From contig NC_060251.1 of assembly GCF_921293095.1 (NCBI RefSeq), forward strand, positions 89,762,566-89,826,565: a stretch of DNA of 64,000 nt, in the 5' to 3' direction. The notes below the pieces were generated by a model. It was not told the DNA's origin, did no database searches, and saw nothing but the letters and a program-made list of their open reading frames with translations. The position numbers and the translations under genes were made by a program. The DNA comes from Ischnura elegans (lineage: Eukaryota; Arthropoda; Insecta; Odonata; Coenagrionidae). This document shows, piece by piece, positions 1 to 64,000 of the stretch (position 1 is the first letter of the stretch; each line of letters starts with the position of its first letter).

Positions 1-1936
1 GGTAGCACCACATTTCGAATGCTTCCACTCTTGACTTCTCTGCTGCTGTCAACGTCCAAGCCTCGCTTCCATAGAGAAACATACTCCATATGTAGCATCT
101 GATGAATTGTTTCCTTACTTCTATGCTGGTATTTTCAGCTGTAAGAAGATTCTTCTTTTTGTAGCAAGCCCTCTTCGCCTGCACTATTCTACTGTGTATT
201 TCTTTCTTGCTCCGTCCATCGCTGGTAATTCGGCTTCCCAGGTAAGAGAACTCGTTCACCTCTTCAAGCTTATGCTTTCCTAGGTTGATGTTTGTTTTAG
301 CCTCCTCTCTTTTACTGCAAACTAATATCTTAGTCTTCTTTTTGTTGATTTTCAGCTGATATCTGGCCATTGTCCTTTCCATGTTTGTCAACGTCTTCTT
401 CAAATCCTTCTCTGTCTCGGCTGTGACTGCTATGTCGTCAGCAAATCGCAGCATACTAATTTTTTCTCCGTGGATATTGACACCCGAAGCTTTCTGCTTG
501 ATTTGTTGATGGCTTTCTCTATGTAAACATTAAAAATTAAGGGGGAAAGCGCACAACCTTGTCTCACCCCTTTTCTTATTCTCGCTTCTGCACCATTTGG
601 TCCACATTTGATCACAGCTTCTTGGTTTTTATACAAACTATGAATAATTCTACGATCATTGTAGAGTACACCGATTTCTTTCAAAATTCTAAGCATTGAA
701 TTCCATTCCACGTTATCGAAGGCCATCTCTAAATCGACAAATGCTATGAAGGTTGGTTTGTTTTCCTCCATTCTCTTCTCTATGATCATCCTAAGAGCCA
801 AAATTGCTTCCCTTGTGTCCCTGCTTTTCCTAAATCCGAATTGGTCCTCATCCAGGAATTCTTCTGCTCTTCGTTCAATTCTCCTGTAAATGATTCTTGC
901 CAGAATCTTCGACGCATGTGTCGTCAGGCTTATGGTCCTAAATTCTTCGCACTTCTCAGCTCTCTTCTTTTTGGGTATGGGGATGATGATGTTCTTCTCG
1001 AAGTCACTTGGTAAATCTCCTGTTGAGTACATATCGCAGATATGTAGTTTTATACAGTTGAGTTAAGACCTTTTCTCCTGCATTTTTTATTAACTCTGCT
1101 GGAATGTCATCTATTCCTGGGGCCTTATTCTTTCGCAGGTCTCTTACTGCAGCGTCAAATTCCGATCTTAAGATGCTTGCTCCAATGCTATCCTTTTCAA
1201 CTTCACTTTCCTCTTCGAGAACTTTTGAGCTAAGTTTGCTCCCGTTGTATAATTCCTCCAGGTATTCCTTCCATCTCTCGGCTTTGTCTTCGTTTTCAAT
1301 TAGAATGTTTCCATTCCTGTCCCTTATGCTATTACATTTTGTGTTTCGTTCCTTGAAATGGTTCCTCACTATTCTATAGGCCGCTTCCACTTTCCCTTTT
1401 ACGAGGTTATTTTGTACGTCCTCACATATGTTCCTCATCCACGCTTCTCTGGCTTTCCTCGCTTGGCAGCAAATCTCGTTCCTTATTCTCTTGTAGCAAG
1501 CCTGCCCTTCCTCAGTATTAGTATTCTTATACTTTCTCCTTTCTTCCATGAGGTCTAGGATTTCATCCGTGATCCATGGCTTTTTCTTAACACATTTTCT
1601 TATCCCTAGAACTTCTCTAGCGGCCTCCTGAAATCCACTTTTTATGGTAGTCCAGTTATTCTCAACTGAGTTTTCAGACTGATCTAGTCCTATCTTGTGC
1701 TCCACTACTTCTTGAAAGGCCTGTTGATTTTTTGGCTCTTTAAGTTTCACTAATTGCCAGGTGTTCTTTGCTGATTTCTTCAATTTCTTGAATTTCAGAT
1801 GGCATTTCATCATCACTAGATTATGATCACTGTCGATATCTGCCCCCGGGTAGCTTTTACAGTCCTTTATCTGGTTTCTAAACCTCTGCTTCACTAAAAT
1901 ATAGTCTAGTTGAAATCTTCTTTTGTCTCCTGGCAT
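1..1936 (-). pseudogene. LINE ORF2 remnant: endonuclease C-terminus + reverse transcriptase
   Basis: Three minus-strand frames together make one broken ORF2. Frame 1936-1004 holds the endonuclease end (residues Q-L-D-Y-I then S-D-H-N) and the pre-RT linker ending in K-A-P-G-I-D-D-I-P. Frame 1032-430 holds RT core blocks: I-P-K-K-K, the D-Q-F-G-F-R box, F-V-D-L-E-M-A-F-D (motif A), and G-V-R-Q-G-C-A-L-S-P. Frame about 495-1 holds F-A-D-D (motif C, about 438-449), Y-L-G-S and the W-T-L thumb region. Frameshifts lie near 1035 and near 490. Catalytic aspartates are still present in motifs A and C, but the protein cannot be made in one piece. Opposite-strand reading frames here are shadows. Confidence 0.9.
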
Positions 1937-1950
1937 TTTCCATAATACAA
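1..1950 (-). mobile_element. 5'-truncated APE-type LINE (copy A), continues beyond window start
   Basis: Read on the minus strand, this segment runs from the C-terminal end of an APE-like endonuclease (ending in an S-D-H-N box near 1835), through a basic linker, into a reverse transcriptase and its C-terminal extension, and is still open at base 1. The 5' end lies at about 1950, where similarity stops inside the endonuclease, as expected of an insertion truncated during target-primed reverse transcription. Its protein resembles that of copy B at 4690-7467 (same order, same RT motifs), so both belong to one broad LINE clade. I cannot name the Repbase family. The 3' tail is outside the window. 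Confidence 0.9.
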
Positions 1951-2633
1951 TGAAATCCTGGCCTTAGAGAGCTCACATTTATCATTAAAGGTCTTCCAAA
2001 AAAGCAACCATTGTCATAACAAGATTACCATTAATATAAAACAAATGCCAACACACCTACACTTGCTAAGTAGCAATATTTCTGAACATTATGAATATTT
2101 GATTGTAAATTGTCAAAAAAACAACTTTCTCCATTTAAAGAATTTGAAAAATAACACTAAAAGGACAAACCTGATAGAAATTTATCATATTTGATGGCTA
2201 AATGAAAGTTAGGAACTCTCAAACAGCAGTTTCCCTTTTGTCTTTAAATCTCAACTTTAATAACTAGTATTGAAGTTGAAATTTAGCAAATTATGATGCA
2301 AATTAAACTCAAGGAAAAGAAATCGATACAAACAAGTATGTACTGATATAAGATGAATTCGTTTGAGTGCCTGTGGAGTTCAATGAACACCTTGGATTGC
2401 CTTTTGCATGAGGAGGCACCCTCCATCTCACTGCATGCCAAAATGAAGAGGAGGGTGTCTTCATGGCTCAAGACATGTATGAAAGGGATTTCTGAGATCA
2501 AAATAAAATAGCTGGTTTGAAAATATGTATTCAATAGAATGAATAATATCAACTGTTATAATAAAATCTCATTGACTTCAATTATGCATGGTAGAAAGAG
2601 ATAAATACCTATCTAAAATCAACAATGACCTAC
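1951..2633. other. AT-rich spacer, nothing recognised
   Basis: Between LINE copy A and the hAT-like element I see no coding pattern, no inverted ends and no second copy in the window. A short minus-strand open frame (2283-2552) has no recognisable motif and is treated as chance. Confidence 0.5.
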
Positions 2634-2641
2634 ATATTGCC

Positions 2642-3293
2642 CACTGATGGCTTGCCCATAATGACTCACGGACGCCGCCCCTCCCTAAGATTTGAAAAAG
2701 GAAAAAAAATTAAATTCCCATTCCATTATAATTATACATCTATTAACCAAAGTGTTTTTTCAATCGTATAAATCGAAAATGTAGGAAAAACACGCAAAAG
2801 TAATGCGAGGAGCGTATTTGTAGCCTTAGGGCGCTGGCCAGAATGTTCCAATCCATCACCATGCAGTTTATGAAGAGTGGTAGAAGTGGGGGCTGCTGGT
2901 GCTATGCCGCATCTAAGCTTGTGCCTTATGGAAGTTTTGGGACGCTGCCCGAGCATGTGCAGAGCGGCGTATCTAGTGATCGCGCCGCCCGGCAGCCATA
3001 TGATCTTGGTGTAGCAGTGTTGCGGAATTTCTTGTTTTGGTGACCAAGTGACTTATTATGTGTAAATTGTTTTATCGAATGAGTGATTGGTACGTAAACA
3101 GGCCTAGTTGTAGTTGAGTTAATGGAGTTAGTGATTATAAGTGTTTTAGTGTTAGTGATTGTTTTGTGTATTTGAGAGTCATAATGGTCTCTTGATTGTC
3201 TAAAAAAATTCACTAAAATATACAAGATATTAAAAAATTTTGACCCCCGGTGGAGTGTGCCCCTCCTAGCATTTGACTCATGAGCCACCACTG
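2642..3293. mobile_element. non-autonomous hAT-like DNA element, 652 bp
   Basis: The element is bounded by a perfect 8-bp target duplication ATATTGCC (2634-2641 and 3294-3301). The ends are imperfect inverted repeats: CACTGATGGCT on the left and, on the complement of the right end, CAGTGGTGGCT. An 8-bp duplication with CAGTGGNGG-type ends is the hAT signature. The interior has GC-rich patches and accidental open frames, but no transposase similarity. Autonomous copies, if any, are elsewhere. Confidence 0.8.
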
Positions 3294-3301
3294 ATATTGC
3301 C

Positions 3302-4436
3302 AATCTTACCTTTGCATTCCATCTCTAGCTGCTATGAACTCCCTTCTGGCTAATCTGCTAGGCTGCTCACCAGACCTTGCAGATACTGTGGATCTGAGAA
3401 ATAGAGAGTCACACGTGAACATAATCATTACAGATACGATTCTTAAAAAAAAACTAATTTCATTCCAACACTAATATGGAAGCATAACAGCCGGGTCTTC
3501 AGTAATTTGGTTCATAATTAAATGTTAATAACCTGCCCGAACAGTCTTTGACCTCAGAAAGACAAACTGTTAACCCAACGAAATACTATGATGGAATAAT
3601 ATATTCACTAATTTTTCACTGTGATAATATCAATAGCCTCCAATGTGTAAGTGACAAAAAAGTTTTCCCTTTAATGTGCGGAATTGTGGAATGTGAAGAA
3701 TGTACAGAACACATAATTCGACTTCAATACAGTGTTGTTTTCTTATAGAATTACAATTTAAGTGTTCGTTATTTTTCATATGCCAGGATAAAAATAACAA
3801 TTTTTTTGCCAAGAGCAGAGTTTAACTTTCACCAGTGATTTTATTATGTGCCAAAGAAAAATGTTTCGAACCGTGAGGTGAATATTTCCTTGAGAGTGTA
3901 GTTTTGGGTGTTTAGGAATAAAAATGAGAGTTTCAATATAAGAGGTGATTTTTCCAAGTGATTATAGTTTTAATGGTGCGGAGTAATTATTTTAATTCCA
4001 GGAGAATTGGTTACGATTCCTCCTAATTATGAAGAAGTTTATGAAGAATGAGCATTAAAATGGGAGTTTCAAGTTTGAGGAAAAGATTTCTCTCCCTTAG
4101 TAATTTTTAGTTAGTTGGGGTAGAATAATGAATTTTACATCATGAATAATGAAAGAATGGGATAAAAAATACATTTTACATAGGAGAAGATGTGAAGATA
4201 TAAAAATTTTTTTACGAGCATCACTTTTATAGTTTATGAAATTATCTGATCATGCACTAAAAAACTGAGGAATTTCTGCTATAATTTCAGATTAAGGATG
4301 CGACTGATTATTTGTTGATTCACTCTAATCTGAACTTACGATTCCATTCTTAAATTCCTTTAAAGGAGGAGAAAATACATTTCAGCCAAAAAATATCAAT
4401 TAAGCCGTGCATTCTACATCATGTGGAACCTGTCAT
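3302..4436. other. AT-rich spacer, nothing recognised
   Basis: This stretch contains low-complexity A/T-rich DNA with recurring words such as gagtttcaa. It has no gene, RNA or mobile-element end that I can support. Confidence 0.45.
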
Positions 4437-4439
4437 GGA

Positions 4440-4580
4440 GAAAGGTGTAAGGTAGTAGATTGAGATGGTTTGGGCATGTGAAACTGAAGAGTGAGAAGTT
4501 TTTTTGAGGAAGAGAGTGTAGCCACTCCAGATGGTAGGGAAGAGATAATCAGAGTAGCTGAGAAGGAAAAACAAGGTGAT
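4440..4580 (+). pseudogene. LINE reverse-transcriptase C-terminal remnant
   Basis: Around 4456-4482 the plus strand reads R-L-R-W-F-G-H-V-K, the conserved W-F-G-H-V block found downstream of the RT domain in many insect LINEs. A shifted frame that continues A-T-P-D-G-R follows. This is a short, frameshifted relic of an element different from copy B, because copy B has no such block at its start. It lies directly upstream of the hAT-like end at 4587. Confidence 0.55.
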
Positions 4581-4686
4581 TCAGGACATTGGCGTAGCCA
4601 GGGGGGGTGCAGGGGTTCTGGACCCCACCAAAATATAAAAACACACTCATTTTCCTTCATAAAAGAAAACAAAATATTGAAAAATC

Positions 4687-7421
4687 ATGAATGAAGTTTT
4701 TTCGATTATGAAAAGTGTTAAGATGGGGGGGACTATTGGAGTGATGGGCATAGAGTTATATATACATAGTGGTGGGGAGGAAAGCCAGCGAGGGGTAGCT
4801 TTAGTATTAAACGGGAAGATGGGTAAGCGTGTGGTAGGCATAGACCAGGTAAGCGATAGGATTCTGGTGGTAGGAATTGAGGCGCGGCCCACAAACCTTG
4901 TGGTGATCCAAGTTTACATGCCCACTAGCAATCATAGGGAGGAAGAAGTAGATGAGGTGTATGAACAGCTCGAGGAAATAATTAGAGACACACCGGGTAA
5001 GAAAAATCTGGTAGTGATGGGGGACTGGAATGCCTCAGTCGGGGAAGGGAGGGATGGAAATGAAATAGGAGATTTTGGTCTAGGAATACGGAACGACAGC
5101 GGAGAGAAAGCAGCAGAATTTTGTAGGAGAAACAAATTATTCATCACAAACACGTGGTTCAATCATCATAAAGGGCGAAGGTACACATGGAAAAGTCCAG
5201 GGGATGTGGGGAGATATCAAATAGACTACATTATGGTAAGACAGAGGTTTAGGAATAGTGTGAAAAACTCGCGCAGCTTCCCTGCAGCGGATGCGGATTC
5301 GGACCACAATGCTCATGAAATGCATCATAAGTTTAAAAAGACTTGTAAGAGTTAGGAAGGCGAAGAAATGGAACGTAGAAGCCCTGAAAGGGAGTATGAG
5401 GAGAGAATATCAGGAACTAGTGGACATTAGTATGCGGGACATCGACAGCACCAAGACGGTTGAGGAAAGATGGGATAACATTAAAACGGGAATAGTCAAA
5501 GCGGCGGAGAAGTCAATTGGTTACGCTGACAGTAGAAAAATAAAGAAGCCGTGGATAACGGAGAACATGATAAGGGAAATGGAGGAGAGGAGGAAGTGGA
5601 AGAACGTGGTCACAGAACAGGGCAAAATAATGTATAGACAAATTAATAATCGATTACGGCGTGAAACAAAGAGAGTAAGGGAGGCTTGATGGAAAAGACA
5701 GTGTGAGGAAATGGAAAAGTTCCAGAAGGATGGAGAAGTAGGCGCGTTGTACGCCAAAGTGAAGTCGCTATCGGGCGGCAAAAGAGGACAAGCCATGGCT
5801 AAAATTAATACTAACCGAGCGAGAAGAGGTACAGAGTAGATGGAAGGAATACGTGGAGGACCTGTATGACGGAATGAACAGACCAGAGAGATTGACTCTA
5901 GAGGAGGAAAGTGCAGTGGAGGAGGATAATCTTGGGCCGGAGATATTAGATTCGGAAATAGAGAGAGCAATCCGTGGTATGAAGGCTAGGAAAGCAGTAG
6001 GCGTGGACAATATACCGTGTGAGCTTCTGAAGAATCTAGGGAAGGAAGGTAAGAAAAGGTTTTTCGAACCAGTGCGCAGGATCTATGACGAGGGATGTCT
6101 GCCGGAGGATTTCGTGAAGACGGTTTTAATTCCGCTTCCGAAAAAGAAGAAAGCTGTGGAATGCGGAGATTATAGGACTATCAGCCTAATATCGCATGCG
6201 GCGAAAGTGGTGCTGAGGATATTGAACAGACGAATGGAGGCGAGTGCAAACGAGTATTTAGGCCAAGATCAGTTTGGTTTCAGAAAAGGGAAGTCAACTC
6301 GTGATGCAATAGCAATAATGAGGTCCCTCGTGGAGAGGGGGCTAGAATATGACCAGGACGTGTATGCGTGTTTCGTAGATTTTGAGAAAGCGTTTGATAG
6401 GGTGAACTGGGTTAAGTTAATGGATATTCTCAAGAGAATAGGTGTAGATTGGAGGGGTAGACGACTGATTCGTAATCTGTATATGGCCCAGACTGCGCAC
6501 GTGAGGGTAGCGAACGGAGAATCTGGGTGGGCAAGCATTGGCCGAGGTGTGAGGCAAGGCTGTCCTCTATTGCCGCTGCTCTTTAACGTGTACGCTGAAG
6601 AGATGGTAAGGGAAGCGTGGGATGAGTTAGAAGCTGGAATAAAAGTGGGAGGAATGATGTTCAAATCAGAGAGATTCGCGGATGATCAGGCGTTGATTAG
6701 CCAGTCAGCGAGGGGGCTTCAGGCTCTAGTGGATGCGTTATACGAGCGTTGCGAGGAGTATGGGATGAGGATTAATCCTAAGAAAACTAAGATAATGCGG
6801 TTTTGTAAAGCATCACGAGCGAGGAATGTGAGACTCAAGATAAAGGTGGGTGGTGAAAAACTTGAGCAGGTTGAGCAATTCAACTATTTAGGCAGTACGT
6901 TAGAGGAAAACGGATACAGTAGTAAGGACATAAGGAAGAGAATCGCATTAGCGAAGGAGGCATTCATGAACAGGAAGGAGCTTCTGAGAGGATCGTTGTG
7001 GAAGAGTTTAAAGAAAAGGTTAGTGAAGAGTTTGATCTGGAGTGTAGCACTCTACGGTGCGGAAACGTGGACACTGAGGAAAGAAGACGAGAGAAGATTG
7101 GAGGCATTCGAGATGTGGGTATGGAGAAGAATGGAGAGGGTGAATTGGACGGAGAGGAAAAGGAATGACGAAGTGCTGGATATGGTTGGCGAGGAGAGGC
7201 AGCTTTTAGATGAGATACGGAGGAGACAGAAGGTATGGATGGAGTTAGTGCTTAGCGGTGAGGGGATGTTGAAAATGGTGTTAGAGGGTAGAATGTTAGG
7301 GAAACGAGGGAGGGGAAGGAAGAGAATAGGATTTTTAGATAGATTGAAAGAGAGTAGGCCTTACAGTGAATTGAAGAAGACAGCACTGGAAGGAAAGGGA
7401 GGCTCCCAGCTCACTTCTTGA
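4687..7421 (+). pseudogene. LINE ORF2: endonuclease + reverse transcriptase, broken
   Basis: The coding order is APE-like endonuclease (4720-5305; blocks V-V-M-G-D-W-N-A, Y-T-W-K-S, I-D-Y-I and S-D-H-N), linker (5306-5850), reverse transcriptase and C-terminal region (about 5800-7421). The RT part is the best preserved: it has a single open frame to a stop at 7421 with D-Q-F-G-F-R-K, F-V-D-F-E-K-A-F-D (from 6372), G-V-R-Q-G-C-P and F-A-D-D (6675-6686), so the catalytic aspartates are intact. Lesions are a frameshift at about 5311, a TGA at 5687-5689, and a frameshift near 5795. The frame carries on upstream of the first methionine-like codon. A zinc-knuckle ORF1 is not visible, consistent with 5' truncation. 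Confidence 0.9.
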
Positions 7422-7467
7422 ATACTCCATGAAAACCTACCTTAATCGGTAGAATACTAATAATAAT
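4690..7467 (+). mobile_element. APE-type LINE (copy B), 5'-truncated, with (TAA)n tail
   Basis: A plus-strand LINE of about 2.8 kb. The 3' end carries a short UTR after the ORF stop (7421) and a TAATAATAATAA tail (7456-7470). The hexamer AATCAT occurs at both edges (4684-4689 and 7468-7473) and is the probable target duplication. The copy begins inside the endonuclease, lacking roughly the first 80 residues compared with the usual domain start. Tails of the same family occur on the minus strand at 12476-12712 and 58562-58798, showing the family was active repeatedly in this genome. Confidence 0.9.
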
Positions 7468-7550
7468 AATCATTTTTCAAAATTTTACGCGGATCCCCCG
7501 TTGCTTGGGGGTATCGCCCCCCTACGCCCCTCATCTCCCCCAAAGTATAC

Positions 7551-7710
7551 GCCGGCCTCGGTGGCGGCGGGGTAAAGTCCTCGACTGCCAAACAGGAGGT
7601 CGCGGGTTTGAGTTCCGCCTGGGTAAGTTACCCCTAGCCAGGGCATGGTTGTTTGTGTGCGTTAAGCTGTTAAAATGATATTAACTCCGGTGTAAAAGGC
7701 CGTATAGTAG
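7551..7710 (+). mobile_element. tRNA-derived SINE, copy 1
   Basis: It starts GCCGGCCTCGGTGGCGGCGG and is nearly identical to the unit at 52965-53165 over the first 100 bases. A pol III B box (GGTTTGAGTTCC, 7604-7615) and an A-box-like GTGGCGGCGGGGT lie at tRNA-like spacing. The body GGTAAGTTACCC...CAGGGCATGG and the block AAAGGCCGTA are shared with copy 2. The A/T-rich tail seen in copy 2 is missing, so this copy is 3'-truncated or decayed. It is not a functional tRNA gene: there is no acceptor pairing. Confidence 0.85.
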
Positions 7711-8230
7711 GGCGGATCGGAAAAATCGATTTTTTTCAAATTCATCTGGCCCAATGAAAAAAAGTTGTGGGACCGATCAAAAGTAAGGCCTGAAATTTTT
7801 GAGACCTCTAGGTGAACCTCTGACCCTCGCTCAAATGCAATTTAGGGGGGGAAGGTCGAAATTCGAAAAACATAGTATTTTATGGTCATTTCCTAAAGAT
7901 TTTGCCGAGTTACTGTTCTTTAAGGGTAAAAATTTCGTGCATTTCGACGTATCTGCCACCGTTTAGCCACAAAATGCCTAATTTGAGCCCGCGCCCGCGA
8001 AGAAAATATTCCAACGCCCACGCAGCGTCACGGATACAAAAGCCGCAGGCCGATCCCCTCCCCTCCCCGCTGGCTTCTACCCCTCCCACGCCTCCAATAC
8101 AGCAAAATTCATCCCGCGTATGCTGCTAGGAGGTCATTTATCTTTGATAATATAAATCGGAAGATGGTAGAAGGTAATAAAGGAAGCTTAGTGAAACGAC
8201 TTGTCCCTTATTAGGTGCCTCGTCGGGGTT
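7711..8230. repeat. probable unclassified repeat with GGGCGGATCGGAAAAAT start
   Basis: Immediately after SINE copy 1 comes a stretch beginning TAGGGCGGATCGGAAAAATC, followed by a GC-rich portion (7985-8130). Its composition changes abruptly relative to both flanks. The short word GTAGGGCGGA occurs again at 42419, but no longer second copy is visible. The plus-strand open frame at 7902-8129 is Pro/Ser-rich and not recognisable. Confidence 0.3.
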
Positions 8231-8735
8231 AAACAAATCGATGTTAGCAACTTTTAGAGAAGTGATGAAATATTTTTAGATTGCCAAATAGAATGATAGA
8301 AATAATTGCCTCCACAATGAGAAAAAAATATACTTTTAAAGGCATAGTTGAAAATACGTGTGATCATCAAGTTACTGACGTGAATTTTAGTCTTTCGAAA
8401 AGTTTTGGCGGTTCCGAAGGCTGGTTGGAGTAAGTCCTTCTTCTTTTTGAGGTGGATCTTTTTACTGCAGCTACAACTTCCAACATAATCTGTTATCAGC
8501 CTGATCTTTCTTTTCATATACATACTTTTTCCATTGCCAATAGTTTGACGCATTAAGTTATAGGTCGTCATTTACCTTTTGCCAAGGATTTTTCCTTTTG
8601 TAATATTTTGCGTGAAGTCGTATTTCTTGAGTAATATGCCGATGACATTTACCACCTTATTTCATATAGAACATTTTCCAAAAGTTCTTTTAATGTTAAG
8701 AATTCATTTGGTACGTGCTCAATTAGTTTTATGCA
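8231..8735. other. AT-rich spacer, nothing recognised
   Basis: I see no supported gene or repeat here. A minus-strand open frame of 105 codons (8254-8571) has no motif I recognise. Confidence 0.4.
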
Positions 8736-8870
8736 GGAATGGCAATCGACACTAAACGAAAGTCAAAACCTGTAACATTTCAATACTTCGTTCGCGGGAG
8801 CGGAATGTAGAAACGAAACGAAATGGATTTAAACCCGGGGCGCTAAACTCAAGGTCGAAACGAAGTTGAG
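8736..8870 (+). repeat. AACGAAAC-rich interspersed repeat, copy 1
   Basis: It begins GGAATGGCAATCGACAC and is followed by AAACGAAAGTCAAAACCTGTAA, then GAAATGTAGAAACGAAACG-like text, CCCGGGG and GGTCGAAACGAAG. The same order of blocks occurs at 53861-54060 and, shorter, at 58952-59048. It has no coding potential. The family type is unknown. Confidence 0.65.
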
Positions 8871-9467
8871 TAAAAAAATATTTGTCAATCTTCTACAGAG
8901 TGTGAAGAGGTGCAAGTCACGGAACGTTCCGGAGCTGTCCAGTAAAGATAAAATGCAATAAAACAGAACTGTTGGCTTGTGTAAGCCTTGCAAAAGTCGG
9001 CATATGACTGAAGCACGGCCAAAACAACTCGAAAATACCAGAAATATAAAGAGTCTGCATTTTATATAAAGCTATTTGGAAGTCTGTACGAAAAAGTATT
9101 CAATTTTTTATATTTTTACAAATTTTGTTGTCTTTTATACAATTTTGAAGTTAAACAGTCGTAATTGATTCAAGAGCGCGCCACAAGTCAAGACATATCA
9201 ATGCTACATAGGGCTATTATCACGAGATTATTAGCGTCAGTCAAGCGTTGGCCTAGAGTTGCGCGAACTTGCCCTAAGAATGGGGCACGCAACAGATTTG
9301 GACCTAAAAATATTTTTTACGGTTAAAAATACAAATAGGACAACATTTGAATGCATGAAATTTTGAATTTATTATCAGCTTTATTAAAGTACAAGGTCTA
9401 AAATTTCCTGAAGCAAAACATGAAAATTAGAAATTTCATTGTAAAAAATACTCATACACATGCATTG
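8871..9467. other. spacer, nothing recognised
   Basis: AT-rich, with no coding pattern, inverted ends or internal copies that I can support. Confidence 0.4.
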
Positions 9468-9475
9468 GACTACCC

Positions 9476-9750
9476 CAGTGCTGAAATTATTGGGGGTGGG
9501 GGAGATGAGGGGATGGATACCCCCCAAAGCCACAGAGAAATAGACAAAATACTTTAAATTATTGTCTAGATTTGACACATAATAACTGCATCTGCTTAAT
9601 GTTAAATTTTAACTGCCAAAATGATGTGAAATGTAATTCCAGGTATGCCAATTTTCAAAAAATTTCCTGGGCCCCTCGTTGCCTGGTGGGTTGGGGTCGC
9701 CTTCCTAAGCTCCCCCATCTCCACAAAGCATATTCCTAGTTACGCAACTG
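9476..9750. mobile_element. hAT-like MITE, 275 bp
   Basis: The left end is CAGTGCTGAAATTATTGGGGG. The complement of the right end is CAGTTGCGTAACTAGG. The flanks GACTACCC (9468-9475) and GTCTACCC (9751-9758) match at 7 of 8 positions, as an aged 8-bp target duplication should. G-runs lie inside the left end and C-runs inside the right, as in the other hAT-like copies of the window. There is no transposase. Confidence 0.7.
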
Positions 9751-9758
9751 GTCTACCC

Positions 9759-10434
9759 TATATAGATTGAATAAAGAAAATGCCTTTTTAAAGAGCCATT
9801 GTAATACTTATTTTTGTAGCTTTTTGAATTTCTTTCTTATTTTATTATTAAAAGTAAAAAATTACAGTTTATCCAATATGGGTCTAAAATAAATAAAGAC
9901 GGAACAGCCGCTCTTGATTTATGAATGTAATAGTCCTTAATCTTAAAATACCACTCTCTTCCTACCACGTCAAAGATATTTCATTCCAAAACTAAAAGGA
10001 ACAGCAGAATTCAATGAAAACTTTCACAAAGAAAGCCATCGTTGTTTCTCCAGATCATTGCCATTTTATGTGTGATTTTTCAAGGTAGTTGAATTTCTCC
10101 TCGAAAGTTCTCATTAGATATTTATCTTCAGAAATTCCCGAAAAAACATTTCATGACCACTTGCTTGCGACATACACGTCTAGCGTATCTTACAGAATGT
10201 CACTCCCGAAAACCATTTAGTTAATGAGAGATGATAAAATATTCGGCTGGTAGGGGAGGGTAAAAACAGAGGGGGGAAGGAAAAATTTCAAGGAGAAGTT
10301 CCGACTTGAAGACATCAGTCACCACCATTCCGGAGTCCTACAAGGAGGCTTGAATACCTACACTTGCACCTTCCATAGAACACCCAAAGGTAAGAATAGC
10401 GGATATACCATGTCAGAATGGAATCATTCAATTG
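9759..10434. other. spacer, nothing recognised
   Basis: AT-rich unique-looking DNA. No gene or repeat could be supported. Confidence 0.4.
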
Positions 10435-10436
10435 TA

Positions 10437-10660
10437 CAGCCACTTTCAAAAGTTATAGGACAAAGTTTGTGGTACCACTTCTGCTTCTCGAGGAATTTTA
10501 GTTTCCCTTACTCTTTTTGTTTTCCTTGGTTGCTCACCGATAATATTTCGCTCGTAGGTGAAGATATATGCACTCAGACGGAGATGTAACGTAAACTAGA
10601 ATTCCACGGGAAGCAGAAGTGGCGCCACAAACTTTGTCCTAAAACTTTTGAAAGTGACTG
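10437..10660. mobile_element. Tc1/mariner-type MITE with about 70-bp inverted repeats
   Basis: The arms 10437-10505 and 10592-10660 are inverted copies starting CAGYCACTTTCAAAAGTT. A TA dinucleotide flanks each side (10435-10436 and 10661-10662). TA duplication plus a CAG start fits Tc1/mariner-type mobilisation. The arms differ at only a few positions, so the insertion is fairly young. The centre is a short AT-rich loop without coding potential. Confidence 0.8.
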
Positions 10661-10844
10661 TACATGTGGCTGTAATGGGTGTAACCACATATTCCCGGCA
10701 TTAACAAATTGGAACGTTGCTTTTATTTCGATTTAAAAAATAATAGTTACTTTCCTTAGCACTTCTCGAAACAAGCAGCTTTGTACGCAGTTATGCGCAC
10801 GAAGGAAGAAGAGTAATATATTCTTTAAGGAGGAAATTTTCCAT

Positions 10845-10985
10845 TAAAAAAAACAAATCAGTAATCGGGAGATCCGGGTTTGACTCCCAGCTAAGCCAAA
10901 TGATTTTTTCTTGGCAAATTCCATCCTTGGTGCATATAATTATCATTTGTGCATTTTTTCCAAAAGAGCATTCATTCTTCTGCAT
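10845..10985 (-). repeat. tRNA-like repeat fragment related to the 52.3-kb foldback
   Basis: On the minus strand this reads AAAAAATCATTTGGCTTAGC, then GGGAGTCAAACCCGGATC. That matches the left arm of the foldback at 52299-52461 (AAAAATCATTCGCCTTGGC, then a GAACCCGGATCCC block). The B-box-like GGGTTTGACTCCC lies on the plus strand at 10876-10888. Only one arm is recognisable here. Confidence 0.5.
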
Positions 10986-12475
10986 AAAACTTTATTGAAT
11001 TTCATTTTTTGAAAGAAGCAAATTTTGCCGGTAAGCCATTACCTATTGCTACGACCTTTTATATGAGCAGTTCTATAATGACTGTTTTCAAGTGTATTTT
11101 CTACTGGAAGAACTCGGTTTCCGGAAAATCCTCTGCGTTGGCTCATTAATGAAGTTACAATTTTCCGGATTTTTCAGCAAGAGTATTAAAATTTAAAGAG
11201 CATAAAATTGCTGAAACGACAACTAAAATATTGTTTCGAAGCTGAACCGACGCGGGGGTAATTCTGGATACCGATTTCTGCCATTTAAATGTAATGCCTC
11301 ACCAACGGACATTTAGATTCAATTAATCATTCATTGAATGCGAATGCCGCGAATTTGTGATAATACCGTGAAACCATCATAATTCACCTCCTTTAAAAAG
11401 GGTAGTTCCGTAACAAATGTTAAATGCACTTCAGTTCACTTCTCCAAGTACAAAAATTTGGCACGTAATATATATATATACTACGAACAGACAGATCCTT
11501 TTAATATCCCCTATTATTCCTGTTTCTCTTTCCAGGTACCTAAAACGAGCAATTTTTTCTTGCATATGGGTTTATTTTTCACAGATTCACAGTAGGTTTT
11601 CGAAGGTTTTTTTCACCCTCAAACCTTCTCGTGTAGTTATTTTCAGGTGGTCTGTATAAGCTTACTCTAGCATTTTCTAATTTCAAATAATATAATAAAA
11701 TTAGTCTCAAATTTGTATGCGAATATTAATTTTTTTATTAAATGAAGAGGGGTCTGATGGAAGAAGAGACTTTTCAAGTCTTATCTCGCCCATTAAAGAC
11801 GTTTCATTGTTAATATCACCGTTAAGGTAAGCCCTAAGCGCTAAGACTATCTTGAAATGTGCACGTTTCATAACGTGAGATGAAAATGAGCCCATGTGCC
11901 TACGTTTATCTTCTCTAAGAGCTAGACAGCCTCTGGGGGATTCTTCCGCGAGGAATATTCCAGGACCTGGCCGCTTGTTTGTCTCCACGAGGTGTTTCCG
12001 TTATCGCCGCTTGAAACGCGCACAACAGTAAACGCCGCGATGGACTTTTTGGCGTAATTGTGCAGCGGCAGTGAAATATCTTCTATTCTTCATGCTGCCC
12101 CATCTTCTGACGATATGGTGGACACAAAAGTCTCCCGATAATCCTGCCCGAATTATCTATCGCATACTAATGCACTCTACGACGAAACGTGGCTAAGATA
12201 AGCGCATACTTGTCTCGAATCTAAATGCAGGCTCGTATGAAAAGATATCTCTCACTCCTGGGAAAAAACGGTCTACGGCCCCCTTAAAGCGCAAATATTT
12301 TAAGCAGTCTGTAAATATAATCTATGAAATGAAACTGTGGAATATCAGTAGTAATTTAATGTTTTATAAAAGGTTACTACATGTTCTTTTAACTCAGCTT
12401 GCACAAAAAAGCGTGACTTAACTATGTAATATACCCCATAATGATATAACTGTGTTATCATTAAGGTATTTTATC
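10986..12475. other. unique-looking spacer, nothing recognised
   Basis: 1.5 kb without a gene I can support. It includes a (TA)n run at 11469-11480 and a somewhat more GC-balanced part (11880-12290) with no coding frame or repeat partner in the window. Confidence 0.4.
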
Positions 12476-12712
12476 TATTAACGTAGGTTTTCATGAAGTA
12501 TTAACGAATTCTAACTTTCCTTAAATCATAAACTTCTCTATTCAAGTCACTGTAAAACCTAGTTCCTTTAATTGCATCTAAAATTCTTATTCTCTTTTTT
12601 TCTCTCCCTCGTTTACCCCAATTTATACGCATTAATGTTATTTTCAGCATCCACTTTTCACTAAGTACTCTTTCCACCCACAAATTCTGCTCCTGCGTAT
12701 CTCACCTAGATA
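12476..12712 (-). mobile_element. LINE 3' end fragment (same family as copy B)
   Basis: On the minus strand the frame 12683-12501 reads like the C-terminus of copy B (V-L-S-E-x-x-M-L, then G-K-R-G-R-E-K-K-R-I and Y-S-D-L). It is followed by the shared 3' UTR word CATGAAAACCTAC. The frame is diverged and the start codon is meaningless, because this is a severely 5'-truncated copy of about 240 bp. Confidence 0.8.
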
Positions 12713-12788
12713 CTATATAACTGTACGATCCGCTGAAATAAATTGTCTGGGACCTATTCTTGAAAATTTCTTATCATACTTATGCATT

Positions 12789-12932
12789 AATATATAATAA
12801 TAACATAAAAATATCCCAGGTTGGGCAGAAACACAGGACACAAAAAGATGAAGATTGTGTCCTATGTTTCTACCAAACCTGGGATTTTTTGATGTTATTT
12901 ACCTCGTCGAGGAACATTTCGAAATATATAAT
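12789..12932. mobile_element. foldback element, family F1, copy 1
   Basis: The inverted arms contain ATCCCAGGTTGGGCAGAAAC / GTTTCTACCAAACCTGGGAT around a loop with ACAGGACACAAAAAGATG. The segment is bounded by AATATATAAT on both sides (12789-12798 and 12923-12932). The right side carries an extra non-palindromic tail CTCGTCGAGGAACATTTCGA before the duplication, which is also present in copy 2 at 15400-15597. Confidence 0.7.
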
Positions 12933-12957
12933 TATATTCACATAATACTTCTCCATA

Positions 12958-13170
12958 TTGTGGTAGCTTAATAAATAGAGCGTAGGGATAGGTATCGGAG
13001 GCTTTTGGGTTCCAATCACTGGTAAAGTCTTTGAACATCCCTCACAAAAATCCTCGCTGAGTGAGTTTCCCCTCGATGACTTATATACACACGCCTGCGG
13101 CTTAGTCTGTGGTGAGCTAGATCCTTACTCCTTCGTACCAATTCTCGGGTTGAATTGGACTTGATTTGAT
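12958..13170 (+). mobile_element. probable degenerate tRNA-derived SINE
   Basis: The head (GTGGTAGCTTAATAAATAGA, with an A-box-like TAGCTTA..GAG) and the B-box-like GGGTTCCAATCAC (13009-13021) are followed by an unrelated body and an A/T tail of the type TTGATTTGATTTGAATTTT. The layout is that of a SINE, but there is no second copy in the window, so the call rests on the promoter-like boxes. Confidence 0.4.
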
Positions 13171-15054
13171 TTGAATTTTCGTTTTATTGAACCTGTCCTG
13201 GGTGAGGCCACAATCCGGCCCCTCTTCCCCGGGACAGGGCTTTTTTACGGAACGTTCAGTGCTTAATATATGTCATTATTCGGCGCGCAGGCCGATAGAA
13301 ATTCTCATGCTCTTGTGCTGATTTAGCCAAGTCAGGAGGCAGGTTATAACATAACATCTTCTTTCCCAAACACCAACGGTCAGAACTGGCGACCTCCAGT
13401 AAAATATCCAACAGAGCATATAGCAATGAAATAAATAGAAATAAATGAATAGTTAAACGAGCGTATAAGATAAATAAATATGATGAATAAATAAGTTTAG
13501 AAACCTGAAATTATAGCATGGTTTTAAATCATGATAAAATTTTAAAAATTACATAGCAGATAAAACCCATTCTTCTCAATAATAAAAGTTGAATTTAAAA
13601 CAGTGTAAAAAAATTAAGTAAACGTAAAGGCATGCATAAATGTGACGTTAAAAAAATTCTTAGTAAAAATTATAAAGAATATCTTGGACAAAATTAAGCC
13701 TCAAATAAAGAACAGCAATAAAAACAGATAAAATAGCACTTAAAATATGATCTTAAAACCAAATAAGAGCCAGGAGTTGGTGGAGTCTGAAATTGGAGTC
13801 AGTGAGCATAATTTATTTGAAATATCTCTGAACATTTTGAGATTCTATGGATTCAATCTCAACTGAGGTCAGTTGATGTGTTATTTCAGGCTACTCTTGT
13901 AATTTACCAACGAAAATCATTAAAATCTTTTGAATGGTGACACTTGATGAAGAATCGATAACAGGGACGTAGACCAGATTGCGGACACCGAACAGAGATA
14001 GGAAATTTCTAGAAACAGTACCAAACCATCCTAAATCAACTTATATACATTAATTTTTTATAGGACGCATACCTTCTGCTCTTCCGGTCTACTTTGATGT
14101 CTGTTTACCAGCTTAAAACTCATACTTACATCTTGAAATATTCAGGGTAAGCAGAATAGGCCTTGTTCAGCATTTGTATCACACACATATAAAACATTAC
14201 ATCTGAGAAGAAATAAAAAGTTTGAAGGTAAAAATATCAAATTTGAATCAAAGCCAAATGTCGGCAACCTTGTACTTAATATACCCTGAAAATTTCAAGT
14301 TAATAGCATAAGTGTCCAGCGAGAAATCCGCCACCAAAATTAAATGGTCAAGCAGGAGGTATGCTTCTTCTTAAATCTACTCTACCGGTGAATGAGGGTT
14401 AACAGTGAAAATAAGTAATCACTCTGGCCTGTGCCCTATCCCATTGGGAACTTCCCTTTCATTTTATCCTGTATCACGGACCTTACTAATAGCCCAAGGT
14501 GATAAATCCGCGGACTCCTATTTTGCTTAATTGCAGGGGTGCCATGGTCAAATATTATTATTACATTTGTAGACATTTGCAGAGCATATATATCTCAATG
14601 AAAATTGATATATAACCAGGTAACATGCAAACCAATGAAAACACTTTACGTTAAATTTATGAGATATGGACTATTTTTAGTTAAATTTGTTTATAAATTT
14701 AATTTTTGTACTCATTTTTGTACTCTAATTATTTCGAGACATTACAAAAACCTTCTAAATTTTTTATACGATATATCTTATGCTTTTTACATTTTTTCAT
14801 TCAAGCCTATTTATGGGAACTTGAAAGTTCAGAAACTTTGGCCTTGTTTTTTTAATCAAAATAAAAAAATAAGAGACCCCTGCTCCACACTTATATTAAG
14901 TTGCCAAGAAGATGACTCATTCTTTTATTATTGTAGGTAAATTTTAAGCTTAACCTGGGTAAGCTCGGTCCTCTCTTATCCATTTGAACTTTCGAGCTTT
15001 CCACTTACACTGTTAGTGGGATAATGCTATCATCTCTTTTAATTGTTTCCGCAG
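13171..15054. other. AT-rich region upstream of the SDR gene
   Basis: There is no recognisable coding exon, repeat or promoter element. A GGGACAGG-type short hairpin lies at 13194-13242. The open frame 14605-14940 is Phe/Tyr/Lys-rich and looks like translated AT-rich DNA. Confidence 0.4.
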
Positions 15055-15144
15055 TTATACCCGGATTCCAAGGCATCAGTTCCCAGCAGCAGCCAAACAT
15101 ATCCTAGATTAGTCAACAGAATTGACTCTCCGAATCAAGAGGCA

Positions 15145-18100
15145 ATGGATCGCTGGGTGGGCAAAGTAGCGGTTGTGACCGGGGCCAGCGCCGGCATTGG
15201 CGTGAGCATCGTGAAGGAGCTAGTGGACCGTGGAATGGTCGTGGTGGGACTCGCCAGGAGGGTGGAAACAGTTGAGGTAATAAAGGTCATTGTAAAAATA
15301 AAGAAACTTACACGAGGGAAAATTTTTCAGGATATATATATATATTACCAGTTCACCACGAAAAAACATTTTCCCCGCCAAGTTTATAAATTTATTATAT
15401 AAAAATATCACAGGTTGGGCAGAAGCACAGGACACAAAAAGATAAAAAAACACTCACAGAACTAAATTTTCGGTGGTATACATCCACCTTCCCCAGAGTT
15501 GTGTTTCTGTGAGTGTTTTTTATCTTTTTGTGTCCTGTGCTTCTGCCCAACCTGGGATATTTTTATGTTATTTATCTCGTCGAGGAACATTTCGAAGAAT
15601 TTATTATAATAGGTAATATATATTTAACTTTGCAAATATTTTTTCATAAATATATTGTACATACAAATTTGCGCCCGTCATGGTTAGCTTTTCGATTATT
15701 CATAAGTGGAAAGTAAAAATTATAGGAGCGTAACAAAGCTGAATAAAGTATATATGTAAACTGACTGCGGGCAAAACTGATTCCTGTGGTATCTAGTATC
15801 TTAGCTTCATATTTTGATAGTCATTATTTTCAGGAGTTGGCAAAAACCTTGAGCGATCGCAAAGGAAAACTTTACGCCGTGAAGGCTGACGTCTGCAAAG
15901 AAGAAGATGTTGCGGAGGCCTTTGACTGGGTTCGCAAAAATCTCGGAATAATCCACGTGCTCGTAAACAATGCAGGATACGCTCCGTATACCTTCATAGC
16001 AAATCGTAAGTAGCTATTTTATCTCTCTTTGAATATTTTCAATTGATGTTTATCATTTTTTTGGGTATTTTTACTGCCTCTTTTCCAGTAACACATACAG
16101 AAAACACTCAAAGGGGGGGGGAAAGATATTTTGAGCTACCTATACTTTTATCGTAATAAAAAATAATTAAGTTACATGCAAAGTTTAAATTAGTTTTATT
16201 TAAACTTATTATACGCATATTAAAGACAATGCTATATTATGATAAAAAAAGTTACAATTATAGTTCTGCAATTTTCGGCAATTTGGTCAGCCCCGCAAGG
16301 GTGGGGAGGCGCCCCCATATGTATCCACCATTACTCTTTTCATGCCTTTTACTATGCATCCAACCGCTATCAACAGCCTCTTGCGTTGCAAGAAAACCTC
16401 TGTAACTAAATAGAAACACAGAAATCAGAAATTCATGCATGAAATATGTTTTTGCTTCTTTTATCATCTCATGCATGAAACTCATTTCATGAAGTCTTTT
16501 GCAACAACCTATGGCGTTGTAAGCTCGTCGCCAAAGCATTTCAATAACTCGACTACCTTTTAAGGGAACTTAAATTACTTTAGTTCTCATGCATTTTATG
16601 AACTTATTGACACAATTTAAAGGAGAGTGTTATAATTTTCGATCACTGACATAAATAGCAATTCATAGAGTTTAGGTCGCATTTTATGGAACAACCTTTC
16701 CATTGCTGGCGTATCAGAACGTAATCTCTTCTATCCTCAAAGCTATGTGAAAAACCAAAGTTACAAAAACTGCAGTTTTAACTCGGGTACCATTTATGGT
16801 GTACCATTAAATGCTTCGTTAAAACTTTCGCGGGTGCTCGTCATGATGAATAAAAAACTTTTGGGCTATGTCGCCGCGTCAATTCTTGGGCGGCCCCAAC
16901 GTTTCACGACCGATGCTGGTCGCTTTTTCAAGGGATTCTTCAATCAAGGGATTCTTCAATCTTCCTTGAAAAAGCCGCCGGCATCGGTCGGGAAACGTTA
17001 GGGCCGCCCAAAAATTGACGCGGCGACATAGCCCAAAAGTTTTTTATTCATAATCAATAAACACTATAATACAGATCTAGATTATGATAGATATGGTATC
17101 TACATATTCCTTGTTTTTAGGACGTTACAAGATTTTATCAGTTTTAGAAGTATATCTAACTCCTAGATTCTCACAATCGTTTTTCCATCACTTTGAGTGA
17201 GCACCAGCGATGCCTTTTCATTTTTTTCACCTAAAAAAGGTGTAGACCCATCATTTTTTTTAATCACACAGTCATTCCGCCGTCCCTTTACTATCAATTG
17301 TACCATAGTTTGTCACACCATTTCAAATTTCTACTGCTCATTGTTGCACGTCCTGCATCACGAAACGTCTTTAACTCGGTCAATTTAATAATATACCTAC
17401 GTATATATTTGGGAGCGCTACTATAGAAAATTTACAACGGCACGATTTTCATCATTTCTGTACAACTCGATTTATGCTGGCTAGCTCAATGTTTACGACA
17501 GTCATTCCATCAAAATCCAAACGTTGCACTACAACCACTGCTAGTGGCCGTGCTTTCTGATAGGCAACAAGACTAGGTGTTAACTATGGTTTTAGATATG
17601 TAAAAATAGACGTGTCGAGTAATCAAAAAAAGGGATGGGAATCATATCCCTGGAGCCATAGCTGAAAACGAACACGAGAAACGGTCGCTTATCCGCCATC
17701 ATTGGAGCTATCCCTCGAAACGGATGGAGAAAAATGTTCGTGTGTTTCAATCTTAAAGCATTATCAGCATCATAATTTTTAATGGTTCTCGTGATCTCTA
17801 AATTGTAGTTATAGTTTGTTGAACCTTTTGGTTTTCTTAATTGAATCCCTGAAAATGTAAGGGATTAATGCAAAAACTTGGGCATTGGAAAGCTAGATTT
17901 TAATTCAATGCGACGTATACTCGAGATAAGTGAGGTATTATAATTAATTTTTTTCATAATTTGTCAAATTCTATCATCTCGTACAGTACAGAGGGAGCAG
18001 TACAGTAAAATTAAACTCTGCTTCGACACAAACGTGGTTGGAGTCATCATGTGTACCAACGAGGCCCTCAAGCTTATGCGAGAGAAAGGCATAGATGATG

Positions 18101-20687
18101 GACATATCGTCAATATCAACAGGTAATGAAACAGTTTCGTTTTTTCTTTTGTGTACAGACAAAGAGTTTCCTCGACGTCAAGCCGAGCATCTCAGAAAGA
18201 AAGTGTATAATATGTCTCTTAGGAAAGTGAGAAAGGAGACACGCTCATGCTGCCTCCCTCATTTCCTGACGATCTTTTTCCAACGCCCAACCTCCTCCAA
18301 AAAATATATGACTAGATTCGCATCATGTGCAACTTTTGCTAAAATTTACATCGACGCGATTTTCACAATTTAGGTATATAAAACTTGATATTTTTTCGTA
18401 ATTTGTCAATTTATATCATAGCAATTTCTAATGACATCATTTTAGGCTCCTGCATTTTTTCCCGTAAAGAAGTGGAAGGAACTCTTTTGGTTGCGAGGTG
18501 GTAGAGAGACAAATTATTTCCAAGAGGAATTTTGTAGTTTCACATCAGAAGGCAATAAATAATGACATGATTATTAGAATAATGAACTTTTAAATTTATA
18601 AATCTAAGATAAAATTAAGTCGATACAATAAATGAGTAATTTATGTAACTAATAACTTCAGGCTTTACTATTCCATTCCGTGTTTAACCCTCACCCATGC
18701 CCTTTCAACCAGTCCTTTTCCTTTCCGATAGATATCCTCACTGTCACCTGTGTACTTTGTGTATAAATGTATGATGCATGAAGAATCAGTCACCGGGCGA
18801 TGTAACCAAGTTACGAAACCCGGGTCGTGCCCATAATTAAATAACAGTGCACCTTACAAAGTTTTATTTCCTTACTTCGAGTATTTTATGAATTCAAATA
18901 CCTAATCATTTCTCATAACCTTTCCGTTTTTGAGTTCTTCATTACCTACGTTTTTTGCAGTGTATCTGGACATTATATCAAGCAAAAACCTGGATTCTAT
19001 GTGTACAACGCCTCCAAGCATTCCTTGAGAGTCATTACAGAGGGTCTTCGGCGGGAACTCCTCGAAGCTAAATCTATGATTAGGGTGTCGGTAAGTGCTC
19101 ACTTTTTCATAAGTAATTTCGCCGTGATAGATGATAGGTTAGAATATTTCGATATAGGAACAGAAAAATGCAACTGGATGAAAATGGAAGTCAAAGAACT
19201 TATTTTGATTGAGTAGTATTCAAAGGATGCTTAATATTTTAATTATTATTTTGTATAAATTTATTTAAGCGAAAGCATGTGAAGTGGCAATTTCAAACTG
19301 GACGTGAGAACTTGTAGTATTAGAATTCAAAAAGTAAAGCAGCAACATTTATGTTACGTTGAGTTCACATATTTCAATTTTTCATGGTAAACTCCAAAAG
19401 AATAGCAGCAATATTTATGTTACGTTGAGTTCAAATATTTCAATTGTTTATGAGAAAGCTTAGAATTTATTAAAGAATTTTGTGTCCACACGATGAATAA
19501 GAACTATTGACGTGAGTATTTGAAAACATGCTAAAAATAAAGTAATAAAATAGTTCAAACGCTGAGTTAAGTATTTTTTTTGTACATGCTAAGGAGCTAA
19601 GGAGAATTTGATAAGGAGTGTATAGTGCCCATTGGATAAAACGGTTGATGAATGAACATTCGAAAAGCCAAACCTAAGAAAAATAAAAAGGTTGAATTAT
19701 TTAAACGCGAGTTCAGACCTATCCTAATTTGCTACAAAAGAAGAGGAAGTTAATCGGAGAAAGGAAAGTTAAAAATTTATGCTGTGAAAAGTCGTAACAT
19801 TCAATCGTAAAAACGTAGCTGGTATATCATTGTGGGGAGTGCATAGCGAAATGAGTGAAAATTTGAACATTATCGTTGTAACTTACATTTCCCTTCCATC
19901 AAACGAATCTTTTCAAGGTTTTACGAGTGAGAAACCCTACACCGATCAATGCCTATCACGCGCCAATTTATCTCAGAATTATGTCCCTAGTGTTAATGGG
20001 GAAATTCTAAATATTTGAACTCGCCGTTTAAATAACTTCAATAGTGTATTTCACTTTTAAACTTTATGTACATACCATACGCAAAAATAGATTGAAATAT
20101 AGGGGTGCTATTCGTGGTCGTCTACACCTCTTCTATACTCTTGGATTTCAGAGCATTAGTCCAGGGTATGTCCCAACAGAAATAAGAGTAGCTGGTGAAG
20201 TTCCGAACTTAGATAAATATGTGGCCGATATGCCAGCCATCACGGCCGATGACGTCACCGCATCCGTTATCCATGCCCTAGCGGCGCCCCCAGAAGTACA
20301 GGTAAAAATATTAACAATTTTCTTGATTATACTATGGTAAAGTTTTATAGTGGCATTTTATGGGCAAACATGTTTTGCAAATGTTATCAGTTCTCGCTAT
20401 ATAGCCTTTTCATAGAAAGTCTATTTTTATGGAAAAAGTCATTAAAATACATTTCAATGAATGGAATTCGTGTTTCTACAGCTAAAACTTTTCAATAAAA
20501 TTGAAAAGGCTTTTTTCTGTATACTGATACTACTTATATGACACTACAAGGAAATGTAAACTCTGTTTCCATCGATAAATTTCCATGAAATTCAATCAAT
20601 TCTACATCCTACTTGATTAAAATTTTTATTTTTGTTTCTCCACAGATTGCCGAAATTATCGTGCGGCCGGTTGGATCAGTTTTCTAA
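15145..20687 (+). CDS. short-chain dehydrogenase/reductase (farnesol dehydrogenase-like / DHRS11-like), six exons
   Basis: The exons are 15145-15276, 15834-16005, 17987-18122, 18961-19090, 20152-20301 and 20646-20687. All introns are GT-AG, the phases join, and they give 253 residues, the normal length for this family. The classical SDR motifs are all present: T-G-A-S-A-G-I-G at 12-19 (NADP(H) loop), N-N-A-G at 89-92, and the tetrad N117, S149, Y162, K166 (Y-N-A-S-K); S149 lies 13 residues before Y162. P-G follows in exon 5, and the end I-V-R-P-V is typical of the insect farnesol dehydrogenase-like group. The family oxidises or reduces alcohols, retinoids or steroids in the cytosol; the substrate here cannot be deduced. 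The start is chosen at M-D-R-W, which matches the family N-terminus. A CAG acceptor at 15052-15054 suggests an upstream non-coding exon. Exon 3 uses an unusual acceptor in a TACAG-repeated context. No lesion is seen, so the gene is probably functional. Confidence 0.92.
15389..15608. mobile_element. foldback element, family F1, copy 2 (SDR intron 1)
   Basis: The arms 15401-15456 and 15504-15566 are inverted copies with CACAGGTTGGGCAGAAGCAC, then ACAGGACACAAAAAGATA. The loop reads TTCGGTGGTATACATCCACC. The non-palindromic tail CTCGTCGAGGAACATTTCGA follows on the right, exactly as in copy 1. A perfect 11-bp duplication AATTTATTATA flanks the element (15389-15399 and 15598-15608). It lies between exons 1 and 2 and does not touch splice sites. 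Confidence 0.8.
16086..16333 (-). mobile_element. hAT MITE (family H1), SDR intron 2
   Basis: The element is flanked by a perfect 8-bp duplication CTCTTTTC (16078-16085 and 16334-16341). The ends are CAGTAACACATACAGA and, complemented, TAATGGTGGATACATATG. Over its whole length it is the reverse complement of the 265-bp copy at 22157-22421, including the G-run/C-run blocks and ATTGCAGAAC. It is non-coding. Confidence 0.88.
16842..17055. mobile_element. foldback element with about 90-bp arms, Penelope-tail-like (family F2)
   Basis: The arms 16842-16933 and 16962-17055 are inverted copies running from TGAATAAAAAACTTTTGGGC through GTCGCCGCGTCAATT, CGTTTC and CGACC to a short loop (GGGATTCTTCAATCA, repeated). 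Each arm read outward has CTTGAAAAAGC, a G/C stem, then GAAACGTT. This is the arrangement seen downstream of Penelope-like ORFs. A single arm of the same family occurs at 45004-45155. It lies in SDR intron 2. The apparent open frame 16747-17001 is an artefact of the palindrome. Confidence 0.7.
19336..19446. repeat. short tandem duplication in SDR intron 4
   Basis: Two units containing AGCAGCAA, ATTTATGTTACGTTGAGTTC and ATATTTCAATT are repeated with a period of about 62 bp. They are non-coding and do not touch splice sites. Confidence 0.7.
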
Positions 20688-20769
20688 AATTGTGGCATTC
20701 GACCTCAATTTCCTGCCATGATTATTTAAACCTCAATACGTTCATAACATACTATAAAAATGTATTTTC

Positions 20770-20779
20770 AATAAATAAA
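20770..20779 (+). terminator. polyadenylation signal of the SDR gene
   Basis: Two overlapping AATAAA hexamers (20770-20775 and 20774-20779) lie 83 bp after the SDR stop codon, in an A/T-rich 3' UTR. The position fits a compact insect 3' UTR. Confidence 0.75.
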
Positions 20780-20799
20780 ATGCTATTTGTTTTTAAAAC

Positions 20800-22148
20800 T
20801 TAATATGTATTTCCTCTTCATCAAGCCAAATCAGTAACAATCATAATCATCCTTTATGTTAAATCACTTGCTGCCGTAATTTATTACCAGAGCCATGTTG
20901 TTCCATCACACCACGTGAGACGTAATTATTCTTATATTCAGCTGTTAACAGCACTATAAAATTGAGAAACATTACAACAATCATTCTGACAAACAGGGTA
21001 ATATCCAATTATTTCCCTAATAATATTTACACTGTTACAGAAAGACTACGCCCGCATTTAAGAGAAAAGACTAAAGAAATCTGGAAACAAGTAAAACCTT
21101 CTAATATACGTCAACTGAAGCTGAGAAGAAGTAATAAAATTTAAAAATCTCACATCGTAGTTGGGTAATATATTAATGGCGCATAAAGCTTTGCCCTAAA
21201 TCTTTTGTAAATATTTTTACCATTTGCAACTTTGTTCGTCGTGTTGCGACATGGTTAAGTAAATAAAATTTCGCTTTAGTTTTCTTTTTGCAACATTTAA
21301 CAATGAAAAACTGAATGTGTCTGATTATGGAATGAGTTTTTGAGCTTCTGAATAAAGCTACAAGATGTCTTTGATGGAGAAAAACTCCTATGACTACATT
21401 CATTGGAACGGGGAAGCAAAACAAGAAAAGTACTCCCTCAAAAAGATAGTGGTATTCTTAACCGGGTTTAATGAACATTTTTCGGTTGCCAGGGCCTCAA
21501 CTAAGCAATAAAACAAGCTTCAATAGTAGATAGGTTGGATAATTGCTTGTTGAGTGAGTAATATCCATATTTTCTATCACATTTTATAAAATTACGTCTG
21601 TAGGATCATTATTTCGGCAATTGATGTTACTAAAATATGGTGAGACGAGTCAGCAATAGAGAGAGCAACGTTAGAGTAAACATATTCGGGAAACACAAAG
21701 GCATGCCGATACGTAACGGCTAATTTTGATCGAAGGCTGAAGCAGAATGGCACTACGATTTAATTATAAAATATTAATCTTATAATTTAATAATATATTA
21801 ATCTAATAATAGCATATATATTAGCTGTAACATCAACTGGAGCTATTTAAAATGCTACGCTAAGAAAAAAAAGTTCAATACATGCCAGAAGAAGTCAACA
21901 TTTTCGAAACAATACTATTACACCTATACACAGAGTAATTGAGTAAAATTGTTGGGAGAACTAAGGTTCAACTAACTCTCTCCATTATAGTTAACGAAAA
22001 TTCCTATTGCAATTCAGCTTATGCTTATAAATATTACGCTGAACTCACTATTGATAGTAGCAAGAGGAAAATTGTAAGGGGATGTGAAGCGTGGGAATTA
22101 TGCTGTGCTGCCTTATTCCAAGTTTGAAAATATAGTTACTCAAAGCGC
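20800..22148. other. AT-rich spacer downstream of SDR
   Basis: No gene is supported. A plus-strand open frame at 20962-21144 and a minus-strand one at 21173-21424 have no recognisable motif. The stretch 21760-21830 is almost pure A/T. Confidence 0.4.
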
Positions 22149-22156
22149 TGTAAAAT

Positions 22157-22421
22157 CAGTGGCGGATACATATGGGGGGGAGCAGAGAGCGCGTGCCCCC
22201 CCTTGCGGGGCTGCCCGCATAGCCAAACATTGCAGAACCACAATTTTAACTTTTTTACATAATAAGATAGCATTTTCTGGTATATGCGTATAATCAGTTT
22301 AAATATAACTATCTTAAATTTTGCACGCAACTTGATTATTTTTCAATACGATAATAGTACAGGTAGCTTAATATATCTTTTGCTTCTCCCACCCCCTTGA
22401 ATTTTTCTGTATCCGTAACTG
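22157..22421 (+). mobile_element. hAT MITE (family H1), 265 bp
   Basis: It is flanked by a perfect 8-bp duplication TGTAAAAT (22149-22156 and 22422-22429). The left end is CAGTGGCGGATACATATG. The right end complemented is CAGTTACGGATACAGA. The same family is inserted in SDR intron 2 (16086-16333). It has no coding content. The ends and the duplication size place it in the hAT superfamily. Confidence 0.92.
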
Positions 22422-22429
22422 TGTAAAAT

Positions 22430-23217
22430 AAACCTTAGGGATTAATTAATAATTAATTTGGGATTGGGAGTATGCTCCTGAATACTATAACGAGAAATGT
22501 TATGGAATGAGTTCCAAAACTATTTTTTTATACGATAATAGGGAAATCAGGTGTAGGTAAAGTTAGCATAAAAACCAATTTTGTTTTCCGCGCCCGCAAA
22601 AGTAGTGATACTGATTGCTGCATTTGTTGTGAAGAAGCCTCGTGAACACATTTATTTAGACTTATTGAACTGTATGCCAACTTGGACTGGGTATGGCATG
22701 GATGCTATGGTGAAGGATTGCAAATATTAGTAAAGTAAGAAAGTTTATTTTCCAGATGATTCGTAAAAAAATGAAATCCGGAAATTCAAGAGTGATCGAG
22801 TGGAATTTTTCCATATTGTCACATCACCTTGGAGATGAGGAAGTAGTATTGAAACCTAGGTCGTTTTAAATTTTAACCTCTTCAGACTCATGAGTCTCTG
22901 AGATACTTTATTAGTGCTTCAGGCTCCTTTCTTAACCAGGGTTGATGGAAAAATTACATCACAGTGAATTTTGAAAGAAATATTTATTAAAAAATATTTT
23001 ACGATATGGTACACGTATGTGTACTTTGTGATTTGACGACAATATTTTTATGCACTACAGTAATGCAAAGAAATTATTCTCATCACGAATATTCCATTAT
23101 TATTCATTGTTTTCAATTGATATAATCTTTATAAATATTATATATTAGTTTTAAACAATTGAATGCATAGCTTCATGAAAAAACTTGACGTCACGTTATC
23201 ATCTTGCTTGCCGTTGT
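22430..23217. other. spacer, nothing recognised
   Basis: AT-rich DNA without a supported gene or repeat. Confidence 0.4.
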
Positions 23218-23290
23218 CAGTGGCGTAGCCAAGAATTCCGTTCGGGGTCCAAAACTAGGGGTGAAAATTTTTGAAAAACAGAGTACTAAG
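23218..23290 (+). mobile_element. hAT-like left end (solo)
   Basis: CAGTGGCGTAGCCAAG starts the segment and resembles the left end at 4587. It is followed by a G/C block and TTTTTGAAAAACAG. I could not find the matching right end nearby, so this is a truncated or decayed copy. Confidence 0.5.
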
Positions 23291-24012
23291 TAATGGCGTT
23301 TAAACTCATTTTAACACTTTTCAAACACTTTTTGTGGAGTTGTGTCATCCATCGTGTTTTACGAATGCAAAACAATACAAATGTGGCATTTAGTGGCAGA
23401 ATCGTGTACCACAAGGTACAAAGAAGTGCAGCGGGGAGTTTTAAGCGACAATAATTAACACTTGCAGGATTATAATAATAAAAACGTGCAGGAATCACGG
23501 AAAATTGCAGGTATTTATTTCAATATCGTAAAAACATCATTTTCGAGATTAAAAAAACAATGTAGTAGTCATTCCATTTATTTTCCTTTACGTATCAGAC
23601 CGTGCTTGCAAGTTTTGGATTTCCTGTTTAGACCCAAAATCCCTACCTTAAACCTCTTAACTCTTTCGATAGAACATAAGGCACAAAGCTTCGGATATTT
23701 ATGCGAATGGAGTTTAGGGTTTCGGTAAACAGATACTTGAATTGATAATAGCTGATGACGTTGAGGTCGACTTAAACAACCTTATCGAACAGATGCCTTT
23801 TAATTTATTTGCGAGAAAGTTTTGAAATAAACGCCTCGCTTTGTTTACGGAGATGGAGAGATACCATTATTGCTCGCTTTTCCCTCGGGGTTCCATGCGA
23901 TCCCACGGAATTAGAAAACCGTATCTGTTAAGGGAACAAAACGCAATTAAGCCAGACCAAGTTTTAATCGAGTAGATAGGCGAGACAATGAAAGGAAGGG
24001 ATGCTCTTAATT
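23291..24012. other. spacer, nothing recognised
   Basis: The opposing open frames at 23286-23498 and 23462-23728 show no known motif, and no repeat partner is seen. Confidence 0.35.
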
Positions 24013-25262
24013 AATCAAGTCTGTTTATCACGAAAATGGTAAGTTTTAGGGAGCGCGAATGGTTCTCGTTTATTCTCCAGAGGAATGTTTAACGGATCAT
24101 TCCAGTCAACGGAAGAAATTGTGAGAAATCATTTCAACGCTGATAGCGAATCCCTGGAATATAATTTTCGAATACACCAAACATAGATGAATTTAAGTGT
24201 TCCTATTTTATGTTTAGTTACTTATTTACCCTTCGTCATACCGCTCGTTCAACGATATGTAGGAGTGGACAAGGGTATTGGGTACGTTTATTTGCTTTTG
24301 GTATATATTGTTTCAATAAATGTTCATTACTGATATCATCCATTATTTTTAACCTCGAGACTATTCTTTTTTGAAGTCCGATCTTATTAAGGTAAACGAA
24401 CGATAATTTTATTACTAATACCCAAACCTGGAGGATATGGAAGACTACACCGGTTAAAAATTCAGGTTGAAATACAATAGTTGGCTTCATATCCTCATTG
24501 TCTCTATAAAAAATGTAATATCTTAGAAGTTAAGTGTTAATGCTAATGATTATTACGAGGTATTTTTCTTTTCATTACGGCGTGAAAGCAGAAGCTTTAG
24601 CTCGGCTAAAATTCACGCAGCACAGCTAAAATATTCCAGAATTCATTATTCCTTCCATATTCAAGTCAGTTCATCACGAAAATGGTAGGTTTTAGAGAGC
24701 GCGAATGGATCTCGTTTATTCTCCAGAGGAATTTTTGAAGTATAATTCAGGTCAACGGAAGATATGCGCGAAATAATTTCAACGCTGATCACGAATCGCT
24801 GGAAAAAACAACCAAATATGAGTTCAAGCATTCCTTTATTTTATGGTTAGTTACGTGTTTACCCTTCATCTTACTACCTGGTCATCGACATGTAGGACTA
24901 GATTAGGGTAAAAATTTACTTTTGGTATAAATTCTTTTAATAAATTTCCATTGGTGCTTTCATTAAGTAGTTTTACCCTATTAGCTATTATTATTTTCTA
25001 ATCCAATCAAACAATTATTCTGCTGCTAATACACATACCTAGAGGTTAAGTATCTGTGTCTGGTAAAAATTCAGATTGAAATACAGCAGTCGGCTTAAAA
25101 TTTTCATCATCTCTGTAAAAAAAATATTTTTAAGAAATTAATCTTTTAAGCCGATGAATTTTTCTTAGGATTTTTATTTTCGTTATGGTAATAAAACGGA
25201 TGCTGTAGATCGTCTAAAGTTCACTTAAGGCAACTAAAATAATTCAGAATCACCCATTTCTT
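24013..25262. repeat. tandem duplication, two diverged units of about 645 bp
   Basis: Unit 1 (24013-24658) and unit 2 (24659-25262) share an ordered series of blocks: TCATCACGAAAATGGTA, GAGCGCGAATGG, CGTTTATTCTCCAGAGGAAT, TTTCAACGCTGAT, GTTTACCCTTC, then AAAAATTCAG near the end. The units differ by many substitutions and small indels, so the duplication is old. It is non-coding. Confidence 0.75.
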
Positions 25263-25985
25263 ATTTAATTACTTGTGTTATTAATTTTTAGTGATGTTAA
25301 AACTTTATTCGACACTATTATAGCGGACTCCTGGATATAATGAAAGGGAACCGGCCTCATTGTGAACTGAAAAGGTAAGTCCAGTTTGGGTGAGAGAAGA
25401 CCGGAATGATTTGCAAAATACGCCATGTAAACCTATCTTAGCCATTATTAACCCAGAGGTGCTCATGAAAGGAATTATATTTCAAAACTTGTCATTTTAA
25501 AAATGTAAAAATTTTATATTCAATCGTAATTATTGTGGCAGCTACGTATTTTGCCATTAAACTTTAGAGAACAAAAGAACACGTAGTTTAAATCTTTCCT
25601 GAATAGAGCTGAAAATGCATGCATTTTTATGTGGATTAGACGCAACACTGGGTTATTAATCAGACATTATTAGACTAATAAAAATTTCCTTAGCTTAATA
25701 TTGGGTAGGATTATGAGAAACAGTCTTGGTATGTATATCGATACCACACAAAGTATGGAGGATATTTTCCTTTCATTCTGCTATCAATCAACGTCGGTAT
25801 GAGATATAATTACTGAAGCTGTTTCCCAATATGTTGAATTGGGAGCAAAAAGCCACGCATAATAAGCTAAAGTTACATTTAGCTCCTGATTTTTCAACTT
25901 TAGCAATTTCAAAATTCCGTTACTTAGTTACTACAAAGCCTTTATTCTTTTACTTAATCCCTCTCCCTCATTAAAATATTCAATT
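25263..25985. other. spacer, nothing recognised
   Basis: AT-rich, with no supported gene or repeat. Confidence 0.4.
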
Positions 25986-26034
25986 CTGTTCAATTGAAAA
26001 GTGACAACTTTCCATTGAACAAATAGACACTCAA

Positions 26035-26424
26035 TTGAATTCCAAATCAAACAGACTTCTGTACACAAAAATAAAATCAGAAACCCCAAAAAAACTAAAA
26101 AGTAACATAATATACCACATACCATGCCTCGATTGTAATAGTTGTTACATTGGTCAAACTTCTCAATATTTAAAAAACCGAATATCCCAGCACAAATCAT
26201 CAATAAAAAATAAAATCACTCTTTCTGCTCTTGCAAATCACAGTCTAGACTATAACCATCATTTTGATTTCGAGAACACCAAAATTTTAGACATAGAAAC
26301 CAATTTTAAGAAAAGATTATTTAAAGAAATGGTTTACATATCAAAATCAAATAACAGTTGCAATAAAAGATCAGACATCGAACACCTAAGCAAAATTTAT
26401 TATTATTTAATTCATCGAAATTAA
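26035..26424 (+). pseudogene. Penelope-like GIY-YIG endonuclease domain fragment
   Basis: The open frame of about 130 codons ends at a TAA (26422-26424). Near residues 26-40 it reads I-I-Y-H-I-P-C-L-D-C followed by S-C-Y-I-G-Q-T and R-I-S-Q-H-K. This is the C-x-x-C-x(n)-Y-I-G-Q-T-x-R pattern typical of Penelope endonucleases (the GIY motif replaced by I-Y-H / Y-I-G). An A-N-H-S block and a K-I-L-D motif follow in the usual order. No in-frame stop interrupts the domain, but the RT part is absent, so it is a fragment of an element ORF and not a host gene. The first ATG is inside the element ORF and is not a real start. Confidence 0.82.
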
Positions 26425-26657
26425 AATTGTTTATTATAATTTAGATACCATTTGTTAACAAATGAATCAATATTTATAAGTAACCATGATTATCCTTGTA
26501 ACGAAACTTTTCTATCACAGGTATGTTGTTTAATTCTATACACAATTTTTAATTTACCAATGAATTTGTACTGCACAATTGTATTCAAATTTTTGTAACC
26601 ACTTAATTAATTTATTTTCTTTATTTTCTTTGTAAACATTCATTATAATTAAGAGCC

Positions 26658-26702
26658 CTGAGGAAGGAGAATAAATCTCCGAAACGTTGGCCAAATGTGA
26701 GT
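26658..26702 (+). ncRNA. hammerhead-ribozyme-like core in Penelope 3' region
   Basis: CTGAGGA is followed by a hairpin (GGAGA / loop ATAAA / TCTCC) and then GAAAC. This matches the C-U-G-A-N-G-A / stem II / G-A-A-A order of a hammerhead. ACGTT...AATGT can form a stem III after it. Penelope-like elements are known to carry hammerhead motifs in their terminal repeats. Here one unpaired A sits between CTGAGGA and stem II, and the base after the stem III partner is G, where a cleaving hammerhead needs A, C or U, so activity is doubtful. Confidence 0.45.
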
Positions 26703-26844
26703 TTAATTTATCATGACCTATACTCCAAGGAAAAAAAAAATTGTTGTTATAATAAGGAAGGTCAGGAGAAGAAACTTTATTCATTACAAAATAGTATGAA
26801 GGTTAATAAAATATACCTCAGAAGGCCGTAAAACTCACCATTTT

Positions 26845-26980
26845 GAAATATTTTTTTTTCTGGGGGAGGGCCTCTGCACCTCCCGTTTACCCTAGCGGGT
26901 ATACCACACCCCCAGAACCCCCCCATTATTAGTTCCGTCTAAAACTCCCCCTAGCCTCTTAATTCCTAGCTGCGCCCCTG
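26845..26980 (-). mobile_element. hAT-like terminal fragment
   Basis: On the complement, the right edge reads CAGGGGCGCAGCTAGGAAT, close to the CAGTGGCGTAGCYAGG ends elsewhere in the window. C-runs and G-runs lie just inside. A partner end was not found. Confidence 0.5.
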
Positions 26981-27129
26981 CTCCCAATTGCATTGAACAT
27001 CCCTCTCTATTTCGTAATAACGCCTGTTTTCTTTCTTTCAATGAATATTCGCCTCGTTTCCCACCTCATCCTTGCCTTCCTAGCATTCTGCCCCGCAACA
27101 CAGTTTTTTAACGTCCCCCTAGTAGCACA

Positions 27130-27445
27130 AGAAATGTTGAGCATATGCTCAGATTATGTCAGGGAAATATGTTTTGCACACAACATTAGCATATGCTGAA
27201 AATATGTTCAGCAGATGTTTAAAACCACATGTTTTCAACATATGCTCGAAATATTTCCAGCATATGTTCAGACGATGTGTTGAGCATATTTTCATAGAAA
27301 TATGCTGCACATGTGTTCAACAAAATATGTTGAGCATATATACGTAGACATATGCTCCACATGTGTTCAACGAAATATGTTGAGCATATATACGTAGACA
27401 TATGCTCCACATGTGTTCAACGAAATATGTTGATCATATTTTCAA
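27130..27445. repeat. left subterminal CATATG palindrome array with a 50-bp direct repeat
   Basis: Repeated words TGTTGAGCATATGCTCA, AACATATGCT and CATATGCTCCACATGTGTTC alternate in both orientations. A 50-bp unit is perfectly tandem at 27311-27360 and 27361-27410 apart from one base, with a partial third unit. CATATG recurs about every 15-30 bp. Confidence 0.85.
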
Positions 27446-30111
27446 GAAAATATCTATGCGTTCTGAGAAATATTTCGTCGACAAATCAGCGATCAGGATT
27501 CGAATACTGCATGCTAGTTTTATAATTAATGTAAAGGAATATATCTAATTCTAGTTTATTCTAATTCAAGTATATCAATTCATAATTTTAACCAAGGCCC
27601 TGATTTTAACACTTTAAAAATAATTGAAGAGCGAGACGCATGCGTCGACGTTGTTGTGTGTGTTCATGTTGCTATGATTTCATTGCTCAAATCGCACGTT
27701 GTTTACGTTACTTTATACAAGAGGAGAGAGCCCAGTTACCTCGGAATCATCTAGAAGCATGAAATGTAAGTACATTGGTAGATATATATATGAAATTACT
27801 ATTTTACAATTAGTACTAACTGTTCTTGTGTGATATCGTAAAAGTTCTCAATCGCTGTTTATGAACTGAATTGTGGTCGTAAATGCCGTATTAAGTTATT
27901 CCTGCCCAATGTAAATACTTGGATCGAATATGATGCATGTAACCGAGTGAGTGCGAAAATGTTCGATCAAAATCAATCATAGCCACAATGAAATGTGAAG
28001 GAAGTAATAAATTCTTGGTCAAGGATTAGAGCCTGTTCTAATTTCGTTTGTGAATCTATTCATAAACTCTTTTTTTGTTCATGCTAATATCGTAACAAGG
28101 CCATAAAATTATGATAACAGCACCATTTCATGAATGCTAAACTAATCGCTGGATGATGAATTAGCCCTCTCTTTCATGGTATCATTTTGAGGCATAATTA
28201 ACTAATTTGTAACCAAGTATCATTAACGAACTTATTTTGTGAATAACTGTCGCAGCGAAGTGCTAACAGTAAATATGAGTAGTCTCGACTAGGAATCATG
28301 TTAACACAGTTGCACTCTGATATGAGGGAACGAAACAAAGAATTGGCATGGGTAACCCATGGGGATGGCTCAAAAGGAGTGCATGATACGTACTATCGTT
28401 AGTTTTTCCATCAGATTACTAAAAATTTACTTTAGCACTTAGGCGATTCACTCAGAAGTAAGGGGACAAAAATAATCGAGTTTATTTGCAGTATCTACAG
28501 TATTCCTGTGGTTCGTGCCTCAAATACTAGCCAAATCTGGCATATATATTGCTTGGGTTTCACGGATTTCAAGACATACACCATATGCGCATTGGTATTT
28601 ATAATTTCATGGACAATTGGAGACCAAAGTCACATAATGTGTATCTTAAGCGATTTTTTATGGAATATAAGGCTCCACATTATAGTGGAATTAAATTTAA
28701 TGTTGTCAATTGAACCGTTTGTTCTGTTAAACATGATACTCTCAGGTTCATCATAATTTTCTTGCTTTCCATATTTCATTACATATTTTAAGCAATGCAA
28801 AATCTGTTAATGAGAAATGTCTGTTTAGTCATGCAAAAAAATGACATTTTTATTTTTTGAAGAACTTCACCCTCTTGCATGGAAATGAATCGGTGTCTTA
28901 AAATGTTCATGACCTCACTAATCTATTAGTATTATCTTCATCTAGCTCTCAATAATTGTATTATGTTGATGGACTTACATGGAAATGTATTGTAGGATTA
29001 TTGATATTTAAGACCAATGTATATATACACTAGCTGACATGAATAACTTTTACATTACATATTGTGTGAACTTATGATGCAATACTTCCCTTACTGCACT
29101 ACTTCCTCTCCTTAGTCTGTCTCATGCAAATTTTAAATTTTGCAACTTAATGTTAATTTACCATTCATGAAAGATGTCAATATTCACCATTTTCAGGTTA
29201 AAGAAGTAATAATTTTTTGCTGTTTAGTGCTTGTTTAGTGGATAAATATTGATTTCTGTTTATTTTAATCTACAGATGCTCTCCACTCTTGTCTTATGTT
29301 TAGCAGTGCTGATAAATGTGCCTTTCTTGAGTTAACGTGGCTACGATGGTCGTGCTGCCTGAAGAAGACTGAGAGAAATCAAGGAAAAGAATAGGATTGA
29401 AATATTTGTTGATAATGTTAAATGCTTATGTTTTTTATTAGAATAAATCTACTTCATTATCAAATTGCAGAACTATGTCATACTTGATTCTCCTATTATA
29501 TCCTATGTAATCCATTATCTACCAATTGATTACATATTCCGTAGGAGCTCCATCAAAGGATAAAGTGGCAGTAGACTTTAATAATTACAAATAATTTGGG
29601 CTAAAGCATCATAGTGGCTCATGATACCACCTATGTATCAATATTCTTATTAATGTTACTAAAACATGCCTTAGCCCTTTTCCTTGTTCGTTCAATCTTT
29701 CGTACGTTGTAATCTAGCAGTGTGGAGTGTAATGCTTTCAGATGCACATGTGCAGTGGAGCTGGTGAGAGCTGTACGATGACAGGGCTAAAGAGGATGTT
29801 GAAGGGTTAGACAACATGATAATCAGTACCATCAATGCTTTATTCTGTCGAATGCTTATCATTTATAAATTTTAAATTAACATTGGCGATTTCAAATCCT
29901 TGACCAAATTTAGTTGTATTAATGATTAAACATTTTCAATTTAAAGTGCTAATCTGATAACTTGAGTGAATGCAATGTGTAGGTCTGACATCATGCCCTA
30001 AGTCCACAGTGAAAGGCAGGAGTGGTAAAAAGGAGAGAATTTGTGCATCTATAGGTATTGCAAGGTTGTAAGGGAATACTTTTCATAAGGGGGATAAATG
30101 GATGCAACCTC

Positions 30112-30312
30112 ACCCTAGTGAAAATCTCCATAGGATTTCTTTTTCCTTTAGTAATTTGACAATGGGAAATGATTGTTCCTATAGGAAAAGTTTAGGTTCC
30201 TATGGGAAAATAAAATTTTCCTGTAGGAACATAAAAATTTCCTATAGAAACAAATGTTTCCCATTGTCAAATTACTATTGGAAAAAAATCCTGTAGATAT
30301 TTTCACTAGGGT
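30112..30312. mobile_element. 201-bp palindromic MITE, ends ACCCTAGTGAAAAT
   Basis: Inverted arms of about 58 bp start ACCCTAGTGAAAAT and contain GTAATTTGACAATGGGAAA. The loop is a series of TTCCTATAGGAA-like palindromes. It lies directly beside the right subterminal array of the 3.5-kb unit and shares the first seven bases CCCTAGT with that unit's ends, so the two may use related transposases. No target duplication could be fixed. Confidence 0.75.
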
Positions 30313-30625
30313 ATGCTGAGCATATTTTGGGAGAATGATGGGCATATGTTAAAAACATATGTTGGGCATAATTGGAAACCATGCTGAGCATATGTTAAAA
30401 ACATATGTTGAGCATAAGTGGGTAATATGCTGAGCATATGTTAAAAACATATGTTGAGCATGTGTGGAAAACATTCTGAGCATATGTTGAAAACTTGTGT
30501 TGAACATATGTTGAGCATATGCCTTGCCGGACATTTACATATGCTCAGCATGTGCTCAAATTGTGTTGAACACATCTTACATATGTGTTGAAAATGCCCT
30601 GAGCATACTCTGAACACAAATTGTG
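30313..30625. repeat. right subterminal CATATG palindrome array
   Basis: Tandem and inverted copies of TGAGCATATGTTAAAAACATATGTTGAGCATA-like units lie here in the reverse order to the left array. They end in TGCTCAGGGCATT-type words next to the right terminus. Confidence 0.85.
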
Positions 30626-30959
30626 CTACTAGGGCCTGTTCACAGTATACAACCCATACTTTTTGTCTCCTACATACACGCTCTCACCAATAATGATAAC
30701 TTAATGGGAAAATACAGGAATTTGTGAAACTACTTTTTAAAAAAATTATCGAAATAAGCGATGCATGAAGCGTTTCATCGATGGATAAATCAAATTGTCT
30801 GCAATTATTGTAATAAACTTCGCCCATTTATGCGTTCTACTATCAGTGAATTGAATATCACCATTGCACTCGGTACTGATGGCTATACGGAAGTGCTTAC
30901 TGCAAATGGGCACTTGACGCTAATAGCTCCTAATAAGCCGAATCGCACGTGCTAGGGAA

Positions 30960-31520
30960 TGTGCTGTCACCTTTTCGGAGAGCGTAAACATGTCATTAGC
31001 AGAACGATACGACGATACCGCGCCGTTCACAATCAGTTTGACATCACCGTGGTGGGGATGGAGCTTATGCTATCCGTCACGTAGTACCTCTGTCACCCGT
31101 TTGGTACCGCAGTATGTGGCGCTGTCTCGGAGCCGTATCGAAGCACCATCTCGGCGGCGTGTTCCCGAACTGTCAGCCTCCGACTCCCTCCCAATACGAA
31201 GGGTACGGAGTTGTGAATTGCCTGGCAGATGAGATCCTTACGGAGGGGAAGGGTAGCGGAGGGGAAAATTACGTGAGGGGAAGTTGCGATCCCTTTAAAA
31301 GGGACTTTTCCGAAAGATATGATGCGGAGCTCCGCGCCAGCAGGGAGCACTTGTCTTCCAGTCCGTGTGAGGGATAGGTCGGTGCGACGTGAGAGTGCTG
31401 GACCGCGTTGTTTACGTTTATCGCGTGTGTTTTCGGATACCGGCATGTTGACAGCGAGTGTTGCCGGCGTATCTCCGCTTCACATCGTGTTTCGAGTGTT
31501 ACGTGAATAGACTCTTATCG
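30960..31520. promoter_or_regulatory. GC/CpG-rich island, possible promoter or non-coding first exon
   Basis: Within an AT-rich window this stretch is clearly GC-rich and full of CpG. It has open frames on both strands (31093-31446, 31114-31377) that match nothing I know. CCCTTTAAAAGGG (31290-31302) is a perfect palindrome. Retained CpG in an otherwise CpG-poor region suggests an unmethylated promoter or 5' exon, possibly of the gene whose first coding exon is at 33012. This is inference. Confidence 0.35.
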
Positions 31521-32740
31521 TGGAAAAGTAATTAGCTTCGAAGAATAAATGGACATTATCATCTACGTACTAGTCGACGGTCCTACCTTTTCAAACCAAA
31601 TTTTCTGCAGCGGTGCTACATACTTCAACCGTACCTCAACATCGCATTCGCTGAGAGAAGGAACTGTGATTTTATCTGAGAAATCAACGCTTATTTGTGG
31701 TGACAGTGACGGTAAACACTATCCATCGAGAGTTCCTATTCCCGTAAATTGTTGTTAAATATTTCATGAAAGGGAGAAGATAGAGCGTGTAGAATTAAAG
31801 AATAGAATTTATTTCTATTCACTGAAGTTTATTAAGCGGGTAACTTTTCAAAATAATTGACTTCGTATGCAGCGTGACCAACTTCTTGACACTTGTTGGA
31901 TCACATTGCCGTCATCACTATATGTCAGCTAATGATAGATGTGCTATGAATTTCAAGCTTTATTTATTACAAACTTTAACTTACTGACAAAAATACGGGT
32001 GTGTGAAAAGACGCATTTATTGTTCTGATTGAAACTCATCAAAAAAAGATGTATTGACAGGTCTCTCGTAAACTCTGTGGTCTTGCACAAACTGAATTTT
32101 CAATTTCAAGAAAGTGGGTAAAATATTTCCTCTTCAACGTGGAAATACTTATATCAATAGAATTTCCTTTTCCTCGTTAGAAGCGAAGTCATGCGGTCCC
32201 TGTTTCACCGGTCGACTCGCCATCCGATCGCCGGCAGACGATGAGGTCTTCAACCGGCACTTTTGAACTCACTTCCGCGGCAAACACGCAGTGATCTCAT
32301 GAATTTCACCCATCAAAGAAACAATTACGAATTCTTATGGACTGGGAAATCCTCTAAAAATATATTTTGTGACACATGCGTGAAAATTTATTGATTTTTA
32401 GATGGATTAGCGTATATAGTAAAAGAGGTACGATTATTTATATCGGGAAATAGGCGTTTTATGAGGCTTTATATCAAATAATTCCTGGAAATATAGGTTG
32501 ATATTGTGTCCAATCTCAGCTTGAGTATCCATTGTGAAAAAAGAACATTGAAAAGAAACAGTCAGAGTGAACACTTAAGAAACTAGGGACTAAGTTACGA
32601 AGGGACACTAATACTACCACTGGAGACTGTTTTTACCGTGTGTTCTGTGAATAGGACAGTTTGGGAACGGAATAATTGGCGCTTCCCCATAAAAACGTAA
32701 ACTGTGACGCATCCTGTGTTCCCTGTGACAAATTGAGTTC
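31521..32740. other. spacer, nothing recognised
   Basis: Mostly AT-rich, with a short GC patch at 32190-32290. No gene or repeat could be supported. Confidence 0.35.
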
Positions 32741-33011
32741 ATCCACTACCCTCTCATACATCCCTTGGGTATTTTATCCCGAGGGGTTTTAAGAGCTCGC
32801 TCGCCTCCCGTTCAGATTTCCCTGGACGAAACTTCAACGCTTACAACCCCGCGACGAATTGTGTGTGCCTTTTGTGTCGGTTATTGTTCACGCAAGGGCG
32901 AAATCGCCCAGCAGGTATAAAGAGGTTCGTTCCGGGAGGGGCCCTAAAATGGACCGGAGCCTTTTCTGAGGGCAATATTAGGACCACGTGGCAAGAATCG
33001 CCCACGCACAG
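32741..33011 (+). promoter_or_regulatory. possible core promoter and 5' UTR upstream of the signal-peptide exon
   Basis: The stretch is GC-rich, with a TATAAAGA box at 32916-32923 and a TTCAGATT initiator-like word at 32811. A six-codon upstream ORF (ATG 32949) would precede the main start if transcription begins near 32946. It adjoins the secreted-protein exon. Confidence 0.3.
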
Positions 33012-33254
33012 ATGGCCGGGAAGATGGCATACCAGAAGCACCGGCCCATTTTCTTGCTGGCCCACCTCATCTTCTTTTTCGGGCCCTTTTCTTTGGGTCT
33101 ACCGGCGGCCGAAGCAGCCCTCGCGGCCACCAGGAGACTGCAGCAGCCTCCGCAGACGTCCGACGCCTTGTCGCCGAGGGATGGGTCAGTGGAGGAGGCG
33201 GCCAGGTCGTCTCCCTTGAGGGTGGCCCAGTGCAGGGCCCGATGCTTACAAAGG
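33012..33254 (+). CDS. first coding exon of a secreted protein (signal peptide; possibly anosmin-like)
   Basis: 81 codons run from ATG 33012 (or the better-context ATG at 33024) to a GTCAGT donor at 33255. The protein has a short basic start (K-M-A-Y-Q-K-H-R-P) and a hydrophobic core of about 18 residues (I-F-L-L-A-H-L-I-F-F-F-G-P-F). A likely cleavage site follows A-A-E-A, then comes a low-complexity stretch. It ends V-A-Q-C-R-A-R-C-L-Q-R. This last block resembles the R-x-R-C-x-x-R-C-L that opens the cysteine-rich domain of anosmin-1 (KAL1), but the match is only a few residues. The codon choice is GC-rich, unlike the surroundings, which supports real coding. I found no downstream exon, so the following intron would exceed 30 kb. 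Confidence 0.5.
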
Positions 33255-33296
33255 GTCAGTTTTGCTCATTTCCTCTGTCCGGAATGTGTTTTTCTG

Positions 33297-33580
33297 CCAT
33301 AAATCTATCGAGGATTCCTTTTGCGCGCTTCCAAGCTGTTACGTGAGTCAGGCCCGGTATCTCTGCCGCCTAAATAGATCGAAGGGAAAAATATGGACCG
33401 AACTCATTTAGCTTTGTCGAATTCGGCCCTTTTTATAATGATGTTCTGGGTATTTGCAGCCTAAATATAAAGGCGGTGGATGGAAGGGCCATATGTCGTG
33501 TACAGCGGAGACCGCAGAGTAAATGTGTTCGGAGGTTAACTTTTTCCATTCACTCTTCAAACCTAAATTTTATTGAATTT
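33297..33580. repeat. local duplication, unit a
   Basis: The ordered blocks ATAAATCTATCGAGGATTCC, ACGTGAGTCAGGCCCGG, ATCTCTGCCGCCTAAA, AGATCGAAGG, ATAATGATGTTC and CGGGTATTTGC-like, then CCTAAATTTTA recur at 34139-34402. Shorter relatives start at 33976 and 35692. It lies just downstream of the signal-peptide exon. Confidence 0.75.
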
Positions 33581-34138
33581 TATTCATTTATGTTTATTTT
33601 TTTAATATTATAATTTTTCGACTTGTAGCAGCCAGTCTTTCATTACAGTCGTTATACTTGTCCATGGGTATAGGATTTGTATTTTCTTCAATTCTAACAA
33701 TTTATTCTGGTAAAATAAACTTTTTCAAATCATTCGAGAGACCTTCATTTTTCATACTCTTCAGTTTGCTTATTCCTAATGAGTTAAGTATATTTTAAAT
33801 TTAAGAAGCCTGCAATGAATTTTAGTCCGATAGTCATGGTCACAGGGCATAATTTTGTATTTACTGATGACAGTAAATCGTTTATAGCTTATTTACCCAA
33901 GTCACTCAAGAACATTTCGAACACCCAAGAACTGTTCGCATTACTTCCAAATGTTTTAAATATTTCATGTTTTCCGGCCATAAATTTATCATGGATTCCT
34001 TACACTGCCAATCTAGGTAAAGGTGTAAAGTACTGTTTATTTAGTGATGACAATATATCTTTAGGTTTCTATGCTCGAATTGTACAGCAACGTAAATTAT
34101 TTGAATCGATTCAAAGTTGTACAAAATATATATTTTTC

Positions 34139-34402
34139 TCACATAAATTTGTCCAGGATCCCTTGAGCGCTTCCTAGTTCTTACGTGAGTCAGGCCCGGA
34201 ATCTCTGCCGCCTAAACAGATCGAAGGAAAAATGTGGGCTAAACTCATTTAGTGATGTCGAAGTTGGACCTTTTCATAATGATGTTCCGGGTATTTGCCG
34301 GCTCCAATCAACTTGCCATATGGCGTGAACGGTGGCCGCCGTACAGCGGTTGTATTCCAAGGCTAACTTCTTCAAATCGCCCTCAAAGCCTAAATTTTAC
34401 AC
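34139..34402. repeat. local duplication, unit b
   Basis: Direct copy of 33297-33580 with about 840 bp offset. It carries the same TTACGTGAGTCAGGCCCGGA and CTCTGCCGCCTAAACAGATC blocks. It is non-coding; the small open frames crossing it are not conserved between the units. Confidence 0.75.
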
Positions 34403-37400
34403 TAATATCCGCATTTAAAAAAAAGTGGAATTTTTCCCAGACTATAAACGTCAATTCGCATTTTGGTCGTGATATTTCTACCATTAAATAAGGCATACGT
34501 TTCTTTTGAATTTTAGCAATTACAATAGGTGAACTTTTTCAAATCTCTCTGGGACCCTGAAATTTTCACGAATTTTCTAATTCTTTTGCTTGGTGAATAG
34601 TTGAATAATCCATTACATATTAAATACCACTTATACAGTATGGTCCCCATTTTTCCATGGATGATAAGTATGGAGTTTTAATAGTGACACAGTTGTTGAG
34701 GTTTCTTCACCCATATTGTCCAAGTAGGCAAATTATTTGCAAGTATTCGAAAAAAAAAAAAACTCGGCCATAAATTCAGCAGGCCATAAATACGTTTATC
34801 AGGGGCGCAAATTATTTTTAAGGATTCAAATTTTTGCCAAAACTATTGTTGCCACAAATTTGGAACGCATCTCTAACTAACGGTTATGGTATTTTTTTCA
34901 TGGATTATAAGTATATTTGACTTCGAATTTTGGTCCATAAAATACGGTGCCATATTAAAATAAGCATTTACAAATACATTTGTCACCTAGCAAAATAAAT
35001 ATAAAATCTAGTCTTTTAATTGAAAACCGAGTTCTTAAGAGCGACTTGAAAAATGAACTTGAAATTCACATAAATCGCTATGCGTGCGCTGGGATCCTCA
35101 AGGTGGAATAGAAGATACATGGGGCGAAATAAAATTTGAACCAAAATGTTTTATGCTTTTAATAATATTTCAGTTAACTATTCGTTGATCCCTATCGATG
35201 AGGTAAATTTCAATAATGAGGACGAATTGGAAAAATATTACACAAAAAATACAATACTTAAGCCAGTAACCTGGCATCTACAACAATGAAAAGTTTTTTT
35301 GAATGCTTTAGGCATTATTTTCAGAAGCTGTAAATTCTTTGCGCAAAATTATGACGCTCTTTTTTTTAAATAATGTCCTGAAATTAATCCTACTTGCCCT
35401 AAATTAGTCCTACTTTCCGCTTACGAGGCAATCAGTTTTCTCTCTAATAGCAAATTATTCTTATGTTTAATTTACGACAATGGAAAATCAAAATCCGCAT
35501 TGACTCTCTATACCTACAGTTGGTGGCAGCACAAACCTTTTCGAAATATTTTTCCCCTTCAGGGTACAGGACAATAGACTATGGCAAGGAGGACCACATT
35601 CAATATTCCTTAGGGGCCGCCTGAGGTCATAAAAACGTCACTGGTTGAGAATATTAAGGGTTGACGATGGAAAGGGGACGTTAGAAGAGAATTTTTTCCA
35701 AGCTGTTACGACGGTCAGGGTGTGAATCACTGATACATAGTATTTGCTGGCTCCAACAAACTGATGTAAAAATTATTACGAGTTTGAGATAAAAGAAATC
35801 CATGCTAACGGTAGGAGACATATGTTTACTCACAAGACGCTAGATGAGTAAATGTTGGCATCTCCATTAATTCGAAGAAAACTTTATGCGTAAAATTGAA
35901 TAACGTATTGTGAATGGGTTGAGTAAATACAAAAAAAGAACGGCATTTAGCTTCTGCGCATGCCCCTGAGTTGGAAACGAAAATATCCATAATTACGACG
36001 CGGACCTAATTGGCTGATTGCGAAAAAATATTTTCCCATGTTGTTTATTCCAATTGTAAATTTTACTCACTTGAAGCTAAACGTTCACAAATAATAAGTA
36101 CCAGAATGACTCCTATCCATAAAATGAACGAATCGTGTTCATAAAAAATTAAATTGGTAACCACTGTGTAAGTTCAAGTATGGGTTTCATTGTTGGTCTA
36201 AGCTCTCGCTCAAAGCGCAGCCACCTACTTCCTCTTTGGTATAATTTCTCGCAGAGGCTTTATAATCAGGAGAAATTACACCAGTAAAAAGAAAGTTTCT
36301 CGGTTAACTTTCCGTATTACATCACAGCAACACCACAGCTGTGTAATTAATCCTGAATAACAGATGTTTCTTGGAAAATTTTGGCTGACGAAAGGAGAAG
36401 ATACTAAATGCTATTGGACACTGTTCACCAGGCGTTTATTCTCAGTCTGGCCAAGCCTGTGGCATCTAGTGAGAAGGAACTTAACATTAACTGGCTTTAA
36501 TTCTTACGCGCTAAGCGGGAATTTTGCAGCATTTTTCGAAAATTCGTAATAGCACGTTTACTGCGAGATCACTGGTGGCGTACTTATGTATTTTACTTCT
36601 GTACTTTTTCCTCTACCAAGAACATTATCGTCCGCAATTCCTAAAGAAAAATTATTCAAAGTATTTATCAAGAAATTAGCATATTAATATGCTTTATTTT
36701 TGTTAATAAATGAAATAGAAAAATGTTTAAAATGCTTTTAAGCATCAGAAGTTATCCAAATGCGTTAAAATACCCTAAAAATGTAATGTATGCTTAGGAA
36801 AACCAAAAATATTTAAGTCCGAAAAAAAAGCCACAAGCGCGCCCTGGATGGTGTTATCATCGCGGGCGCGTATAACCAAGGGTTAACTTGGCAGAAATTT
36901 TAACTGATGTAGCATCATTCTCATTCATATAAAAGGGCAAAATGAAAATGAACTGACAATGAAAATGAAAATAAAACTTGCTGTAAAAGGGGACTGTTTC
37001 ACAAAAAGTATTAAAAAATTCAGTTTTGGCGAGCACGGTAAACGACGGGAAAAACACGAAGAAAAACAAGCATTCCTAGCATGAAACCAAATATTTTCTC
37101 TTTTTTAATTCATTCTGTTCGGTCTTTGTCTTTAGCACTACTTGGAAGTATCTACCATAAATTGAAATTGAAACACTTTATAACAGGAAGAGCATCTTTA
37201 AGGGTGTAAATTATTATTACAAATAATATTTGGGATGAGAATGGGATTAGAAAGCTTTCGCATTTATAGTATCATTTATTTCTAAACTATAATAAATTAT
37301 TCGGGCTGCTATAAGAAGTCTGATGTTTTCCAAATATTGGAGCACAAATCATAACCTTTTTCCTCGTTCTTGAACGAGTCTGTGCGTGTTTTATTCTCGA

Positions 37401-37487
37401 TTGAATCGTCAACCTCGATCATTAAATATTCATGAATAAGTAAACTCATTTCCTTAGAGTTCTATATACTGGAAATTGCGAGAAAAT
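34403..37487. other. 3 kb non-coding region with scattered decayed repeat words
   Basis: No gene is supported. AACTTTTTCAAATC and CATAAAT-type words from the 33.3-kb duplication recur, and a partial copy of that unit lies at about 35692-35760 (CCAAGCTGTTACG...TATTTGCTGGCTCCAA). If the 33.0-kb exon is real, this is its intron. Confidence 0.4.
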
Positions 37488-37600
37488 TCTACATTTCTCA
37501 AATGAAAAAAAAATATTTTTAGTGAAGCATATCGTAAATGAAACTGCCATTTATTAATGAAAAAAGCCTTCATCCATGAAGCATTTTCGTTAGGTATCAC
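37488..37600. repeat. dispersed duplicate, copy 1 of 2
   Basis: ACATTTCTCAAATGAAAAA, ATATCGTAAATG and CATCCATGAA occur in the same order at 38778-38885. Divergence is moderate. The type is unknown. Confidence 0.55.
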
Positions 37601-37997
37601 ATGTTTCCAAATTTTTATTTTTTCCTCATCACTTACACGATAAATAGATCGTAGTAGTACACAAATAAAATACCATATTAGCCGAGATGGATAGGTTTTA
37701 AAAGTAAGGTGTTTCAAGAGTGGAATTATGATACGCTCTTTCTATTTGTATTTCGAGTCGAGTATACTCTAGTTTCATAACAATATCCTAAACTTTCAAC
37801 GTGAAATCCTCCTAAATAATATAAATTCTTAATAATTTTTAATCCTAAAAACAGTTTTTTTTACTTTACTAACGGTTTTCCATCGTGGCTGTTTGCAGAA
37901 CTATTTACACGATAAACTTTGATGCCAAGTAACGCTCGTTAAATTATCATGACTAGCTACAAATATAAGACACATCGTTACTCAGTGGAATTGCTTC

Positions 37998-38148
37998 ATC
38001 ATAGAATAAAATAAAATGACTTTGTTCTATTCCAAATTTTATTTTAAATGCTAAACCTGATGATAGCATTAGCTGCTGAAATCCGTGACGTGCTATTTAA
38101 AATAAAGTGTGGAATAGAACAAAGTAATTTAATTTTATTCTATGATAC
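37998..38148. mobile_element. foldback with about 50-bp arms and hammerhead-like centre
   Basis: The left arm ATCATAGAATAAAATAAAAT...TTGTTCTATTCCA is inverted on the right as TGGAATAGAACAAAG...ATTTTATTCTATGAT. The loop (38057-38082) reads CTGATGATAGCATTAGCTGC, then TGAAA. This gives C-U-G-A-U-G-A, a hairpin AGCA/UGCU and G-A-A-A, the same order as the Penelope tail at 26658. Confidence 0.7.
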
Positions 38149-38777
38149 TAGTTACAAATATTTTTCCTTATGCTGCCATTATCGAGCGATAGCATAAAAT
38201 TGAAAGGCTCTCCAATTTTACTTTTGAAATAAATATCATTCCTTCTGGATTGCCGCATGCGGGGTAAATGGCCTCGACTTAATAGAATGCAATAAAGCCA
38301 TCGAGTTCAATAAGCGAAGCTACACTTCGTTCCCAAATCAATCTCAGTTCGCGTATTACCGAGAAGCCGGTATCTTTGCGAACAACTGTTGCATCTATCA
38401 CCATAGGTGTTACGTTTCCCCAGTAATAGATCGTTCAAGGCTTCACAATCATGCGTGAATTTTCTAAATACTGGGAATGAAGGCATTAGCTAACTCCCAT
38501 TCCGTTAGGTCTATAATTTATTTTACAATATTCGCAATTTTTCGTTACTATGTACGAAGACGCCAATTTTAAATTGGAGATTACTCCCGCCAACATTCTT
38601 GCTTAGCGAGAATTCATGTCATCGACCAAGCCTTTGCAAATCAACTAAGTGCATAAAAATGATGACCTCACCAGTATTTGATAATGATTATTCGACCTCA
38701 ACAAATCTTCCCCGCATTACAAGAGATTTAACAATGCCGCAAGCGAATGCAGCCCTATCACTTGGGAGAAAATTCAT
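38149..38777. other. spacer, nothing recognised
   Basis: No gene, RNA or repeat end is supported here. Confidence 0.35.
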
Positions 38778-38885
38778 CAACATTTCTCAAATGAAAAAGA
38801 TTATTTTGGTGTACGATATCGTAAATGTAACAGTCTTTTAGTAATAAAAAAACCGTGGTCCATGAAATATTATTTTCGCCGTTCC
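38778..38885. repeat. dispersed duplicate, copy 2 of 2
   Basis: Direct copy of the segment at 37488-37600, with the same ACATTTCTCAAATGAAAAA and ATATCGTAAATG blocks. Confidence 0.55.
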
Positions 38886-39010
38886 GAAGCTGCACATCGA
38901 AAATAAGAGAGGAAACTCCGATAATAAGAGAAGAGAAAAATCCAATCCAATCTTCAATAACATAATATGAAAAAAATTAGGAATAATCCATGCATAAATC
39001 CATTAATTTT

Positions 39011-39075
39011 CATTAAATAATTCGACGATTGAAGTGAAATAACGTTATTTAGATTAAAATGGCCGCTAAAGGGTT
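39011..39075. repeat. dispersed duplicate with 41901-41965
   Basis: ATTGAAGTGAAAT and ATTTAGATTAAAATGG, followed by GCTCC/GCCGC, are shared in order with 41901-41965. It is short and diverged, and its origin is unknown. Confidence 0.45.
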
Positions 39076-39189
39076 ATCAAAACTCTATTAGAATAGAAAT
39101 ATTAGCAATATTTTGTATTCTTATTTTGCTTTTCAACTCCGATAATAATAATCGTATTAATGTTTAATTTTTCATTTCAACCTATTTTA

Positions 39190-39780
39190 TTTCACATCGT
39201 TTACGTCGCAAATGGCTTTGCGAGATGTCGTTTTGGGTGGGCTTTTTTCCTGGAGAGAAAACTTGGCGGTTTTGGGCACAGTTGATATACATCTCGTCCC
39301 CTCCATTCCATTCCGTAGTGATTTAGCGAGGGCCAAATTATTTCTATCCTATTGACACTTATGAAAATATATGACTGCCCCATCCGTTCCACGACGGTTG
39401 GCTCGTCCCACGTGTTAGGCATTCTTACTGGAGACACATCGGGAGGCGACACGTCTGTCGCCCAGGGGTCATTCCTCAGTCCGCCCAATGGACCACCCAA
39501 CTCACTGTTTCAGCGACTGATTCACCCCTCTGCCATGCTCCCTTCGCATCAATCACTTGGTTCGCTTGACGTTCGGGATCCCCACGGTTAGGGCAAGGAG
39601 GCTCAGAAGGGTCAAACCGGTGGTGAATCATTTGGTGGCAAACGAGGCTGCACATGCATGGTTAACAACTGTCGCCTACGCTCCTGGACCTTCTTCCTGG
39701 CCCTTCAAAGATAAGGAGTCGTTGTGCCATGGTTTATTTATTCAACGCCTAATACAGCACGAAGGCCTCTAATAACGGTT
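39190..39780. other. GC-richer stretch of unknown nature
   Basis: The base composition rises sharply against the flanks. Overlapping open frames exist on both strands (minus 39201-39500; plus 39352-39591 and 39557-39772), but none shows a motif or splice context I can defend. It could be a diverged element or a regulatory segment. Confidence 0.25.
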
Positions 39781-40039
39781 ATAATGGGTTAATGGGTTCC
39801 ATGAGAATAAATAACGAATGGTAAACTTCCGCACTAGTATATTTACTCAGTACTTTGAGAATATATTTATAAATAGTGTAGACGATTATCATTCGTACTT
39901 TATTCTCATGGAGATAAAACATTTCCACCAAGTATCGCCGGAAACTGTTACTTAACGGGTTAATAACATTTATTAAGTGTTATATTTCGAAGCCGCGTCA
40001 ACGGTTTATATATGCATCAATTTCCTAAAAAAAATACCC
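39781..40039. other. spacer with inverted TTATTCTCATG words
   Basis: CATGAGAATAAATAACGAATGG (39799-39820) is partly inverted by CATTCGTACTTTATTCTCATG at 39891-39911, a small stem flanking AT-rich DNA. Confidence 0.3.
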
Positions 40040-40215
40040 CTGTATCGGGAATTGATCCACGGACCTTAGACTTTTTGGACCTTTACGTTATCCATCTAGT
40101 ACATTAATCTTCCGTTCATTTTCCAAGGAAATTTCGGAAACTGAATAATGTAGTGATCTCCGCATTGGCCCGGAAAGTCAAAGGTCGGGTGTTCGATACT
40201 CGGTCCAGGAAATTT
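40040..40215. repeat. foldback made of two head-to-head tRNA-like units
   Basis: The left unit, on the minus strand, has a B-box-like GGATCAATTCCCG. The right unit, on the plus strand, has GGGTGTTCGATACTCGG preceded by GTAGTGATCTCCGCATTGG (A-box-like). The units are inverted around 40110. The same plan is seen more clearly at 52299-52461. It is not a functional tRNA: acceptor stems do not pair. Confidence 0.55.
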
Positions 40216-41340
40216 TTTCTCATAGCAATTCATGTGCAATTATTGCTATTAAAGTATTCATCCAGTACAGGTATGTTTTTCGCGGAGCATTTTGCCGATC
40301 ACATCGGCCTATTTTTCTTCCCTCTCGTAAACCCTTCTTCAATTTGGAAGAGAATTCTTCACTCCTCTTTTTTCTATCTCAATTACTCCATGTTTTCAGG
40401 GAAATTTTTTTGAATGTATTCCTCGTCCATTTCGTCAGTGTTTTCTACCTGACACGGTCTCATGCGCTACCTCCGTTTCGCTCCTAACCGTCGGCCTATT
40501 AGGCATGCTTCCCCCTACCAAAAGTAATTGAGAATTACTCCAGCCATTGCTGCTGTAGGGTTCGTTGGAATGATCAAATCTTTCCTCTGTGACATGATTG
40601 CAGAGTTCAAGCGAGAGGTTAAAAATAATAATGAACAAATTTAAAAAAGATGAAGGAAAAAAATAACAAAACAATCGGAAGAACGAACATGGTAACCGTT
40701 GTAACCGAGAGCTGAAGCTTGAGTTAAAGGTTGAGAAACAGAGAAAGTTTGTAAAAGTTAAGCGATAAAGTAGCGATCATTGGGAAAATGCCTGACAGGA
40801 TTTAGGTTGGTTTTTTTGCTCTGTCTCCCGATGGGGATCGTGATATTCAAGCAAGATTTAATGCAGTATCGAGCTTCCTAAGCATAATGTTCAGCCTCAG
40901 TAGAAGTTGAGTGGTTGTGATGATATGTGTGGGCAAAGGAAGTTCCACCGATAGAAGCGTTTTTTAATTTAAAATATGCTGAATATGCTGCCTTTAAATG
41001 AAACTCCTACGTGCTCTTCTAATTGGGTTGAGCGCTTGGCTGTCGATCGAGGGGCTGACGTAATGGCTTGAAGCCTTCGGACTTCGAAACCAGAATCATT
41101 GAAGTAAGGGACGATCTAGGGAAAGTAACTGCGTTCCGTAAAATAGTTACGGCGGATTATAACTCCGCACTGCCTTGTTCAAAAACAAGAAAAAAATTTA
41201 CAACTGGTGTTCCAATGTCTTGAAAACATCATCGTCCTTCCTATGGTGGCCCGAAGAAATTAATTGGATAAAATCAACAGATATAGGCGTTACTTGGTGG
41301 AAAGATGAGATATTTATGGTTAAATAAAAACACAGTACTA
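40216..41340. other. spacer, nothing firmly recognised
   Basis: It contains a possible degenerate tRNA-like segment at about 41025-41110 (TTGAGCGCTTGGCTGTCGA...GACTTCGAAACC), but no second copy. No gene is supported. Confidence 0.3.
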
Positions 41341-41410
41341 TTCCACAATCTTATATTTTTGCAGTCTACTAGTTTCAACGTTACAACGTCATTATCAAGA
41401 CTAACTGAGA
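41341..41410 (-). repeat. Penelope-tail-like motif, minus strand
   Basis: On the minus strand the order is CTTGATAATGACGTTG (41384-41399), then TAACGTTGAAACTAG (41369-41383). This is a C-U-U-G-A-x-A-A / hairpin / G-A-A-A-C layout like the 26658 and 45064 motifs. No Penelope ORF is attached. Confidence 0.4.
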
Positions 41411-42942
41411 AAAGCATACAACATCCAGCCTTATTTATTCAACAATAGTGTGAGGGAAGAAGGAGGGGGGGGGAACTAAATGAGGAGGAGCATTGAGCAT
41501 TGTTCTTTGAAATACGTTCGATAATACCAGAAAAATATGAAATCATTATTATCCCTACCTGAAAGTGTGAAATGGGATTCCTGTAAGTCTGGGGTGGGTT
41601 CTACCCTAACCTGTCAAAAAACTATTGGGTTTAATGACTGAGTGACTTGTAATTAATCGTCTCATGCCCACAAAATAAATCTCAACATGATATATATTCC
41701 AGAAATAATATAAGAAATATGAATACCAGCATTTTCATGCAGGTTCTAACGGCGCGGCGGCGCGTTTACGCACACGAAAAATGTTGATTAATGCTAGAAT
41801 ATACATATAATTTTGGAAAAATTGATATATTCTCAATTTTATACAAAGAATGATTGAAAAATGAAACTTAGGCTTGTCATCGGACTAATATTTGAATTAT
41901 TTAGCTAAATAATGCAGCAATTGAAGTGAAATTCATTTAGATTAAAATGGCTCCTCGGTCACCTTAAAAAAACTATTAATACTGCTATAAAAACTGTTAA
42001 TTCAAGCATGTTAAGATAGAATTATTTAAGTAATTTGTACCTTAATTTCAATTTTTAACCCTGATGAAAGATGCCGAATAAAAACTGCTAGATTTTAATC
42101 AGCAAGAAGAGTATTCTATTGAAATCCTTTTTCATATCGTAATAAAACCCTTAAAAGATATGAAGAAATGGTGTCGGATAACAACGAATGTAAGCTATGA
42201 ATATCAGCGCGCCACAAATATAATCATTAACGTATGTAAACATTTACACTATATTTGAGAATGTATATCTTACCGGTCGGATCTGTTGTGAAATCGGTTT
42301 ATGAATGCATTCATGTCAAAATAGTGTCATCCCTTATTTGCAAACTCAACGGAAACTAAAGTGAAATCCCTCCCAAGAATTTGTGATACCTACCCTCTAA
42401 ATTTGAGAGATGATAGTAGGGCGGAACGAAAACATTATGACATTGGGAGAATATATTTGTTTCTAGCTGAAAATACCATGTAACAATAAACAAATGCGTT
42501 ACAGAATTTCACTTGCAAACTGAGAGTAGACTTCCAAAAGCTGAGGACCCGATTCTGAAAGCCTTCATTCTTCTTTTTTTAGAATGCGATAAATACATTT
42601 CCATAAATTCATCCAAAAAGAGACACCAGGGCTTCGTAAAATTATCCTAATTTTAGCCTCCATCAGAAAGGTATATTTGTGCATGATTGTTACCATCATT
42701 TGATGTTAGTGAAAACAAATGTAAAAAATTTAGTTAAAAGAATGCCACATGGTTTTATCTAATTCCCTCACGGGATTTATTTAGGGCTGTTCTGAAAATT
42801 ACTAACACACTGTGAGACGAATTGCTGACATTTATTTGGGATGATAATTCGCTTAAAAGTTATAATATCACCTCATGAATTTTAATTTCCCCATTTAGAA
42901 TTGAGTTAGGCAATGAATAAGTTAGTCATGATTTAAAATAAA
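41411..42942. other. spacer with small repeat word
   Basis: It holds the duplicate of 39011-39075 (41901-41965), a G-run at 41464-41473 and an otherwise featureless AT-rich sequence. Confidence 0.35.
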
Positions 42943-43060
42943 AAACTTTTCACGGAAAGATATAATTTTGGAAAGCCGGTTTCGCCGCGGTGTTACATAA
43001 TCTGGTGACAGCGGCAAAACTGGTTGTCCAAATTATAGCTAAATTTACGTGAAAGTTTCC
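42943..43060. repeat. foldback with about 50-bp arms
   Basis: ATAATTTTGGAAAGCCGGTTTCGCCGC pairs with the inverted GCGGCAAAACTGGTTGTCCAAATTAT, and the outer parts AAAACTTTTCACG / CGTGAAAGTTTCC also pair. The loop is about 15 bp. It is probably a small palindromic mobile element; no target duplication was identified. Confidence 0.65.
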
Positions 43061-45003
43061 AAGTTTTTTAAATAATTTGAAACTATTTCACCAAATGACG
43101 CATTGAACTTTTGATTTTATTAGTTATTGTTATTTTATTAGATATTCACGAGTATGTTTGGAACTGCAAATGAAGCCTTTCCTCAACTTAAAAAATTAAC
43201 TGACTATATATAATGCAGGGAGTCATTAAAAGTTGAGAATGAATTATCGTTAGGAATATGGTAGTTGCTAAATTTTACTTTTCACCTTGAGCAGCTAAAC
43301 AATCTTCGGAAGATGGGTCCATAAACGGCTTCTCACCGAGGCAAAATGGCGCCATTCGCCATTATAACAACATAAATGGAAAACTGCTCACGCTATTTGA
43401 TGTTAGCGATAAAGGTCACCCTTGATATTACTAGTTAAACACGAGTTTAACTTCAAAAAGGAGAATTCTAAACCTCGAGACTGAACGTATGAGATCGTTC
43501 CAGGATTAACTAGGTGAAAATGCGATATATCCATGATAAATATAAAAAATAGTTATGTACACTCTTTAATATATAATTACACTACCGACCATAGTTTGGA
43601 CTTTTATTGCAACTTCCAAAAACATTTCTTGAAAGTAAGGTAGAGGTGTTATATATAAAACTGCGTAAATAAAAATTTGTTGTTTATATTCGAGACTGAG
43701 TTAGTATCATCGGTAAACTAATTAATCTCAAACCTTGAGTGACTAACCTGAGTATTTGCCCAAGCATCCTGAGGTATAACCCTCCTCCAACTAAAGGTGA
43801 TTGCACGCGCTGTCCGAATTTGGAAATATAAACCCCGTTACATGGAGAACTACCTAACGTTAACATGTATAATAAAGTTTAAAAATATTATAGGAATTAT
43901 AAAAATTTGCAAACAATGTTCAAATCAAAAATAAGTAGATTAGAAATAGCTTTAAGTATTAAATTTTCCCATAAAAATATAAAAAAGTGCATGAAAAGTC
44001 ATCTTTTGACAAAGATCAATCATGTATGTTCTTTAATTATGCACAGTAGCCGTGAGAAATTAACTTTCAATTTGTAGCAATGACTGAAATTCGTTTCCAG
44101 ACATAATACTACTAACAGCAAGTACAACATGAAACATGAAATGAAATGAAAATCACTTAATAAGGGGTTTGGCTAAAGTATGATTTTCAGTGTGCGCAAA
44201 ATATTCATTATCACTTATACGAATAAATGCGCGAGATTCACATCCCCGTGTGGTGAATTCGTAACGAGATACCTTGATAAATAACACCGGGGAGAACGAA
44301 TACTTATATTCTGAAATTCACACTTACGCTTATCTCTCCAGCAAGACACCCGTCTTAGTTCCGGCAATTATGGCTTTTACATCAGTAATTTACATAAATT
44401 TGTGGCATAAATTGAGAAGCGACCGCCAAATTTGTCATTAGATCATGCATCGGAAACAGGTGGGCTCTTGAATAAGAATTTATGAATACCACATTAATAG
44501 GGAATATTAGAAGGAAAATCATGTTTTGTATCATAATTCTATGCGACACCCTTATTCATTCAAATATTTTACATAAGATGGAATCGCTAAATTACCTATT
44601 TTCGTCTGGAAAAATATTCTTTAGGCCAAGTGAATGGATGGTATTCTGTTCCTGATATTCAGAACTTGTATTTCCTCTTTTGATCGTGCCTTAAAAGTTA
44701 AAAAAGTAAAATTTGAGCACTCATACTTTTTTTTACACAATCCTGAATTGGTTAACCTGATAATAATGTAGTAAATAATAAAACAATTTTTGAAATAAAT
44801 TTCGACAATACCGCTGTACCTCATCATAGTATTTCTCGAGTCTAAAATACGGTAAGTAGAGGTCTCGAGTATAAAATGCATTTCTGTAGAAAAGGATTAA
44901 TGGTGGGGTTAAACATATATTCATCTTTACAAAAATCAGTTATATCGTTCTTCGGAAGGTTACCAGCGCTTTTGATCATCACTGATGTACATCACACAAT
45001 CTT
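43061..45003. other. AT-rich spacer, nothing recognised
   Basis: There are no coding exons or repeat partners that I can support. The open frames 43684-43866 and 44621-44924 (minus) show no known motif. Confidence 0.4.
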
Positions 45004-45155
45004 AATTCTTCGTTAAAAGTTTCGCGGGTACAGGTCTTCTTAAATAAAAACTTATCCAATTCGCTTGAGAAAGCGACCAGCATCGTTCGGGAAACGTTGG
45101 GACTACCCAAAAATTGACGCGGCAACGTAGCCCATAAGTTTTTATTCAAAATCAC
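45004..45155 (+). mobile_element. Penelope-tail-like element, family F2, single arm
   Basis: It shares with the foldback at 16842-17055 the order TTCGTTAAAAGTTTCGCGGG, CTTGAGAAAGCGACCAGC, GGGAAACGTTGGG, AAAAATTGACGCGGC and AAGTTTTTATTCA. The core CTTGAGAA / stem GCGACC..GTTCG / GGAAAC lies at 45064-45095. This copy is not palindromic, so the arm itself is the unit that moves. Confidence 0.65.
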
Positions 45156-46254
45156 ACTATCTTATTATCACACTGCACAAAGTCGAACCCATTCAATATT
45201 GATTAATGGAGTATCTATAAAATAAGCACCGTATAAAACAGTTAATTAAGTTATACAAGGCTATTCAGTATAATCTGTAATGGATGCAGCCATTTGCATA
45301 GCCGATAACGTCTAGGAAATACCAGGATACGAGCTAATTTGTCAGCTAACACTCATGCCTCCTCTGTCACAATTTCTCTCTTTAGACAATGCACTTTTCA
45401 CAGCAGGGTGGCATACCGGCTAAATGAACAATCAAATGCCAAACTATTACGCCCTTCAGAATCAAAAATCTTTGCCATGAAGGTATTGACGGTACATTTA
45501 TTACATCTGTATTTCACCATTGCCTCTTAAAATTTAAACCCTATTACAGATTTTTAAAGACTTGCATTGATAAAATATTAGTGTGAGATTTAAATTGATT
45601 TTTATAGTGAATTATCCATTTGAGAATCATTCACCAGAGAATTTTAGATTTTTTTTTATAATTTCATGAACAACAACTATTGTATAAAAATAGCCAATAT
45701 GCTTGAGGCGTATGGATAATTAATTTGTCGTAGGGACGATGTTTTCATTTACTGCTCATAGGAACACTGAAATTCTTCTTATAAAGTGGTTTATAGCTGC
45801 GAAATCCGCCTCATTATGAACTCTTTTCAGCCAAGCATAGTTTATTTCCATTCCTATCATACTCGCATCAGAGTCGAAAAACAACTTTAGCACAGGAAAG
45901 GTACGCTTCCTTTGCAAGCGCTTGCAAAATCTGATTAACCTTTTTGTATTTGCCACCAGAATTATCCACTTCTGCACGGCAGTTCACCATCACTTCTATC
46001 CACACGCTATTGTAGTAAAATCCTTGTAAAGAAGAGAGCGCGAGTATTCAAAAAATCTGACAAATTATTTTCTATGAGCCATTTGAATCATTATGGAAAG
46101 CTTGTTTTTTTCCATCATTTGATGCGAAAGTCTTTGCTCAAAAATGCCTATACTGCATCAAAGCTTATTCATTCCGTACGATGAACTCATTTTCTGTACA
46201 CAGGTACGTGGTATCTCGTCGAAAGCGGTCTTTTAAAGCAAAGCACCTCACTGT
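45156..46254. other. spacer, nothing recognised
   Basis: No gene or repeat could be supported in this AT-rich stretch. Confidence 0.35.
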
Positions 46255-47205
46255 GTCCCCATTCTACCAGCATATTTTTTCCCTTTTTGCCCTACACAAA
46301 TTAGAGCTCAAATATCTCGCATTGAGGAGAGGTAAATACAAGTTTTTACAATAAAAATTCAATCGTATCACTCACATCAGTATGGCTTTTTACAATTACT
46401 TCGATGCGCACGTTAGTTCTAATTTAGTAATGTTTAAAAGAATTTATTAACAATTAAGAACCTTTTACCAATTCGAATCACTCTCGAGAAACTTAAATAC
46501 TTTTTTGTACATTTTATACAAATCTCCAAGCCCAAAAATAGCCATATTGCAAAAATATTAATTGTATATTAATAGAGAAGAGAGAAAATATAAGTTGCAG
46601 TAGTTTGGTAGCTATTAATATGTGCACTAGAATGCCATATCTATAGCGGTCTAGCTATGACCTCATTCCACCTGAGTGCAGTTTTTTTTTTAAATTTCTG
46701 CCATAAACGAATTAGAGTCCACAAAAATCTCAAACATGTAACAGGTAAATGCATTTTTTGTGAAAAAAAAATTTGATTAATTCTTGCGTATTAATCACTT
46801 TAGTCATTCTCACGATTTTTTTAAAATTTTCCATCATTTCAAGAGATAATACAATGCCCTTCTCATAGCGAAGCTGCATAATGGCGTGTTCATAGGGAAG
46901 ATATAAGCTGCAGCAGTTAGGTAGGCATTAATAGGTGCACTAGAATGCCTCATCTAGAGCAGTATAGCTATGACCTCATTCTACCTGAGTGCAGTTTCTT
47001 TTTCATCATACAATACACGGATTACAGTTCGCAAAAATCTCAAACGTACGACAGGTAAATGCAAGTTTTGAAAACAAAATCTGATTAAGTCTTGCGTATT
47101 AGTCACTTCAGTCATTTTCACGAACTTTTTTTGATTTTTCCATCATTTCAAGGGATAATACAATGCCCTCCTCGTAGCTACGCGGCATGAAGGCGTGTAT
47201 TCATG
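46255..47205. repeat. tandem repeat, units of about 310 bp
   Basis: Two clear adjacent units (about 46565-46885 and 46886-47205) share GTGCACTAGAATGCC (46622, 46935), GCTATGACCTCATTC, ACCTGAGTGCAGTTT, ACAGGTAAATGCA, CTTGCGTATTA and TTCCATCATTTCAAG, then GATAATACAATGCCC. A diverged partial unit precedes them at 46255-46390 (ATTAGAGCTCAAATATCTCG, AGGTAAATACAAG). It is satellite-like and non-coding. Confidence 0.8.
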
Positions 47206-47870
47206 GAGATTAGAGACAATGTTCTCATTTCCTCCTCCCGTGCAATGGCCAAGGTCTAAAACTCGTCGTTAGACTCGCTCGCAGCGGCTCTCGGAGTTGT
47301 TATTAATGAGTGGCATACGCGATACACACCGTGTCGTAGCACATGCGTTGTTTTTTGAGGACACCGATAAAAAAATGAAAATTACACGGACGGGAAGGGA
47401 GAGAGAATGCCAAAGTTCTCCCACTGTTTCGCTTAAACACTTCTCAATTGTTGTAATGGGGGATGCCGGGTAAAATCCACGTGGTGCCTTGTTGTTTATT
47501 TAAAGCTTTCTCCTCCCCGGAAAGGTTTGGTCGGAATATGAGAAGGGGCCTTAAGGGATTTTAAGCTGGATTACTGCGGTGGCTGCAGCCGACGGAGCGC
47601 GATTCTCCTGGCCGCGCATTACTACCCCGAGGGAATTATGTTGGTAGGGAGAGAGAAATGAAATTAAACGCGAGCCGAGGGAAAGAAAAGCAAGCGTGGA
47701 GAGAGAGAGAGAGAAGGGTTGGTGTATCAACGTTAAGGAGAGAAACGGGAGATGAGGAAAGTGAATGCATTATGAAGGCATGTGTTATGACAGATGGTTT
47801 CGTGGCGTGGGCGAAGGACTGATGAAACTCCATACCTGCGGAAACGCCGCACTTATATGAGATGCTTTAA
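47206..47870. other. GC-richer unique segment with (GA)n run
   Basis: This is a better-balanced sequence that includes a (GA)n run at 47699-47715. It has no coding frame I can defend. It might be regulatory, since the flanks are repeats and spacers, but nothing specific is visible. Confidence 0.25.
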
Positions 47871-48617
47871 TTAGAAGGATCTCCACGTATGAGAGACTTG
47901 TGACTCAACCGGCAATTATTAAATATTTTATCATGTGTTCTAGTGCCTCAATGAGTGCCAACAACTACACGTGATGAACTCAGGAAATCAAGAGAATTGT
48001 AAGCGTTTGATTATAATTTCATGTTTAACTCGACGTATTCACTTTACTTGAACATGATGTAAGGACGTCAAAATCGGTTGTGATAAATCAACTAAAAATA
48101 ACCGAGGAAAATATGCAGTTTTTTATTCATGTAAAAAAGAAACCACGAAATCAGTCTTAATAAGAGCTCCTATTTCATAATGTAAGAAAAACAATAGTCC
48201 CAATTTATTTTTTAAAAACCAAAATAGGCCTCGTATCTATATGCCATTTCAAGCTGACCACTTTGTGCTGGAAAGCCCTCATTTATATTAAATAAACTAA
48301 ATAAAAGTTATCCGGGATTAAAATCTTCAATATTAGGCGGGGAAACTGCATAGGTATAGCTTAAAGAACGCACATGACCAAGTAAAATGTTGCCATTTAA
48401 GTTCAATTATTAAAATTTTTTCATTAGATTAGTTTCAATCTAGTATCCATGATATCGACTTCCGACTAAAATTGAAAATTTTGAAGCCTGTTCTCAGTAA
48501 AATTTATTGTTTTTAAAAATAAAATACGTATCATAATTCATGATTTGTGCTTCATTAATCCGAAAGGTATTTGGTACTATGTTACGAAAAAATATAGTTA
48601 TCAAATTAATAACTGTT
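47871..48617. other. AT-rich spacer, nothing recognised
   Basis: No gene, RNA or repeat end is supported. Confidence 0.4.
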
Positions 48618-49233
48618 ATGCTTTCTGAGATATGTTTTGCAGTTACTAATCTTTAAATACATAAATGTCATTAAATTAGGAAGGTTTTTATAATTTGTAT
48701 TAATTGAAAAATAATTTTTAATTATTTTGTACCATCCAATTGCTAAGCAATATTATGAGTTGAAGGTGGAATCTGCGGGTTTATCACAATGTTACTTTAG
48801 TCATAGTCATTCAGATATGAACATGCTATTGATAAGTAAATACATATTGTGATTGCTATGAATTATTTACCAATTTAATAATCAATATACTTATCAAATT
48901 TAATTTCATAACTCAGGTATAGTTGGTAATATTCAAAGATACATTTACCGGAAATAATCATGGCAACATAACGGTAATCCCTAGTTAAACGCTGAAATAT
49001 TTTGACAGCTAATTTTTCGACAGTTACCAAATTATTGAGATTATGACTTCAGTAACGTTGTAATAAACCCGCATGTTCCACATTCAGCACGTAATATTTC
49101 TTAGCAAATGGATGGAATGAAATAATTAAAAATTAATTTTCAATTAATAATACAAATTTTGACAGCCTTCCTAATTTAACGACATTTATGCATTTAAAAA
49201 TTAGTATCTGCGAAACATACCGTAGAAAGCATG
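48618..49233. repeat. large foldback, about 195-bp diverged arms
   Basis: The left arm (48618-48812) and right arm (49036-49233) are inverted copies. ATGCTTTCT, GCAGTTACTAATC, AAATACATAAATGTCATTAA, TTAGGAAGG, TTGCTAAG, GCGGGTTTAT and AGTCATA all appear in mirrored order. The arms have many differences, so it is old. The central 220 bp is AT-rich. Confidence 0.75.
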
Positions 49234-50228
49234 AGATATCCCATAAAACTGTACTTCAGAAAGATTTTAATGTTGATGTCCAATGTTGACTTACATTTTT
49301 TTAAACGAGTGAAGAAGAATGAAGAAGAAATCTTCACCCGCAAGTTGCATGCCTGAATGTGGTAAACAATTGAAGGTACCTCTGATATCCCGTCATAGAA
49401 AAAAATACGTGGTTGACGCTGAAAATTTCAACTGATGAATCAAAATATTTTCTTGAGTAACTCCAGTATTACAGAAAATAGATTGACAATAATGCAAGAG
49501 CTTTTTCTAATATTGTATCCTTTTTTTATGCATAACTACGGAGCCCAGTATTTCAGGGATATAATGCCACGTACCAAGAGTTTAAAAATTCATCCCAGCA
49601 AGTTCACCGAGCAACGCATGATAAAAAGAAGAATATGGCGTACCTACTCTATTTGATAGGGAAATAAATTGGGAAAGAAAAAAGGGAAAAAGCACGTAAC
49701 CGTTGACGTGAACAAAGAAAGCATAACAGAAGATATGGGCCGAGCCCTAAGGGTATCCACGTACCTCGAGCTCACATTGATCCATTCGAAGCGAAAAGTG
49801 CTGGTATTGTTTCACAACAATGCGGCACAGTGATACCCTTTCTCCAGAAACGGAGTTATTTCCATGTCCGTACCTGGGTGAAGTTCAATTGCTCTGCTCC
49901 ACGCGTATGAAGCGGTTACGACTGCAGGTTGAGTCAGTCATCAAACTAAATATTTCCTCGAAAAGACTCCACACTGCCGTCTCCGCTACACGCATTAGAG
50001 TTATGAATAATAAAGCTAGAGAGGAAGAGAGCAAAGCAAGGCTGAAAATGGAGCACGAAACTTTTTCCTTCCAAGCCATCTCCTGCGAAAACAATGCCGG
50101 AAATGATGCATGAAATGCTAAGATAATGCATCATTTCAGCATGTTCTAAATTTTGAGGCGTAGAAAATCTGCAATGTCGCAAATAATGCATGACCCAACC
50201 AGTACTGTTAGACTCTCAAATTCATAAA
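49234..50228. other. spacer, nothing recognised
   Basis: An open frame of 97 codons (49820-50113) is rich in Arg/Lys/Glu but has no motif. No repeat partner is found. Confidence 0.35.
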
Positions 50229-50230
50229 TA

Positions 50231-50837
50231 TAGTGCGTCCCAAAAAGAATGACCCGATTTTAACTGGTAATAATATTGAAACAAATGCCACTAGGCAAGC
50301 GAAACAGCGCTAGATGAGATCGGCATTGTTTATAGTTTTAGAAAAATCCGCTGAATGTCACTACGAACGCTGATGTGGAGCGTGCACCCTTTAGACCATT
50401 AGTCTAACAATTAGGTCTAACAGTAAGGTGCAGCCAGTCTCGCTGAAGATGACGTACAGGACCGCGAGAACAGGCTTTACACTCTTGGCATCCTAGGTCC
50501 CCTGACATAACACCATGCGATTTTTTCCTTTTCTGAAATGTTTAACAGCGTGTTTACGTTCCTCCCTTACCTCGTGAAATTGATGACCAAAAAACATGAA
50601 TATCAGCTGCTGTAGCCTCAGTGACAGAAGACACCTTACACTCAGTTTGGGTTGAATTCAGCTATCAGCTAGATGTCGTCCGCGCAGCCAATGGAGGACT
50701 TATTGAACATTTATGATGATTTTTTTATAAAATTTTGTCTTATGTGAGTAATTTGGTATACACTATGTTGATGTTAAGCCCTTCTTCCTAATAAATAATC
50801 TTATTTTAAATCGGGTCATTCTTTTTGGGACACACTG
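50231..50837 (+). mobile_element. mariner/Tc1-type deletion derivative, 607 bp
   Basis: Inverted ends of about 28 bp contain GTCCCAAAAAGAATGACCCG on both sides, with TA flanks (50229-50230, 50838-50839). Inside lies the C-terminal part of a DDE transposase on the plus strand (50480-50717). The rest of the transposase is deleted, so the copy is non-autonomous. Confidence 0.88.
50480..50717 (+). pseudogene. mariner/Tc1-type transposase C-terminal remnant
   Basis: In the plus frame the sequence reads P-R-S-P-D-I-T-P-C-D-F-F-L-F, then Q-R-V-Y-V-P-P-L-P-R-E-I, A-A-V-A-S-V-T-E-D-T-L and L-D-V-V-R-A-A-N-G-G-L-I-E-H-L with a stop at 50715-50717. S-P-D-x-x-P-x-D-F-F is the box carrying the last catalytic Asp of this transposase group. 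Two in-frame stops and a frameshift near 50589 break it. The N-terminal DNA-binding part and first catalytic residues are absent. Confidence 0.82.
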
Positions 50838-50876
50838 TATATAAATTCCATGTACTCTTTATGATTCAGACTTCAT

Positions 50877-51455
50877 CGTAACTGGTCAACAATCCTACTG
50901 TCTGTACAAAAAAGCAAGACACTCAGGTTTGAGGAGCTCTATTGTCCAAACGAAGCAATAAATTCAATGCAACAAAAAGCAAACGATAGAGAATTAATTT
51001 CTCAGTTGGATCAATTACTTTAAAAAAATTCTGTTTATCGATTGATCTATTGGTTTCGACGTTAGCAGAGATTTGCGTTGCTTACAAAAAATCCCTCAAA
51101 TGCTATGAACAATTTGTTTTTTGCAAACTGCTAATAAAAATATGACTTTCTTATATCAATATTCCAATCTATTGAAACGAAAACTACGGGAACACCATTT
51201 TTGCACGTAGAATCAAATTTGGAAAATTTGATTCTCCGTGCAAAAAAAGGGTACCTACTTTTTTCATTAAAAAAATTCAATGCAGGATTTTCAATATGTG
51301 GCCGAAATTTTTTGAAGTAAATGATCCAGCGCAGAAATAATTTCTCTGCTGTTTGCTTTTTATTGCATTGAATTTGATTGCTTAGTTTAGACGATGAACT
51401 CCTCAAATTCGGGTGTCTTCCTTTTTTTACGGACAGTAAGATTGGTTTGACGCAG
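50877..51455. repeat. large foldback, about 155-bp arms with coding-like content
   Basis: The left arm (50877-51032) and the inverted right arm (51304-51455) share ACTGTCYGTA, TTTGAGGAG, AAATTCAATGCAA, AAAAAGCAAAC and TTACTTYAAAAAA in order. A second palindrome (51198-51247) sits in the centre. Both arms translate to a similar F-E-E-x-x ... K-A-N-x-R-E-x-I-S-x-L-D-x-L-L. They may therefore derive from a coding piece that I do not recognise. Confidence 0.7.
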
Positions 51456-52298
51456 AAATCTATCTGTATTTCTTTATGTGTTCCATATATTTTGTTCAGA
51501 CTTATCCACTCTAGTCCTAGTCTAAGAATACAAATTGATAAGCCTAAGATTCAGACTCATCATTTTTTTTGTATTCCTTTTTTACTTGCTTTTTCCTAAC
51601 TTGCTTCATTCGTTTTTCTGTTTCACCGGTGGAATCGTGTAATTGGTATTAACCCACTTACCACTGTCGGATAGTCTTGAAAATTTTCACACCTGCTTGC
51701 TTATGATGGCAACACAATATTCAATAGTCAGACGTTTGAAATTTTGTTCCCTTGTGCTCTAATTTAATAACTAAATCTTCATATGGAACAAAATTTATAT
51801 TTTTTTCAATAGATGGCGTTGGTTATAATTTTTAGTTGAAATTTCTTTAAAACCTCATTTTTAATTTTATTTTGTTATAATATTTATTTAATTTAATTCG
51901 ATTACATGTTTCATTGCTGGCGTAAAGATAGTAATAAAAATTTAAATAAAACGATTTTTAAATAATTCTCTTGATCCAAAAATAGAGTAAAATGCACTAA
52001 TAAGTAAAAAATAGGCTTTGAATCCCTCGAAGAATAAAGAATGGGTGCTGAATAGGCTCGTATATTAATAATGTAAGCCAATCATTACCCTTCAGGGTCT
52101 TCTACATTCATCTCCAATTAACCTAATCAACAATAAAGCTTTACTCTCGTAGTGTCGGAAAGCGCATTTTTTTTCCTATCAATCGCATATTTTTCCTTGA
52201 TTTGAAAACTTTTATCTCACGAAGCCCAAAGAGAACACGGCTAACATTGACAACCAAGCTGTCTCACTCTCATGTATTTTTTTCAACTTCTTCTCATA
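51456..52298. other. AT-rich spacer, nothing recognised
   Basis: No supported gene or repeat. Confidence 0.4.
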
Positions 52299-52461
52299 AT
52301 TGTGCGAAAAATCCGCAGGGAGAAAAATCATTCGCCTTGGCAGGGAAATCGAACCCGGATCCCTCAATTTCTGGCCGAGTGCTTTAGCCAGTTATCCGGG
52401 TTCCTGGTTCGAATCCCGGTCAAAGCAAATGATTTTTTTCTCTGCGGATTTTTCGCACAAT
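52299..52461. mobile_element. foldback of two inverted tRNA-like units
   Basis: The arms begin TTGTGCGAAAAATCCGCAG on both sides (perfect for 19 bases) and stay alignable for about 75 bp, so the whole element is a hairpin. The right unit on the plus strand has a good A box (TGGCCGAGTGC, 52372-52382) and B box (GGTTCGAATCC, 52407-52417). The left unit on the minus strand carries the mirrored GGTTCGATTTCC. Open frames crossing the element are accidental. Confidence 0.75.
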
Positions 52462-52964
52462 TTGCGCATTGCCGGTGACTCCCGTAATGCTATCACCGTG
52501 GCTAGTCCCGGTATACTTAAATTCTTCTCATACCATATACAATAAGGTTTTTAATGTTAATAATTAATTATCATAATATTTGTATATGAATTGCAATTGC
52601 AATGAAACAGCAATTTGTATAAATAGAAGTGTATTCACTGATTGAGAGCATTCTCATATTTAAAATTAGTAGCATCCACATCAATAAATTACATTCTTGC
52701 AAGGAAGCCGAGAAAAGAGCTTCATGAGGACAATTCAGCCTACGTATTAATAATTCCTGAAATGCTTTTGATAAAGCAATTTATTTTACTGATTATTTCC
52801 TTTTACTCCCCGGAAAACAGCACTCATCCGCTACAAGAATTTACGTTGCAGTCATAGCATTGCTGAGGCCATTTAATTCTACTCCTATCGAACATTGCTA
52901 GAGATTTATCAATTAATTTTCTCGTAAGATTTTTATAATATTTAAAAGTTTTAACTATGTTCTT
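52462..52964. other. spacer, nothing recognised
   Basis: AT-rich, without a supported gene. Confidence 0.35.
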
Positions 52965-53165
52965 GCCGGCCTCGGTGGCGGCGGGGTAAAGTCCTCGACT
53001 GCCAAATTGAAGGCCGCGGGTTCGAGTCCCGCCTGGGTAAGTTACCCTTATCCAGGGCATGGGCGTGTGTGAATGTCCTTCATTGTTAATTGTTAATTCC
53101 CCATTGTAAAGGCCGTAAATGTGCTGTTTATGGGGTAATGGAAATAAATAAATAAATAAATAAAT
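52965..53165 (+). mobile_element. tRNA-derived SINE, copy 2, full length with (AAAT)n tail
   Basis: It starts GCCGGCCTCGGTGGCGGCGG like copy 1 at 7551. The A-box-like TGGCGGCGGGG and the canonical B box GGTTCGAGTCC (53019-53029) are intact. The body GGTAAGTTACCC...AGGGCATGG and AAAGGCCGTAAATG leads into a clean AAAT repeat tail (53142-53165). The intact boxes and pure tail mark it as younger than copy 1. Confidence 0.9.
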
Positions 53166-53860
53166 CTCTTTCCGGAGTCTTACGCTAAATTATACCTTCT
53201 TTTCTTTGCCAGCTACGGTGAGAAAATATTTGTTATTCGAGTAAATTTTTTTATCACATGAATGCTGAAGGTTTGCAAGGAAGTTATTAATCATGACTGA
53301 GCAAAGTCCACCAATAATCTTTTACGAGTGATATTTACATAATGATCGACATTTTTAATTAATAAATTTGGCTAATATGTCCATAATCCCGACCAAGAAA
53401 AATGAAGTTATTAATGAGAAACCAAAACTTGAATGCATATTAACGGATGTACCCCTAAAAAGTATTTTATGGCCCGGAATGGAGAAACGATTTTTTCCCA
53501 GCAAGTGCGGTAGAATTTGTTGTAGAGTTGTGTTCAGAAAATAACGGGGATTTTTAACTTTAATGGATTTGGAGAGGCCGACTGTCAATTTTTAAAATTA
53601 TATTGGAATATATGACCCAAAAGGGTGATAAAAAATTTCAGCTGTATTCAATGTTAACTTGGATGAGGCAGCCGCTAAGGTTAGACGTGTTTTTATCAAC
53701 TCGGGGATTTTCGTTTGCTAAAATAAATGGATCAAAGAATGATTGCAAAGCAACAAATGTTCAGCTAACAAAGTTGAGAAAGGTTTGAGAGTGACGAAGG
53801 CTTATGGTGCGTCTGCTATGAGCAAAACAAAACTTTTCGAGAGATGTTAGCTTGTATCCA
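53166..53860. other. spacer, nothing recognised
   Basis: The short opposing open frames 53355-53588 and 53603-53788 have no motif. Confidence 0.35.
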
Positions 53861-54060
53861 GGGATGGCAATCGAAACCAAACGAAAGTCAAAACCTGTAA
53901 AATACAACAGTTTCATTCCCGGGAACGAAATGTAGAAACGAATCGAAATGGACTAAAACCCGGGGAACTTAACTCAGGGTCGAAACGAAATCAGAGTCAA
54001 AACTACTTCGGGTGGAAACTAAACTAAACCTCTGGGACGAAACGAAAGGCAGCTTCGCAC
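53861..54060 (+). repeat. AACGAAAC-rich interspersed repeat, copy 2 (longest)
   Basis: It begins GGGATGGCAATCGAAACCAA, then shows AAAGTCAAAACCTGTAAA, GAAATGTAGAAACGAA, ACCCGGGG, GGTCGAAACGAAAT and GGGACGAAACGAAAG. It matches 8736-8870 block by block and extends further 3'. Confidence 0.75.
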
Positions 54061-54201
54061 TGGAGAGACCACGGGGTGTATTTTGAAGGCGAAAACGATA
54101 ATGTTGACGATTAAGTAAATAATTTTTTCAAAAACTAAAATTCTCGAGCATATAATTCAATGAACACGTAATGGGGACTATCTTGAAGGCGACAACATTA
54201 A

Positions 54202-54860
54202 CCCTATGAGTGCCAACTGATTTTCTAGGTAGTATGCTAAAAGTGCCGAGGCATTTATGATCATTTAGCGGGAGGTTAGGAAAAAAATTCGGTCTCAAAA
54301 ACAACTAACCCATTCGGGTAAATAGACGGCTATTTGCCGGTTTGATACGCTTTTCCTTAAGGTAAAGAGCCGGTGAACTGCCGGTAGCTTTATTGTTGTT
54401 GTAGGATTTGAAAATTGTTTAATTAATTAATATTACCTTTAAACTAAATATCATGCGCCAAAGAAACAACTAAAATTATCCCATAAAAATCCTTTGCATC
54501 TTGTCATAAAATTTCATATTCTATAAAATAATATGTATATGAAAACCCTAGGAAAAATATAAAATGTATTTAGGTTAGAAATTCCCATGAAAAATTAAGA
54601 GTCGAGTTGGCTAAATGTATGCATTCAAAAACTTTATAATTCAAGGAAATAATTATAATATGTGGTGTCACCTTTTTGATGTATTATTTGACGAATTTTG
54701 GGTAACATGAGTTAATTTTTATAATTTTAGGTAATTAGTTAATTTTAAAATAAAATGAATGTTGAATATTGAATAATTAGGGAACTATCAGCATCTAAGA
54801 GTGACATCGCACTTCTCGCGAGAAATAGGAGCGCGATAGCGCTATCCGACACTCAAAGGG
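54202..54860. mobile_element. piggyBac-type non-autonomous element, 659 bp
   Basis: The inverted ends CCCTATGAGTG and, on the complement of the right end, CCCTTTGAGTG are each flanked by TTAA (54198-54201 and 54861-54864). TTAA target duplication with CCC.. ends is the piggyBac signature. The interior has no transposase and includes a G/C-rich patch near the right end. Confidence 0.8.
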
Positions 54861-54864
54861 TTAA

Positions 54865-57400
54865 TGTAGGTGAATAAATAAATATTTTTTTCATAAAAAT
54901 ATACATTCCGTTTTATACACATACCTCATGGAGTGGAAATGGCCTTTCTCAGCAATTTTCCACCGTAAAAAGAGCATTTAGAGCATCACAGCGTCACTCT
55001 AACGCTCACCCCATGGGTTCAAATGCCGTCGATGCAGCCGCTTTTCCGGACGTGACTGCTTTAGCAACCTCTGTTCCAACGGGCGAATGAATCAGTCCTC
55101 TCTCCCATCTGGCCCGCTGCAATCGAACAATTGGTGTTGATTGATTTATTGATAAATTCAGCGATGGGGGACAATTACTATTTGTCTCGCCCAGTCGACT
55201 CTCGAGGTCATTGGGGCGACTTGGAGCAGGGAGAGAGTGAAAATGTTCCGTTCACATACGAAATATTTCAGGGCATACTTGCTGAGGGGAACTATTCTGT
55301 CTAAATCCGCTTTATCTCACAATTTCCAAGAATTGGAAATGCGTACAACCGGCAGGCCCTTGACGGACTGTAAACTTCGAAAAACTAAGTTTCATATATT
55401 TTGTGTCATTATAATTTTGTTCACAACCACGTTAAAAAAACATGTTCTATTGAAAAGTAATTAGGTGAATCTTGGTGATCTCTGCTCCATGAATCGATAG
55501 ATATACATATACAGAGTGATAGAGATTGATGTAGATAGTGATATTTTAGAGCATTGTTGTAATGATGCAGTGACACTTATGAGGAATACTTTTTTAATTA
55601 ATTAATCATTTAAATTGTATCTGATAAAAATCGGTCGACAATTAAGATTTTTATGAGTAGAGATTGAAATTATCATGCCGATTTTGAATGCATGAGGGGG
55701 GACATATTTTGCTATATTTTAGAAATTTGTTGGAATGATGCAATGGCACTAATGTGGACAACTGGGGATGTCTACAGATGAATTAATGCTGAAATATACA
55801 GCTTAATGTATTCAATTTTAAACCTGGGATTGGTTTAAAAACATCTGAAAAGTCGAAAAGGTCATGGTTTTTATTTCATCCCGTATTGAGTTTCAAAAAA
55901 CTTGTGCCTCTTAGAATCAAGCATATTTCTCTTCACTCTTTCATCCTGTCTTCGAGGGCAGTAACAATTTAAACTATATTTAGTATGCATATGAATGTAG
56001 GCAGCGGGCCTCACATTACATTCCATCAATGCCTTTTTTTGCTCGCTTTAACTTTACAATGCCACTAGTTTATGGATATCATCTTGCCGAACGGGAACAC
56101 GAAAATAAAGCGGTGACGGGTGTCAAGCAGTCTACCTTCTGTTTTTTCAATTTCACCATCCGTATCATCCCATTCAATTAATGCCAATCAATTTTACGTC
56201 AACTTTTGACATCACAGTACTGTGATTTGAATAGTTAATTGATTGGTTAAGACATTAAAACCCCTTTCCGAAGTAATCCGGAGCGTGAATACTGGGGGCT
56301 TAGGTGAAGGTTAATTAATGCCCTGGAAAATAAACGTCACTAAATTTACATTAAATGAGGATCTCCAGTGTTAACATAGAAATCAAGAATTTTTTGAAGA
56401 TGAAGAATATTTTTTGGTATTTTGTAATAAATATTCTAGGGGTATTTTACTCTATAAACCGTACAAAAGGTATCGACAAGTGTTCACATTGGAACTTAAG
56501 GAATGCAAAATAATATGAAACTGTACCAGAGATAGTTTTCTCTTTATACATTCCTAATGACTTTTGCGAGAATAAGGGAATGTATAGCATAACTTATAGC
56601 AAGGTAAAGCTATTTAGAAGAAAATTGTCATAATTAAAAGAAAATTTCAGATTTCATTGGAAAAATTAAGGGACTCGTAGTATTTCTTTATCACATAAAA
56701 GATAACTAAAATTATTTTTATATGGACTTCATTCGTGGATAAAATTCCTCCAGTCTCCCTGCCAAAAAAGTACAATTCCATTGCTCTAAATATATTCTTC
56801 CTTACTCATTAAGTTCATAAATAACATATATTCAGAGGGTTTGTCAGAATTAAAATGCATCTTTACCTGAAGCACTATAATTAAGGAGACTAGTGTCAAC
56901 AATTGTAAAGTGAAACAATACTACAATACTAATAAAATACAATACCCATAAGTAATGTGAGAGGTAGTACCTGAAAATACAAGAAAATAAAGAGTTATAT
57001 ATTTCCGAAGAATTTATTGTGAGATACGAATACTTTCCGAAGACCTCTGTGCAGAATTTCTAAACTAAATATTTCTGCGCTGATGAAAGCAAAATGACCA
57101 CGTCGCAATACAAGAATGGCTGGTAAAAAAAATCTCGCCGCAATCAAAAGAAGGGAATGGAATTATGAATGTTTGATTGATTCAGATAAGCCCATTTCCC
57201 ACACAAAATTCTCAATCAGATGGATACCAAGCATCAATCAGAATATTGCCAGCGATCGAAGGAAAAATAAAATAGCGTTTGTGATTTTTTCGTATTCCAT
57301 AACCGAAATTTCAATCCTCCTTATATCGCGTCATCAGAATATTGCCTCAAAAATCACCCGTCATGAGTCCACACGCTTGATTCATAAGGTCAATGTAATG
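54865..57400. other. 2.5 kb non-coding, includes a GC-richer patch
   Basis: There is no gene or repeat I can support. The patch 55005-55235 is more GC-rich and contains TGATTGATTTATTGATAAAT, a homeodomain-type word. This is only suggestive of regulation. Confidence 0.3.
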
Positions 57401-57401
57401 T

Positions 57402-57475
57402 AGCCGAAGCGATTAATCGAAACCTCTGAGACGAGATCGACCGGTCGATTGCGACTGACGCGCTAAGCCTGGTCT
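57402..57475. repeat. repeat G, partial copy 1
   Basis: GAAACCTCTGAGACGAGATC, GACCGGTCGATTGCGACTGACGC: the same block as at 58381-58545 and 59253-59425. Confidence 0.65.
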
Positions 57476-57718
57476 GCACGTCAAAGTATAATCATAAGGC
57501 ATCCACCTCATACCAATAGTTGGTTATATAAAAGTCAACATTTAAGCGAAGTAGAAACCAGTTCAACGTGAACAGAATGAGAATTGGTGATTATGGATAT
57601 AAATCATAAGGTAACGATGGCGCAGAAATAAACCGCTAATGATTACCCTTATTTTACTCATTAAAATAAGGAACCAATTTAATGCACATGTTCATTATAA
57701 ATAACCTTTTTTAAAAGC

Positions 57719-57840
57719 ATTTTTATTGCACGGATTTAGTTTCTTAGCTGCTGTTGTCAGCTGCTTTGAAGCTGTCATTGTCCAAAGTTAGCTTTCAGCC
57801 CATCGACATTTCGGCAGATGTAGGCCGTTTTCCAATTCGC
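57719..57840. repeat. repeat H, copy 1
   Basis: AGCTGCTTTGAAGCTGTCA, TCCAAAGTTAGCTTTCA and CATCGACATTTCGGCAGAT parallel 61185-61260 (GCTGTAAAGCTGACA, TTCCAAAATTATCTTTCA, CATCAATATTTCGACAGAT). Confidence 0.6.
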
Positions 57841-58380
57841 AATTATTCACCCTTCGTGCACTTTTCATTCGTCAACTTACGGATGTGACGACAGCAAGGG
57901 TGGATCCAATCGGCGAGGGCGCAAGGGAACGAAGGGTAGGTGAACAAGGGAACGCGGATGCTCCCTCGTTAACGTGTCCTCGTAGGAAGTGGACGTGAAA
58001 ATGGCGGCAATGGAAAACTCAGATATCTTGAACTGGAGTTCTAAGCAATTTTCTGTTTATTATGTGCAAAGAGAATGTCCAATCGGTGACGGAAAAGTCA
58101 AAGTACTAAGCAGTCTACATTACAAACGTAAACAAACCAAGAAGCAGGGTGAAATTGATTCTTAAATCAACTACCAGATGTCCTAACACTACCCTGCGCT
58201 TCACATTTCGTTACTGTCAATAGTTCGCATTATTTCCGTTCACACTTTATGGCGCCAGTAGAGAATTAGTAGTATTGGAGCAGGGTGCAAGGGAGAAAGG
58301 GAACGAGGGAATGAGTGCATACTACGTGGATTGGAAAACGGCCATAGTCTGTAGATATTTCACATGCTCGGAGAGAATTT
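57841..58380. other. unique-looking segment between repeat copies
   Basis: GC-balanced at 57880-58010 but without a recognisable gene. Confidence 0.3.
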
Positions 58381-58545
58381 AAAAACATTTTATACTTGGG
58401 ATTAACGGTGATGACACGGCAGAGATTGATCGAAACATCTGAGACGACTTCGACCGGTCGATTGTGACCGACGTATTGCTGTCCTCCGTGTGGCGGACGT
58501 TCCCCATGCCCGTAAATCCAGGGATAAGTGAAGGAAAATGGTTAG
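58381..58545. repeat. repeat G, copy 2
   Basis: ATACTTGGGATTA, GAGACGACTTCGACCGGTCG, ATTGTGACCGACG, TGTGGCGGACGT and GGAAAATGGTTAG occur in the same order at 59253-59425. Copy 2 is interrupted just after its end by the LINE tail at 58562. Confidence 0.75.
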
Positions 58546-58561
58546 TCCTATTGCTTATTCT

Positions 58562-58798
58562 TTATTATTATGGTATTCTACCGATTAAGGTAGGTTTCCA
58601 TGGAGTAGGTACTAAAGAAATTATCTGGAAGCCTCCCTTTCCTTCCAGCACTGCCTTCTTCAATTCACAGTAAGGCTTAATCGCTTTCAATCTATCTAAA
58701 AATCCTATTCTTTTCCTTCCCCTCCCTCGTTTCCCTAACATTCTAACACCGTTTTCAACATCCCTTACCCGCTAAGTACTCCTCCCATCCATACTGAG
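58562..58798 (-). mobile_element. LINE 3' end fragment (same family as copy B)
   Basis: On the minus strand it contains the C-terminal block of copy B (L-G-K-R-G-R-G-R-K, R-I-G-F-L-D-R-L-K), then the shared UTR CCTACCTTAATCGGTAGAAT and a (TAA)n tail at its low-coordinate end. It is very similar to copy B at the DNA level, so it is the youngest LINE tail here. It is truncated to about 235 bp. Confidence 0.88.
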
Positions 58799-58837
58799 TG
58801 CATACCCAAATGATTTTTAAATTTTGCCATGGGCAGA

Positions 58838-58950
58838 GTAAACAATGTGCCAATTGTGATGGGATCCTGTACGGATTTATATTACAAGGTAGAGCTAGAG
58901 TTGACCAGAGGTCCGTGATTAGAAGGTGTCATTAAAAGAGTAAAGACAGA
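58838..58950. repeat. repeat I, copy 1
   Basis: TGTGCCAATTGTGATGGGAT, CTGTACGGATTTATATTA, TTGACCAGAGGTCCGTGAT and GTCATTAAAA recur in order at 61036-61150. Confidence 0.7.
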
Positions 58951-58951
58951 C

Positions 58952-59048
58952 GGGGATGGCAAGTGAAACGATACGAAAGGTTTCGTTTCGACCCGCAGGG
59001 AAACGAAAATACGAGGCCTTGGTTAAGTTTCGTTCCCGCCCGAAATTA
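58952..59048 (+). repeat. AACGAAAC-rich interspersed repeat, copy 3 (short)
   Basis: GGGGATGGCAAGTGAAACGA, ACGAAAGG, TTTCGTTTCGACCC, GGGAAACGAAAATACG and GTTTCGTTCCCGCCC. It shares the GGATGGCAA start with copies 1 and 2 and sits directly after repeat I. Confidence 0.6.
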
Positions 59049-59252
59049 AAAGTATAGAGAGGTTAAAACATTTAGCTTCGTCATATTGCGACTTAATTCA
59101 ACGTAGCGCATTATAAGTGGAAAAGTGCCCAATTGCCCAGTGCCCAAAGTCGATTTTGCGATAGATATCACCATTCGGTAAATACTGAACTAAACACAGA
59201 CTGTAGACATGTCTATGTGTATATAGAAATTTCAATAGCAAGGAGGGCCTTT

Positions 59253-59425
59253 GAAACCATTTAATACTTGGGATTACTGTGATGAAACTGCTGCGATTGA
59301 TAGAAATCTCTGAGACGACATCGACCGGTCGATTGTGACTGACACGTTGCCCGCCCCGTGTGTCGGACGTACCCTGCGTCCGTAAAGCGAGGGATAGACG
59401 AAGGAAAATGGTTAGACTCGAAGGG
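59253..59425. repeat. repeat G, copy 3
   Basis: Direct copy of 58381-58545 with about 870 bp offset: ATACTTGGGATTACTGTGAT, TCTGAGACGACATCGACCGG, TGTCGGACGTACC, AAGGAAAATGGTTAGA. Confidence 0.75.
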
Positions 59426-60515
59426 GTTGGGTGTGATATCAAGCGGGTTAGTTAATCCGCTTGGGAGGCCTTGAAGCTCTCAGGAATTTGGGCCGTGTGC
59501 CTTCCACCTATATCCGCTCCCTTGGAATTTAATGAAATGGGATCTGTCCGTTTCCACCTCTCGAAAGTGTATTGAATGGGATGGAATGTGTTGGGCTTTA
59601 TTGCTTACATCAGGGACAGGGAGTAAAATAGGGCTAAGCCTTCTAGCTACGGGCGGCAGTGAATACCTACTCGGGGCTATTTCTCGTAGCTCATGTAACA
59701 GTTCGGTGAAAAATTTAATTTTCAAGATGCAATTAAAAAAATAAGAACGATGTTATTCAAGAATTGGGTGAAACTTAATGAAAATGTGTATATCACATAT
59801 GACGTGTGAGAAAATTGGATGTGCCGAAAGAGCTCCTGAAGCAGGAAATGAAAGGCAATAAATTGCTATCCACTTATTGAAGAGATTGACGTGAGACACA
59901 AAGTATGTAGTAAGTACCTTCATGAAAACTAAAAATGACTATTTTATTTTTACTTCAGCGACTGACAGTCACAAAAATAGGCTTCCTCCGAAACATGTTA
60001 TCCAAAATGCATTTGGAAAACCAACCTTTCATACAGGCTCTTATAGAAGTACTTTGTATTTACTTATTTACTTGCCTTGTCCTGCATGAAATTTCACTAC
60101 TTCAATCGGGGATATGTATGTCATTCTTTTTGAAAAATTAAAAAAAATTTACTCGCACGATAAAAAGAATGATAAAAGTAAGTAGGTCTTGCTGATATGT
60201 TAGAAAACAATATCGACGAATAAAAGTGAAATGCAGTTAGCTTCGCGAAAGTGATTGAGCACCGAAAATCACGCAAGACAAGAAATGCAAGTCGCATGGC
60301 TTTGACGATGTTACGATACTGCCATCAGCTCACCTACTATTTGATGCAAATATAAAAATTTAGTTGGGTATTACATTTGGCCTGCGTTGGCTTTCAATTA
60401 CCTATTTTTCAATAAAAAATTATCCGTAACTAATTTTTTTAAACGTGGAAGGCATCACAAACCCTAAATTGACACGTTACAGCAATTATTTAACTCTCTT
60501 GTGAATGTAGAACGC
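59426..60515. other. spacer, nothing recognised
   Basis: GC-balanced at 59440-59700 with opposing open frames (59480-59725 and 59532-59744) that have no motif; the rest is AT-rich. Confidence 0.35.
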
Positions 60516-60517
60516 AA

Positions 60518-60727
60518 AAGTGTTATTGCAGTGAGAAAACTGCTTCCTTATAGTATGTACCCGCTTTTTGATGTACTTGCTGTGACGTGTAGCCAGCCGA
60601 AAGCGATTCATGGCGAAACCATTGATCAATACAACGTTGCCCTCATGGAATAACGCATGCCACTACAACGACATCAAACAGCGGGTTCATACCAAACGAA
60701 GTTACTTTCTTATTGCACTAACACTTA
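60518..60727. repeat. foldback with about 75-bp arms
   Basis: AAGTGTTATTGCAGTGAGAAA ... TATGTACCCGCTTTTTGATG is mirrored by the complement of 60655-60727 (AAGTGTTAGTGCAATAAGAAA ... TATGAACCCGCTGTTTGATG). The loop contains CCAGCCGAAAGCGATTCATG, which has a near relative at 60768-60790. Confidence 0.7.
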
Positions 60728-61035
60728 GACATACTTCTTCAATAACCATCAGGGTAACGTAATATTGCCAGCCAGCCGATCATTCATTGCGGTGATCAAA
60801 CGCTGTTACAAGAGTACCGTGTATGAGCGCCCTCGAACGCTGTCAAAGTCAAAAGACATTCATGGCTGGTAACGTGATCCTCTTAAATATACTGATTTGG
60901 GACCCACTTGCCAAAAGCCATAAATTTCTATGATCATAAATAATTCAGAATGAAAACGAATCAGGACCGCAATTGAGATTGCTTAGGGTCGAGAAAATTA
61001 TCGGTTTCGACACTTTAGGACCGCAGGCAGACTAA

Positions 61036-61150
61036 ACCATGTGCCAGCCGTGATGATGTCCTGTGTGGATTTACATTATTGGTTAATAGGGCTGGAATTG
61101 ACCAAAGTTCCGTGATCGGATTATTCATGATGTCATTAAAACAGTGAAGA
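61036..61150. repeat. repeat I, copy 2
   Basis: Direct copy of 58838-58950, followed at 61185-61260 by repeat H. The order of repeat units differs from the 57.7-59 kb block. Confidence 0.7.
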
Positions 61151-61260
61151 CACAGTGTTGATTGCAATGAGGGTCTCTATTAGTCATGCAGCTGCTGTAA
61201 AGCTGACAGTTTCCAAAATTATCTTTCACGACATCAATATTTCGACAGATATTACTGCTC

Positions 61261-62200
61261 GGTAAATACTTAACTACTCTTATAGTTTCAAAAATTTTTT
61301 GATACTTAGGAAACTAATTTTGAATTTAAATAATTTTTAAAATTCATCATCCTGTACTTTACATCCAAATTTCATTATGACTAAGCCCGATAAGAATAAA
61401 CTTGTATGGAATACATTGGCGTAAATCGCAACATCACATGCAAATGTAAATGGCAACAAAAAGTCTGTAATTGCTACTTTTTGTTCGGATTTGATGCTTT
61501 CGTGTTTTTTTTGTAATATACTGCCTTATACACCCGTTCTGATAATCTAATATTTACTAATACAACTCAAATATTTTGAACGGGACGATATAAAGAGAAA
61601 AAAAAATCGATTGGTTCAAAAAAATATGTTTCCCCCAAAAAAAGGGTTTAAAAATTCACTCTGTAGTAAAATTATGCGACACATACAAAGTATTAATATC
61701 CCTTAAAATATAAAATTATGACATGAAGTTAATGGTTATCCTGATGAAAACACCATGTGCCGGACATGTTACGGCGGTGAAAATTCAGTGCAAAGAGAAT
61801 TTGTTTTAAATGTATTCACTACACAATTTCACCGAAAAAGCAATTGTTTCACAGAATTCTTTGGGATATTTTACCACTCTTATCTAAATAACTTCAGAAG
61901 TTATGTTTCAGATCAGTCTTTCCTAGCACCGGAGCTATATTTCCGTTTTTATCATGAATCCAATAAATTATTGATTGTCTCATTAAGGCTATCATCAAGT
62001 CTAATCATATTTTTCACTGGGAAGCTATTCTGGTGATGAAATATCAATAAATCGTAGCTCTCAAAAATGTTCAGATCGAGGTGGAATTCATTTAATTTTT
62101 TTGGCAAAAAGTGCGACCAAATTTGCTAAAATTTAAATTTTAATACCTAGTTTTACGATCAAAAATAAAATAGGTTAGTAGGAAGCTTTCGAGAAATAGA
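61261..62200. other. AT-rich spacer, nothing recognised
   Basis: An open frame at 61755-62036 has a hydrophobic, Phe-rich composition typical of translated AT-rich DNA. No repeat partner was seen. Confidence 0.4.
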
Positions 62201-62202
62201 TA

Positions 62203-63158
62203 TACAGGGTTTGTCCGGAAAGTAATAGGACTGAGTCGATTTAAAAAAAATTATTGAGCCAATCGTTACAATTCTTTAAACATTTTCAAAATAGGCTCCT
62301 TCTGCGTCGATACAGAGCTGCCATCGCGATTTCCAAGCATTGAAGGCGTCACAGAAGACATTCTCCGAAATTGCCTCGAGAGCCGAGGTGCATGCTGCTT
62401 GGATCCCCTATGTCGTCTCAAAATGCTTGCCTTTCATCGGCCATTTTACACAAGGAAACAAAAAAAAAGTCTGGGGGGCCACATCTGGGCTGTAGGGCGG
62501 CTGCGGAAGCGTTGGGATGCCGGCATTGGTTAATTAGCTGTTCACATGAAAGGCGATGTGAGCCGCAATTTCTAGTCGTCAGTGAGCACTTTTGGGACCA
62601 TCTTCGCGCACACATCTTGCGCATGTTCAAATGCTTCGTCACAATGTCATGAACCACAGATTTTGATAAATGTAACATCTGGGCAATTAAACGAATGCTA
62701 AGTCGACGGTCTGAGTTCAAAACTTTGTGCACACGAGTCAAAATGTCGGTGTTTGCCGAAGTCACAGGTCTTCCAGCACCGTCTTCATCAGCGACCTCTT
62801 CCCGGCCCTCCAAAAAGGCCTAGTGCCACCGAAACGCACCACTTCTTGCTAAAGCAACATCTGGGTAAGACTACTTGATCATAACAAACGTCTCTGTCGC
62901 ATATTTACCGAGTTTCACTCAGAATTCAATCGCGTACCTCTGCTGTAACGAACGCTGCATTTTTGGTTTGCACCACTCACAGAAACACGTCGCGCAAAAA
63001 AGTCTGTCCTGACTCTCCAGGTGCTCGCAGACAACTGACCAGCCGCTCGTTCGTTAGCTAGAAACACCCTCTACCAAATTCAGTCGGTGCAAACACGCTC
63101 CGAAGTACAGTCGCGGTGGAAGAAAATCAGTCCTATTACTTTCCGGACAAACCCTGTA
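62203..63158 (-). mobile_element. mariner element, deletion derivative, 956 bp
   Basis: Perfect inverted ends of about 32 bp start TACAGGGTTTGTCCGGAAAG, with TA on either side (62201-62202, 63159-63160). A broken transposase lies on the minus strand. A full mariner is about 1.3 kb; the missing part is the middle of the transposase. The near-perfect ends suggest a recent insertion. Confidence 0.9.
62270..62965 (-). pseudogene. mariner transposase, internally deleted and frameshifted
   Basis: Reading the minus strand, the N-terminal helix-turn-helix part is recognisable: F-L-E-G-R-E-E-V, G-A-G-R-P-V-T-S, S-D-R-R-L-S-I-R-L-I-A, L-S-K-S-V-V-H and M-R-K-M-C-A-R. It then jumps, near 62550, to the C-terminal part P-P-Y-S-P-D-V-A-P ... 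F-F-L-F-P, then H-F-E-T and W-K-S-R-W-Q-L-C-I. The first two catalytic aspartates are missing with the deleted middle, the last is shifted out of frame in a C-run, and stops interrupt both ends. It cannot encode an active enzyme. Confidence 0.88.
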
Positions 63159-64000
63159 TAATCGCCAGTTTATTTTTCAGTCCAAGAATATATTTCGTGT
63201 AGCCATCCCGTCCGTTTTTCCTAGCTCCAAGCCTATCCCTAAGCTTCCCATTCGCTAATTTCCTCTTTGTCTTTCTTTCATTTATTACCTCTTGCATTTG
63301 TCCGTTGGCCTTATTCCTGCGAGTTCTAAAACGGATTCTTTACTTCATTTTGTGAACATTTAGAGAAGTGGAAGCGGGTTAGCAGTGGCGGGAAAGTGAA
63401 ATAATATTATTACCTTGCGGGAATGGGGAAGAAAGTTCATTCCGGAATCCAAGTGGAGGAATAACAGCAGACAGTATTACGAAAAGTATGGGGGAATTAA
63501 ACACTCTGAACAGTGTTTCGTACGTAGAAATAGTGGTTAAGAGAAGCAGGCAAAAAGGATTAGACATTTTGGACGCGATTGAGCGTATATAGGACGTGCA
63601 GAGGGGTTGCGCGAAGGAGGGGAGACCGTCTTGAGAAATATTGCGACTGTAGAAAGGGCAATAGATGGGTATCAAAGAGCCATTCAGACCTTCTCCGGCA
63701 GTTAGAGTTCCAATGGTAGTGGCCTAGTAGCATCATGAATTCGTCGATCTCCATTAACCTAATCAAGTATCTTCCACACGATTCGGTGCTTCGGATACCG
63801 AGGAAATGTAGAGGAGGATTGGGGGTTGGGTTAGGAGTTAAGGAAAGGAAAGAGGCTTCAAACGTAGACCTTGCTGCGAAATACGACATTGAGCCCACGG
63901 CTTTGTAATCTACTTGACTTAAGGAACTAAATGTACTAAGGGAAAGGATTCTAGCCATCATTCATTCTAATTACTTGCATTTATAAGTAAAATTATTATT
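63159..64000. other. unrecognised segment, possibly element-derived
   Basis: It contains a moderately GC-balanced part (63390-63900). A minus-strand open frame of 133 codons (63961-63560) and a partly open plus frame overlap there. Neither shows a known motif, and the words AACCTAATCAA are the only link to 52115. It may be the edge of a repeat running beyond the window. Confidence 0.25.

Follow-up and report, generated by a model that had tools for sequence, protein, structure and literature searches.

The unit at 27117-30634 of the window, by which we mean the whole stretch of 64,000 nucleotides from the odonate Ischnura elegans that was analysed, is a mobile element of young age, very probably a non-autonomous transposon that belongs to the TRC group within the CACTA (En/Spm) superfamily, of which this group forms the animal branch. 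The sequence-only reading that preceded this work had taken the unit for a transposable element, and the genome bears this out with copies that have exact ends, 2-bp target duplications and empty sites. We infer the superfamily solely from the termini and the size of the duplication. The coordinates of the element and its parts are collected in Table 1.

Table 1. Parts of the element and its flanks, in window coordinates
Feature	Position	Strand	Basis
Whole element, very probably a non-autonomous TRC/CACTA-type transposon, 3518 bp	27117..30634		copies ending exactly there; empty sites of other copies
Target site duplication, left copy, CC	27115..27116		flank; 2-bp duplication in 32/33 copies
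Left terminal inverted repeat, CCCTAGTAGCACAA perfect, 36 nt at 81%	27117..27152	+	12 nt at the start identical to the Tribolium TRC terminus (PMC1636069)
Left subterminal palindrome array, CATATG-like sites	27134..27453		autocorrelation 11, 25, 50 bp; larger unit 50 bp
Interior without recognisable protein	27454..30112		longest stop-free frame 106 aa; Pfam scan
Junction of probable internal deletion	29817..29819		8 longer copies hold 709-714 bp extra; 3-base overlap at junction
Foldback, 72-nt arms, 85% complementary, own CCCTAGTGAAAAT ends, 199 bp	30113..30311		inside element
Right subterminal palindrome array	30312..30612		autocorrelation 11, 22, 24, 33, 35, 46, 57 bp; larger unit 46 bp
Right terminal inverted repeat	30599..30634	-	complementarity to left end
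Target site duplication, right copy, CC	30635..30636		flank

Genomic copies, ends and target duplications

The 1.72-Gb assembly that contains the window (110 contigs) was searched with the whole element, its left end and its right end, and of the first-look candidates the best 39 of 234, 40 of 129 and 40 of 123, respectively, were scored. Grouped by hand, these candidates amount to at least 54 loci of the family. We fetched the 39 loci of the whole-element search together with five that have left ends (L071-L114, L071 being the window copy). Both terminal 12-mers are present in 33 of these 44 loci, and in the other 11 an end is truncated, mutated or interrupted, or lies partly outside the fetched stretch. 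Loci L115-L117 were left out of this count, as their stretches include the right terminus only, in L116 with one mismatch.

Genome copies stop exactly at 27117 and 30634, the ends proposed by the sequence-only reading, which had held that the unit would be no element if copies never ended there. The termini of the window copy are complementary at 81% over 36 nt, with the first 14 nt perfect, close to the 38 bp or so of inverted similarity that had been claimed, and CCCTAGTAGCACAA stands at both ends in inverted orientation. When copies were compared for their ends and target duplications, the earlier view that there was no clear duplication had to be given up: CC/CC flanks the window unit, and a 2-bp duplication accompanies the exact ends in 32 of the 33 fetched copies with both terminal 12-mers, whereas a 3-bp match was found in none of the 33. 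Shuffling the pairing of the flanks 2000 times gave on average 5.5 and at most 13 2-bp matches, against the 32 observed (n=33). The left flanks of 31 copies are varied (AA 9, AT 6, TT 4, TA 4, TG 3, CC 2, then CG, CT and GT).

Empty sites give the same size of duplication. The flanks of the insertion in L081 overlap by exactly 2 bp when set against an empty paralogue (n=1), and so do those of the L073 insertion (C19:48387632), for which two empty paralogues lie in the window itself, at 16095-16167 and 22333-22422. These two intervals are stretches of a dispersed repeat. The one exception among the two-ended copies is L074, with flanks CG/GG; its empty paralogue, found in L065, overlaps by 1 bp, in a run of G.

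Pairwise divergence among 31 copies, gaps excluded, averages 1.07% (range 0.03-1.9%), and the family is therefore young. Both of its size forms, of 3.5 kb and of 4.3-4.4 kb, have spread. Seven of the eight longer copies that were measured are two-ended and 4298-4421 bp long. Among the 47 loci L071-L117, 14 have 189 nt or more of the added segment; the diverged copies L110 and L114 are among them and contain all or a large part of the ~0.7 kb. The 3-base overlap at the junction had raised the idea of a later insertion of ~710 bp, but BLAST finds no terminal inverted repeat in the stretch and L110 and L114 carry it; on these grounds we favour, without regarding it as proved, that the short form has lost the stretch. 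The 3.5-kb copies would thus probably derive from the 4.3-4.4-kb form by an internal deletion of ~0.71 kb. A further variant, of ~3.6 kb, aligns to the query as 1-753 + 670-3518, i.e. with query bases 670-753 doubled, which are single in the window copy.

Superfamily and competing readings

Words of 10-11 bases from the termini were searched for in the literature, which brought up the SmTRC1 paper (PMC1636069); the same kind of search gave no match for CCCTAGTAGCACA. In its passages on Tribolium castaneum, that paper gives a TRC element with the terminus CCCTAGTAGCACCGAATATTTGTAAAA and a 2-bp duplication. The first 12 bases of the Ischnura element, CCCTAGTAGCAC, are identical to that terminus at 12 of 12 positions, and over the full 27-base Tribolium repeat 18 (left) and 17 (right) bases match, the agreement being poor beyond base 12. 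Although a word search of this kind also yields chance matches, this one exceeds chance because it falls on a transposon terminus, in register, and extends two bases past the word searched. The earlier statement that no superfamily fits the CCCTAGT start is thus superseded, CCCTAGTAGCAC being a published TRC/CACTA terminus with a 2-bp duplication (PMC1636069).

The two insect elements have CCCTAGTAGCAC, identical at both ends, and the 2-bp duplication in common. They differ in that the Tribolium element is ~5.2 kb long and was found by a search with the SmTRC1 transposase, whereas the Ischnura element measures 3.5-4.4 kb and has no recognisable transposase; the sequences part after base 12, and the passages on the Tribolium element give no account of its subterminal region (PMC1636069, passages on Tribolium). 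SmTRC1 itself, from Schistosoma mansoni, resembles our element in its CCC start, its 2-bp duplication (in 7 of 14 copies) and its internally deleted copies, and is unlike it in having a 54-bp terminal repeat of other sequence and in encoding Transposase_21 (PMC1636069, passages on SmTRC1). Spongebob, filed as TRC within CACTA, likewise has a CCC start and a 2-bp duplication; its terminus is a different one, CCCAGCCAACATTGAC, and the passages of PMC4298943 that deal with the element make no mention of subterminal palindromes. Those passages use a CCC start and a 2-bp duplication to recognise TRC elements (PMC4298943). Our element has both: a terminal inverted repeat that starts with CCC, with CCCTAGTAGCACAA at both ends and both 12-mers in 33/44 loci, and a 2-bp duplication in 32/33 copies and at the empty sites. 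It begins with CCCTA, one base off the CACTA of the plant type, as does the Tribolium TRC element. Subterminal repeat arrays are present in it; those of the plant type are bound by a TNPA-like protein. None of the 31 stop-free stretches of the window copy reaches the Pfam cut-off for Transposase_21 (PF02992).

The termini of piggyBac elements begin with CCC as well, and no transposase was seen in the copies, both of which would suit a non-autonomous element of another superfamily, for instance a piggyBac or PIF/Harbinger relative, that shares the CCCTAGTAGCAC ends by chance. The duplications argue against this. Those of piggyBac are TTAA, whereas here the duplications are 2 bp long with varied letters, neither TTAA nor TWA, so piggyBac was rejected. 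Helitrons have neither a target duplication nor terminal inverted repeats and were set aside, given that our element has both. PIF/Harbinger, ISL2EU and Spy (PHIS) elements are described, in the relevant passages of PMC4482050, with a TWA or AT duplication or with none inside AAATTT; this group was rejected too, with 6 of 31 left flanks being AT and a 3-bp match in 0 of 33 copies. Together with the identity of all 12 terminal bases to a TRC element (PMC1636069), this makes membership of another superfamily very improbable and leaves the TRC assignment as our preferred reading.

Both arrays are tandem repeats, and they might in principle be unrelated satellite DNA at the two ends of a unit that is no transposon. 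The pair, however, is found again at the ends of copies whose surroundings differ; these ends are precise, and there are 2-bp duplications and empty sites, so that this explanation is refuted and retains next to no probability. In viral contigs the exact CCCTAGTAGCACAA was found at 61 loci, with the mirrored end at none of the 61 and at most 2 CATATG nearby, and we read these as chance occurrences. A longer pattern had no occurrence in viral contigs and one in prokaryote contigs (L062), and phages gave no match.

Subterminal arrays and interior

The palindrome arrays of ~300 bp that the sequence-only reading had noticed inside both ends are far denser than expected by composition: the left 340 bp contain 6 exact CATATG, where 1000 shuffles gave a mean of 0.6 and a maximum of 4, and the right 323 bp contain 11, where as many shuffles gave a mean of 0.5 and a maximum of 3. 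Outside the element, no 340 bp of the window holds more than one. With one mismatch allowed, there are 24 sites on the left and 16 on the right; the periods in Table 1 are those at which the autocorrelation of the CATATG site score exceeds 0.2. The arrays had been described as mirror images of each other, which the alignments do not support: with the terminal 40 nt removed, left and right align better in direct than in inverted orientation, both locally (86 versus 73) and globally (70 versus 64). Each array also scores against its own reverse complement (left 85, right 58), as many of the units are near-palindromic.

Binding of a transposase or another DNA-binding protein to the arrays is plausible by analogy with plant CACTA elements. 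CATATG also fits CANNTG, i.e. it is an E-box, and the palindromes could instead serve host transcription factors, in transcription or silencing of the element, without being required for transposition. Locus L094 would agree with such a role: at 2656 bp it lacks query bases 76-949 and with them most of the left array, yet its termini are intact and it has an AA duplication. Judging by this copy, the full left array may be dispensable, or it may have been lost after insertion. We nevertheless consider a role confined to host factors unlikely, as the arrays lie directly inside both termini with an 11-bp phasing, an arrangement that matches how cis-acting sites are laid out in plant CACTA elements (PMC2613891, passages on subterminal repeats). 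Protein binding in the service of transposition thus remains the reading that we prefer.

That no protein is seen in the interior, as noted from the sequence alone, was upheld. The longest stop-to-stop frame in the element is 106 aa, and none of the 31 stop-free stretches of at least 40 aa in the window copy, all of which were scanned, reached a curated Pfam cut-off; the lowest E was 0.022, for a frame within the left array. The lack of a Pfam-level protein in these stretches suggests that the element should be mobilised in trans, by a protein that a partner would make. No recognisable transposase was found in any copy read, using Pfam on selected fragments. The sequence-only reading had suggested looking for a longer copy encoding a transposase. 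Longer copies of 4.3-4.4 kb exist, and their extra 709-714 bp gave no protein, the longest frame being 90 aa with no Pfam match, so that we rejected them as autonomous elements. The larger inserts of L112, L113, L114 and L115 were likewise discarded as a source of transposase, none being seen there for this family. Those of L112 and L113 contain reading frames that by eye we take to be Gypsy-retroelement-like, L114 has a ~4.1-kb insert with no frame longer than 111 aa, and L115 has two inserts.

Some further features were observed in the fetched loci and in the window. In L115, a 1561-bp insert (reverse strand 3583-5143) has inverted ends GGGC..TATTACGTAA and a 140-aa frame, without a Pfam match at E 0.01, that presumably resembles a Harbinger nuclease. 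In L111, a frame on the minus strand (3974-4429) adjoins a truncated element copy; it too has no Pfam match at E 0.01 and to our eyes is reminiscent of the small subunit of DNA primase. The foldback within the element abuts the inner edge of the right array and starts with the same 7 bases as the terminus of the enclosing element, with no target duplication visible around it. Positions 430-7421 hold two non-LTR retroelement fragments with Pfam RVT_1 and Exo_endo_phos domains (reverse transcriptase and endonuclease). The fragment of a GIY-YIG domain at 26005-26424, immediately before the element on its upstream side, comes, we assume, probably from a Penelope-like retroelement, and at 62418-62819 there is a weak winged-helix Pfam match below the cut-off, in a fragment that we take to be mariner-transposase-like. 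Rfam returned no family at gathering score in the window.

Units with the same terminus and a proposed mechanism

CCCTAGTAGCAC occurs 488 times in the genome, compared with 47 occurrences of a reversed control, and among the matches listed (the first 100 of the 488) inverted pairs enclose units of ~0.4, 0.6, 2.8, 3.3 and 14.9 kb. The pair 14.9 kb apart (G000 C1:14834814-14849698) is a possible autonomous element. Two of the units were compared with ours: L118 (stretch 1-2905), of 2805 bp, and L119 (stretch 1-491), of 391 bp, both with CCCTAGTAGCAC ends and with the duplications AC/AC and TA/TA, respectively. L119 resembles L118 at both ends, with matches of 84-92% in pieces of 97-173 nt. Set against the Ischnura element, L118 matches over 18 nt at most, and L119 gives no match better than E 0.04 (25 nt). 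CATATG is missing from both units; TATACA and AGATAT are among the different motifs that abound at their ends. These units therefore share one terminus with our element and differ from it in subterminal sequence, a situation that resembles plant CACTA elements. Bases 454-2562 of L118 match part of an L115 insert at 96.8%; L118 is thus probably composite, and the subterminal comparison rests on the outer parts common to L118 and L119. That L115 insert, of 2928 bp and lying inside the element copy (reverse strand 5502-8429), begins with CCCACACAGCACAAG, ends with TTGTGTGCTGTATGGG and is flanked by AA/AA; it is probably a further transposon with a CCC start and a 2-bp duplication.

Plant CACTA elements (En/Spm, Tgm) are like ours in having short conserved termini followed by family-specific direct and inverted subterminal repeats, and unlike ours in their CACTA start, in their repeat motifs and, for Tgmt*, in a 3-bp duplication (PMC2613891, passages on these elements). 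According to the same passages, TNPA recognises the subterminal repeats, which are cis-determinants of excision and diverge while the termini stay conserved, and the proteins can work in trans on deletion derivatives. The anatomy of the Ischnura element fits this scheme. A transposase made by a partner would recognise the CCCTAGTAGCACAA ends, excise the element and insert it with a 2-bp staggered cut. Most likely, the ~300-bp CATATG arrays would be occupied by many copies of a protein encoded by the partner, either its transposase or an accessory protein of the TNPA kind, and this protein, bound to palindromes spaced by about one helical turn (11 bp) and its multiples, would bring both ends together. 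The partner protein and its binding to the arrays are put forward here by analogy with the plant elements.

Beyond this, we raise one tentative idea, to which we give a limited chance: several TRC families in this genome might share the 12-14-bp terminus and one kind of transposase, each with its own unrelated palindrome array and its own accessory protein. The helical phasing of an array that belongs to this idea was seen in the CATATG family.

At the level of superfamily, our assignment would give an orphan repeat a home in the animal branch of CACTA, which is established but has been little described, with a family that has recently been mobile in the genome. The units that have the terminus but not the subterminal sequence of this family could serve as test material for a separate array-binding protein in animal CACTA elements. 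If several families do share a terminus in this way, they would be an animal counterpart of the plant CACTA system with its two components, TNPD and TNPA, one in which the arrays, and not the termini, set the identity of a family.
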